Part shown: positions 1 through 49,585 of the stretch, piece by piece | Layout: each line of letters opens with the position of its first letter | How positions within the stretch are numbered: the stretch's first letter is position 1 | Assembly: GCF_030537745.1 (NCBI RefSeq) | Contig: NZ_JAUNVI010000014.1 | Location: 1 to 49,585, forward strand | Direction of reading: 5' to 3' | Source of the DNA: Ornithinimicrobium sp. | GTDB lineage: Bacteria > Actinomycetota > Actinomycetes > Actinomycetales > Dermatophilaceae | Length of the DNA stretch: 49,585 nucleotides | Translations under genes and position numbers: made by a program | The notes under the pieces: generated by a model | Databases searched by the model: none | The model's input: only the letters and a program-made list of their open reading frames with translations | What the model was told of the DNA's origin: nothing

Positions 1-627
<627 letters not shown>

Positions 628-673
628 AAACAACAAAGATGCTACGCGTCCACTGTACGGTCTCTCGACCTAC

Positions 674-713
674 GAACAACCCCCTCCCCCCCTTATACGG
701 GGAAGGCTTGTTC
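674..713 (+). other. Imperfect inverted repeat in the 23S-5S spacer (possible processing stem)
   Basis: gaacaa (674-679) pairs with ttgttc (708-713). Inside it cccc (686-689) can pair with gggg (699-702), giving an irregular hairpin within the roughly 100-base spacer. Spacer stems of this kind often serve as RNase processing sites in rRNA precursors; that role is inferred. No tRNA or other gene is visible in the spacer. Confidence 0.35.
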
Positions 714-728
714 AACAAGATCGACAAC

Positions 729-847
729 GTTACGGCGGTCATAGCGTCAGGGAAACGCCCGGCAACATTCCGAACCCGGAAGCTAAGCCTGACAGCGCCG
801 ATGGTACTGCACTGGAGACGGTGTGGGAGAGTAGGACACCGCCGGAC
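729..847 (+). rRNA. 5S ribosomal RNA
   Basis: About 119 nt with the actinobacterial 5S pattern. It begins gttacggcggtcatagcg, has the central block ccgaacccggaagctaagcc (768-787), and ends with gagtaggacaccgccggac. The 5' and 3' ends are complementary (helix I), which sets the boundaries to within a base or two. Confidence 0.95.
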
Positions 848-854
848 CTCACTT

Positions 855-900
855 AGACTGGGCCCTGATCGACACACTCGTGTCGGTCAGGGCCCAGTCT
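855..900 (+). terminator. Strong hairpin terminator of the rRNA operon
   Basis: A 21-bp stem (855-875 with 880-900, one G-T wobble) closes a 4-base loop (actc), directly after 5S. Only a weak T-rich tract follows (gcttctgtgt), as is common in high-GC actinobacteria. It probably isolates rRNA transcription from the following protein operon. Confidence 0.9.
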
Positions 901-956
901 GCTTCTGTGTCCACTGAAGTTTGCCGTAGCCCAAGAGGGCGAGGAAGGTTGTTGCT

Positions 957-2063
957 GTGTCCCAGGAGCGAGATGGCGCCCGTCATTCGGACGGTCGGCA
1001 GGGTGGTCGTCCTGACCGCCCCGCACCGCGCGGGGGAGACCGGCGGGAGCAGCGCGAAGGAGGCCGCGGCCCTTGGCGGGACGCCGAGGGCCGGCGGCCC
1101 AGGCGCGAGAGCGAGGACCGTCGACCCACGAGGGAGGGTGAGGACCGTCGGCCCAGGCGTGAGGGCGATGACCGGCGGCCTTCTCGTGAGGGCGCCGATC
1201 GGCGTCCGGTGCGGGACTGGAAGGACCGGCCCAAGCGCGTCCCTGAGCCGGAGATCCCTGAAGATATCGAGGCGGGCGACCTTGCCAAGGTGCTGCGATC
1301 AGAGTTGCTGACCCTCAGCAAGGAGAACGCCGACGGCGTGGCTCGCCATCTCGTCGCGGTCGGACGGGCACTGGATGCGGAGGAGTTCGATCTGGCGCTG
1401 GAGCACGCGCAGACGGCTGCCAAGCGGGCGGGCCGGGTGGCCGGGGTCCGCGAGACGCTAGGAGTGGTGCATTACCGTCGCGGGGAGTGGGCTCAGGCTC
1501 TTGGCGAGTTTCGTACTGCTCGACGCATCTCTGGGCTTCACCACCTGCTGCCACTGATTGCGGACGCGGAGCGTGGGCTCGGCCGGCCTGAGCGAGCACT
1601 GGAGCTTGGTGACAGTCCCGAGGCCCGCATGTTGGGGGCGGCCGAGCAGGTTGAGCTCGCGATCGTGCTCTCCGGCGCGAGGATCGACATGGGGCAGTCC
1701 GCTGCCGGCGTCCAACAGCTGCGGGATCTAACGGTTGCCGGAAGTCCCAGTGCCCCGTGGGCGGCCCGGCTCCGCTATGCCTACGCGGCAGCCCTGGAGG
1801 CTGACGGCCAGCAGGCGGAGGCGCAGGTGTGGCTCCAACGAGCAGCGGCGGTAGATGTCAGTGAGGAGACGGACGCGCGGGAGTTGCTCGGGCTGGACGA
1901 GGCGCCCGTGTTTGTCGACCTCACCGGCGACGTCGACCCGGAGGAGGGCCAGCCGTCGGAGGTGGCGCCCTCGGACCAGACGACGGCCCGCGGGAGCGGC
2001 CAGGAGACGACTACGCGTGAGCCGGAGCGTCGCGGCCGGACTGACCGGAGCCAAGGCCGTTGA
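957..2063 (+). CDS. TPR-type protein with Arg/Asp/Glu-rich repeat N-terminus
   Basis: 368 aa from a GTG with gaggaagg (941-948) as ribosome binding site, 8 bases upstream. Residues 1-105 are low complexity, very rich in Arg, Glu, Asp and Gly, and contain five to six tandem nonapeptides (consensus REGxDRRPx). Residues about 110-300 are alpha-helical and tetratricopeptide-like, with pairs of helices such as the one around VVHYRRGEWAQALGEF. The tail (about 320-368) is again charged and probably disordered. By position it corresponds to the Rv1691 protein of M. tuberculosis, upstream of a HAD phosphatase and tlyA. No enzyme motif is visible. A basic/acidic repeat tail next to a TPR scaffold suggests RNA or protein binding, but this is inference. 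Its stop overlaps the next start (TTGA). Confidence 0.85.
   Translation: MSQERDGARHSDGRQGGRPDRPAPRGGDRREQREGGRGPWRDAEGRRPRRESEDRRPTREGEDRRPRREGDDRRPSREGADRRPVRDWKDRPKRVPEPEIPEDIEAGDLAKVLRSELLTLSKENADGVARHLVAVGRALDAEEFDLALEHAQTAAKRAGRVAGVRETLGVVHYRRGEWAQALGEFRTARRISGLHHLLPLIADAERGLGRPERALELGDSPEARMLGAAEQVELAIVLSGARIDMGQSAAGVQQLRDLTVAGSPSAPWAARLRYAYAAALEADGQQAEAQVWLQRAAAVDVSEETDARELLGLDEAPVFVDLTGDVDPEEGQPSEVAPSDQTTARGSGQETTTREPERRGRTDRSQGR
1077..1211 (+). repeat. 27-bp in-frame tandem repeat coding nonapeptides
   Basis: Five consecutive 27-base units (1077, 1104, 1131, 1158, 1185) encode RDAEGRRPR, RESEDRRPT, REGEDRRPR, REGDDRRPS and REGADRRPV. A sixth decayed unit (RDWKDRPKR) follows at 1212-1238. 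The units differ at synonymous and nonsynonymous sites, so they are not recent duplicates, but they could still vary in number between strains. Confidence 0.85.
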
Positions 2064-2905
2064 CCGTCCGCGGCATTCTCTGTGACCTCGACGGCGTCGT
2101 CTACCGCGGCGAAGTCGCGTGTCCAGGCGCGATCGTGGCGTTGCTGGCTGCCCAAGCGGCTGGCGTCCGCGTCCTGTTCATGACCAACAATGCCTCGCGC
2201 ACTCCGGAGGAAGTCGCCGCGCAGATCACTGGCCTCGGTCTCCCGACCGACCCGTCGCAGGTCTTCACGGCTTCTCAGGTGGCGGCGCGGGTGCTCGCGG
2301 ACCGGCGAGCGTCGGGAGAGTTGGTGCTGGGAAAGACCCAGGTGGTGCTAGCCGTCGGCGGTGAGGGCGTCGGCGCCGCACTGACCGACGTTGGCCTGCC
2401 CTGGCGTTCGCCGACGCAGTTGCGCACCGGGGTGGCTGCGGGCTCAGGGGAGACAGTGGGGGTGGTGGTGCAGGGCTACGGCCAGGACGTTGGCGTCCGC
2501 GACCTCAGCGAAGCGGCTTACGCCCTGGCGGCCGGTGCTTCCTGGATCGCGACCAACGACGACGCGACCCTGCCGACCCCTCGAGGACTGGCCGTGGGCA
2601 ACGGCTCGTTGGTCGCGGCAGTGGCGCGCGCCACCGACAAGGCCCCGGAAGTCGTCGGTAAGCCCTATTCCCCCGCCTACGAGCAGGCGATCGCCGCACT
2701 TGGGCTTCCGATCCAGGACTGTCTGATGATCGGCGACCGCCTCGACACCGACATCGCTGGGGCTGCCGCCATCGGGCTGACGAGCGCGCTGGTGCTGACC
2801 GGGGTGTCCACGCGCGAGGAGGCGCAGGCACAACCTGAGCAGACGCGGCCCGACCACATCGCCGCGACCATCGGCGACCTTGACTTCCTATGGAGCCAGC
2901 CATGA
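2060..2905 (+). CDS. HAD-IIA family phosphatase (NagD/glycerol-3-phosphate phosphatase-like)
   Basis: 281 aa from a TTG overlapping the previous stop. The HAD nucleophile motif DLDGVVYRG is at residues 8-16, motif II is within FMTNNASRTP (about 40), the conserved Lys is in GKPYSP (about 200), and the last motif is MIGDRLDTDIAGA (about 220). The C2-type cap between motifs II and III is the hallmark of the NagD/p-nitrophenyl phosphatase group. The syntenic M. tuberculosis protein Rv1692 is described as a glycerol-3-phosphate phosphatase that recycles polar heads of lipid breakdown. A similar role here is plausible but not proven from sequence. It is translationally coupled to both neighbours. 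Confidence 0.9.
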   Translation: MTVRGILCDLDGVVYRGEVACPGAIVALLAAQAAGVRVLFMTNNASRTPEEVAAQITGLGLPTDPSQVFTASQVAARVLADRRASGELVLGKTQVVLAVGGEGVGAALTDVGLPWRSPTQLRTGVAAGSGETVGVVVQGYGQDVGVRDLSEAAYALAAGASWIATNDDATLPTPRGLAVGNGSLVAAVARATDKAPEVVGKPYSPAYEQAIAALGLPIQDCLMIGDRLDTDIAGAAAIGLTSALVLTGVSTREEAQAQPEQTRPDHIAATIGDLDFLWSQP

Positions 2906-3210
2906 CGCAGTCGACCGAGCCGGACCGACCGCGCCGGTCCGACGAGCCGGCAGAGCCTGGGCAGACAGCACAGCAGGCACTGCCTGACCTGGCTCCCCCC
3001 CTCTCGGTCGAGCGCCCGCTCACCGGGGACCGGGCGGTCGACGATGCGCTTGAGGAGTTCGACCGATCACTCACCGGTGAAGCTGCCAGCCAACTCGATG
3101 CCGCCACGCGGGCCCACCGCGTCCTGCAAGCGCGCCTCACCGCACCAGCACCTGCAGGATCGCCGGCGCCAGTTGCACCGGGAGAGGCCCGCCCCGGTCC
3201 CCGCCCGTGA
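2902..3210 (+). CDS. Small acidic, Pro/Ala-rich protein of unknown function
   Basis: 102 aa. ATG 2902 overlaps the upstream stop (ATGA) and has ggag 8 bases upstream, so it is preferred over the in-frame ATG at 2890. The N-terminal third is polar and Pro-rich, and the end is Pro/Ala-rich. Only a central stretch (about 35-85), around DDALEEFDRSLTGEAASQL, looks helical. No signal, membrane segment or enzyme motif is visible. A small uncharacterised ORF sits in the same place (between the HAD gene and tlyA) in M. tuberculosis (Rv1693), which supports it as a real gene. Confidence 0.7.
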   Translation: MTQSTEPDRPRRSDEPAEPGQTAQQALPDLAPPLSVERPLTGDRAVDDALEEFDRSLTGEAASQLDAATRAHRVLQARLTAPAPAGSPAPVAPGEARPGPRP

Positions 3211-4064
3211 GCGGCTGCACGCAACGACTGGACGCCGCCCTCGTGGCCCGGGGCCTGGCCCGCTCGCGGACGCAGGCCAAGGCGTTGGTGCTCGACGGCC
3301 GCGTGGCCGTCGATGGTGTCGTCGCCGTCAAGGTGTCGGTCACCGTGAGTTCCGGGCAATCGTTGGCAGTCTCCGCCGAACCGACGGGCGGCGACACCGA
3401 CTGGATCACCGCCGGCTGGGTGGGTCGTGGCGCGGTCAAGCTCGCGCACGCCCTAGCGCTCTGGGGCCCGGAAGGGTTGCACGTCGAAGGGCGGCGGTGC
3501 CTGGACGTCGGAGCTTCCACGGGCGGCTTCACCCAGGTGCTGCTGGAGCATGATGTTGCGCACGTGCTCGCCCTCGACGTCGGCCACGGTCAGCTCGACC
3601 CCCGTGTCGCCCGTCGCCGCGAAGTGACCGAGTGGTCCGGCACCAACATCAAAGACGTGGTGCCAGACACGCTGGGTGGGCGCTTCGGCGTCCTTGTCGG
3701 TGACCTGTCCTTCATCTCCCTGCGCGCGGTGCTTCCGGTGCTGCCGGCCTTGCTCGAGCCGCAGGCCGAGGTTGTGTTGCTCGTGAAGCCGCAGTTCGAG
3801 GTCGGAGCCGCTCTCCTGGGACGCACCGGTGTCGTGCGCTCGGCGCAGCAACGCCATGACGTGCTCACCAGCATTACCCAGAGCGCCGGAGACCACGGAC
3901 TGGTGACGTTCGGCGTGGCCCGTTCGCCGCTGCGCGGCGGTTCCGGCAACATCGAGTATCTCCTCTGGTTGCGACCGCAGCGCCACGGCATGATGGACTG
4001 GGGTCTGCCGTCACAGGAGGTCCTGGCACGGTGTGCGTCACTACGGTTGGAGGAGCTGCGATGA
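3207..4064 (+). CDS. tlyA: TlyA-family rRNA 2'-O-methyltransferase
   Basis: 285 aa from GTG 3207 (GTGA overlap with the preceding stop). An N-terminal S4 RNA-binding domain (about 5-65, RLDAALVARGLARSRTQAK) precedes a FtsJ-like methyltransferase fold. The SAM loop is CLDVGASTGGF (about 98-108), the acidic motif is GDLSFISLR (about 169), and the catalytic Lys is in LLVKPQFEVG (about 192). TlyA uses SAM to methylate cytidines of 16S and 23S rRNA at the 2'-OH, which is needed for full capreomycin sensitivity in mycobacteria. The older 'hemolysin A' label is misleading. The length is normal for the family. Confidence 0.95.
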   Translation: MSGCTQRLDAALVARGLARSRTQAKALVLDGRVAVDGVVAVKVSVTVSSGQSLAVSAEPTGGDTDWITAGWVGRGAVKLAHALALWGPEGLHVEGRRCLDVGASTGGFTQVLLEHDVAHVLALDVGHGQLDPRVARRREVTEWSGTNIKDVVPDTLGGRFGVLVGDLSFISLRAVLPVLPALLEPQAEVVLLVKPQFEVGAALLGRTGVVRSAQQRHDVLTSITQSAGDHGLVTFGVARSPLRGGSGNIEYLLWLRPQRHGMMDWGLPSQEVLARCASLRLEELR

Positions 4065-4996
4065 GTCGTCGGATCATGCTCGTGACGCACCCGACGCGAC
4101 CGGAGATCCCGGCACTGGCGGCTGCGTTCACTGAGCGCCTGGCGGCGCACGGCATCGTGGTCGAAGCAGTGCCCGTGGGGGAGCCGACCCACGACGTGGT
4201 CCGCGCGGACGAGGTGGTGACGCACAAGAGCCCGCTGCCGCCGCACGTCGACGCCTCCAACGTCGAGTTGGTGGTCGTCTTCGGTGGCGACGGGACCATC
4301 CTGCGCGGCGCGGAGATCGCCCGGCCGGCTGGCAAACCGCTCCTGGGCGTCAACGTGGGCCGCGTCGGCTTCCTCGCGGAGGCAGAGCGGGACGACATCG
4401 AGGCGATCGTCGACCGGATCGCGGCCCGCGACTACCGGATCGAGGAGAGGATGACCCTGGAGGTCGACGTCATCCACGATGGTCACGTGGTCGCGACCAA
4501 CTGGGCGCTCAACGAGGCGTCGGTGGAGAAGTCGGCCCGCGAACGCATGCTCGAAGTCGCTGTCGAAGTCGATGGTCGGCCACTGTCGACGTGGGGGTGC
4601 GACGGCGTAGTCATCTCGACTCCGACCGGCTCGACGGCCTACGCGTTTTCGGGCGGTGGCCCGGTCGTGTGGCCGGACGTCGCGGCCATCCTGCTGGTCC
4701 CTATCTCGGCCCACGCGCTCTTCGCGCGCCCCCTGGTCCTCGGGCCGGACACCCACCTCGCCGTCGAGGTCGTGCCGCACTCGTATGTCGACGGCGTCCT
4801 GTGGTGCGACGGCCGACGCACGATCGAGCTGCCCGCGGGCGCTCGGATCGAGGTGCGTCGCTCCCAGCTCCCGGTGCTGCTGGCGCGGCTGACCGATGAC
4901 CCTTTCACGGACCGTCTGGTCGCCAAGTTCGCCCTCCCGGTGTCCGGCTGGCGCGGCCCTGCCGACGCAGCGCAGGCCACCGGAGCCAGCGCGTGA
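4061..4996 (+). CDS. nadK: NAD kinase
   Basis: 311 aa from ATG 4061, which overlaps the tlyA stop and is preceded by ggagga (4049-4054). In-frame starts further up lack such a site. It phosphorylates NAD to NADP with ATP or polyphosphate. The GGDGT catalytic loop is at about 75-79 (VFGGDGTILRGAE), the NE motif is in NWALNEAS (about 150), and the glycine-rich motif TPTGSTAYAFSGGGP is at about 187-201. The order tlyA-nadK-recN is widely conserved in actinobacteria and beyond. Confidence 0.96.
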   Translation: MSRRIMLVTHPTRPEIPALAAAFTERLAAHGIVVEAVPVGEPTHDVVRADEVVTHKSPLPPHVDASNVELVVVFGGDGTILRGAEIARPAGKPLLGVNVGRVGFLAEAERDDIEAIVDRIAARDYRIEERMTLEVDVIHDGHVVATNWALNEASVEKSARERMLEVAVEVDGRPLSTWGCDGVVISTPTGSTAYAFSGGGPVVWPDVAAILLVPISAHALFARPLVLGPDTHLAVEVVPHSYVDGVLWCDGRRTIELPAGARIEVRRSQLPVLLARLTDDPFTDRLVAKFALPVSGWRGPADAAQATGASA

Positions 4997-6801
4997 CCTT
5001 GAAGCGCATCCGGATCCAGGGACTGGGGGTGATCGAGGACGCCGAGCTGGAGTTGAGCGGGGGACTCAACGTCATCACCGGTGAGACGGGTGCGGGCAAG
5101 ACCATGGTGGTCAGTGGCCTGGGCCTCCTGCTGGGTGCGCGTGCGGATGCCGGCCTCGTTCGAGACGGCGCGAGTGCTGCGGTCATCGAGGGTGAGGTGG
5201 ACGTCCCCTCAGACCACCCGGCGGCGCTGCGCGTCCACGAGGCGGGTGGTGACGTCGAGGACGGGCTCGTCCTGGTCCGAGCGGTGACGTCGGCCGGCCG
5301 ATCCCGCGCCCATGTCGGGGGACGCGCCGCCCCGGTCGCGGTCCTCGCAGAGGTCGGTGAGCACCTGGTCGCCGTCCACGGCCAGGCCGATCAGTGGCGG
5401 CTGCGCGACGCCGACCAGCACCGGGTGCTGCTGGATACCGCAGGTGGTGCGGAGATCACCGCCGCGCTGACGTCATACCAAGGGGCGTTCGGGCAGTGGC
5501 ATCAGGCGCGCAGCAGACTTCTGGACCTGTCCCGCACCTCGGTCGAACGAACCCGGCGGGCCGGGATGCTCCGCGCCATGCTCGAGGAGATCGAGCGGGT
5601 CAACCCGCAAGAGGGTGAGGAAGAAACGCTCCGTGCCGAGTCGGACCGGCTGACCTATGCCGAGGAGTTGCGGACTGCTGCGGCGCTGGCCCACGATGCC
5701 CTGCTCGGCAGCGACGACCCGGCGGAGGAGGCGCCGAGCGTCGCGACGCTCCTGGCCAAGGCGGGCACCGGCCTGCGCCCGGTGAGCGCCCACGACAGCG
5801 ACCTGGCGGGCTTGCACTCGCGCCTGGAGGAGCTGGCCTACCTCGCGTCCGACCTCGCCAGCGACCTCGCGTCCTACGGCTCCGCGATCGAGGTCGACGA
5901 GGAGCGCCTCAACCAGGTGCATCATCGACGTGCTGCACTGGGTGCCGTCCTGCGCAAGTACGGACCGACGACGGGGCAGCTGCTGACCTTCGCGGATGAG
6001 GCCGCGACGGAGCTGCTCGGCATCGACGTGTCGGACGAGGACGTGCTGGCGCTCCGGGCAGACGCCGCCGCGCTCGCCGACGAGGTCGGACGGCTCGGGG
6101 ATGCACTCACGCGGGTCCGACGCCAGACCGCCGACAGGGTAGGACGCGAGGTCACCGACGAGCTCGCTCACCTGGCCATGGGCGACGCGTTGGTGCAGGT
6201 GTCCGTGGAGCCTCGGCTGGTCGACCCGTCCGTTGCGAAACTCGGCGCGGAGACGGGCGCGGACGCTGCCTCCGTCTCGCTGCCGGACGGTCGCTGCGCC
6301 CATCCCCGACAGCACGGTCTCGACGACGTGGAGATCAGACTCGCTGCTAACGCTGGCGCTCCCGCACGTTCGGTGACTAAGGCTGCTTCCGGCGGAGAGC
6401 TCTCACGAGTCATGCTCGCGCTCGAGCTGGTCTGCGCCGGACGTACCAACGTCGGCGGCAAGGATGACGGACGTGGATCAGTGCCGACCTACGTCTTCGA
6501 CGAGGTAGATGCGGGTGTGGGTGGCAGTGCGGCGCTCGACCTCGGTGCGCGCCTGGCTCGGCTGGCGGCGGGGTCGCAGGTGATCGTCGTCACGCACCTG
6601 GGACAGGTCGCGGCCTACGCCGACCGGCACCTGGTGGTGCGCAAGAGCACTGCCGGGCAGATCACGCGCAGCGGTGTGGTGGCCGTCGAGGGAGCGGAGC
6701 GCGAAGCAGAGCTGGCCCGCATGCTCGGCGGAGTCGCCGACTCCGAGGCGGCCCTCGAGCATGCCCGCGAGCTGTTGTCCCGACGTGCGACGATGTCCTG
6801 A
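4993..6801 (+). CDS. recN: DNA repair protein RecN
   Basis: 602 aa from GTG 4993 (GTGA overlap with nadK). This SMC-like ATPase acts in double-strand break repair. Walker A GETGAGKT is at about 31-38, the ABC signature ASGGELSRVMLAL at about 463-475, and Walker B with the following loop in YVFDEVDAGVGGSAA at about 498-512. The middle (about 165-400) is long, charged and helical, as expected for the short coiled-coil arms. Length and domain order are normal. Confidence 0.96.
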   Translation: MTLKRIRIQGLGVIEDAELELSGGLNVITGETGAGKTMVVSGLGLLLGARADAGLVRDGASAAVIEGEVDVPSDHPAALRVHEAGGDVEDGLVLVRAVTSAGRSRAHVGGRAAPVAVLAEVGEHLVAVHGQADQWRLRDADQHRVLLDTAGGAEITAALTSYQGAFGQWHQARSRLLDLSRTSVERTRRAGMLRAMLEEIERVNPQEGEEETLRAESDRLTYAEELRTAAALAHDALLGSDDPAEEAPSVATLLAKAGTGLRPVSAHDSDLAGLHSRLEELAYLASDLASDLASYGSAIEVDEERLNQVHHRRAALGAVLRKYGPTTGQLLTFADEAATELLGIDVSDEDVLALRADAAALADEVGRLGDALTRVRRQTADRVGREVTDELAHLAMGDALVQVSVEPRLVDPSVAKLGAETGADAASVSLPDGRCAHPRQHGLDDVEIRLAANAGAPARSVTKAASGGELSRVMLALELVCAGRTNVGGKDDGRGSVPTYVFDEVDAGVGGSAALDLGARLARLAAGSQVIVVTHLGQVAAYADRHLVVRKSTAGQITRSGVVAVEGAEREAELARMLGGVADSEAALEHARELLSRRATMS

Positions 6802-6802
6802 T

Positions 6803-7987
6803 ATGGCAACGCCGAAGCGGGCCGACAAGGTCAAGGCAGACGTGGCCAGGACGGTGAGTGGCCACGTCCGCATCGACGCCCGCACTAAGAATCTCACCAA
6901 GCGCCTGCTGGGCGGCGAGATCGCGATCATCGACCACGACGACCTCGACCAGGTCAGTGCTCAGGCGCTGGTCGCCTGTGCGCCGGCGGCAGTCGTCAAC
7001 GCCGCGCCGAGCTCGACCGGGGCCTACCCCAACCGCGGACCGCAGATCCTGCTGGAGGCTGGGATCCCCCTGCTGGACCTCGCCGGCCCGGCGGTCATGG
7101 GGCTGCACGAGGGTGTGGTCGCCACTCTCGATGACAGTGAGCTCATCGTCGACGACGCCGTCGTGGCGCGCGGCGTGCGGCTGACCCACGCGGTCGTGGA
7201 AGCCCAGCTCCAGGATGCCCGCACCAATCTGTCGGCGCAGATCGAGGCGTTCGCCACCAACACCATGCAGTATGTCCGTGCCGAACGCGAGCTTCTCCTG
7301 GACGGCATCGCCATACCGCCGCTGCGCACGGACCTAAGCGGGCGCTACGCCCTGGTCGTCGTCCGTGGCTACCACTACAAAGAGGACCTGCACGCCTTGC
7401 GGCCGTTCATCAAAGAGGCCAGGCCGATCCTCATCGGGGTCGACGGTGGCGCGGACGCTCTGCTGGAGCAGGGTCTGCGCCCCGACCTGATCGTGGGCGA
7501 CATGGACTCCGTCTCTGATCGCGGGCTGACGTGCGGGGCCGAGCTCATCGTGCACGCCTACCACGACGGACGGGCCCCGGGTCTCGAGCGGGTAGAGGCG
7601 CTTGGCATCACTGATGCGGTCGTGCTGCCGTCCCCCGGCACCAGCGAGGACGTCGCGATGCTCCTGGCCGATGACAAGGGCGCCGAGCTCATCGTGGCCG
7701 TGGGCACGCACGCCACGCTCGTCGAGTTCCTTGACAAAGGACGCCAAGGCATGGCGAGCACCTTCCTGACCCGCCTGCGAGTCGGCTCCAAGCTCATCGA
7801 CGCCAAGGGTGTCAGCCTGCTCTATCGTTCACGGATCTCGGCGCTGTCGCTGGTCTGGCTGGTGCTCGCTGGTCTGTTTGCGCTGGTGGTGGCCTTGGCC
7901 ACGACGTCGGGTGGGCGGGCCCTCTTTGGTGTCTTGGCCGTACGATGGGACGACGCCCTGGCCTTTATCGAGAGACTGTTTCGTTGA
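6803..7987 (+). CDS. steA: SteA-like cell-separation protein (thiamin-pyrophosphokinase fold, C-terminal membrane anchor)
   Basis: 394 aa from ATG 6803, one base after the recN stop; the in-frame starts inside recN are rejected. Residues about 205-245 carry a thiamin pyrophosphokinase-like signature (GVDGGADALLEQG then PDLIVGDMDSVSD), and a single transmembrane helix lies at about 344-367, followed by a short tail. This matches the Rv1697/SteA family. In Corynebacterium, SteA works with SteB in the RipC-FtsEX/RipA pathway that splits daughter cells. Whether the TPK-like site binds a nucleotide is unknown. It overlaps steB by 4 bases, consistent with a protein complex. Confidence 0.88.
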   Translation: MATPKRADKVKADVARTVSGHVRIDARTKNLTKRLLGGEIAIIDHDDLDQVSAQALVACAPAAVVNAAPSSTGAYPNRGPQILLEAGIPLLDLAGPAVMGLHEGVVATLDDSELIVDDAVVARGVRLTHAVVEAQLQDARTNLSAQIEAFATNTMQYVRAERELLLDGIAIPPLRTDLSGRYALVVVRGYHYKEDLHALRPFIKEARPILIGVDGGADALLEQGLRPDLIVGDMDSVSDRGLTCGAELIVHAYHDGRAPGLERVEALGITDAVVLPSPGTSEDVAMLLADDKGAELIVAVGTHATLVEFLDKGRQGMASTFLTRLRVGSKLIDAKGVSLLYRSRISALSLVWLVLAGLFALVVALATTSGGRALFGVLAVRWDDALAFIERLFR

Positions 7988-9084
7988 TCGACTTCCGTTA
8001 CCACCTCGTCTCCCTGGTGGCCGTCTTCATCGCCCTCGCCGTCGGCATCGCGCTGGGAGCGGGCCCTCTGCGCGACGGCATCTCCTCGACCCTGGAGAGC
8101 GAGGTCAACCAGCTGCGTCAGGAACGGATCGTTCTCCGTGCCGAGGTCGACAACGCCAACCGGAGGGCGGACGCCAAGGACGACGCGATCGGCCTCATCG
8201 GCGAGAAGGCGCTGGGCGGCACGCTCCAGGACCTGCGGGTCGGCCTGATCGTGTTTCCGGGTGCCGATCGCAACACGCTGGACGCGCTCGAAGGAAGCCT
8301 GTCCGCAGCTGGCGCCGATGTCGTGCTCCAGGCCGAGCTGAACGCCAAGTGGGACGATCCGGAGCCGTCACAGGAACGCCTCCAGCTCTTCGACCAGCTG
8401 GGGCAGAGCTTGGCCGACCCGGAGCCCCCGTCCGGCGGGTCACCGACCGCGGCGACCATCCTCGCGGCGGTCCTCTCGGGGGCAGACGCGGGGGGTCGCG
8501 TCGGGGCCTGGCTGGCCGCGGGCGGCGCGCTCGAGGACGAGGGACTGGTCGACCTGACCTGGCGTGACGGCACCCCTGCCTCGGTCACCGACCGTCGCGC
8601 CCCCGAGGCGCTGGTCCTGGTCAGCGACGGGCTGACCGTGTCGGAAGCAACCGCGACCAACGGCATGGCGACGCTCGCGAGCCGGATGGGGCTGGTGGAC
8701 GCGCTGGCGAAGGTGAGCACGCCCCTCGTCATCACCGGCACCGGGGGCGAGGCAGTGGTGGCCGACCTCGCGGCGCGGGTCGATCCGCTCGTCCGGGCAG
8801 TGCGCGAGGACAAGACGCTGGCCCAGCGGGTTTCTACCGTCGACAACCTCGAGAGCTCAGCCGGGCAGGTCGCCGCCGCTTTCGCGCTGGCGTGGCAGGT
8901 GCAGGGTGATGCCGGACACTTCGGGCTCGGCGAGCTCGCCCAGGCGACGTTCCCTCCGCTGCCACCCTTGCGCGCCATCGGCGGGCCGCTGCCGGAGAGC
9001 GGTCCGGCCCCGAGCCCGGAGCCGCCTGCGGATGAGAAGACCAGCCAGGGCGAGGGTGACGCCGCCTTCACGACGTCGCCGTGA
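7984..9084 (+). CDS. steB: SteB/MctB-like membrane-anchored coiled-coil protein
   Basis: 366 aa from TTG 7984, which overlaps the steA stop (TTGA). The resulting start MIDFRYHLVSLVAVFIALA matches the family better than the in-frame ATG at 7945. An N-terminal transmembrane helix (about 8-27) is followed by a coiled coil (about 35-70, LESEVNQLRQERIVLRAEV) and a large extracytoplasmic region ending in a Pro/Glu-rich tail. The M. tuberculosis homologue Rv1698 has been called both MctB (copper export) and SteB (partner of SteA). Adjacency to steA favours the cell-separation role. No clear metal-binding motif is visible. Confidence 0.85.
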   Translation: MIDFRYHLVSLVAVFIALAVGIALGAGPLRDGISSTLESEVNQLRQERIVLRAEVDNANRRADAKDDAIGLIGEKALGGTLQDLRVGLIVFPGADRNTLDALEGSLSAAGADVVLQAELNAKWDDPEPSQERLQLFDQLGQSLADPEPPSGGSPTAATILAAVLSGADAGGRVGAWLAAGGALEDEGLVDLTWRDGTPASVTDRRAPEALVLVSDGLTVSEATATNGMATLASRMGLVDALAKVSTPLVITGTGGEAVVADLAARVDPLVRAVREDKTLAQRVSTVDNLESSAGQVAAAFALAWQVQGDAGHFGLGELAQATFPPLPPLRAIGGPLPESGPAPSPEPPADEKTSQGEGDAAFTTSP

Positions 9085-9869
9085 CGGCTCTGCTCTGCGG
9101 CCTGGCCGCAGCTGCATCGACGGCGGCGATCACGGCGGCGCACCACGCCGAACGGTTGCCGGGCGGCAGCGCGCGCTGGGCCAGGATCAACCACGCTGGG
9201 CACCCCGTCACCCTCACCGAGGGCGTCGCCCTGGGCGCGGGGCTCGCTGCAGCGCTGCTCATCGCTGACCCGCCTGCCGCGCTCGCCGTCCTGGGCAGCG
9301 GCGTCGCTGGGGGGATAGACGACCTCGCCGGGGCGACGGACACCAAAGGCCTTCGCGGCCACCTCGCCGCACTGAGAGCGGGCCGCGTCACCACCGGAGT
9401 CCTCAAGATCGGCCTCCTGGCAGCCTCCGGCCTCGCAGCCTGCGCCTGGTCCGACCAACGAGCGGGTCGTCTCGGCCTGCACTCGCTGACCGGTGGCGCC
9501 CTCGTCGCAGGGTCCGCCAACCTGGCCAACCTCTTCGACCTGCGTCCGGGGCGTGCCCTCAAGGTGGGCCTGGCCGTCGCTGCACCGCTGGCGCTGACCG
9601 CTTCCCCGGCTGCTGGCGCGGTCGTCGGCGCCGGGCTCATCGTGCTCCCGGCCGACCTTCGTGGGGCCTCGATGCTAGGTGACACCGGCGCTAACCCGCT
9701 CGGCGCCGCCGCCGGTCTCGCCGCCGCACAGGCGCTCGGTCCGGCCGGGCGGCTCGTCGCCCTCATGGGCGTCACCGGCCTCACCTTGCTCAGCGAGAAG
9801 GTGAGTTTCAGCAAGGTCATCGAGGGCACTCCCGCGCTGCGCCGCCTCGATGCCTGGGGCAGACCGTAG
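9081..9869 (+). CDS. MraY/WecA-superfamily (polyprenyl-phosphate sugar-1-phosphate transferase-like) membrane protein
   Basis: 262 aa from GTG 9081 (GTGA overlap with steB), very hydrophobic with about 7-9 membrane segments. It keeps the superfamily hallmarks: the Asp pair in GGIDDLAGATDTKG (about 80-81) followed by LRGHLAAL, an Asn/Asp block NLANLFDLRPGRALK (about 147-161), and MLGDTGANPLGAAAGL (about 198-213). These enzymes transfer a sugar phosphate from a UDP-sugar to undecaprenyl/decaprenyl phosphate. It is shorter than MraY (about 360 aa) and belongs to the divergent branch with an NLxDLRPGRA motif, so the substrate is unknown. It lies directly upstream of a MurJ-like flippase and a GT4 enzyme. 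Confidence 0.75.
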   Translation: MTALLCGLAAAASTAAITAAHHAERLPGGSARWARINHAGHPVTLTEGVALGAGLAAALLIADPPAALAVLGSGVAGGIDDLAGATDTKGLRGHLAALRAGRVTTGVLKIGLLAASGLAACAWSDQRAGRLGLHSLTGGALVAGSANLANLFDLRPGRALKVGLAVAAPLALTASPAAGAVVGAGLIVLPADLRGASMLGDTGANPLGAAAGLAAAQALGPAGRLVALMGVTGLTLLSEKVSFSKVIEGTPALRRLDAWGRP

Positions 9870-11497
9870 TGTCCCTGACGCCCGGTGGCACGGTGCGGAG
9901 CAGCCGGCTCTCCACGCAGGGGCTGCTGGCCGCTGCCGGGCTCGTCGCCGTCGTGACCCTGGCAGCCCGCGCCGTCGGCATCGTGCGCTGGATCGTCTTC
10001 TCCGACGCGGTCGGAGCCACCTGCGTGGGCCAGGTCTACAACACCGCCAACCTGGTGCCCAACGTCCTCTTCGAGGTTGCCGCCGGGGGAGCGCTGGCCG
10101 CAGTCGCCGTGCCCTTGGTCGCGGGACATCTCGAGCGAGGGCGCGAGGATCTGGCCGATCGGACCGCTTCGGCGCTGCTCACCTGGACGCTGGCCGTCCT
10201 GCTCCCGCTCGCCGCACTCGTCGCGCTCGCCGCCGGGCCGGTGACCGCCTGGCTGCTGGGGTCCAGCCAGAACTGCGACCCGGTGGCCGTGCAGGCCGCC
10301 GGACGACTCATGCTGATGCTCTTCGCGCCGCAGATCGCGCTCTACGGGATCGGCATCGTCCTCACCGGAGTCCTGCAGGCCCACCGTCGCTTCCTCGCGG
10401 CCGCGCTCGCTCCGCTGCTGTCCAGCCTCGTCGTCATCGCCGTCTATATCGCCTTCGGGATCACCTACGACGCCACCCAGCCGCTGTCCGAGGTCCCCGA
10501 CATGGCGATCTGGTTGCTGGCCGGTGGCACCACCCTCGGTGTCGTGGCGCTGAGCCTGCCGCTGCTCGCCCCGTCCCTTCGCCTCGGTATCCGCTGGCGG
10601 CCCACGTGGCGCTTCCCGCAGGGCACCGGCCGGCGCGCGGGTGCTCTCGTGCTGGCCGGTGTCGCCGTCGTGGCCTGTCAACAGCTCGCGGCCGTGGTCG
10701 CACTCCTGCTGACCAACGCCAGCACCGGTGTCGCCGGGATCACCGTGTGGACCTATGCGCAGACGGTCTACCTCCTGCCCTACGCCGTGCTCGTCGTCCC
10801 TCTCGCGACAGCCGCCTTCCCACGGCTCGCCGGCCGCCGTGCCGAGGCCACCCCCGTGCTGCGCAGCACCCTGCTCGGCGCGGCCGTGGCCTCGGTGAGC
10901 GCCGCCGTCGCCCTCGTCGCCGTGCGCCGGGAGGTCGGATCAGCCTTCCTCCTGCTCGACGCGGGCGCGGGCGGCAGCGGCCAGGCCACCCTCGAAGCGC
11001 TGGCCCCCACGCTGGCCGTGCTCGCCCCCGGCCTGGTCGGCCTCGGTCTCGTCGCGGTGGGCACCCGGGCGCTCTATGCAGTGGGTTCGCCCCGGCGAGC
11101 CGCGGCGACGGTGTGCGTCGGCTGGGCGGTCGCCGCGCTGCTGCCGGTGCTGCTGGTCGCGCCGGCATCAGACGTGCGGGACACCCTGGTCCGGCTGGCG
11201 GCCGGTTCCACGGTCGGGATGAGTGTTGCGGGTGGCTTGCTGGTCCTGGAGATCCGCCGGGTATGGGGCAGGGCACCGTTCGTGGGCGTGCCCCGTGCCG
11301 CTGGTGCCGCCCTTCTCGGTGCGCTGCTAGCGCTGTCCTTCCGCGAGCTCGTGCTGCCGACCACGACGCAGGGGTGGACGCAGACCCTGGGGCTGGCGGC
11401 CCTCGTCGGGCTTCTGGCGCTGTGCTGTGCGGCGCTCGCCGTTCGCCTGCTGGCCCCCGACGCGTGGCGCGCGATCTCGACGAGGATGAGCCAATGA
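9869..11497 (+). CDS. MurJ/MviN-like lipid-linked precursor flippase
   Basis: 542 aa from GTG 9869, sharing a base with the previous TAG. About 14 hydrophobic segments are spread over the whole length, as in the MOP-superfamily MurJ proteins. The start of the fold (TLAARAVGIVRWIVFSDAVG) and the segment NLVPNVLFEVAAGGALAAV resemble the first helices of MurJ, which carry a conserved Arg cluster. It lacks the large cytoplasmic pseudokinase extension seen in mycobacterial MviN. It may flip lipid II or, given its neighbours, another lipid-linked glycan; a second, canonical murJ near the origin would support the latter. A long open frame on the opposite strand is a GC-bias shadow. Confidence 0.78.
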   Translation: MSLTPGGTVRSSRLSTQGLLAAAGLVAVVTLAARAVGIVRWIVFSDAVGATCVGQVYNTANLVPNVLFEVAAGGALAAVAVPLVAGHLERGREDLADRTASALLTWTLAVLLPLAALVALAAGPVTAWLLGSSQNCDPVAVQAAGRLMLMLFAPQIALYGIGIVLTGVLQAHRRFLAAALAPLLSSLVVIAVYIAFGITYDATQPLSEVPDMAIWLLAGGTTLGVVALSLPLLAPSLRLGIRWRPTWRFPQGTGRRAGALVLAGVAVVACQQLAAVVALLLTNASTGVAGITVWTYAQTVYLLPYAVLVVPLATAAFPRLAGRRAEATPVLRSTLLGAAVASVSAAVALVAVRREVGSAFLLLDAGAGGSGQATLEALAPTLAVLAPGLVGLGLVAVGTRALYAVGSPRRAAATVCVGWAVAALLPVLLVAPASDVRDTLVRLAAGSTVGMSVAGGLLVLEIRRVWGRAPFVGVPRAAGAALLGALLALSFRELVLPTTTQGWTQTLGLAALVGLLALCCAALAVRLLAPDAWRAISTRMSQ

Positions 11498-12687
11498 GGA
11501 TCCTCCTGGTGACCGGGCTCGTCGCCGGAGGTGTCGGGCAGCACGTGGCCATGCTGACTCGCGGACTCACCACCGCCGGGCACACCGTGGTGGTGGCTTG
11601 TCCGGACACGGTCGCCGCCCAGTTTGGTCTGTCCGACCTCGGTGCCAGACACGTGCGGCTGGAGGTCGGTGCCCGTCCACATCCACGGCGCGACAGAGCG
11701 GCCGTCGTCTGCCTCCGCGAGCTGTTGAGCGCGTGCGACGTCGTCCACGCTCATGGGCTGCGGGCCGGCGCGCTGGCCGCGCTCGCTCGAGCGGCAGGCA
11801 CGACGCCGCGCCTGGTGGTGACCAGCCACAACGGGCCTCCAGCCCTGGCTTCGCGAGGCACGAGTGGACCTTCTGTGTCCGGCGCGCTCGCGGCCCGTCT
11901 CCTCTATGGCCAGCTGGAGCGACTCGTCTGTCGCCGTGCCGATCTCCTCCTCGCGGTCTCACCGGACCTGCTCCAGAGAGCCCGTGCCAAGGGGGCCGAC
12001 GCCACAGCCCTGGCGATCGTGCCGGCCCCCCCGGCCCGTGTCCGCGATCGCTCGATCGCAAGAGCGGTGCTGGCGGCCGAGCTCGGCTTGGCTGGCAGTG
12101 ACCTCGTCGTGCTCAGCATCGGTCGCCTCGCTCCGCAGAAGCAGATGGGCGCACTGATCAGCGCCATGGTGCGGGTGGGCGCCGAGCAGGCAGGCAGCGA
12201 TGGACGACCGGTCCTTCTCATTGCGGGGGAGGGCCCGGATCGAGCGGCGCTGCAACGACGGCTGGATCTGCCCGAGACCGCAGACGCCCTCGACGCTCGT
12301 CTGCTCGGGCACCGCGAGGACGTGCCGGCTCTGCTGGCTGCCGTGGATGTGGTTGTCTCGGCAGCGCAGTGGGAAGGGCAGCCGGTGTGGTTGCAGGAGG
12401 CGCTCGCGAAGGGCGCGCCGATCGTGGCCACCGACGTTGGCGGGACGAGGCAGGTCGTCGGGGAGGCTGCGCTCCTGGTCCCGCCGATCCGGGGGGAAGA
12501 CGGTGAGAAGGTGCTGGCAGAGGCGATCGCGCAGGTCCTGGGCGATCCGACGTTGCGCTCCGACCTTCGCGGACAGGCGTTGCTTCGCGCCGCTCAGCTG
12601 CCGACAGAGGCTGACGCGATCACTGCCGCGGTGACGGCATACCGCTCTGGCGTGGCTGGTGACCAACCCACGGCTGCGGTCACGTAG
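11494..12687 (+). CDS. GT4-family glycosyltransferase
   Basis: 397 aa. ATG 11494 overlaps the flippase stop (ATGA). The open frame continues far upstream, but that part is antiparallel or out-of-frame to the flippase and is not coding. A GT-B fold is suggested by the N-terminal glycine loop (VTGLVAGGVGQHV, about 6-18), VLSIGRLAPQKQMGALI (about 206), LLIAGEGPDRAALQRR (about 240), and the donor-site block EGQPVWLQEALAKGAPIVA (Glu about 293 and 301). It is probably cytoplasmic or membrane-associated. With the two genes before it, it could add sugars to a polyprenyl-linked intermediate. Its stop codon region also serves as the -10 box of pyrG. Confidence 0.85.
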   Translation: MRILLVTGLVAGGVGQHVAMLTRGLTTAGHTVVVACPDTVAAQFGLSDLGARHVRLEVGARPHPRRDRAAVVCLRELLSACDVVHAHGLRAGALAALARAAGTTPRLVVTSHNGPPALASRGTSGPSVSGALAARLLYGQLERLVCRRADLLLAVSPDLLQRARAKGADATALAIVPAPPARVRDRSIARAVLAAELGLAGSDLVVLSIGRLAPQKQMGALISAMVRVGAEQAGSDGRPVLLIAGEGPDRAALQRRLDLPETADALDARLLGHREDVPALLAAVDVVVSAAQWEGQPVWLQEALAKGAPIVATDVGGTRQVVGEAALLVPPIRGEDGEKVLAEAIAQVLGDPTLRSDLRGQALLRAAQLPTEADAITAAVTAYRSGVAGDQPTAAVT

Positions 12688-12690
12688 ACT
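12685..12690 (+). promoter_or_regulatory. -10 box (TAGACT) of a leaderless pyrG promoter
   Basis: TAGACT ends 8 bases before the GTG start of pyrG, so transcription would start at or within two bases of the start codon. This spacing (TAnnnT just upstream of ATG/GTG) is the usual actinobacterial leaderless layout. The hexamer includes the TAG stop codon of the glycosyltransferase gene. No clear -35 is visible, and no ribosome binding site precedes pyrG. Confidence 0.6.
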
Positions 12691-12698
12691 GACAGCCC

Positions 12699-14387
12699 GT
12701 GGCGGAGACAACGAAACATCTGTTTGTGACCGGCGGCGTGGCCTCCTCTCTGGGGAAGGGTCTGACGGCCTCCAGCCTGGGCTTCTTGCTTCGATCTCGA
12801 GGCCTGCAGGTCACGATGCAAAAGCTGGACCCTTACATCAATGTCGACCCCGGCACGATGAACCCCTTCCAGCATGGCGAGGTCTTCGTCACCGAGGACG
12901 GGGCCGAGTGCGACCTGGACATCGGCCACTACGAACGCTTCCTCAACGTCAACCTCTCCGGACGGTCCAACGTCACGACCGGGCAGGTCTACAACGACGT
13001 GATCGCCCGCGAGCGGCGCGGCGAGTATCTCGGCGACACCGTGCAGGTCATCCCGCACATCACCAATGAGATCAAGGCACGCATGCGGGCGGCCGCCAAC
13101 GTAGACACCGAGCGCCCGGACATCATCATCACCGAGATCGGCGGCACCGTCGGCGACATCGAGTCGCTGCCCTTTCTGGAGGCCGCGCGTCAGGTCCGCC
13201 ACGACATCGGCCGCGCCAACAGCTTCTTCCTCCACGTCTCTCTCGTGCCCTACCTCGCGCCGAGCGGCGAGCTGAAGACGAAGCCGACGCAGCACTCGGT
13301 CGCCGCCCTGCGCCAGGTCGGCATCACCCCCGACGCGCTGGTGCTGCGCGCCGATCGCGAGATCCCTGAAGCCATTAAGCGCAAGATCTCGATGATGTGC
13401 GACGTCGAGCCGGGCGGGGTCGCCGCCTGCATCGACGCTCCGAGCATCTACGACATCCCCAAGGTGCTGCACCGCGAGATGCTCGACGCCTACGTCGTGC
13501 GGCACCTCGGCCTGCCCTTCCGCGACGTCGACTGGTCGGCCTGGGACGCGCTGCTGGAGCGGGTGCACGAGCCCGAGCACCAGGTGGAGGTCGCGCTCGT
13601 CGGCAAGTACATCGACCTGCCGGACGCCTACCTGTCGGTCACCGAGGCGATGCGCGCCGGCGGTTTCCGGCACGATGCCTTGGTCAACATCCGCTGGGTC
13701 GCCAGCGACGAGTGCCAGACTGAGAGCGGCGCGAGCCAGTCCCTCGACGGGGTCGACGCGATCCTGGTCCCCGGTGGCTTCGGCGTGCGGGGGATCGAGG
13801 GCAAGATCGGCGCGCTGCGCTGGGCGCGTGAGCGCGGCGTCCCCACGCTCGGCCTCTGTCTCGGTCTGCAGGCCATGGTCATCGAGTACGCCCGCAACGT
13901 GGCCGACGTCGAAGGCGCCAGTTCCACCGAGTTCGACCCGCAGGCAGCGGCTCCCGTGATTGCCACGATGGCGGAGCAGCAGCAGTTCGTCGAGGGCGCG
14001 GGCGACCTCGGTGGCACCATGCGGCTCGGCGCCTACGACGCGATCCTGCAAGAGGGTTCGGTGCTCGCTGGGGTCTACGGCACCACCGCGGTCACCGAGC
14101 GGCACCGGCACCGCTATGAGGTCAACAACGCCTACCGGGGGCAGCTCACGGAGGCGGGTCTGGTCATCAGTGGCACCTCTCCCGACGGCAACCTCGTCGA
14201 GTTCGTCGAGCTGCCCGCCGAGGTTCACCCCTACTACGTGGCCACGCAGGCGCATCCGGAGTTCAAGTCTCGGCCGGACGTCGCCCACCCCCTCTTCGCC
14301 GGTCTGGTCGCTGCCGCCCTCGAGCGGCAGCGCAGCCAGCGCCTCGTCGAGGTCGAGGGGCGCCAGCACCAGCACGAGCTGCCCTGA
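12699..14387 (+). CDS. pyrG: CTP synthase
   Basis: 562 aa from GTG 12699. It makes CTP from UTP, ATP and glutamine. The synthetase domain (about 1-275) starts with [19 protein letters not shown] (P-loop) and contains [17 protein letters not shown]. The class I glutamine amidotransferase domain (about 300-545) has the nucleophile Cys in [10 protein letters not shown] (about 388) and the His/Glu pair in AHPEF (about 518-520). There is no Shine-Dalgarno sequence; translation is probably leaderless from the promoter just upstream. Length is normal. Together with the pyr operon further on, the window covers UMP and CTP formation. Confidence 0.97.
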
Positions 14388-14407
14388 CCGGCGCAACGGC
14401 CTCTTCG

Positions 14408-15037
14408 ATGACCCTCGACGCACGCCGTCTCGCGGCCGCGGATCTGCATGACCGACCTGGCCGCGCGCAGGTGCTGCGCACCTCCACGGTCTTCGAAGGG
14501 CACGTCTGGGACGTGCGCAGCGACACTATCGATCTGGGGCACACCCAGGTCGTGCGGGAGTACGTCGCCCACACGGGCGCGGTCGCGGTCCTGGCGCTAC
14601 GCACCGACCGGGGTGTCCCCGAGATCTTCGTGATCCAGCAGTACCGTCACCCGATCGGCGCTCACGACTGGGAGATCCCGGCTGGCCTCCTTGACGTCGA
14701 GGGGGAAGATCCGGTCTTCGCCGCGCAGCGCGAGCTCGCAGAGGAGGCCGACCTGCTCGCGGACAGCTGGGAAGAGCTCATCGCTTTCACGCCCTCGCCC
14801 GGCGGTCTCGACGAGGTCATCACGGTCTACCTCGCGACCGATCTCGCCGACGTGCTGGAGGGAGAGCGGCACCTGCGTGAGGACGAGGAGGCGGGTATGC
14901 CGTGCGGCTGGGTCGCCGTCGACGAGGCGGTGGACGCCGTGCTCGCAGGGCAGATCCACAACGCGGCGCTGATGCTCGCGGTGCTCACGCTCGACGCCAG
15001 GCTCCGCGGCGTACCTGGTCGGGCTGGACGCCGCTAA
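14408..15037 (+). CDS. Nudix hydrolase, ADP-ribose pyrophosphatase type
   Basis: 209 aa from ATG 14408, 20 bases after pyrG. The Nudix box is at about 92-115: AGLLDVEGEDP then AAQRELAEEADL. It has the one-residue-longer G-x6-E spacing and lacks the Gly near the end of the box (Asp instead). The metal-binding REL-AEE core is intact. The syntenic M. tuberculosis protein Rv1700 hydrolyses ADP-ribose to AMP and ribose 5-phosphate. The preceding VIQQYRHPIG segment is typical of ADP-ribose pyrophosphatases. The substrate is inferred from family and position. Confidence 0.88.
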   Translation: MTLDARRLAAADLHDRPGRAQVLRTSTVFEGHVWDVRSDTIDLGHTQVVREYVAHTGAVAVLALRTDRGVPEIFVIQQYRHPIGAHDWEIPAGLLDVEGEDPVFAAQRELAEEADLLADSWEELIAFTPSPGGLDEVITVYLATDLADVLEGERHLREDEEAGMPCGWVAVDEAVDAVLAGQIHNAALMLAVLTLDARLRGVPGRAGRR

Positions 15038-15098
15038 GCACAAGGACTTTTGGCATGCCGTGGGCCACGTCGTGGTGTAAAGAGGAGACGTGACCACG

Positions 15099-15605
15099 AT
15101 GTCCACGTTTCACAATGTGCAGGAGGCTGGTTCGCGGCGGTCGTTGCTGTGGCGGCGACTCGGGGTGGGCGCTCTCACCGTCCTGGTGGCTGCGGGGCTC
15201 TTCGGACTGCTCGGCGATCAGACGGCGGTCGTCGAGGCGCGCAGCGGAGACTCGCTGCACCTGCGGGTCACCTATGCCAGTAGTGCACGTCCCGGTCAGG
15301 ACGTACCCTTCGAGATCGAGGTGTCTGACCCTGCCGGGCTTGCGCCACAGATCACTCTCGCGTTGACCGCGGACTACCTGGACATCTATGAGACCCAAGG
15401 GTGGTATCCCGCCACGACGGATGAGACCCGTGACGATGAGTGGCTCTACCTGACGTTTGCGACGCAGGAACAGCCCACGATGACGGTGGGCTTCGATGCC
15501 TATATCCAGCCCAACAGCGTTCGCGGCCGCCAGGGTCAGGTCGCGGTCGTCGTCGACGGGGTGCCGCGGGATCCAGTCTCCTTCCGCACCCAGCTGTTCC
15601 CCTGA
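15099..15605 (+). CDS. Membrane-anchored extracytoplasmic protein of unknown function
   Basis: 168 aa from ATG 15099; GTG 15090 is also in frame, but it sits only 2 bases after agaggag (15081-15087) and so is less likely. One transmembrane helix is predicted at about 22-41 (RLGVGALTVLVAAGLFGLLG), with the rest outside the cell. The outer part reads as a beta-rich domain (LHLRVTYASSARPGQDVPFE and later VTVGFDAYIQPNS-like strands) resembling an Ig-like or fibronectin-type fold. No family is recognised. It lies 12 bases upstream of a DUF421 gene, so the two are probably cotranscribed and may act together. Confidence 0.72.
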   Translation: MSTFHNVQEAGSRRSLLWRRLGVGALTVLVAAGLFGLLGDQTAVVEARSGDSLHLRVTYASSARPGQDVPFEIEVSDPAGLAPQITLALTADYLDIYETQGWYPATTDETRDDEWLYLTFATQEQPTMTVGFDAYIQPNSVRGRQGQVAVVVDGVPRDPVSFRTQLFP

Positions 15606-15617
15606 CCTGGAGGCCTG

Positions 15618-16097
15618 ATGGAGATCGTCGTCCGCGCCGCGTTGATGTTCCTGTTCCTGTGGTCAGTGACCCGGGTCGTCGGTCGCTCGACCCTCGGCGA
15701 GCTCAGCTCTTTTCAGTTGATTCTCTTTATCACGATGGGTGACCTAGTGGGTCAGGCGATAGTCCAGCAGGATTACTCCTTCACCGCCGGCGCATTAGCC
15801 GTCGGCACCTTCGCCCTGCTCACGATCTTGATCGGGTGGATCAACTCGCGATGGCGCGGGTGGGCTCGGATCACGCACGGGGTGCCGGTGGTCGTCGTGC
15901 AGGACGGGGAGCTGCTGCTGGAAACCATGCGGAGGGAACGGCTAGGCCTCAACGACCTGCTCGCCGCGTCGCGTGGTCGAGGGATCGAGCGGGTGGGTGA
16001 CATCCGGGTGGCGGTGCTGGAGGCTAACGGACAGTTGTCGTTCTTCACGTCCGACCCTGGGGCTTCCGGTGCGAGCGAGCAGCCGCCCGTTGGCTAG
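15618..16097 (+). CDS. DUF421 (YetF-type) membrane protein
   Basis: 159 aa from ATG 15618. Three hydrophobic helices (about 3-80) include the family signature FLFLWSVTRVVGRSTLGELS and LILFITMGDLVGQAI. A small cytoplasmic alpha/beta domain (about 90-145) follows, with GVPVVVVQDGELLLETMRR and the characteristic RVGDIRVAVLEANGQLSFF. In Bacillus spores members of this family (YetF, YdfR-type) interact with SpoVA2Mob channel proteins or are of unknown function; here the role is unknown. It is slightly shorter than the 200-230 aa forms because it has a single copy of the C-terminal domain. Confidence 0.85.
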   Translation: MEIVVRAALMFLFLWSVTRVVGRSTLGELSSFQLILFITMGDLVGQAIVQQDYSFTAGALAVGTFALLTILIGWINSRWRGWARITHGVPVVVVQDGELLLETMRRERLGLNDLLAASRGRGIERVGDIRVAVLEANGQLSFFTSDPGASGASEQPPVG

Positions 16098-16117
16098 GGC
16101 CCAGAGGCTTGAGCCTG

Positions 16118-16123
16118 TAAACT
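16118..16123 (+). promoter_or_regulatory. -10 box (TAAACT) of the aspS T-box transcript
   Basis: TAAACT is followed 6 bases later by the first base (16130) of the T-box closing stem, so the RNA would start right at the structure. No convincing -35 hexamer is visible. The placement relative to the riboswitch is the main support. Confidence 0.6.
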
Positions 16124-16129
16124 GGGTAC

Positions 16130-16346
16130 GTGCGCAGGGGCGGGGTGACGACCCGCCAAGAGCTGATCGACATACCGACACCACAGCCCGACCTGCGCAC
16201 CGCGCGTCCAGCGGATCGACGAGAGGCTGAGGATCCCTCGGCAAAGGTGTGGTGGCACCGCGACCTAGCCCCCGCCCACACCTTGACGGGCTGCCTTCGC
16301 AGGGGGCAGACCGATCCTCTGCGGGACCGACCCGAGAGGACAGCCC
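16130..16346 (+). promoter_or_regulatory. T-box riboswitch upstream of aspS (tRNA-Asp sensing, probably translational)
   Basis: Stem I is closed by nine perfect pairs, gtgcgcagg (16130-16138) with cctgcgcac (16192-16200). It contains several GAC (Asp) triplets, the best specifier candidate being 16177-16179, and no AAC. The antiterminator/antisequestrator is textbook: helix A1 aaggtgtgg (16244-16252) with ccacacctt (16276-16284), the 7-nt bulge UGGCACC (16253-16259), and helix A2 gcg (16260-16262) with cgc (16273-16275). The UGGC bulge would pair with the tRNA end GCCA, that is G73, as in tRNA-Asp. Downstream, tcctct plus cggg (16315-16325) pairs with cccg plus agagga (16331-16340), hiding the Shine-Dalgarno site. 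An alternative gccccc (16268-16273)/gggggc (16302-16307) pairing would break helix A2. There is no U-run, so translational control is likely. Confidence 0.85.
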
Positions 16347-18170
16347 ATGCTTCGTACCCATAACGCCGGCACCCTGCGCCCCGCGCACGCCGGCACCACC
16401 GTCACCCTCACCGGCTGGGTGGCCCGCCGCCGCGACCACGGCGGCGTCGCCTTCATCGACCTGCGTGACGCCAGTGGTGTCGTCCAGGTCGTGGCCCGTG
16501 ACGAGGTCCTGACCGGGACCGCCCACGACCTGCGCAGCGAGTTCTGCGTGAAGGTCGTCGGTGAGGTCACCCCGCGCGCCGAGAAGGACGTCAACCCGGA
16601 CCTGCCCACGGGAGCCGTGGACGTGGTTGCCAGCCAGATCGAGGTGCTGTCCGGCTCCGACCCGTTGCCCTTCCAGATCGACGAGCGTGTCAGCGTCGGT
16701 GAGGAGACGCGCCTGCGCCACCGCTACCTCGACCTGCGTCGCCCAGGCGCCAGCTCGGCGGGGCAGAACCTGCGCCTGCGCTCCAAAGTCAACGCGGCCG
16801 CTCGCAACCTCCTCGCCGACCGCGACTTCGTCGAGATCGAGACGCCAACGCTCACCCGCTCCACGCCCGAGGGTGCCCGTGACTTCCTGGTCCCGGCACG
16901 CCTGCAGCCCGGCAGCTGGTACGCCCTCCCGCAGAGCCCGCAGCTGTTCAAGCAGCTGCTCATGGTCGCGGGGATGGAGCGCTACTACCAGATCGCGCGC
17001 TGCTACCGCGACGAGGACTTCCGTGCCGACCGGCAGCCGGAGTTCACCCAGCTCGACATCGAGATGAGTTTCGTCGAGCAGGACGACGTCATCGAGCTCG
17101 GCGAGGCGATCACGAAGGCGGTGTGGGCCGTTCAAGGGGTCGAGCTGACCACGCCCTTCCCTCGGATGACCTACGCCGAGGCGATGCGCCGCTACGGTTC
17201 TGACAAGCCGGACCTGCGATTCGACCTGGAGATCACCGAGTGCACCGACTTCTTCGCCCAGACCCCCTTCCGGGTGTTCCAGGCCGAGTACGTCGGCGCC
17301 GTCGTCATGCCCGGCGGCGGTTCGCAACCACGCCGCCAGTTCGACGCCTGGCAGGAGTGGGCCAAGCAGCGCGGCGCCAAGGGCCTGGCGTATGTCACCG
17401 TCGGGCAGGATGGCGAACTCGGCGGCCCGGTCGCCAAGAACCTGTCCGACGCGGAGCGGGCCGGACTGGCCGGACATGTCGATGCCCAGCCGGGTGACTG
17501 CGTCTTCTTCGCAGCTGGGCCGACCAAGGCCTCACGCGCACTCCTCGGCGCCGCCCGCCTGGAGATCGGCAGGCGCTGCGCTTTGATCGACGAGTCCGAC
17601 TGGAACTTCTTGTGGATCGTTGACGCGCCGCTGTTCGAGCCAGCTGGTGAGGCCGTCGCCGCTGGGGACGTGGCCGTCGGCTCGGGGGCGTGGACCGCTG
17701 TTCACCACGCCTTCACGTCACCGAAAGCAGAGTATGTCGACTCCCTCGAGTCCGACCCGGGCGCCGTGCTGGCCTACGCCTACGACTTGGTCTGCAACGG
17801 CAACGAGATCGGTGGCGGGTCCATCCGCATCCACCGCCGCGAACTCCAGGAGCGCGTCTTCGGGGTCATGGGGTTAACTGCCGAAGATGCGCAGGAAAAG
17901 TTCGGCTTTCTGCTCGAGGCGTTCAAGTTTGGTGCCCCGCCGCACGGCGGGATCGCGTTTGGGTGGGACCGCATCGTGGCCCTGCTCGCGGGCACCGACT
18001 CGATCCGCGACGTCATCGCCTTCCCCAAGACCGGTGGCGGCTTCGATCCGCTGACCGAGGCCCCGGCCCGCATCACCCCGGAGCAACGCAAGGAGGCCGG
18101 CATCGACGCCAAGGCGCTGGCCCAATCGGCGGACAAGCCCGCAGCCCAGGCGGACCCCGCAGTGCAGTAG
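16347..18170 (+). CDS. aspS: Aspartyl-tRNA synthetase
   Basis: 607 aa from ATG 16347, with agagga (16335-16340) as ribosome binding site. This class II synthetase has an OB-fold anticodon-binding domain (about 1-105, [20 protein letters not shown]), motif 1 near [20 protein letters not shown], motif 2 in [16 protein letters not shown] (about 218-233), a bacterial GAD insertion, and motif 3 in [15 protein letters not shown] (about 535-549). It charges tRNA-Asp. Many actinobacteria use a non-discriminating AspRS that also makes Asp-tRNA-Asn for GatCAB; sequence reading alone cannot settle this here. Expression is probably controlled by the T-box in its leader. Confidence 0.97.
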
Positions 18171-18215
18171 GGCGCCGCGCCGAGCCGTGGCCTGTCCTGC
18201 GCGGTCGTGCACTGC

Positions 18216-18255
18216 GCGGTGGGTATGGGCCGCCCCGACGACCCATACCCACCGC
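18216..18255. terminator. Bidirectional hairpin terminator between aspS and the GNAT gene
   Basis: A perfect 14-bp stem (18216-18229 with 18242-18255) closes a 12-base loop. It lies between two converging genes and directly abuts the stop codon of the minus-strand gene, so it can serve both transcripts. No long T-run is present. Confidence 0.8.
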
Positions 18256-19074
18256 TCAACCGGGGCCGAGGAGATCGCGCGAGTGCCAGGCTCTGGCGGT
18301 GCGATAACCGAGCCGACGGTAGATCGCGCGGGCTGGTTCGTTGTCGGAGAACATCCCCAGCGTGCAGACGCCGCCCTCCGCCAGTGCCCACCGAGACAGA
18401 GCCAGCGTGACGGCGGTGCCGAGTCCTCGGCAGCGTAAGGAACGGTCCGTCACGATCCCGGCCAGGTGCGGGACCCCTGTGGCCTCGCGTTCAGCCCCGC
18501 CGAGCGCGAGAAGATCCCCGGTGAGGTCCCGCAGTCCCACCCAGTGATGGACCCTCCCGGTCCCGATCTGCGTCCAGACGTGCGGGTTGTGCCGGTGCGT
18601 GAAGGCCGAGATCTCCTCAGCGTCGTCCACGTCGTGCAGGACGACCTCGATGGCGGAGAGCGGGACCGCGGCGCTGGGCCGGTCCGGGAGTGATGCCGTG
18701 GAGGCGTCCACCCACATCCAGTCCCAGTCCCCACCGTTACCCAGCTCCAGGACCTCGTGGGCCACGGCTGCGTGTGCCTGGACGACGGAGAGCGACCGGC
18801 TGCCCAGCCGCTGGAGATGGCCGCCATCTCGCAGTTCGACGAGTGCCGCACGGACCCGCCTACCCTCATCCTGGTCGGACTCGGGCGCTGCCTTGACGCT
18901 GGCCGCCGTGATCGGCGCCACCCAGAACCCGCGTCGGGAGCCCCGACGCTCGACCAGGATCACGCCGTCATGGACCCAGACCTCTCCGGCAAGGGGAGCC
19001 GCGATCGACCAGCGGACCCAGGGGTCATCTCCACTCAACCTCACGGCGGTGGCGTAGTCCGGGACGCGCTGCAC
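18256..19074 (-). CDS. GNAT-family N-acetyltransferase
   Basis: 272 aa on the minus strand from a GTG (complement of 19072-19074), preceded by a G-rich site. The acetyl-CoA binding region is in the C-terminal half: VPHLAGIVTDRSLRCRGLG (motif A, with R-G-x-G, about 205-220), then LALSRWALAEG and FSDNEPARAIYRRLGYRTA (motif B, about 240-258). The N-terminal half (about 1-130) is a degenerate acetyltransferase-like domain or a substrate domain without clear motifs. The substrate is unknown. It converges on aspS and diverges from rarA. Confidence 0.85.
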   Translation of the reverse strand: MQRVPDYATAVRLSGDDPWVRWSIAAPLAGEVWVHDGVILVERRGSRRGFWVAPITAASVKAAPESDQDEGRRVRAALVELRDGGHLQRLGSRSLSVVQAHAAVAHEVLELGNGGDWDWMWVDASTASLPDRPSAAVPLSAIEVVLHDVDDAEEISAFTHRHNPHVWTQIGTGRVHHWVGLRDLTGDLLALGGAEREATGVPHLAGIVTDRSLRCRGLGTAVTLALSRWALAEGGVCTLGMFSDNEPARAIYRRLGYRTARAWHSRDLLGPG

Positions 19075-19140
19075 CCCCCAAGCCTGCCAGCAGGGAGGGA
19101 TGTCGACAGTGCCGGGCCGGTGCTGGTCGGGACGAGGGGT

Positions 19141-19146
19141 TAGCCT
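19141..19146 (+). promoter_or_regulatory. -10 box (TAGCCT) of a leaderless rarA promoter
   Basis: TAGCCT lies 6 bases before the GTG start of rarA, the leaderless spacing. No ribosome binding site is seen upstream of rarA, which agrees with leaderless translation. Confidence 0.5.
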
Positions 19147-19152
19147 GCGCGG

Positions 19153-20535
19153 GTGGCATCAGATGGGTCCGACCTGTTCAGCGTCGCCGGGAGCCCGGAC
19201 GCCGCAGGCTCCGACCTGTTCCTCCCCTTAGCTGTCCGGATGCGTCCGCAGAATCTTCAGGAGGTCGCCGGTCAGCGCGACGCGCTGCGGCCCGGCTCTC
19301 CCCTGCGACGCCTGATCGAGGGCCAGGGCGGCCCGGCGGGGGCACTGTCAGCGATCCTCTGGGGTCCGCCGGGGACCGGTAAGACTACGCTCGCCCACCT
19401 CGTCGCGCACAGCGCCGACCGCCGGTTCGTGGAGCTTTCAGCCGTCACCGCCGGTGTCAAGGATGTCCGGTCGGTGATGGATCAGGCCACCCGAGAGCGA
19501 AATCTCTACGGCCGCCAGACCGTGCTCTTCCTCGACGAGATCCACCGGTTCACCAAGGCCCAGCAGGACGCACTACTGCCTGGCGTGGAGAACCGCCTTG
19601 TCATTCTCGTCGCCGCGACCACGGAGAACCCTTCCTTCAGCATCATTGCGCCGTTGCTGTCCCGCTCCGTGCTGGTGACCCTGACCTCGCTGGATGACGA
19701 CGATGTCCGCGGTGTGGTGGAGCGTGCCCTGCTTGACGACCGCGGACTCGCGGGTGAGTTCACGCTTGCTCAGGAGGGTATGGAGCATGTCGTCCGGATG
19801 GCGGGTGGCGACGCACGTCGGGCCCTGACCACGTTGGAGGCGGCCGCCGGAGTTGCCGACGACGACCGTGCCGCCGGTGCTGAGGACGCGACCGTCCAGA
19901 TCACGCTCGGGCATGTCGAGCAGGCCGTCGCGCAGGCGGCCGTCCGCTACGACCGGGCCGGCGACCAGCATTACGACGTGGCCAGCGCCTTCATCAAGTC
20001 GATGCGAGGCTCGGACGTCGACGCCGCGCTGCACTACCTGGCGCGTCAACTGGAGGCCGGGGAGGACCCACGCTTCATCGCCCGTCGGATCGTCATCTCG
20101 GCGAGCGAGGACGTGGGCCTGGGCGACCCGACCGCCTTGCAGACAGCGGTGGCCGCGCTGCACGCAGTCGCCCAGATCGGGATGCCAGAGGCCCGGATCA
20201 TCCTGGCCCAAGCCGTGGTCCACAACGCGTTGGCGCCCAAGTCGAACGCCGCCTACAACGGGATCAACGCGGCGATCGCCGACGTGAGAGCCGGCAAGGG
20301 GGGCGCGGTCCCGGCCCACCTGCGCGGCAGCGGCTATGCCGGGGCGGCCCGGCTGGGACACGGCAAGGGCTACCGGTACAGCCACGACGAGCCCGCGGGG
20401 GTGGGCGCCCAGCAGTACCTGCCCGATGACCTGCTCGCTGAAGACGTCGACTATTACCGCCCCAGCGGCCGCGGCTGGGAAGAACGGCTCGGCTCAAGGT
20501 GGGCCGAGTTGCGCCGAATCATCCGCGGTCGCTGA
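19153..20535 (+). CDS. rarA: Replication-associated recombination protein A (RarA/MgsA AAA+ ATPase)
   Basis: 460 aa from GTG 19153. The AAA+ module has Walker [15 protein letters not shown] (about 71-84) and Walker [21 protein letters not shown] (about 124-143), with sensor 1 in [12 protein letters not shown]. The C-terminal MgsA tetramerisation part contains the conserved [19 protein letters not shown] and [19 protein letters not shown] (about 360-420). It acts at stalled replication forks with SSB and the clamp-loader system. Length is typical. In actinobacteria it commonly lies between aspS and alaS, as here. Confidence 0.95.
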
Positions 20536-20629
20536 GGCGGGAAATGGCGTAGCGACACAGCCTGGCTATGTACAACGAGCCCCGCCTACTCGGTGATCAG
20601 GCGTGTCGGGAGTGCGCGAGCCGGGCCGG

Positions 20630-20635
20630 TAGAGT
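20630..20635 (+). promoter_or_regulatory. -10 box (TAGAGT) upstream of alaS
   Basis: TAGAGT lies 33 bases before the alaS start, predicting a leader of about 27 bases carrying aggag (20661-20665). The leader is far too short for a T-box. No clear -35. The remaining bases from 20536 show no gene or terminator. Confidence 0.45.
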
Positions 20636-20668
20636 GGATCAGTCTGTTTGTATCCGACTGAGGAGACC

Positions 20669-23362
20669 ATGGAAACCGCCGAGATTCGTCGCCGCTGGCT
20701 GTCGTTCTTCGAGAGCAAGGGCCACGCGGTCGTGCCAAGCGCGCCTTTGGTCTACAACGACCCCAACCTGCTGTTCGTCAACGCCGGCATGGTGCAGTTC
20801 AAGCCTTACTTCCTCGGGCAGGAGACGCCGCCGTGGCCGCGCGCCACGAGCGTGCAGAAGTGCGTGCGCACCCTCGACATCGAGGAGGTCGGAAAGACCA
20901 CCCGCCACGGCACCTTCTTCCAGATGAACGGCAACTTCTCTTTCGGCGACTACTTCAAGGAGGGGGCCATCTCCTACGCCTGGGAGCTCATCACCGGCTC
21001 CCAGGGGGACGGCTTCCTCGGCTTCGAGCCCGACTCGATCTGGGTCACGGTGCTCGACGGCGACGACGAAGCGGCGGACCTGTGGCACCGGGTCGCCGGG
21101 CTGCCCCAAGAACGCATCCAGCGTCGCGGACTGGCCGACAACTACTGGCACATGGGTGTCGCCGGCCCAGGTGGCCCGTGCAGCGAGATCTACGTCGACC
21201 GCGGTTCTGAGCATGGCCCCGATGGCGGCCCCATCGTCGATGAGGACAGGTTCCTGGAGATCTGGAACCTGGTCTTCATGCAGGAAGAGCTCTCCGAGGT
21301 CCGCAGCAAGGTGGACTTCGACATCTCCGGTGAGCTGGAGAAGAAGAGCATCGACACCGGCATGGGTCTGGAGCGCGTCGCCTACCTGCTGCAGGGCGTG
21401 GACAACCTTTACGAGATCGACGAGGTCTACCCCGTGATCAGCCGCGCCGAAGAGATCTGCGGCCGTTCGTACGGCGCGGATCACGAGGACGATGTGCGTT
21501 TCCGCGTGATCGCCGACCACGTGCGCTCCGGCCTCATGCTGATGGGTGACGGCGTGACTCCCGGCAACGAGGGGCGTGGCTATGTGCTCCGCCGCCTCCT
21601 GCGCCGCGCGGTGCGCTCGATGCGGCTGCTCGGCGTCCAGGACCCGTCCCTTCCCGAGCTCCTCCCGGTGAGCAAGGACGTGATGAGGTCCTCCTACCCA
21701 AACCTCGAGCAGGACTGGGCGCGGATCAGCGAGACTGCTTACGCCGAGGAGGAAGCCTTCCGGCGCACCCTGACCAGCGGGACGACGATCCTGGACACCG
21801 CCGTCACCAAGGCCAAGACGGCCGGTTCCACCGTGCTGTCCGGCTCGCAGGCCTTTGCCCTGCACGACACCTACGGTTTCCCGATCGACCTCACCCTGGA
21901 GATGGCGTCCGAGCAGGGGTTGTCCGTCGACGAGGACGGCTTCCGCGCGCTCATGACCGAGCAGCGGGACCGGGCCAAGGCAGACGCCAAGACGAAGAAG
22001 CATGGCCACGGTGGCACCACCGCATACCGTGCCCTGGCGGACCGCCTCGGCCACCAGGTGGAGTTCACCGGTTATGAGCAGATGTCGGGGGAGTCGAAGG
22101 TCGTCGGTGTGCTCTCCGGCGGGCGTGAGCTCGACCGCTTGACCGCCACCTCGGTGGATAAGGATGGCGGCGGGGCCGAGGTCGAGCTGGTGCTCGAACG
22201 AACCCCGTTCTACGCCGAGGCCGGTGGGCAGCTCGCGGATCACGGCACGATCCGGCTCGCCGGTGGCGCAGTTGTGGAGGTCACCGACGTGCAGAGGCCG
22301 TTGCCCGGGTTGGTTGTACATCACGGCCGGCTGCTCGAGGGCGAGGTCGCCATCGGAGAGGGGGCCGAGACGCAGATCGACACGCTGCGTCGGGCCTCGG
22401 TCTCCCGCGCGCACACCGCGACCCACCTGGTGCACAAGGTGCTGCGCGAGACTCTCGGCGACACTGCCACCCAGGCCGGCTCGGAGAATGCGCCCGGACG
22501 CCTGCGCTTTGACTTCAAGGCCAACCGTGGACTCTCACCTGATGAACTGGTCGCCGTCGAGGCACGCATCAACCAACGGTTGATGGATGACCTGCAGGTC
22601 AGCGCGACCCAGATGTCCTTGGAGGAAGCCAGGGAGATGGGTGCCATGGCGCTGTTCGGTGAGCGCTACCCGGAGGTTGTCCGGGTGGTCTCCGTGGGCG
22701 GTCCCTGGAGCCTGGAGCTGTGCGGTGGGACCCACGTGCTCAACTCTGCGCAGTTGTCCTTGGTCAAGATCATGGGCGAGGCGTCGATCGGGTCCGGCGT
22801 CCGCCGGGTCGAGGCGCTGGTCGGCGCGGACGCCTACCAGCACCTCGCGCGCGAGAACATCATCGTCAACCAGCTCACCGACACCCTCAAGGTGCGTCCG
22901 GAGCAGCTGCCTGACCGCATCAGCCAACTGATGAGCAAGCTCAAGGACGCCGAGCGGGAGATCGCCAGGGCCAAGGCCAAGCAGGCGCTCGCGGCAGCCT
23001 CCGGCCTGGTGTCGTCGGCCAAGGACGTCTCGGGCATCCGGTTCCTGGGCCATGACCTGGGTGAGGGTGCCAGCGGAGATGAGTTGCGCACGCTCGTCCT
23101 CGACCTGCGCTCGCGCCTCGGCAACGACGGCCCCGCCGTGGTCGCCCTCACCGGTGTGGCCGGTGGCCGTCCCCAGATCGTGGTCGCGACCAACGAGGCC
23201 GCGCGGGGTCGCGGGGTCAAGGCCGGCCAGTTGGTCAAGGTCGCGGCCCAGGCCCTCGGCGGAGGTGGCGGCGGCAAGGATGATCTCGCCCAGGGCGGTG
23301 GGCAGGACCCCACGGCGACCGCGTCCGCCCTCGGGGCGGTCGAGGACGCCCTGCGGGTCTGA
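20669..23362 (+). CDS. alaS: Alanyl-tRNA synthetase
   Basis: 897 aa. ATG 20669 follows aggag and gives METAEIRRRWLSFFESKGH, the normal AlaRS start; an in-frame TTG at 20648 lies upstream of the ribosome binding site and is rejected. The class II catalytic core (about 1-240) has NDPNLLFVNAGMVQFKPYF. The editing domain has the zinc motif HTATH (about 581-585) and CGGTH (about 684-688). A coiled coil and the DHHA1 domain (about 760-885) close the protein, with a glycine run (GGGGGGKDD) near the end. It charges tRNA-Ala and removes Ser/Gly mischarges. Confidence 0.97.
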   Translation: METAEIRRRWLSFFESKGHAVVPSAPLVYNDPNLLFVNAGMVQFKPYFLGQETPPWPRATSVQKCVRTLDIEEVGKTTRHGTFFQMNGNFSFGDYFKEGAISYAWELITGSQGDGFLGFEPDSIWVTVLDGDDEAADLWHRVAGLPQERIQRRGLADNYWHMGVAGPGGPCSEIYVDRGSEHGPDGGPIVDEDRFLEIWNLVFMQEELSEVRSKVDFDISGELEKKSIDTGMGLERVAYLLQGVDNLYEIDEVYPVISRAEEICGRSYGADHEDDVRFRVIADHVRSGLMLMGDGVTPGNEGRGYVLRRLLRRAVRSMRLLGVQDPSLPELLPVSKDVMRSSYPNLEQDWARISETAYAEEEAFRRTLTSGTTILDTAVTKAKTAGSTVLSGSQAFALHDTYGFPIDLTLEMASEQGLSVDEDGFRALMTEQRDRAKADAKTKKHGHGGTTAYRALADRLGHQVEFTGYEQMSGESKVVGVLSGGRELDRLTATSVDKDGGGAEVELVLERTPFYAEAGGQLADHGTIRLAGGAVVEVTDVQRPLPGLVVHHGRLLEGEVAIGEGAETQIDTLRRASVSRAHTATHLVHKVLRETLGDTATQAGSENAPGRLRFDFKANRGLSPDELVAVEARINQRLMDDLQVSATQMSLEEAREMGAMALFGERYPEVVRVVSVGGPWSLELCGGTHVLNSAQLSLVKIMGEASIGSGVRRVEALVGADAYQHLARENIIVNQLTDTLKVRPEQLPDRISQLMSKLKDAEREIARAKAKQALAAASGLVSSAKDVSGIRFLGHDLGEGASGDELRTLVLDLRSRLGNDGPAVVALTGVAGGRPQIVVATNEAARGRGVKAGQLVKVAAQALGGGGGGKDDLAQGGGQDPTATASALGAVEDALRV

Positions 23363-23367
23363 GGTCC

Positions 23368-23925
23368 GTGTCCACTGACGAGGGTCCATGTGCTGCACCT
23401 GCCCGGCCACCGGTCGGGGTGCTGCTCGGCGTCGACGTGGGGGAGGCCCGGGTCGGCCTCGCCGCCAGCGATGCCATCGGGCTGCTCGCGCACCCGGTGG
23501 CCACGCTGAGACGGGACCACGAGGGGGAGAGCGACCTAGACCAGATCGCGGCCGAGATCGGTCACCGAGCGGCCGTGGGCGTCGTCGTCGGCCTGCCGCG
23601 CGGGTTGTCCGGGGCCGAGGGGGTGGCCGCCGAACGCGCGCGCCACTACGCTATGGCCTTGCAGCGGCGCGTGGAGGTGCCGGTGCGCCTGTGGGACGAA
23701 CGCCTCACGACCGTGGACGCGCACCGCGTCCTCCGGTCCAGTGGTGTTGCCGGCCGCGAGCAGCGTGGCGTCGTCGACCAGGCGGCCGCCGTGCTTATCC
23801 TCCAGGCAGCCCTCGATGCCCGACGCGCCGGTCGCCCAGCCGGTGTTCCCCTGAAGCGGCGCAAGCCCCGGACCCCCAAGGTCCGACCGGATGTTAGGAC
23901 TGACACGCATGAGTCTTCCTCCTGA
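23368..23925 (+). CDS. ruvX: YqgF/RuvX family nuclease (pre-16S rRNA / Holliday-junction resolvase fold)
   Basis: 185 aa from GTG 23368, 5 bases after alaS. The RNase H-like fold is marked by GVDVGEARVGLAASD (first catalytic Asp, about 21-35), VVVGLPRGLSG (about 72) and the Glu/Asp site WDERLTTVDAH (about 108). YqgF processes the 5' end of 16S rRNA and has been linked to junction resolution. The tail (about 160-185) is basic and Pro/Thr-rich and overlaps the next gene. The order alaS-ruvX-mltG-aroE is conserved in actinobacteria. Confidence 0.93.
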   Translation: MSTDEGPCAAPARPPVGVLLGVDVGEARVGLAASDAIGLLAHPVATLRRDHEGESDLDQIAAEIGHRAAVGVVVGLPRGLSGAEGVAAERARHYAMALQRRVEVPVRLWDERLTTVDAHRVLRSSGVAGREQRGVVDQAAAVLILQAALDARRAGRPAGVPLKRRKPRTPKVRPDVRTDTHESSS

Positions 23926-25153
23926 GGACTGGGACGAGCACGGAGTGCGGGGCCGGTCTGAGTCCGCTGCCTTCGACGACGACGTCCTGGGGCTGCGCCG
24001 GGTCACCGAGCACGACGAGTCCCTCGCCGACGACGTGCTGGCGCCGGAGTCGGAAGCAGGGATGTTCCGTCCGCGACGACGCAAGCGTCGCAACCCCTTC
24101 TTGAAGGTCATCGCTCTGCTGGCCGCGGTGGCAGTGGTCTTGACCGCGTCCGTCTACGCCTTCGGCTCCCTCAAGGATCTGATCCCTTCCGTGTCGTTCG
24201 GGCAGGACGCCCCTTCCGACTACGAAGGGTCTGGCACGGGTGAGGTGACCGTCGAGATCCCCGAAGGGGCCGCCGGTGGCCAGATCGCCGAGATCCTCCT
24301 CGAGCAGGACGTGATCGGTTCCGCCGGAGCCTTCACGGCGGCTCTGCAGGCCGATCCTCGTTCCTCCGGGATCCAGCCAGGGACCTATCGGATGGCCAGT
24401 CAGATGAGCTCCGAAGCGGCCCTGGCCAGGCTCCTGGACGGCAACTACCGGGAGATCAACGGGGTCACGATCCGCGAGGGCCTCTGGGTCTCGGAGACGT
24501 TTGCGCTGCTTGCCGAGGGCACCGGCCACGAGGTCAAGGACTACGAGGCGGTCGATCCGGAGACGTTGGGCCTGCCCGAGGCAGCCAACGGTGAGCTTGA
24601 GGGCTTCCTGTTCCCTAGCACCTATGAGTTCGGACCCGATGCGACCCCGGCGGAGCAGCTCACCGCGATGATCGCCCTCGGTAAGAGCACCTACGCCGAC
24701 CTGGGAATCTCCGACGGCGACCTCCGCGAAGTGCTGACCAAGGCGAGCATCGTGCAGGGCGAGGGCATGTTTGCTGACGACATGCCCAAGATTGCCCGCG
24801 TGATGGACAACCGCATCGAGGGCAACTCGGAGACCAACGGGATGATGCAGATGGACTCCACCGTCCACTTCATCTACCAGGAGCGCGGCCGTGCCGGCAC
24901 CACGGAGGAGCAGCGCGCCAACGACAGCCCCTACAACACCTACCTGCACCCCGGCCTCCCTCCAGGCCCCATCAACAGCCCCGGCGAGCAGGCCATCAAG
25001 GCGGTGCTCAACCCTGCAGAGGGCAGCTGGCTCTATTTCGTCACGGTCAACCCCAGCACCGGCGAGACCAAGTTTGCTGACACGTTCGCAGAGCATCAGG
25101 TCAACGTCGCTGAGTTCACCCAGTGGTGCGCGGATAACCCCGGCCAGTGCTGA
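23909..25153 (+). CDS. mltG: Endolytic transglycosylase MltG (YceG-like)
   Basis: 414 aa from ATG 23909 (agga about 9 bases upstream); ATG 23891 is an in-frame alternative that adds six residues. The acidic cytoplasmic N-terminus (about 1-50) and basic RPRRRKRRNP lead into one transmembrane helix (about 63-85). A LysM-like segment (about 110-175) and the YceG catalytic domain (about 210-410) follow. The catalytic Glu is in ASIVQGEGMF (about 285), and MQMDSTVHF matches the conserved substrate loop. It cleaves nascent glycan strands in the membrane, setting peptidoglycan strand length. It overlaps ruvX by 17 bases and aroE by 7. Confidence 0.92.
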   Translation: MSLPPEDWDEHGVRGRSESAAFDDDVLGLRRVTEHDESLADDVLAPESEAGMFRPRRRKRRNPFLKVIALLAAVAVVLTASVYAFGSLKDLIPSVSFGQDAPSDYEGSGTGEVTVEIPEGAAGGQIAEILLEQDVIGSAGAFTAALQADPRSSGIQPGTYRMASQMSSEAALARLLDGNYREINGVTIREGLWVSETFALLAEGTGHEVKDYEAVDPETLGLPEAANGELEGFLFPSTYEFGPDATPAEQLTAMIALGKSTYADLGISDGDLREVLTKASIVQGEGMFADDMPKIARVMDNRIEGNSETNGMMQMDSTVHFIYQERGRAGTTEEQRANDSPYNTYLHPGLPPGPINSPGEQAIKAVLNPAEGSWLYFVTVNPSTGETKFADTFAEHQVNVAEFTQWCADNPGQC

Positions 25154-26055
25154 GCGGTCGCGACCACGGCGAGGTCAGCACGTCTACCGGTCAGGAGACC
25201 ACGCCCGCGCGGGGGGACTCCGCCCGGTGGCGCCGGGCTGCGGTCACTGGTTGGCCCATCGGGCACTCTCTCTCACCGGTCCTGCACCGCGCCGCCTATG
25301 CAGCCCTCGGCCTGATCGGTTGGACCTATGAGGCGGTCGAGATCCCCAGCGGAGCGCTGCGGAGCTGGGTCGACACGCTCGGCCCGGAGTGGGCAGGGCT
25401 CTCCGTCACGATGCCGGGCAAGGAAGAGGCACTCGCCCTGTCCGAGCAAGCCAGCGAGAGCGCCCGCCTCACGGGCTCGGCAAACACCTTGGTGCGCACG
25501 GGCGGGGGATGGACGGCGCACAACACCGATGTCGAGGGGCTGACCGCTGCCCTGCAGACGTGTGGACTGCTGGCTCCTGTGCGAGCCACCGTGATCGGCG
25601 GCGGAGCAACGGCGCGGTCCGCGCTGGTCGCCCTGCGCGGGCTCGGGGTGCGCGAGGCCACGATCGTGGTCCGGGACGGATTGCGTCCGCAGACCCAGGA
25701 GCTCGCCGAGCGTCTCGATTTCCTGTGCACGGTCCAGCGGCTGGGTGAGCGGCCCGTCACCATCGGTCGCGACGCCAGCGACGTGATCGTCTCTACGCTG
25801 CCGGCCACGGCCCCGGCACCGGCAATGGTGTTGGTGGGAGGAGGACCGCCGATCGTGATGGACGTCGCCTATGCACCCTGGCCCAGCCCCTTCGCCCTGG
25901 CCGTGCGGGGGCTGGGCCCGAGCGCGCCTCTGGTCATGAAGGGGACAGAGATGCTGCTGCGCCAAGCCGCACGCCAGGTGCGACTCATGACCGGGCATGA
26001 TGGGCCGGTGGAGGCAATGAGAGCCGCTCTGGCGCCGCAGGACCAGACGCGGTGA
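25147..26055 (+). CDS. aroE: Shikimate dehydrogenase
   Basis: 302 aa from GTG 25147, overlapping the mltG stop. It reduces 3-dehydroshikimate to shikimate with NADPH. Substrate residues are in GHSLSPVLHRAAY (Ser pair about 41-43), the catalytic Lys in VTMPGKEEA (about 91), and Asn/Asp in AHNTDVEGL (about 125-130). The nucleotide loop VIGGGATARSAL is at about 150. The first 35 residues are an extra polar leader not needed for the fold, so a shorter start inside it is possible. It sits with aroC, aroK and aroB in one region. Confidence 0.93.
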   Translation: MLSGRDHGEVSTSTGQETTPARGDSARWRRAAVTGWPIGHSLSPVLHRAAYAALGLIGWTYEAVEIPSGALRSWVDTLGPEWAGLSVTMPGKEEALALSEQASESARLTGSANTLVRTGGGWTAHNTDVEGLTAALQTCGLLAPVRATVIGGGATARSALVALRGLGVREATIVVRDGLRPQTQELAERLDFLCTVQRLGERPVTIGRDASDVIVSTLPATAPAPAMVLVGGGPPIVMDVAYAPWPSPFALAVRGLGPSAPLVMKGTEMLLRQAARQVRLMTGHDGPVEAMRAALAPQDQTR

Positions 26056-26774
26056 CGGCACCGGTCTGGGTCCCGATCCTGGTCGGCTGTGTCGTCGCGG
26101 TGATGGGGATCCCGGTCGCGCGCTGGCTGGCGCTGACGACCTATCGCAAACCGGACGAGGTAGATGAGCCCTCGCCGGGCCGACGCTGGTGGGTGCCGCC
26201 GGCCCTCGGGCTGGTGTCCGGCCTCGTCATCGATCGGATCTGGTTCGTCCAGGACGACGCGGTGCCCTCAGCGTGGGTCGCGGCGGTCCTCACCGCGACG
26301 CTCCTGCTGGTCACGCTCTCCTGCATCTGCCTGGCCGCGATGGACATGGACGTGCACCGCCTCCCGGACCGGATCATGTGGCCGACCATGGGGTTCCTCG
26401 CTGGTGGCATCACGCTTGCTGCCCTCGTCGGTGGCGGTCTTGACCCCTGGCTGCGCGGGATGCTGGCCGGTGTCGCGGCCGGAGCGTTCTACCTGCTGCT
26501 TGCTCTCCTGTCCCTGGCCCGGGGCTCCTTGGCGTTGGGCCTGGGAGACGTGAAACTCGCCGTCGTCCTCGGCGCTGCGCTGGGCTGGTTCGGCTGGTCC
26601 GAGGCAGTGATGGGGATCTACGCCGGCTTCCTCGTCGGCGGTGTCGTCGCCGTGGCGCTGCTGGTCGGACGACGGGTCAAGTGGGAGGGCCACTTCGCCT
26701 TCGGCCCACCCATGATGGTGGGGGCACTCATCGGGCTCCTCGCTGCGCCTGGCATCTTCGCCAGCATCTTCTGA
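26052..26774 (+). CDS. A24 (type IV) prepilin peptidase
   Basis: 240 aa from GTG 26052 (GTGA overlap with aroE), with about 7 hydrophobic segments. The two catalytic Asp motifs of aspartic prepilin peptidases are present: [14 protein letters not shown] (about 94-107) and [12 protein letters not shown] (about 163-174). The N-terminal cysteine-containing methyltransferase domain of PilD is missing, as in many actinobacterial members. It would cleave (and perhaps not methylate) type IV or Tad/Flp pilins. No pilin gene is in the window, so the substrates must be encoded elsewhere. Confidence 0.9.
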
Positions 26775-26798
26775 GCGGCCGACGCGCCGGCCGCTCAG
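26771..26798 (+). terminator. Hairpin terminator after the prepilin peptidase gene
   Basis: A perfect 11-bp stem (ctgagcggccg, 26771-26781, with 26788-26798) and 6-base loop. It overlaps the TGA stop (26772-26774). It is very GC-rich without a T-run. It separates the alaS-to-prepilin-peptidase group from aroC. Confidence 0.7.
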
Positions 26799-26853
26799 CC
26801 ACGATCGTGAGTGGCACTGGCAGGCACCGGAGCGTGCTCGACATACCGCGTGG

Positions 26854-26859
26854 GAGAAT
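26854..26859 (+). promoter_or_regulatory. Possible -10 box (GAGAAT) for aroC
   Basis: GAGAAT matches four of six bases of TATAAT and lies 6 bases before the aroC ATG, again a leaderless spacing. No ribosome binding site precedes aroC. The match is weak. Confidence 0.35.
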
Positions 26860-26865
26860 CTGCCC

Positions 26866-28131
26866 ATGCTGCGTTGGTTGACCGCTGGGGAGTCGCACGG
26901 TCCTGCCCTGACCGCCGTGATCGAGGGTTTGCCCGCGGGGGTGAAGATCGAGCGCTCGGCCGTGGAAGGCGCTCTCGCACGGCGCCGGCTCGGCTATGGG
27001 CGGGGGGCCCGCATGTCGTTCGAGGCCGACCAGTTGCTGTTCCTGGGAGGTATGCGGCACGGCGTGAGTCTGGGGTCGCCCCTGGCGATGCAGATCCAGA
27101 ACTCGGAGTGGTCCAAGTGGGAGGCGGTGATGAGTCCGGAGCCGGTCGCGGATGAGGCGCTGCACCGCGCCGATGACGTCGGGGCCCCGCAGGAGCTGGC
27201 CCGCAACAAGCCGTTGACCCGGCCGCGCCCCGGCCACGCCGACCTGGTGGGGATGACCAAGTACGGCTTCGACGAGGCACGACCCGTCCTGGAGCGGGCC
27301 TCCGCGAGAGAGACCGCTGCCCGCGTCGCGCTCGGAGCCGTAGCCGCCGCGTTCCTCGAGCAGAGTGTCGGCGTCCGTCTCGTCTCGCACACGGTGAGCA
27401 TCGGCGCAGCCGGCTGGCCCGAGCTGGACGTGGACGCCCCGCTCCCGACCGGGCTGCCCACCGCCGAGGATGTGGATCGCGTCGACGCGGACCCGGTCCG
27501 CACCCTCGACGCCGAGCTCTCCACCGCGATGGTCGCCGAGGTTGACGCCGCGCGCGCGGACGGCGACACCCTGGGCGGGGTCGTCGAGGTGCTCGCCTAC
27601 GGGCTGCCGCCGGGGCTCGGCTCGCACGTGCACTGGGACCGCCGACTCGACTCCCGCCTCGCTGGAGCCTTGATGAGCATTCAGGCGATCAAGGGCGTCG
27701 AGGTCGGTGAGGGCTTCCGGACCGCCGCGCGTCGGGGCAGTGCGGCGCATGATGAGCTGGTGTCCGACGAGCAGGGCCTGGTGCGCCGCACGACGCTGCG
27801 TAGCGGCGGCACGGAGGGGGGCATGAGCACCGGGGAAGTGCTGCGCGTCCGCGCAGCGATGAAGCCGATCTCGACGGTGCCCCGTGCGCTGCGCACCATC
27901 GATACCGTCACGGGGGAGGCCACGACCGCGATCCACCAGCGCTCCGACGTCTGTGCTGTCCCGGCCGCTGGCGTGGTCGCCGAGGCGATGGTGGCGCTGG
28001 TCCTCGCGGACGCCGTCCTGGAAAAGTTCGGGGGAGACTCCGTGGCGGAGACCGCGCGCAACCACGCGGCCTACCTCGCGAGCGTCGGGCAGCACCTTCG
28101 CACGCCAGCGACCCACGGTGACCAGGCATGA
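26866..28131 (+). CDS. aroC: Chorismate synthase
   Basis: 421 aa from ATG 26866. It converts 5-enolpyruvylshikimate 3-phosphate to chorismate with reduced FMN. Signature regions: [21 protein letters not shown] (about 5-24), [17 protein letters not shown] (about 39-55), [19 protein letters not shown] (about 122-140) with the catalytic His, the [14 protein letters not shown] stretch, and [18 protein letters not shown]. Length is slightly over the usual 360-400 aa. It is the first gene of an aroC-aroK-aroB operon with 4-base overlaps. Confidence 0.97.
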
Positions 28132-28646
28132 ACGCGATCGTCCTGATCGGGCCCCCAGGGTCTGGCAAGACCACGGTCGGGGCTCTCCTGGCGCGGCGCC
28201 TCGGGGTCGACCATCTCGACATCGATGCCGTCATCGAGTCCCGTACCGGCCGCACGATCCCCGACATCTTCGTCCAGGACGGTGAAGTCGCCTTCCGGGC
28301 GCTGGAGCGCGAGGAGACCCTGCGTGCCCTGGGCGCCGCCGGGGGAGTCCTTTCCCTCGGTGGAGGCGCCGTGATGCAGGAGGAGATCGCGCAAGCGCTG
28401 CGTGGCGGAGATGACCGCGTGGTCTTCCTAGACGTCTCGATCGCCGACGCCTCCAGGCGCGTCGGCTTCGACGCCTCCAGGCCGCTCCTGCTGGTCAACC
28501 CGCGTGCGAGCTGGACCCGGCTGATGAACGCCCGCCGCCCGACCTATGAGGGACTGTCCACCTTCGTGGTCGACACGGCAGGCCGCGCGCCCGATGAGAT
28601 CGTCGATGACGTCATGGCAAGACTGGGGGAGGGAGCACTCTCATGA
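28128..28646 (+). CDS. aroK: Shikimate kinase
   Basis: 172 aa; ATG 28128 overlaps the aroC stop. It phosphorylates shikimate with ATP. Walker [20 protein letters not shown] is at about 7-25, the shikimate-binding Asp is in [18 protein letters not shown] (about 32-49), the Gly motif in LSLGGGAV (about 78-85), and the lid/adenine motif near [11 protein letters not shown] (about 128-138). Length is normal. Confidence 0.96.
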
Positions 28647-29725
28647 GGTCGGTGGGGCGCACCATCGTGGTGGGAGGACCGGCCGGGTATGACGTGCACG
28701 TGGGGCCAGGCGTCCTCGACCGGCTCAGGGAGCACGCCCGTGACGGGCGACGCGTGCTGGTGGTGCATCAGCCCGGTCGGGAAGGCCTGGCCAAAGAAGC
28801 GGCCGTTGTCCTGGCGGAGGAGGGTGCCCGGCCGATGGTGGTGCGGGTGCCGGACGCCGAGGCGGCCAAGACGGTGCACGTGCTCAACGCGTTGTGGGAG
28901 CGGCTCGGCGAGGAAGGTTTCACCCGCGACGACCTGATCCTCGGGATCGGTGGGGGAGCGACGACCGATCTGGCCGGCTTCCTCGCGGCAACCTGGCTGC
29001 GGGGGGTCGACTCGGTGATGATGCCGACCTCCTTGCTGGGCGTCGTCGACGCGGCCGTCGGTGGCAAGACCGGCATCAATACACCGCAGGGCAAGAATCT
29101 CGTGGGGGCTTTCTACCCCCCTCGCGTCGTCCTGTGCGACCCGGCCTGGTTGAGCTCGATGAGACGTCCTGACTATGTCTCCGGGCTAGCCGAAGTGATC
29201 AAGTGCGGCCTGATAGCCGATCCGGTGATCCTCGACCTGGTCGAGGCAGCTCCGATCGACGCCGGTGACCCGGTGGCCGATCCTGGGCTCGCCTCCGAGC
29301 TGATCGCGCGAGCCGTGCAGGTCAAGGCCGACGTCGTCACTGCTGATCTCAAAGAGGCCTCGCTGCGAGCGATCCTCAACTACGGCCACACCTTCGCGCA
29401 CGCGATCGAGCAGGTCGAGGACTACACCTGGCGCCACGGTGATGCGGTCGCGGTCGGCATGGTCTTCGTGGCCGAGGTGGCACACCGCTGCGGCCTGATC
29501 GACCAGGCTCTGCTCGACCGGCACCGGTCCGTGCTGGCGTCCGTGGGTCTGCCGACGACCTACCGGCCAGACCGCTGGGACCAGCTGCGGGCCGCGATGG
29601 GCCGGGACAAGAAGGCGCGGGGCAGCGTGCTGCGCCTGGTGGTCCTGGACGGGTTGGCCAGCCCGACGTGGTTGGCCGAGCCGCAAGAGGAACTCCTGGA
29701 GGCTGCTTACTTCGCGCTGCGCTGA
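28643..29725 (+). CDS. aroB: 3-dehydroquinate synthase
   Basis: 360 aa; ATG 28643 overlaps the aroK stop. It converts DAHP to 3-dehydroquinate using NAD and a divalent metal. Recognisable blocks: LGIGGGATTDLAGFLAATW (about 100-118), GVVDAAVGGKTGINTPQGKN (about 133-152), a metal Glu in SGLAEVIKCG, and the metal His in NYGHTFAHAIE (about 249). The next gene in mycobacteria is aroD/aroQ; here it is absent, and the last 19 bases of aroB overlap the tail of a minus-strand gene. Confidence 0.96.
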   Translation: MRSVGRTIVVGGPAGYDVHVGPGVLDRLREHARDGRRVLVVHQPGREGLAKEAAVVLAEEGARPMVVRVPDAEAAKTVHVLNALWERLGEEGFTRDDLILGIGGGATTDLAGFLAATWLRGVDSVMMPTSLLGVVDAAVGGKTGINTPQGKNLVGAFYPPRVVLCDPAWLSSMRRPDYVSGLAEVIKCGLIADPVILDLVEAAPIDAGDPVADPGLASELIARAVQVKADVVTADLKEASLRAILNYGHTFAHAIEQVEDYTWRHGDAVAVGMVFVAEVAHRCGLIDQALLDRHRSVLASVGLPTTYRPDRWDQLRAAMGRDKKARGSVLRLVVLDGLASPTWLAEPQEELLEAAYFALR

Positions 29726-31284
29726 GCGGTCGGTGAGGGCTGCGCCGAGCCACCTCGCGGCGCTGGGGCCATCAACATCGCGATGCTGTCCTGCTGCTCG
29801 CGCGACGGCATACCCCACCCGCGCTCGTAGCCGAACGCCTCCCACAAAGGCGTGGCGTGCCGGTTGCCGAGCAGGATTTCGATGTGCTCGGTGGAGAGCA
29901 GGCCGGGGTGCACGACCCCACACGCCTCCGACAGCTTCACCATCTCCCGACGCCAGGCGTTGAGGTAGTTGGCGCAGCGCACTGACTTAGAGTCTGGGTC
30001 GAGGCCGCGGACAAGCCAGGGATTCTGGGTCGCGACACCTGTCGGGCAGCGGTCGGTATGGCAGCGTTGGGCCTGGATGCAGCCGATGGCGAGCATCGCC
30101 TCCCGTGCGACGTAGACCAGGTCGACGCCGAGCCCGAACGCGACGGCCGCGTTGCTCGGGATCCCGAGCTTTCCGGCCCCCATGAAGACGACCCGGTCGG
30201 TGATGCCGCGTTTGGCGAACTCGGAGTACACACGCGGAAAGGCGAGGCGGAAGGGCAGTGAGACGGAGTCGCTGAAGGTCAACGGTGCAGCACCGGTGCC
30301 GCCCTCGCCACCGTCGATGGAGATGTAGTCGACGCCACGGCCCGAGCTCGTCATCTGCTCAGCGAGCTCGACCCAGGACGCGGAGTCGCCGACCGCGGAC
30401 TTGATCCCGACAGGCAGGCCGGTCTCCGAGGCGATGAGCTCGACGAAGTCCAGCATCGAGTCGACGTCGTTGAACTCGGCGTGACGGCTGGGCGAGATGC
30501 AGTCTCGGTCCTGCCGGATGCCGCGGATCTCGGCGATCTCATCGGAGATCTTGGCTTGGGGCAGCAGGCCGCCGAGTCCGGGTTTGGCTCCCTGAGACAG
30601 CTTGATCTCGATGGCTTTGACGGGAGCGGAGGCGACGAGGTCCTTGAGTCGGTGCAGGTCAAAACGGCCCTCCTCGTCCCGGCACCCGAAGTAGGCGGTG
30701 CCGATCTGGAAGATGAGCTCACCGCCGTGGCGGTGGTGGGTGGACAGGCCGCCTTCGCCGGTGTTGTGGAGCGCACCCGCCAGCTGCGCACCGCGGTTGA
30801 GCGCCTCGACAGCGGCGCTGGACAGCGAGCCGTAGCTCATCGCGGACACATTGATCAGGCTGTCGGGTCGGAAGGCATGCCGTCTGCCACGAGCGGCTCC
30901 CAGTACTTTTGCGCACGGGACGGGCAGGTCGTCGCGCTGGTGGGGGGCCTCGGTAGGCACCACTTCGGCGAAGGTGGCGTGCTTGAGGATCGCGTAGCCC
31001 TCGGCCCGCTCGACGTCGTTGTCGGTGCCGAACCCGAAGTAGGGGTTCTCCTGCTTGCTGCTGGCATAGACCCATCGGCGCTGGTCACGGCTGAACGGTC
31101 GCTCGGAGTCGTTGTCCGTCACGATGTACTGCCGCAGCTCGGGTCCGACCTGCTCCAGCAGATAACGCAGGTGACCGATCACCGGGAAGTTGCGCAGGAC
31201 CGCGTGCTGCTTCTGAAGGAGGTCTCTGGCAGCCACGGCAGCCACGGCGACGGCGGGGACGGCAAGGGCTGCTTTCCACTTCAT
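29707..31284 (-). CDS. FMN-binding glutamate synthase-domain protein with N-terminal membrane anchor
   Basis: 525 aa on the minus strand from the ATG complementary to 31282-31284 ([12 protein letters not shown]...); an ATG at 31296 would add four residues, and the longer open frame beyond it is a shadow of efp/nusB. A hydrophobic N-terminus (about 3-20) is followed by the FMN/alpha-beta barrel of glutamate synthase large subunits: [48 protein letters not shown], and a 3Fe-4S motif [12 protein letters not shown] (about 402-413). It lacks the N-terminal glutaminase domain and the C-terminal beta-helix of GltB, so it is not a full glutamate synthase. Members are widespread stand-alone proteins of unknown electron partner. 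Confidence 0.88.
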
Positions 31285-31333
31285 GAACCCCACCATGCCG
31301 CAGCACGATGCGGTTGCGTGGGAAGTGCGACGG

Positions 31334-31339
31334 TAGACT
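31334..31339 (+). promoter_or_regulatory. -10 box (TAGACT) upstream of efp
   Basis: TAGACT lies about 72 bases before the efp start, in the gap between the divergent gltS-like gene and efp. A TTGCGT at 31314-31319 could be a -35, but the 14-base spacer is short. The leader of about 65 bases shows no recognised structure. Confidence 0.45.
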
Positions 31340-31410
31340 CGTGCAGGTTTGCGGCCGCGCCTGCGCGCCCAACCCGCGAGTACGCCATACCTGAGACGAA
31401 ACGAGAAGCA

Positions 31411-31971
31411 GTGGCAACGACGAACGACCTCAAGAACGGCCTGGTCCTCAACATGGACAACGGCCTGTGGCAGGTGCTGGAATTCCAGCACGTCAAGCCG
31501 GGCAAGGGGCCAGCCTTCGTGCGGACCAAGCTGAAGAATGTCACCTCGGGCAAGATCATTGACAAGACCTTCAACGCCGGCACCAAGGTCGAGACGGCCA
31601 CCGTCGACCGGTCTGACTTCCAGTACCTCTACAACGACGGCACCGACTACATCTTCATGGACGAGAAGACCTACGAGCAGATCCCGGTGACGCCGGAGAC
31701 GATGGGCGATGCGGCCAAGTATCTGCTGGAGAACGGTCGCGCCCTGATCGCGCAGCACGCTGGCCAGGTCCTCTATGTCGAGCTGCCCGCCTCGGTGGTC
31801 CTGGAGATCACCCACACGGAGCCTGGGCTGCAGGGTGACCGCTCCACCGGCGGGACCAAGCCGGCGACCCTGGAGACCGGTGCAGACATCCAGGTGCCGC
31901 TCTTCCTCGAGGCCGGGACCAAGGTCAAGGTCGACACCCGCGACGGCTCCTATCTTGGTCGCGTGAACTGA
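31411..31971 (+). CDS. efp: Translation elongation factor P
   Basis: 186 aa from GTG 31411 ([20 protein letters not shown]). The frame is open far upstream, but that part is antisense to the gltS-like gene and is not coding. Three beta-barrel domains are typical. The tip loop of domain I reads [12 protein letters not shown] (about 29-40), with Lys at the position that other bacteria modify. It relieves ribosome stalling at polyproline. It ends one base before nusB, so the two are cotranscribed. Confidence 0.96.
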
Positions 31972-31972
31972 C

Positions 31973-32386
31973 ATGGCAGCACGCACCAAGGCGCGCAAGC
32001 GCGCCCTGGAGCTGCTGTTCGAGGCCGAGCAACGGGGAGTCAACGTGGGCTCCCTGCTGGAGGAGCGGATCGCCGTTCCGACGACCCAGCACCCGTTGCC
32101 GGCCTATGCCGTGGAGCTGGTCCGTGGGGTGCTCGAGCACTGGAGCGCCATCAACGAAACCCTGACAACCTACTCGCAGGGATGGTCGCTGGAGCGCATG
32201 GCAGCGGTCGACCGTGCCGCGCTCCGGATCGGGACCTGGGAGATCGTCTGGAACGACGACGTCCCCGACGTGGTGGCGATCTCCGAGGCGGTCTCGCTGG
32301 TCCAGGCGATGTCGACGGACGACTCACCAAAATTCGTCAATGGTCTCCTCGCGCGGGTTGTCGACATCAAACCGACCCTGGCCTGA
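31973..32386 (+). CDS. nusB: Transcription antitermination factor NusB
   Basis: 137 aa from ATG 31973. An all-helical NusB fold with the arginine-rich start ARTKARKRALELLFEAEQRG (boxA RNA contact) and AAVDRAALRIGTWEIVW plus KFVNGLLARVVDI, the conserved C-terminal block. It binds boxA RNA with S10 and supports rRNA antitermination. The efp-nusB-pyrR order is common in actinobacteria. Length is normal. Confidence 0.94.
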   Translation: MAARTKARKRALELLFEAEQRGVNVGSLLEERIAVPTTQHPLPAYAVELVRGVLEHWSAINETLTTYSQGWSLERMAAVDRAALRIGTWEIVWNDDVPDVVAISEAVSLVQAMSTDDSPKFVNGLLARVVDIKPTLA

Positions 32387-32406
32387 CCCGCCCAGGAGAT
32401 CTCGGG

Positions 32407-32422
32407 ACTCCCGGCGGGGAGT
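32407..32422 (+). terminator. Short hairpin after nusB
   Basis: actccc (32407-32412) pairs with gggagt (32417-32422), 4-base loop. It could end efp-nusB transcripts. The 3' arm runs into the -10 box of the pyr promoter, so the two may interfere. Confidence 0.4.
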
Positions 32423-32427
32423 ATGGT
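32422..32427 (+). promoter_or_regulatory. -10 box (TATGGT) of the pyr operon
   Basis: TATGGT predicts transcription from about 32434, giving a leader of about 52 bases that contains the PyrR-binding hairpin. No good -35 is seen. Confidence 0.45.
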
Positions 32428-32444
32428 GAGGACACCGAGTGCAA

Positions 32445-34053
<1,609 letters not shown>

Positions 34054-34057
<4 letters not shown>

Positions 34058-35388
34058 GCCAGACTCCCACCCAGCCCGACCTCCTCGTCGAGGGCGCTGA
34101 CATCCTCGGCCAAGGAGTCGCGGACGTCCTCATCGTGGACGGCCACATCGCGGCCATCGGCCCCGATGCCGTGACGCAGGCACCGACGCGTCACCAGAAG
34201 GTGGAGGGCGACGGTCTGGTCCTGCTCCCGGGGTTCGTCGATCTCCATACCCACCTGCGCGAGCCCGGACGCGAGGACGCCGAGACCGTCTCCACTGGTT
34301 CACAGGCCGCCGCGGCCGGTGGCTTCACGGCCGTCTTCGCGATGGCCAACACGGACCCGACCACGGATAACGCAGAGGTCGCCGAACGCGTCCTCGACCT
34401 CGGTGTGCGGGCCGGGTATGTCGATGTCCACCCCGTCGGAGCCGTCACCAAAGGGCTGCGTGGGGAAGAGCTCGCCGAGCTCGGGCTGATGGCGCGCTCC
34501 CGCGCTCGGGTCCGCGTCTTCTCCGACGACGGCCGGTGCATCCACGACGCCCGGCTGATGCGGCGCGCGCTGGAGTATGTGCGGATCTTCGACGGTGTCA
34601 TCTCTCAACACAGCCAGGATCCGCGCCTCGCAGACGGCACCGCCTGCTGTCACGAGGGCGAGCTGTCGGGCCGTCTCGGCCTGCCCGGCTGGCCCACCGT
34701 CGCCGAGGAAGTCATCGTCGCGCGCGACGTCATGCTGGCGCGTCACACGGGTTCACGTGTCCACGTGGCGCACGTCTCCACCGCGGGCAGCGTCGAGGTG
34801 ATCCGCTGGGCCAAGGCGCAGGGCATCGACGTCACGGCCGAGGTCACGCCGCACCACCTGATGCTCACGCAGGACCTGCTGGCCGGCTACGACCCCGTCT
34901 ACAAGGTGAACCCGCCGCTGCGGCCCACCGAGGACGCCCAGGTGCTGCAGGAGGCGCTGGCCGATGGGACCATCGACATCGTCGCGACCGACCATGCCCC
35001 CCACGTCCGCCAGGACAAGGAGCACGCATTCGTGGAGGCCGCCTTCGGCATGCTCGGCCTGGAGACCGCGCTCGCTGCGGTCGCCACCACCATGGTCAGT
35101 CCCGGGCGGATGAGCTGGGCTGACGTCGCGCGCACCATGTCGACGGCACCCGCACAGATCGCCCGGCTCACCACGCAGGGCCAGGGCATCACGATGGGCG
35201 CCCCGGCTAACCTCACGCTCGTCGACCCGACCCGACCCGTCACCGTCGATGCATCCCTGTCCAAGTCGATGTCCCGCAACAACCCCTGGCACGGGCGCCA
35301 GCTCACCGGGGCCGTCCACATGACCATCCTGCGGGGCCGCGTCACCGCCCGCGAGGGTCTGGTGTGGGGAGAGGAAGTGCCGTCATGA
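34054..35388 (+). CDS. pyrC: Dihydroorotase
   Basis: 444 aa from ATG 34054 (ATGA overlap). A class I dihydroorotase of the amidohydrolase superfamily. The metal site is HTHLREPG (about 65-72), further His residues are in [17 protein letters not shown] and EVTPHHLML, and the catalytic Asp is in VATDHAPH (about 311-318). It cyclises carbamoyl aspartate. M. tuberculosis and Streptomyces have an extra small membrane-protein gene between pyrC and carA; here the two genes overlap directly. Confidence 0.97.
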
Positions 35389-36558
35389 GCGAGTCACTCG
35401 ACAGGAAGGCACCCGCCGTCGCGGTGCTCGTCCTGGAGGACGGCCGCACCTTCCGCGGCCAGTCTTACGGCGCGGTCGGCCAGACCGTCGGCGAGGCCGT
35501 CTTCGCCACCGCGATGACCGGCTACCAGGAAACCTTCACCGACCCCTCCTATCACCGTCAGGTCATCGTGATGACCGCGCCGCATATCGGCAACACGGGC
35601 GTCAACAGCGTCGACATGGAGAGCCAACGCTTCTGGGCGGCCGGGGTGGTCGTCCGCGATCCAGCGCTGCGCCCGTCCAACTGGCGCTCCCAGGGTGATC
35701 TGGGCGACGCCCTCGACGAGGCAGGTGTGGTCGGCATCAGCGGCATCGACACCCGCGCCCTGACCCGTCACCTGCGTGACCGCGGCGCCATGCGCGTCGG
35801 GATCTTCTCCGGTGCTGCTGCTACCGCGACCGAGCAGGAGTTGCTCGCCAGGGTCACCTCGGCGCCCCTGATGACCGGCGCCGCACTCGCCGCCGAGGTC
35901 TCCACCACCGAGGCGTATATCGTGTCGCCGCCCGAGGGGCAACCGGCCACGTTCCGGGTCGCTGCCCTGGATCTTGGGGTGAAAGGGATGACTCCGACGC
36001 TGTTGGCGGCTCGTGGGATCGAGGTGCACGTCCTCCCGTCCCACACCACCTTCGAGGCGATCCAGGCGCTCTCCCCGGACGGGGTCTTCTACTCCAACGG
36101 GCCGGGCGATCCGGCCAGCGCCGAGCACGAGGTGGACCTGCTCCGCCACGTCCTCGAGGCCCGGATCCCCTTCTTCGGCATCTGCTTCGGCAACCAGCTG
36201 CTCGGGCGCGCCCTCGGGCTGGACACCTACAAGCTGGTCTTCGGGCATCGCGGGATCAACCAGCCGGTGCTGGACCGCACGACCGGCAAGGTCGAGGTGA
36301 CCAGCCACAACCATGGGTTCGCGATCGCCTGGCCCGATGGGACGCCCACCGATCAGGCCGTCGACACGCCATACGGTCGCGTTGCCTGCTCCCACGTCGC
36401 GCTCAACGACGACGTGGTCGAGGGCCTGGAGTGCCAGGATGTGCCCGCGTTCAGCGTGCAGTACCACCCCGAGGCAGCTGCGGGTCCGCACGACGCCGCC
36501 TACCTGTTCGACAGGTTCATCGACCGCCTCACCCAGTATCAGGACGAAAGGGGCACCC

Positions 36559-36572
<14 letters not shown>
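35385..36572 (+). CDS. carA: Carbamoyl-phosphate synthase small (glutaminase) subunit
   Basis: 395 aa. ATG 35385 overlaps the pyrC stop and has gggagagg upstream; the in-frame ATG at 35364 lies inside pyrC and is less likely. The N-terminal CarA domain (about 1-170) is followed by a class I glutamine amidotransferase domain with the nucleophile in [15 protein letters not shown] (Cys about 267) and the His/Glu pair in [11 protein letters not shown] (about 360). It supplies ammonia to CarB. Confidence 0.97.
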
Positions 36573-39944
<3,372 letters not shown>

Positions 39945-39948
<4 letters not shown>

Positions 39949-40742
39949 GCGGCCCAGCAGCGCACCTGGCGGCGGTCGAGGCCGTCGTCACCACAGTGCG
40001 TCCTGCTGGCAACCTTGACGTCGTGACCCTGTCCGTCCCCGACGACGACGCGTGGGAGCGGGGCCGCCCCGGCCAGCTCGTGGTGCTCCCGCGCGACCCT
40101 ACCTTCGGACGAGTGCTGCCGGAGGTGCACTGGCTGGCCGGGTCCCACGTCGACCCCATCCACGGGGCCAGCATCGAGCTGATGCTGCCGTTAGAGCGGG
40201 CCACGGAGCCAGGAGAACGGATCCGCCTCCTCGGTCCGCTCGGGCGTGGGTTCGCCCCGCCCTCCCAGCAGGTGCCCGTGCTGTTGGTGGGGCACGAGGG
40301 TGGCGCTGTGCCCTTGCACTGGCTGGTAGAGATCCTGCGTGCTCGCGGCTGCACGGTCCACGTCCTGCTCGGCTCCTCCGACCCGCAACTTCACGTCGAC
40401 CTCGTGCACCTGCGTCGTCATGCCCGGACCGTGGTCCTGACCCTGCCAGAGGACCTGAGCGCCTCGCTGGAGCGGATGCTGGACGACCCGGACATCGATC
40501 CTGCGGTGGTCTACGCAGGCGCACCGGTCACGATCCTGCGCGAGATCGCCAGGGCCGGCGTGGCGCGCGGACTGGCCGTGCGGGTGGCCGCCCTCGACCT
40601 CGACCAGCCGGTCGTGTGCGGCACTGGGCTGTGCGGTGCCTGCGACCTGGACGTCCACGACGGCCGTTCGAGCATGGTGCTCCGGGCGTGCCTGGAGGGA
40701 CCGGTCATCCCCGGCGACTGGCTCCTCGGAAGTATGCCGTGA
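39945..40742 (+). CDS. pyrK: PyrK-like dihydroorotate dehydrogenase electron transfer subunit (FAD/2Fe-2S)
   Basis: 265 aa from GTG 39945 (GTGA overlap with carB). It has the ferredoxin-reductase-like layout: a FAD domain (about 1-95, [20 protein letters not shown]), a nucleotide domain (about 105-205), and a C-terminal 2Fe-2S motif with Cys in [14 protein letters not shown] and the last Cys in VLRACLEGP (C-x4-C-x2-C-x15-C, about 225-249). In class 1B dihydroorotate dehydrogenases PyrK passes electrons from PyrD FMN to NAD. The next gene is the expected partner but is unusual (see there). Confidence 0.85.
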
Positions 40743-41599
40743 GCCTGACCGGGTCCCGACCGGCACCGCTGCCAGCCATCTGGCTCGCGCCGGGGGCCGT
40801 GACCGACCTTCCTGCGCTAGCCCGCTTCGGTGATCTGCATGGCGTGCCGCTGGTCGTGGGCCCGATCGAGGTAGGGGCCCAGCGCTCCAGGACCGGCCGG
40901 CCGATCGTGCATGGGCTCGGGGTCGGCGGGGTCGAGCACCAGGATGTCGAATCCGTCTCGCTCACCAGCGCGCAGGACGCGCTCCGCTGGATCTCCTCCC
41001 GGGGTCTGAGCGCCTGCCTGTCGATCCGCGGTGCCAGCACCGGGGACCTTGCCGCGGTCGTCGAGCATGCCCGGCGCAGTGTGGAGGCTGACGTGGTAAC
41101 TGCGGTGGAGGTCGACCTGCGCACAGCGGACGACCAGGTGGTGCTCAAGAGCATGGCGCGGGTGCGGGAGGCGGCGCCGCGCGGGCAGCGACTCCTGGCA
41201 CGTCTGGCAGTGCAGGGGGTGGATTCCGACCTCGTGGGCAGGGCCCGGGCAGCGGTCGCCGGCGGTGCGACCGCGATCGTCGTGTGCGGGCAGGTCCGGC
41301 TCGGGCCCGGACGATGGTGGTCGGGGCCTGCCACCGCTGCCCTGTGCCGGGCGGGCGTGCGCGCTCTCATGCAGGCCGAGTCAGAGCAACGCTGGCCCGG
41401 CGCGCCGCTGGTCGCCTCCGGTGGCGTGCACAGCCCCAGCTCGGCCGTCGCCGCAGTGCGGGACGGGGCCGCCGGCGTGCAGTTGGGGACCGCGCTCTGG
41501 GCCGACCCAGGCGTGCTCTGGACGATCCGCGACGCCGTGCGCGCCGAGCTGGCTCGCTGCACCAGCACCTACCCGCCCCTGCCCAGGAGGAACCCATGA
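40739..41599 (+). CDS. Divergent PyrD-like (dihydroorotate dehydrogenase-fold) protein, catalytic residues apparently lost
   Basis: 286 aa from GTG 40739 (GTGA overlap with pyrK). The earlier open frame is out of phase with pyrK and not coding. The C-terminal FMN-phosphate part of the barrel is recognisable (LVASGGVHSPSSAVAAVRDG about 223-242, then VQLGTALW about 247). The active-site parts are not: where PyrD has E-x-N-x-S-C-P-N this protein has VEVDLRTADDQ (about 121-131), so the usual catalytic Cys and Asn are absent. The early Lys-Thr motif after the first strands is also missing. It may be a non-catalytic partner of PyrK, a repurposed oxidoreductase, or a highly diverged active enzyme. 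A normal pyrD elsewhere would favour the first two. Confidence 0.75.
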   Translation: MSLTGSRPAPLPAIWLAPGAVTDLPALARFGDLHGVPLVVGPIEVGAQRSRTGRPIVHGLGVGGVEHQDVESVSLTSAQDALRWISSRGLSACLSIRGASTGDLAAVVEHARRSVEADVVTAVEVDLRTADDQVVLKSMARVREAAPRGQRLLARLAVQGVDSDLVGRARAAVAGGATAIVVCGQVRLGPGRWWSGPATAALCRAGVRALMQAESEQRWPGAPLVASGGVHSPSSAVAAVRDGAAGVQLGTALWADPGVLWTIRDAVRAELARCTSTYPPLPRRNP

Positions 41600-42435
41600 C
41601 CGCCCACTTCGGAGCCCGCCTCGTTGCCGCGATCCAGACCTACGGTCCGCTGTGCGTGGGGCTAGATCCGCACGCCCAGCTGTTGTCCGACTGGGGACTG
41701 CCCGACACCGCCGAGGGGGTGAGGACGTTCAGCCATACGGTCCTCGACGCCGTCACCGGATGGTGTGCCGCGGTCAAGCCCCAGGCCGCGTTCTACGAGC
41801 GTCACGGGTCTGCGGGGGTCGCGGTGATGGAGTCGGTCCTGGCCACGTGCCGGGAACGCGGCGTGCTCACCGTGCTCGACGTCAAGCGGGGAGACATCGG
41901 GTCGACGATGAGCGCCTACGCCGAGGCCTACCTCTGCGCTCGTAGCCCGTTGGCTGCCGACTCCATCACGCTGAGCCCCTACCTCGGTTACGGCTCGCTG
42001 CGGCCGGCCGTGGACCTGGCCCGGGCCTCGGGGCGGGGAGTCTGGATCCTTGGGCTGACTTCCAACCCGGAGGGTGCCGAGGTGCAACTGGTGGGGGAGC
42101 CGAGCGTCGCTGCCCGCGTGATCGACGCGGTCAGCAGGGACAACGCGGGGATGATGCCGTGCGGTGACGTGGGTCTCGTGGTGGGAGCTACCCTGCCCAG
42201 GATGCCGACCGAGCTCGGCATCGACCTGGCCGCGTCCGGGGCACCGATCCTGGCACCCGGGGTCGGGGCTCAGGGCGCCAGTCCCACCGACGTGGCACGA
42301 CACTTCGCCGGCCTGACCGAGCGGGTGCTCGTGCCCCTCAGTCGAGGCGTGCTTCGGGCCGGTCCAGCTCCGAAGGCGTTGACGGCCAGCGCCCGGTGCT
42401 GGACCGAACAGCTGCGCTCCGCACTCCATCCGTGA
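41596..42435 (+). CDS. pyrF: Orotidine 5'-phosphate decarboxylase (type 2)
   Basis: 279 aa from ATG 41596, overlapping the previous stop (ATGA) with aggagg (41585-41590) upstream. The active-site block of the long, type 2 family is LDVKRGDIGSTMSAYAEAYL (about 94-113), with the catalytic Lys and Asp. VTGWCAAVKPQAAFYERHG lies at about 58. It decarboxylates OMP to UMP, the last step of the operon. Length is typical of the mycobacterial type. Confidence 0.96.
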   Translation: MTAHFGARLVAAIQTYGPLCVGLDPHAQLLSDWGLPDTAEGVRTFSHTVLDAVTGWCAAVKPQAAFYERHGSAGVAVMESVLATCRERGVLTVLDVKRGDIGSTMSAYAEAYLCARSPLAADSITLSPYLGYGSLRPAVDLARASGRGVWILGLTSNPEGAEVQLVGEPSVAARVIDAVSRDNAGMMPCGDVGLVVGATLPRMPTELGIDLAASGAPILAPGVGAQGASPTDVARHFAGLTERVLVPLSRGVLRAGPAPKALTASARCWTEQLRSALHP

Positions 42436-42454
42436 GGGGAGAATGCGCAGTCGG

Positions 42455-42491
42455 TTGGCACGGGGCGGAGGAAGTCGCTAAGTTCGCCCCG
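42455..42491 (+). promoter_or_regulatory. Promoter of mihF with overlapping hairpin
   Basis: TTGGCA (42455-42460) and TAAGTT (42479-42484) are separated by 18 bases, the best -35/-10 pair in the window. Transcription would start near 42491, leaving a leader of about 45 bases. Within it cggggcg (42461-42467) pairs with cgccccg (42485-42491), a 7-bp stem with 17-base loop that could end pyrF transcripts or act as a recognition site. Confidence 0.65.
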
Positions 42492-42535
42492 TGGGTGCTC
42501 GACATCCACATCCAAGCAATCGAGGAGTGAGATCG

Positions 42536-42853
42536 TTGGCCCTTCCCCAGCTGACGCCGGAGCAACGAGCCGAAGCACTCGCCAAGGCGGCGGCTGCGCG
42601 CCGCGAACGAGCGGCCGTGAAGAACCGCCTGAAGAACGCCCAGGGTTCTTTGAAGGAAGTCGTCGACGAGGGTAAGCGTCACGACGTCATCGGCAAGATG
42701 AAGGTCTCGGCACTGCTGGAGTCCATGCCAAGCATCGGTCGGGTGCGTGCCCGTCAGATCATGGAGGAGATCGGTATCTCCGAGAGTCGTCGAGTTCGCG
42801 GGTTGGGGACCAACCAGATCGCGGCCTTGCTCGAGCGCTTCGGCGAGCACTGA
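42536..42853 (+). CDS. mihF: Actinobacterial integration host factor (mIHF)
   Basis: 105 aa from TTG 42536, 8 bases after gaggag (42522-42527). This gives the family start MALPQLTPEQRAEALAKAAA; the in-frame start at 42491 is at the transcription start and is rejected. A long basic N-terminal helix is followed by a helix-two-turn-helix DNA-binding domain with KMKVSALLESMPSIGRVRA and RQIMEEIGISESRRVRGLG. mIHF is an essential nucleoid protein in mycobacteria and binds DNA with little sequence preference. It has no relation to IHF of proteobacteria. It is followed by gmk in all actinobacteria I know of. Confidence 0.96.
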   Translation: MALPQLTPEQRAEALAKAAAARRERAAVKNRLKNAQGSLKEVVDEGKRHDVIGKMKVSALLESMPSIGRVRARQIMEEIGISESRRVRGLGTNQIAALLERFGEH

Positions 42854-43464
42854 ACACCCAACCAGCGCCCGACCGCCCCGACGGACCGATAACCAGTCCG
42901 CGGCTGGTCGTCATGGCCGGTCCCACCGCCGTCGGCAAGGGGACGGTGGCCGCATACGTCCGGGAGCACTACCCCGAGGTGTGGCTGTCCGTCTCGGCGA
43001 CCACGCGCACCCCTCGGCCCGGAGAAGTCGACGGCCTGCACTACCACTTCGTCGACGGTGTGGAGTTTGACCGTCTCGAGCGTCAAGGACAGCTCCTCGA
43101 GTCAGCCGTCGTCCACGGGAGCGCGCGCTACGGCACCCCCCGCGGTCCGGTCGAGGCCGCGCTCGCGCAGCGCCGGCCCGCGCTCCTGGAGATCGACCTG
43201 CAAGGCGCGCGTCAAGTGCGGGCTGCCATGCCGGACGCGTTGTTCGTCTTCCTCGCCCCGCCGTCGTGGGACGATCTGGTCCACCGGCTGGCTGGTCGGG
43301 GGACTGAAACGGCGCAAGAACGGGCCACCAGACTAGACACCGCACGAACCGAGCTCGCGGCCGCAGACGAGTTCGACGTGGTCATCATCAACGACGATGT
43401 CGTCAGGGCCACCGAGGAACTCGTATCATTGATGGTTGACCCCCACCCCGCAAAGGAATCGTGA
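42850..43464 (+). CDS. gmk: Guanylate kinase (apparent CTG start)
   Basis: 204 aa if started at CTG 42850, which overlaps the mihF stop (CTGA). No ATG, GTG or TTG occurs in frame between 42850 and ATG 42913. Starting at 42913 (183 aa) would cut off RLVV of the first beta strand just before the P-loop ([17 protein letters not shown]). The CTG start gives about 20 residues before the strand, as in other actinobacterial Gmk. GMP-binding residues are in [21 protein letters not shown] (split: SVSATTRTP and [12 protein letters not shown]), plus the lid near [17 protein letters not shown]. It phosphorylates GMP to GDP. Confidence 0.92.
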
Positions 43465-43733
43465 CTCACGTGACCGGCAGCATCCGCCACCCCGACGGCA
43501 TCACCAACCCGCCGATCGACTCTCTCCTGCAGCGCGCAGACAGCAAGTACGCGCTGGTGATCTACGCCGCCAAGCGCGCGCGCCAGATCAACGCCTACTA
43601 CGCCCAGCTCTCCGAGGGCCTGCTCGAGTACGTCGGCCCGCTCGTCGAGGCTGACGCCACCGACAAGCCGATGTCGATCGCGCTCAACGAGATCGACCAG
43701 GGCAAGCTGCACATCAGCCCGCCTGAGAACTGA
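43461..43733 (+). CDS. rpoZ: RNA polymerase omega subunit
   Basis: 90 aa from GTG 43461 (GTGA overlap with gmk); GTG 43470 is an in-frame alternative. Conserved blocks: [20 protein letters not shown] (about 16-35) and [18 protein letters not shown] (about 35-52). Omega binds the beta-prime C-terminus and helps assembly. The mihF-gmk-rpoZ-coaBC-metK order is conserved. Confidence 0.96.
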
Positions 43734-43753
43734 CTGACGGAGGACGAGCGGTC

Positions 43754-45016
43754 ATGCGTGTCGTCCTGGGCGTGGCCGGCGGCATCGCCGCCTACAAGGC
43801 CGCGCTGGTGCTCCGCCTCCTCACCGAGGCTGGTCACCAGGTCACCGTCGTCCCGACCGAGGCGGCGCTGCACTTTGTCGGCGTCGCGACCTGGGAGGCA
43901 CTCAGCGGAGCGCCGGTCTCGACCCAGGTGTGGGACGACATCCCGTCGGTGCGACACGTCCGGCTGGGCCAGGAGGCCGACCTCGTCCTGGTCGCGCCCG
44001 CGACCGCTGACCTGATGGCCCGCGCCGCTCACGGTCTGGCGGACGACCTGTTGACGACCACCCTGCTGGCCACCCATGCGCCGGTAGTGCTCGCGCCGGC
44101 AATGCACACGGAGATGTGGCTGCACCCGGCGACAGTCGCCAACGTGGCGCTGCTGCGCGAGCGGGGGGTCACCGTGATCGAGCCGGCTTGTGGCCGGCTG
44201 ACCGGCACCGACTCCGGTCCCGGCCGGCTGCCCGAACCCGAGGCCATCGTTCATGAGGCGCTCACTGTCGCGGCTGGGGCTGCGGCTAGGGGGCCTGTCG
44301 ACGCGTCCGGTCCACAGCCTGACCACCTTGACCTCGCTGGCCGGCACGTCGTGGTCTCCGCCGGTGGCACCCGGGAGCCGCTGGACCCGGTCCGCTTTCT
44401 CGGCAACCGCTCCTCCGGCAAGCAGGGGTATGCCGTGGCGCAGGAGGCTGCGCGTCGGGGTGCCCGAGTCACCCTGATCTGCGCCAACGTCGCCCTCCCG
44501 GTGCCCGCAGGATGTGACGTGGTCCCGGTCGAGTCCGCGCTGGACCTCCACCGGGAGATGAACGCGATAGTCGCCCGCGGAGGAGTCGACGTCATCGTGA
44601 TGACAGCCGCGGTCGCCGACTTCAGGCCGGCACACTACGCCGAGCAGAAGATCAAGAAGACGCACGGCGAAGGCGACGAGAGCGCGCCCGTGGTAGAGCT
44701 CGTCCGCAACCCCGACATTCTTGCTGGACTGGTGCAGGACCGGGGAGTCGCTGGCACGCCCTACATCGTGGGATTTGCCGCCGAGACCGGGGATGAGACG
44801 GGCGACGTCCTGTCCCATGCGCGAGCCAAACTCACCCGCAAGGGATGCGACCTGCTCGTCGCCAACAAGGTGGGCATCTCGCAGACCTTCGGCCAAGACA
44901 CGAGCACCGTGCACCTCCTGTGGCCCTACTCGGAGGAGACGCGCACGATCGGTCCCACGGACAAGAGCCGGATTGCCATCGCCATCTGGGACGCGGTCGT
45001 GGCCGACCTGCCCTGA
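43754..45016 (+). CDS. coaBC: Bifunctional phosphopantothenoylcysteine decarboxylase / phosphopantothenate-cysteine ligase
   Basis: 420 aa from ATG 43754 (ggagg about 10 bases upstream). The CoaC flavoprotein part (about 1-185) has GVAGGIAAYKAALVL, the catalytic His in VRHVRLGQEAD (about 69), APAMHTEMW, and the active-site Cys in ACGRLTGTDSGPGRLPEPE (about 146). CoaB (about 195-420) has VSAGGTREPLDPVRFLGNRS and SGKQGYAVA, and the catalytic Lys in EQKIKKTHGE (about 297-306). Two steps of coenzyme A synthesis are therefore on one chain. Confidence 0.97.
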   Translation: MRVVLGVAGGIAAYKAALVLRLLTEAGHQVTVVPTEAALHFVGVATWEALSGAPVSTQVWDDIPSVRHVRLGQEADLVLVAPATADLMARAAHGLADDLLTTTLLATHAPVVLAPAMHTEMWLHPATVANVALLRERGVTVIEPACGRLTGTDSGPGRLPEPEAIVHEALTVAAGAAARGPVDASGPQPDHLDLAGRHVVVSAGGTREPLDPVRFLGNRSSGKQGYAVAQEAARRGARVTLICANVALPVPAGCDVVPVESALDLHREMNAIVARGGVDVIVMTAAVADFRPAHYAEQKIKKTHGEGDESAPVVELVRNPDILAGLVQDRGVAGTPYIVGFAAETGDETGDVLSHARAKLTRKGCDLLVANKVGISQTFGQDTSTVHLLWPYSEETRTIGPTDKSRIAIAIWDAVVADLP

Positions 45017-45028
45017 CCCGGGCAGGTC
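45005..45028 (+). terminator. Hairpin at the end of coaBC
   Basis: gacctgccc (45005-45013) pairs perfectly with gggcaggtc (45020-45028), with the coaBC stop codon (45014-45016) in the 6-base loop. A weak T-containing tail (tgtcgg) follows. It separates coaBC from the metK promoter. Confidence 0.6.
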
Positions 45029-45044
45029 TGTCGGCCCGCTTGCG

Positions 45045-45050
45045 TAGACT
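45045..45050 (+). promoter_or_regulatory. -10 box (TAGACT) of metK
   Basis: TAGACT lies 42 bases before the metK ATG, giving a leader of about 35 bases that carries gaggag before the ATG. Too short for a SAM riboswitch, and none of their conserved elements is visible. Confidence 0.5.
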
Positions 45051-45092
45051 GCCTGCGTCAGTCAGCAGCCGCTGCAACCCTCGAGGAGATCC

Positions 45093-46307
45093 ATGGCCCG
45101 CCTGTTCACGTCCGAGTCCGTCACCGAGGGACACCCCGACAAGATCTGCGATCAGATCAGCGACGGCATCCTCGACGAGCTGCTCCGGCAGGACGCGCAG
45201 TCACGGGTGGCCGTGGAGACGATGGTCACGACGGGCCTCGTGCACGTGGCCGGCGAGGTGCGGACGGAGGGCTATGCCGATGTCGCGCGCATCGTCCGCC
45301 AGACGATCCTCGACATTGGTTATGACAACTCGCACAAAGGGTTCGACGGCCGGACCTGCGGTGTCCTGGTCTCGATCGGAGAGCAGTCTGCAGACATCGC
45401 GGTCGGGGTAGACACCGCGCTGGACTCCCGAGGAAACGCGATGGCTGACCCCTTCGACGTGCAAGGCGCCGGCGACCAAGGACTGATGTTCGGCTACGCC
45501 TGCCTCGACACTCCCGAGCTGATGCCCCTGCCGATCTACCTCGCGCACCGACTGGCCGAGCGGCTCGCGAGGGTGCGCCAGAGCGGGGAGCTGGACTATC
45601 TGCGACCCGACGGCAAGACCCAGGTCACGATCGCCTACGACGGGGACCGCGCCGTCCGGCTCGATACCGTCGTGCTCTCCACCCAGCACGATGCCAGCAT
45701 CTCGTTGCCTGACCAGCTCACGCCAGACATCCGGGAGCGGGTCATCACCCCCGTGCTCCAGGAGGCGCAGGAGGCGGGGATCGAGCTCGCGACTGACGGC
45801 TACCGGATGCTCGTCAACCCGACCGGCATCTTCACTATCGGTGGGCCGATGGGCGACGCAGGCCTGACCGGCCGCAAGATCATCGTCGACACCTACGGCG
45901 GCATGGCGCGACACGGTGGCGGCGCCTTCTCCGGGAAGGACCCGTCCAAGGTGGACAGGTCGGCTGCCTATGCCCTGCGATGGGTCGCCAAGCACGTCGT
46001 GGCGGCCGGGCTCGCGCGACGCTGCGAGATCCAGGTTGCCTACGCCATCGGCACCGCCAAGCCGGTCGGACTTTACGTCGAGACGTTCGGCACCGAGAGT
46101 GTGCCGGTGGAGCGGATCCAGGACGCCATCACCAAGATCTTCGACCTGCGTCCGGCTGCCATCGTCGAGCAGCTCGACCTGCTCAGGCCGATCTACGCGC
46201 CGACGGCTGCCTACGGACACTTCGGTCGGACGAGCGCCGTCGGCGTGGACAACGCCTTCCCCTGGGAACGCTTGGACCGGGTCGAGGACCTGCGCTCTGC
46301 CGTCTAG
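45093..46307 (+). CDS. metK: S-adenosylmethionine synthase
   Basis: 404 aa from ATG 45093. It makes SAM from methionine and ATP. The family signatures are [20 protein letters not shown] (about 5-24), [12 protein letters not shown] (about 125-136) and the phosphate-binding [19 protein letters not shown] (about 272-290). Length is normal. It supplies the methyl donor used by TlyA in this window, among others. Confidence 0.97.
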
Positions 46308-46350
46308 TGCTCTGCCGGAGCGAGTCTGGTGAGGGAAAGGTGATGGTCCG

Positions 46351-48477
46351 GTGACTGAGCAGCTGGCGCTGGCCTCGCAGTCCGAGCCCCGTGGGTCCGT
46401 GAGAGTTGCCCGCCGCAACCCGGCCACGGACCGACCGGTCGCCGAGCACGACCCGATCGCCACCGTCCTGATCGACACGCCCTTGGCCCACCTGGACCGG
46501 CCCTTCGAGTATCTGGTGCCTGCCGAGCTCGACGCTGACGCGCAGCCTGGTGTCCGGGTCCGGGTCCGTTTCTCGGGCCGTGACCATCGTGGCTACCTGA
46601 TCGAGCGCCGTGCCGACGCGGAGCACGAAGGTCGGCTGACGCCGCTGCGCACGGTCGTCAGCCCCGAGCGCGTGCTGACCCCTGACGTCCTCGCTGCTGC
46701 GCGCGCCGTTGCCGACCACTACGGAGGCACGGTGGCTGAGGTTCTGCGCCTCGCGGTGCCACCTCGGCACGCCAGAGCCGAGAAGTCCGCCGCAGCGCAA
46801 GGTCAGAAGGGCACCGAAGCCCCGCCACCGGAGCCGGGGGCATCGGCCGAGCCGGAGGAGCTGGACGACCGCGTCGCGTCGCTGGCCCCGTGGGCTGCCT
46901 ATCCGGCTGGCGCTGCCCTGCTGCGTCGGATCGGGGCGGGTCAGGCGCCGGCGGCCTCCTGGGTGGCGCTGCCCAACCAGCCTGCTGACCGTGACTGGCC
47001 GGCGGCGGTGGCTGCCGTCGTCCTCGCCGCGCGTCGAGGAGGACGGGGCGCGGTCGTCGTGGTCCCCGACCACCGCGATGTCGATCGCCTCATCGTTGCG
47101 CTGAAGCCTGTGCTTGACGCTGACGACTGGGTCCGGTTGACCGCCGACCAGGGGCCGCAGGCGCGCTACACCGCCTACCTGCGGCTGCTACGTGGCCATG
47201 CCGGGGTGGCGGTCGGCACTCGGTCGGCGGCCTGGGCGCCCGTGCGGGATCCGGGCCTGTTTTTGTGCTGGGACGACGGCGACGACCTGCTGCGTGAGCC
47301 CCGCAGTCCCTACCCCCACGTGCGTGAGGTGCTACGGATCAGGTCACGAGCGGCTGGCGCCGCGCTCGTGCTGGGCGGTCTTGTCCGTAGCGTCGAGGTG
47401 CACGCGTGGGTCAGTGCCGGCGCAGTGGCCGAGGTCGGCGCACCCACCGCCACCGTCCGGGCCACGGTGCCCGCCGTCGTCGTGGCCGGAGAGGGGATGG
47501 CGGCCGCCCGTGACGCTGCCGCCCATACGGCCCGGATGCCCTCCGTCGCGTGGCGTGCGCTCAGCCTCGGTCTGCAGTCTGGCCCCGTCCTGGTGCAGGT
47601 GCCCCGACAAGGCTATGTGGTGTCCGTGACCTGTGCCGACTGCCGGACGCCCGTGCGCTGCCCCTCGTGCGAAGGGCCGGTGGGGATCTCCGCAGGCGGT
47701 CGCGCACCGTCGTGTCGCTGGTGCGGTGCCACGGCACCGGCGACAAGGGCGTGCCGGTCCTGTGGGTCGCCACGGGTGCGCGCCTCGGCGATCGGTGCGG
47801 CGCGCACCGCCGAGGAGCTGGGTCGGGCCTTCCCGGGCGTGCGCTTGGTCAGTAGCGGGGGGGCCCACGTGGTGCCGCAGGTGCCGGCCGAGGTGGCCCT
47901 CGTGGTCGCCACGCCGGGGGCCGAGCCGGTGGCCGTCGGTGGCTACCACGCTGTCGTCCTGCTCGATGGCTGGCGACTCCTGGACCGGGCCGCGCTTGAC
48001 GCCTCTGCCGAGACACTTCGACGGTGGTGTGCGGCTGCGACGCTGATGAGGCCACGATCACCGACGCAGGAAGGCTCAGAAGCACGCGTGGCACCAGGCT
48101 CCGTGGTGCTGTGCGGAGTGCCGCCGCATGGGGGTGTGTCCGCGGTCGAGGCGCTCGTGCGGTGGGACCCGGTCGGACTGGCGGATCGGGAGTGGCGGGA
48201 GCGGGTCGAGCTCGGGCTCCCGCCGGCTGTGCGACACGCCCTCGTGCGCGGCCCCCTCACCGGTGTCGTGGATCTCGTCGCGATGCTGGTGAACGCGGGC
48301 CACGTGGCCCTCGGGCCAGCGATGGCAGACGGGCAGGGAGACGCCGCGGTAGTGGTGCGAGAAGGTGGAGGCGGGTCTCTGGCGGCGGCGGTGCGGGCGG
48401 CCAGAGCTACCCGGAGCGCACGCAAGGCCTCGGAGGTCGTGGTGGTCAGGCTGGATGTCGCTGACCTCGTGGATTGA
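46351..48477 (+). CDS. priA: Primosomal protein N' (PriA), actinobacterial type without helicase motifs
   Basis: 708 aa from GTG 46351. The N-terminal 3'-DNA-end binding domain (about 35-135, ATVLIDTPLAHLDRPFEYLV) is intact. The zinc-binding region has four Cys pairs, CADC, CPSC, CRWC and CRSC (about 427-476). The helicase core has decayed: no Walker A GxxxxGK[ST] is present where expected, near GGRGAVVVVPDHRDVDRL, and the DEAH box position reads LCWDDGDDLL. This is the known state of actinobacterial PriA, so it probably acts as a DnaB-loading or scaffold protein at restarted forks rather than as a helicase. Confidence 0.9.
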   Translation: MTEQLALASQSEPRGSVRVARRNPATDRPVAEHDPIATVLIDTPLAHLDRPFEYLVPAELDADAQPGVRVRVRFSGRDHRGYLIERRADAEHEGRLTPLRTVVSPERVLTPDVLAAARAVADHYGGTVAEVLRLAVPPRHARAEKSAAAQGQKGTEAPPPEPGASAEPEELDDRVASLAPWAAYPAGAALLRRIGAGQAPAASWVALPNQPADRDWPAAVAAVVLAARRGGRGAVVVVPDHRDVDRLIVALKPVLDADDWVRLTADQGPQARYTAYLRLLRGHAGVAVGTRSAAWAPVRDPGLFLCWDDGDDLLREPRSPYPHVREVLRIRSRAAGAALVLGGLVRSVEVHAWVSAGAVAEVGAPTATVRATVPAVVVAGEGMAAARDAAAHTARMPSVAWRALSLGLQSGPVLVQVPRQGYVVSVTCADCRTPVRCPSCEGPVGISAGGRAPSCRWCGATAPATRACRSCGSPRVRASAIGAARTAEELGRAFPGVRLVSSGGAHVVPQVPAEVALVVATPGAEPVAVGGYHAVVLLDGWRLLDRAALDASAETLRRWCAAATLMRPRSPTQEGSEARVAPGSVVLCGVPPHGGVSAVEALVRWDPVGLADREWRERVELGLPPAVRHALVRGPLTGVVDLVAMLVNAGHVALGPAMADGQGDAAVVVREGGGGSLAAAVRAARATRSARKASEVVVVRLDVADLVD

Positions 48478-48523
48478 CGTGACGTCCGCCGTGTGGCCTG
48501 CTGCGAGGCTAAGTCTCAAAAGC

Positions 48524-48539
48524 GTAACGATCCAGTTAC
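48524..48539. promoter_or_regulatory. Inverted repeat (possible operator) upstream of the solute-binding protein gene
   Basis: gtaac (48524-48528) and gttac (48535-48539) form a short inverted repeat with 6-base spacer, 132 bases before the lipoprotein start. Downstream, TAGACC (48556-48561) could be a -10 box. A longer pair, gtgtggcc (48491-48498) and ggccacac (48564-48571), flanks the whole region. The gap from 48478 to 48670 holds no gene. Confidence 0.35.
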
Positions 48540-48670
48540 TGTGCGGCCACTTCAGTAGACCTGGGCCACACCGCATGCCTATGTTCTAGAGGCAACCCCC
48601 GGCTCGACGCACTGTGGGACTCGGCCAAGCGTGGCCGAACACCGGCGCGAGCTTTTCACTAGGAGGAACA

Positions 48671-49585
48671 TTGAAGATCAGGCGAACGACTATGGCTGTC
48701 GTTGCGGCGGGTGCCCTCGTCCTGGCCGGCTGCACGTCGACCCCAGACGACACCGCATCCGACCCCAGCAGCGCCCCGGCAGGCAGCCCCACCGATGACG
48801 CGATGACCTCGGATGACGCGGGGGCCACCTCAGGCGGCGGCGCCACGGCAGCGGAGAGCACCGGCAAGGTCGACCTGGGTGACGTCACCCCCAAGGACGA
48901 CACCGTCAGCTTCTCCAGCGGAAGCGAGCAGTACAACGCCTATAACGGCAACACTGCCGCCACCAACTCGACCTACAACTCCGTGGTCAACAACCAGCTG
49001 TTCGGCGGTTTCTGGTACTGGGGCACCGACGGCGCCATCTACCCCAACGAGTGGTTCGGAAGTTATAAGACCACCTCCGAGGACCCCCTGACCGTCGAGT
49101 ACACCATCTCCGATGAGGCCATGTGGTCCGACGGCACCCCGATCACCGCCAACGACTTCCTGCTCGAGTGGGCCTCCTCCAACCCGGAGTCGCTGGGCGG
49201 CGCCGACAAGCTCGGCTTCGACCCCGTCTCCGTCGACTACGGCGAGTTCGTGCCCGACGGCCCGCAGGCTGAGGTCGACTCCAAGACCTTCACGCTGACC
49301 TACCCCGAGGCGTACCCCGACTGGGAGCTCATGGTCAGCGGTGCACTGCCCTCTCACATCGCGGAGAAGGCTGCCGGCCTGGAGAAGGGCGCGCTGGCCA
49401 AAGCGATCCTGGACAAGGACACCGACACGGTTGCGAAGGTCTCGAAGTTCTGGAACACCGGATGGTTGTTCAAGAACTACAAGGTCGAGGACGAGAGCCT
49501 GGTTCCCTCCTCCGGTCCCTACACCCTTGAGGGTTCGACGTGGAAGGCTGGGGAGTCCCTGGGCCTGGTCCCGAACGAGAAGTTC
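48671..49585 (+). CDS. Lipoprotein substrate-binding protein of a peptide-type ABC transporter (3' end outside window)
   Basis: At least 305 aa from TTG 48671, which follows aggaggaa (48661-48668). This start gives a lipoprotein signal peptide MKIRRTTMAVVAAGALVLAG with the lipobox LAGC and lipid-anchored Cys at residue 21; ATG 48692 would remove the positive charges. A Ser/Thr/Asp/Gly-rich linker (about 22-65) precedes the SBP family 5 fold: NAYNGNTAATNSTYNSVVNN (about 97), PLTVEYTISDEAMWSDGTPI (about 139) and TANDFLLEW. It would bind oligopeptides or similar solutes outside the membrane. Permease and ATPase genes, if linked, lie beyond the window. Confidence 0.9.
   Translation, partial: MKIRRTTMAVVAAGALVLAGCTSTPDDTASDPSSAPAGSPTDDAMTSDDAGATSGGGATAAESTGKVDLGDVTPKDDTVSFSSGSEQYNAYNGNTAATNSTYNSVVNNQLFGGFWYWGTDGAIYPNEWFGSYKTTSEDPLTVEYTISDEAMWSDGTPITANDFLLEWASSNPESLGGADKLGFDPVSVDYGEFVPDGPQAEVDSKTFTLTYPEAYPDWELMVSGALPSHIAEKAAGLEKGALAKAILDKDTDTVAKVSKFWNTGWLFKNYKVEDESLVPSSGPYTLEGSTWKAGESLGLVPNEKF

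Follow-up and report, generated by a model that had tools for sequence, protein, structure and literature searches.

A probable tRNA-Asp-specific T-box riboswitch in the aspS leader of Ornithinimicrobium and its relatives

Introduction

Are the T-box riboswitches of Actinobacteria confined to ileS? The question is raised by a stretch of 49,585 nucleotides from an Ornithinimicrobium genome (hereafter the window), in which a preliminary description, made from the sequence alone, proposed a T-box with aspartate specificity in front of the aspartyl-tRNA synthetase gene aspS. In its accessible parts, PMC1262725 reports actinobacterial T-boxes solely before ileS and as probably translational; those of PMC2494555 repeat ileS for Actinobacteria, and those of PMC7583486 and PMC10651847 describe the ileS form. 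TBDB scanned Actinobacteria with a class II model of its own, and aspS goes unnamed in the accessible portion of that paper (PMC7778990). Our literature search, mostly among papers outside subscription, returned no report naming an actinobacterial aspS T-box, which agrees with the suggestion that this example may be undescribed; TBDB may list some.

Results

The aspS leader and its relatives

The leader is intergenic: the upstream open reading frame stops at 16097 and aspS begins at 16347.

16347 to 18170, + strand: aspS, a bacterial-type aspartyl-tRNA synthetase of 607 aa with an ATG start (NCBIfam PRK00476, 835 bits; TIGR00459, 691 bits)

The region 16098-16360 folds with a minimum free energy of -121.2 kcal/mol (z -3.16), better than all of 200 dinucleotide shuffles, and a search of 15950-16450 found no terminator-like site. 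A 23S rRNA gene ends in the left edge of the window (1-847), which also contains a 5S rRNA gene.

We surveyed 186 genomes of the GTDB family with a 22-mer core, allowing up to 3 mismatches, and retrieved 67 full-core leaders besides the window, 43 before aspS, where the T-box core and the surrounding helices are found again, and 24 before a gene whose product has about 440 residues. With the window, aspS leaders thus occur in 44 genomes and related leaders of the second kind in 24 more. All four of the 24 proteins that were scanned match best with PRK05159, aspartate--tRNA(Asn) ligase, which we take to be the archaeal-type AspRS; we name this gene aspS2. A PRK05159 search of ten genomes with aspS2 leaders gave a match above the model cut-off at the T-box site in every one. 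The core is matched exactly in 26 of the 31 genomes of the window's genus. Of the 80 named-genome aspS loci closest to the window's own, just the six nearest, from Ornithinimicrobium and Serinicoccus, have GGTGGNACCGC within 450 nt upstream (four loci, L038, L050, L051 and L061, covered less than 450 nt). Two aspS2 leaders, L169 and L170, have the core AAGGUGUGGUGGCACCGCGAYCU(A/G)GCCCCCGCCCACACCU in common with the aspS leaders, and the short aspS2 leaders, including L120, L134 and L188, show UGGCACA, not UGGCACC, in the T-box bulge and a four-pair A2 helix (GCGA/UCGC). The short motif GGTGGCACCGCG was dropped as a search query, being too common to discriminate, and partial-core matches (e.g. 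GAGGTGTGGAAGCACCGCGACC in L112-L114, L125, L126 and L191) were set aside because other open reading frames lie downstream.

Identity as a T-box

The preliminary description had proposed a search with the Rfam T-box model, and this failed on the window itself: RF00230 gave no match, whether the gathering score or E up to 10 was taken as the threshold. Since the leader itself is unmatched, the homologues were used as the test, in a scan of ten loci. RF00230 matches three aspS2 leaders, L170, L177 and L169, from model position 1 to 219 (E 5.9e-8, 5.9e-5 and 8.4e-4; 47.2, 35.5 and 31.1 bits), scores that are significant yet under the gathering cut-off of 93 bits, which is a model threshold and no biological property. 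No match at E up to 0.05 came from the other seven loci (four aspS, two short aspS2 and the genome's own ileS leader). In the family, 11 genomes have matches when E is allowed to reach 0.1, including G034, which holds one of the three aspS2 homologues. Ten further weak RF00230 matches (L202-L211; E 7e-5 to 0.03) were seen in family genomes.

With E up to 0.001 and strict filters, which lose weak matches, R1, a covariance model built from 43 aspS leaders, has matches in 23 genomes at the level of the order (396 searched) and in 5 at that of the class (148 searched). Among the leaders it finds are aspS2-type ones from other families and orders, absent from its training set, at E from 1.8e-4 to 1.3e-19, and all 17 matches outside the family stand before an aspS2-like gene, as judged by the protein start. 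All 27 T-box-bearing loci examined score between 39.8 and 145.4 bits, some of them being training sequences; in the controls, no score exceeds 10 bits before aspS in 15 family genomes devoid of an aspS T-box, or 15 bits in ten other named aspS loci (L008-L016, L033). One genome of another family, G298, has two T-boxes of equal score (L228, L237), both followed by an aspS2-type frame, of which that behind L228 has only 192 residues in the retrieved stretch.

Chance resemblance in a GC-rich leader might be suspected from the commonness of GGTGGCACCGCG alone, present in 146 of 149 family genomes, but the position, the full architecture, the covariation described below and the Rfam-significant homologues make it wholly improbable. 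The miss by Rfam, one of two signs that the preliminary description had taken as speaking against a T-box, did occur, whereas the other, a loss of the bulge, the A1 helix or the GAC specifier among homologues, did not.

Stem I, the specifier and Stem III

16118 to 16123, + strand: -10-like hexamer TAAACT; a transcript would start about 7 nt further on, where the closing stem lies
16130 to 16200, + strand: Stem I region, a closing stem (16130-16138 with 16192-16200) enclosing the specifier hairpin and a variable hairpin
16139 to 16157, + strand: specifier hairpin, GGCGG/CCGCC
16147 to 16149, + strand: GAC (Asp) specifier codon, in the hairpin loop
16158 to 16191, + strand: variable hairpin
16201 to 16221, + strand: candidate Stem IIA/B pseudoknot (16201-16203 with 16211-16213; 16205-16208 with 16218-16221)
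16226 to 16242, + strand: Stem III

In 42 of 43 leaders, a hexamer of the form TAnnnT starts 20-23 nt upstream of the specifier hairpin; of 308 control windows, only 4 contain it anywhere. This placement suggests a transcript start near 16130, although a promoter search found no sigma-70 consensus pair. L175, in which the pseudoknot motif was not found, was left out of this count, of the 43-row alignment and of the closing-stem and hairpin tests.

The nine-pair closing stem of the preliminary description is present, and seven of its nine pairs change on both sides among the leaders. A single-register count finds only 57.9% of cells paired, owing to a one-nucleotide shift of register in part of the genus. 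An arm-permutation test was used too: the arms bind their own partner with a mean of -14.0 kcal/mol, as against -10.0 when permuted among leaders, a value reached in none of 5000 permutations, which are uncorrected for relatedness like those for the downstream segments and the antisequestrator loop below. The own arm is the best partner in just 14 of 43 leaders. In Stem III, four of the five inner pairs change on both sides and about 97% of cells are paired. The alignment of related aspS leaders, also proposed in the preliminary description, thus shows both helices to covary.

By eye, Stem I (16130-16200) contains several GAC triplets and no AAC, in accordance with what had been reported, and the alignment narrows the choice of specifier, which had been left open, to 16147-16149. 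The loop shows UGAC in all 43 aligned aspS leaders and in L175, and the hairpin is located in 44 of 44 leaders by a pattern that itself requires TGAC. The loop follows the consensus NNUGAC(G/A)N (L156 has an additional base), and 96.7% of the hairpin cells are paired. Across the aspS leaders, neither the adjacent GAC (16150-16152) nor the remaining GAC triplets of Stem I are conserved. By eye, the aspS2 leaders with a short Stem I have the same UGAC loop; that of L170, L177 and L169 is GAAGACA. The genome's tRNA-Asp gene has anticodon GTC, discriminator G and no encoded CCA, so that UGGC in the bulge can pair with G73-CCA, as had been proposed.

The variable hairpin, between specifier hairpin and closing stem, differs greatly in length and sequence. 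It is weak in the window (-4.5 against -3.1 kcal/mol when shuffled) and absent or very short in two of 43 leaders (L118, L168); all 41 inserts of at least 14 nt fold below their shuffle mean, 34 of them at p 0.05 or better. This second hairpin inside the closing stem makes Stem I a three-way junction, a derived and unusual form, in which we observe by eye no class I specifier loop or kink-turn. Nor is a Stem II S-turn seen by eye, the variable hairpin being the only one at hand. The arms of the candidate IIA/B pseudoknot are paired in 94.8-100% of cells and nearly invariant in sequence, which leaves no room for a covariation signal; three aspS leaders (L146, L147, L162) carry an extra hairpin-like insert in its loop.

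We also observe that CGGCATACC occurs in the window at 12635, 14894, 29806 and 44427, four times where 0.30 are expected, a count that none of 100 shuffles reaches, and that GGCATACC recurs too in the variable hairpin of many aspS leaders. These are possibly a dispersed repeat or a protein site.

The antisequestrator and the Shine-Dalgarno region

16244 to 16284, + strand: antisequestrator, with A1 (16244-16252 with 16276-16284), UGGCACC (16253-16259) and A2 (16260-16262 with 16273-16275)
16287 to 16313, + strand: hairpin a:b (16287-16298 with 16302-16313), in the predicted fold
16298 to 16323, + strand: alternative hairpin b:c (16298-16305 with 16316-16323), which excludes c:d
16315 to 16340, + strand: hairpin c:d, masking the Shine-Dalgarno (SD) site

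The element described earlier as a complete antiterminator is found with the same helices and bulge. Its T-box sequence is invariant in all 43 aligned rows and its loop, CUGGCCCC, is unusually conserved; the outermost A1 pair occurs in only 7 of 43 leaders, so that A1 usually has eight pairs. The separate ten-pair SD hairpin exists as well (16315-16325 with 16331-16340, one base bulged), with the SD site AGAGGA at 16335-16340.

In the aspS2 leaders, the 3' strand of A1 can pair with GGAGGU, the SD. Forcing A1/A2 gives them a mean SD accessibility of 0.31, and blocking the 5' half one of 0.00; the two differ by more than 0.2 in 20 of 23 leaders (one of the 24, L119, was dropped as no SD was found there), and in the free ensemble without tRNA the probability of A1 averages 0.04 and exceeds 0.5 in one of 24. 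In these folding models, the aspS2 leaders are a classical translational switch, with the 3' strand of the antisequestrator masking the SD.

The aspS leaders behave differently. With the antisequestrator forced, SD accessibility is 0.36, as against 0.32 with the 5' half blocked (more than 0.2 apart in 5 of 44), and without tRNA the probability of A1 averages 0.67, exceeding 0.5 in 33 of 44 leaders and reaching 0.87 in the window. Near-equal accessibility and a high probability of A1 together indicate no evident competitor of the antisequestrator in these leaders; a search by free folding for a competitor of the A1 3' strand found none for the group, and although this strand could pair with the SD region, no covariation supports that pairing. 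Of the preliminary argument for translational control from the lack of a U-run, the absence of terminators stands; the mutual exclusion of on and off structures, which had been left open, is clear in the folding models of the aspS2 homologues.

The stretch that follows A1 at aspS, 60-94 nt including the start codon, can be divided into segments a (GGGCUGCC in most aspS leaders), b, c (anti-SD) and d (SD), for which the 44 leaders were reduced by similarity to 30 non-redundant ones. Among these, the arms of b:c covary (z -11.5; 0 of 10000 permutations as good), as do those of c:d (z -5.6; 0 of 10000). For a:b the signal is weak (z -1.8, with 345 of 10000 permutations as good), and there is none for a:c, a:d, b:d or for the A1 strand with d. 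In the window, b:c is not the predicted minimum. Since c is unable to pair with b and d together, the aspS leaders appear to hold a bistable element downstream of the antisequestrator, and it seems from these models that on/off exclusion at aspS runs through this separate element. Masking a raises the mean SD accessibility from 0.33 to 0.49 in the 30 leaders, by more than 0.2 in 15 of them, but the window shows a drop, from 0.20 to 0.01. In all 65 distinct combinations, the antisequestrator loop could pair with the segment after A1, at -7.0 kcal/mol or better, a complementarity with a that shows no covariation in this set.

The near-independence of aspS SD accessibility from A1 in the folding models, together with the unusual conservation of CUGGCCCC, would also fit a T-box acting on transcription, in which the C-rich stretch of the antisequestrator, free when uncharged tRNA is lacking, loads Rho or leads to a U-less terminator, the SD hairpin being constitutive. 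We consider this unlikely, as no terminator-like site is found, both c:d and b:c covary around the SD, and the aspS2 homologues look translational when folded. A T-box-derived element that has lost tRNA switching at aspS and now serves autogenous binding by AspRS, mRNA stability or a similar function would in turn explain why the aspS leaders as a group show no structure competing with A1; it is less probable still, because all 43 aligned rows retain UGGCACC, the GAC loop and A1, which fits continued reading of the tRNA.

Distribution of aspS, aspS2 and the T-box

Twenty-five genomes selected with their T-box state known were searched with PRK05159 at its curated cut-off. aspS2 is found above the cut-off in ten, the same ten that have a T-box at aspS2, and in none of the nine with an aspS T-box or the six with neither; the nine of these ten aspS2-T-box genomes that were examined upstream of aspS have no T-box there. 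Genus g28 contains both T-box states. In a tree of 58 partial AspRS sequences (L160, at a contig end, is absent), the aspS T-box label needs four changes as against 13.5 in shuffles, at least two of them forced by well-supported branches, indicating a distribution that is clustered yet patchy. The aspS start codon is ATG in 43 of 44 genomes with the T-box and GTG in all 15 family genomes examined without it, and GTG in 67 of the 74 loci L008-L081, also without it (counts uncorrected for relatedness). In the window's own genome, PRK05159 matches aspS and, more weakly, a protein of 513 residues (74 bits), with no third AsnRS-like match; Asn-tRNA may be made there by transamidation via AspRS.

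Discussion

Judging from sequence and its comparison, we put at about 80% the probability that the leader is a tRNA-Asp-specific T-box riboswitch controlling aspS translation. The aspartate specificity first proposed is borne out by the Rfam-recognised homologues, the covariation, the conserved GAC loop and G73 of tRNA-Asp. The GAC loop at 16147-16149 would read the GUC anticodon of tRNA-Asp and the UGGC bulge its uncharged G73-CCA end, stabilising the A1/A2 antisequestrator, and uncharged tRNA-Asp would thereby raise aspS translation. The element after A1 would be biased from a:b plus c:d, with the SD masked, to b:c, with the SD free, possibly because the antisequestrator loop (AGCCC/GGCCC) captures the complementary GGGCU in a.

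A fuller reading is tentative, and we give it slightly less than even odds: Stem I would have been rebuilt as a three-way junction, the tRNA signal of the antisequestrator would be relayed through four attenuator-like segments that decide whether the aspS SD is free, and the T-box would apparently have moved between the gene of an accessory archaeal-type AspRS and housekeeping aspS, its platform being rewired at aspS.

Compared with the actinobacterial ileS class II T-boxes, as described in the accessible parts of PMC1262725, PMC7583486 and PMC10651847, the aspS leader is alike in its T-box bulge and antisequestrator, its Stem III, a short Stem I whose specifier sits in a loop, and SD masking in place of a terminator. 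It differs in reading GAC and tRNA-Asp with UGGC, in enclosing the specifier and variable hairpins within a common closing stem, with no S-turn Stem II by eye, and in the separate bistable element around the SD. The window's genome carries a T-box leader before ileS as well, L200 (G000:C2:79050-79600), with core AGGTGGTACCGCGGT, a GCCGTCATCAGCGGC hairpin and AUC in the loop; RF00230 scores it at just 15.1 bits, and R1 gives no match to it at E up to 10. Set against class I (RF00230), three aspS2 homologues have the GAAGACA loop and match the model over its full length, whereas the window's leader is unmatched and has no terminator-like site.

According to PMC2494555, a T-box stands at one of the three aspS genes of C. 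acetobutylicum; by description, firmicute aspS T-boxes share the target enzyme. That paper treats T-boxes as anti-terminators, whereas here we see no terminator, and in the aspS2 relatives the SD appears to be masked. As far as could be seen, the Asp-specific T-box is novel in its Stem I form and its aspS platform, the type of system being already known.

These leaders extend the translational T-boxes of Actinobacteria from ileS to aspartate and reveal a group of T-boxes that the Rfam model overlooks. They also offer natural pairs, the simple sequestrator of aspS2 and the relay of aspS, in which one tRNA sensor is fitted to two platforms. The pattern suggests that, in part of the family, tRNA feedback acts on the supply of AspRS via whichever AspRS gene bears the switch.
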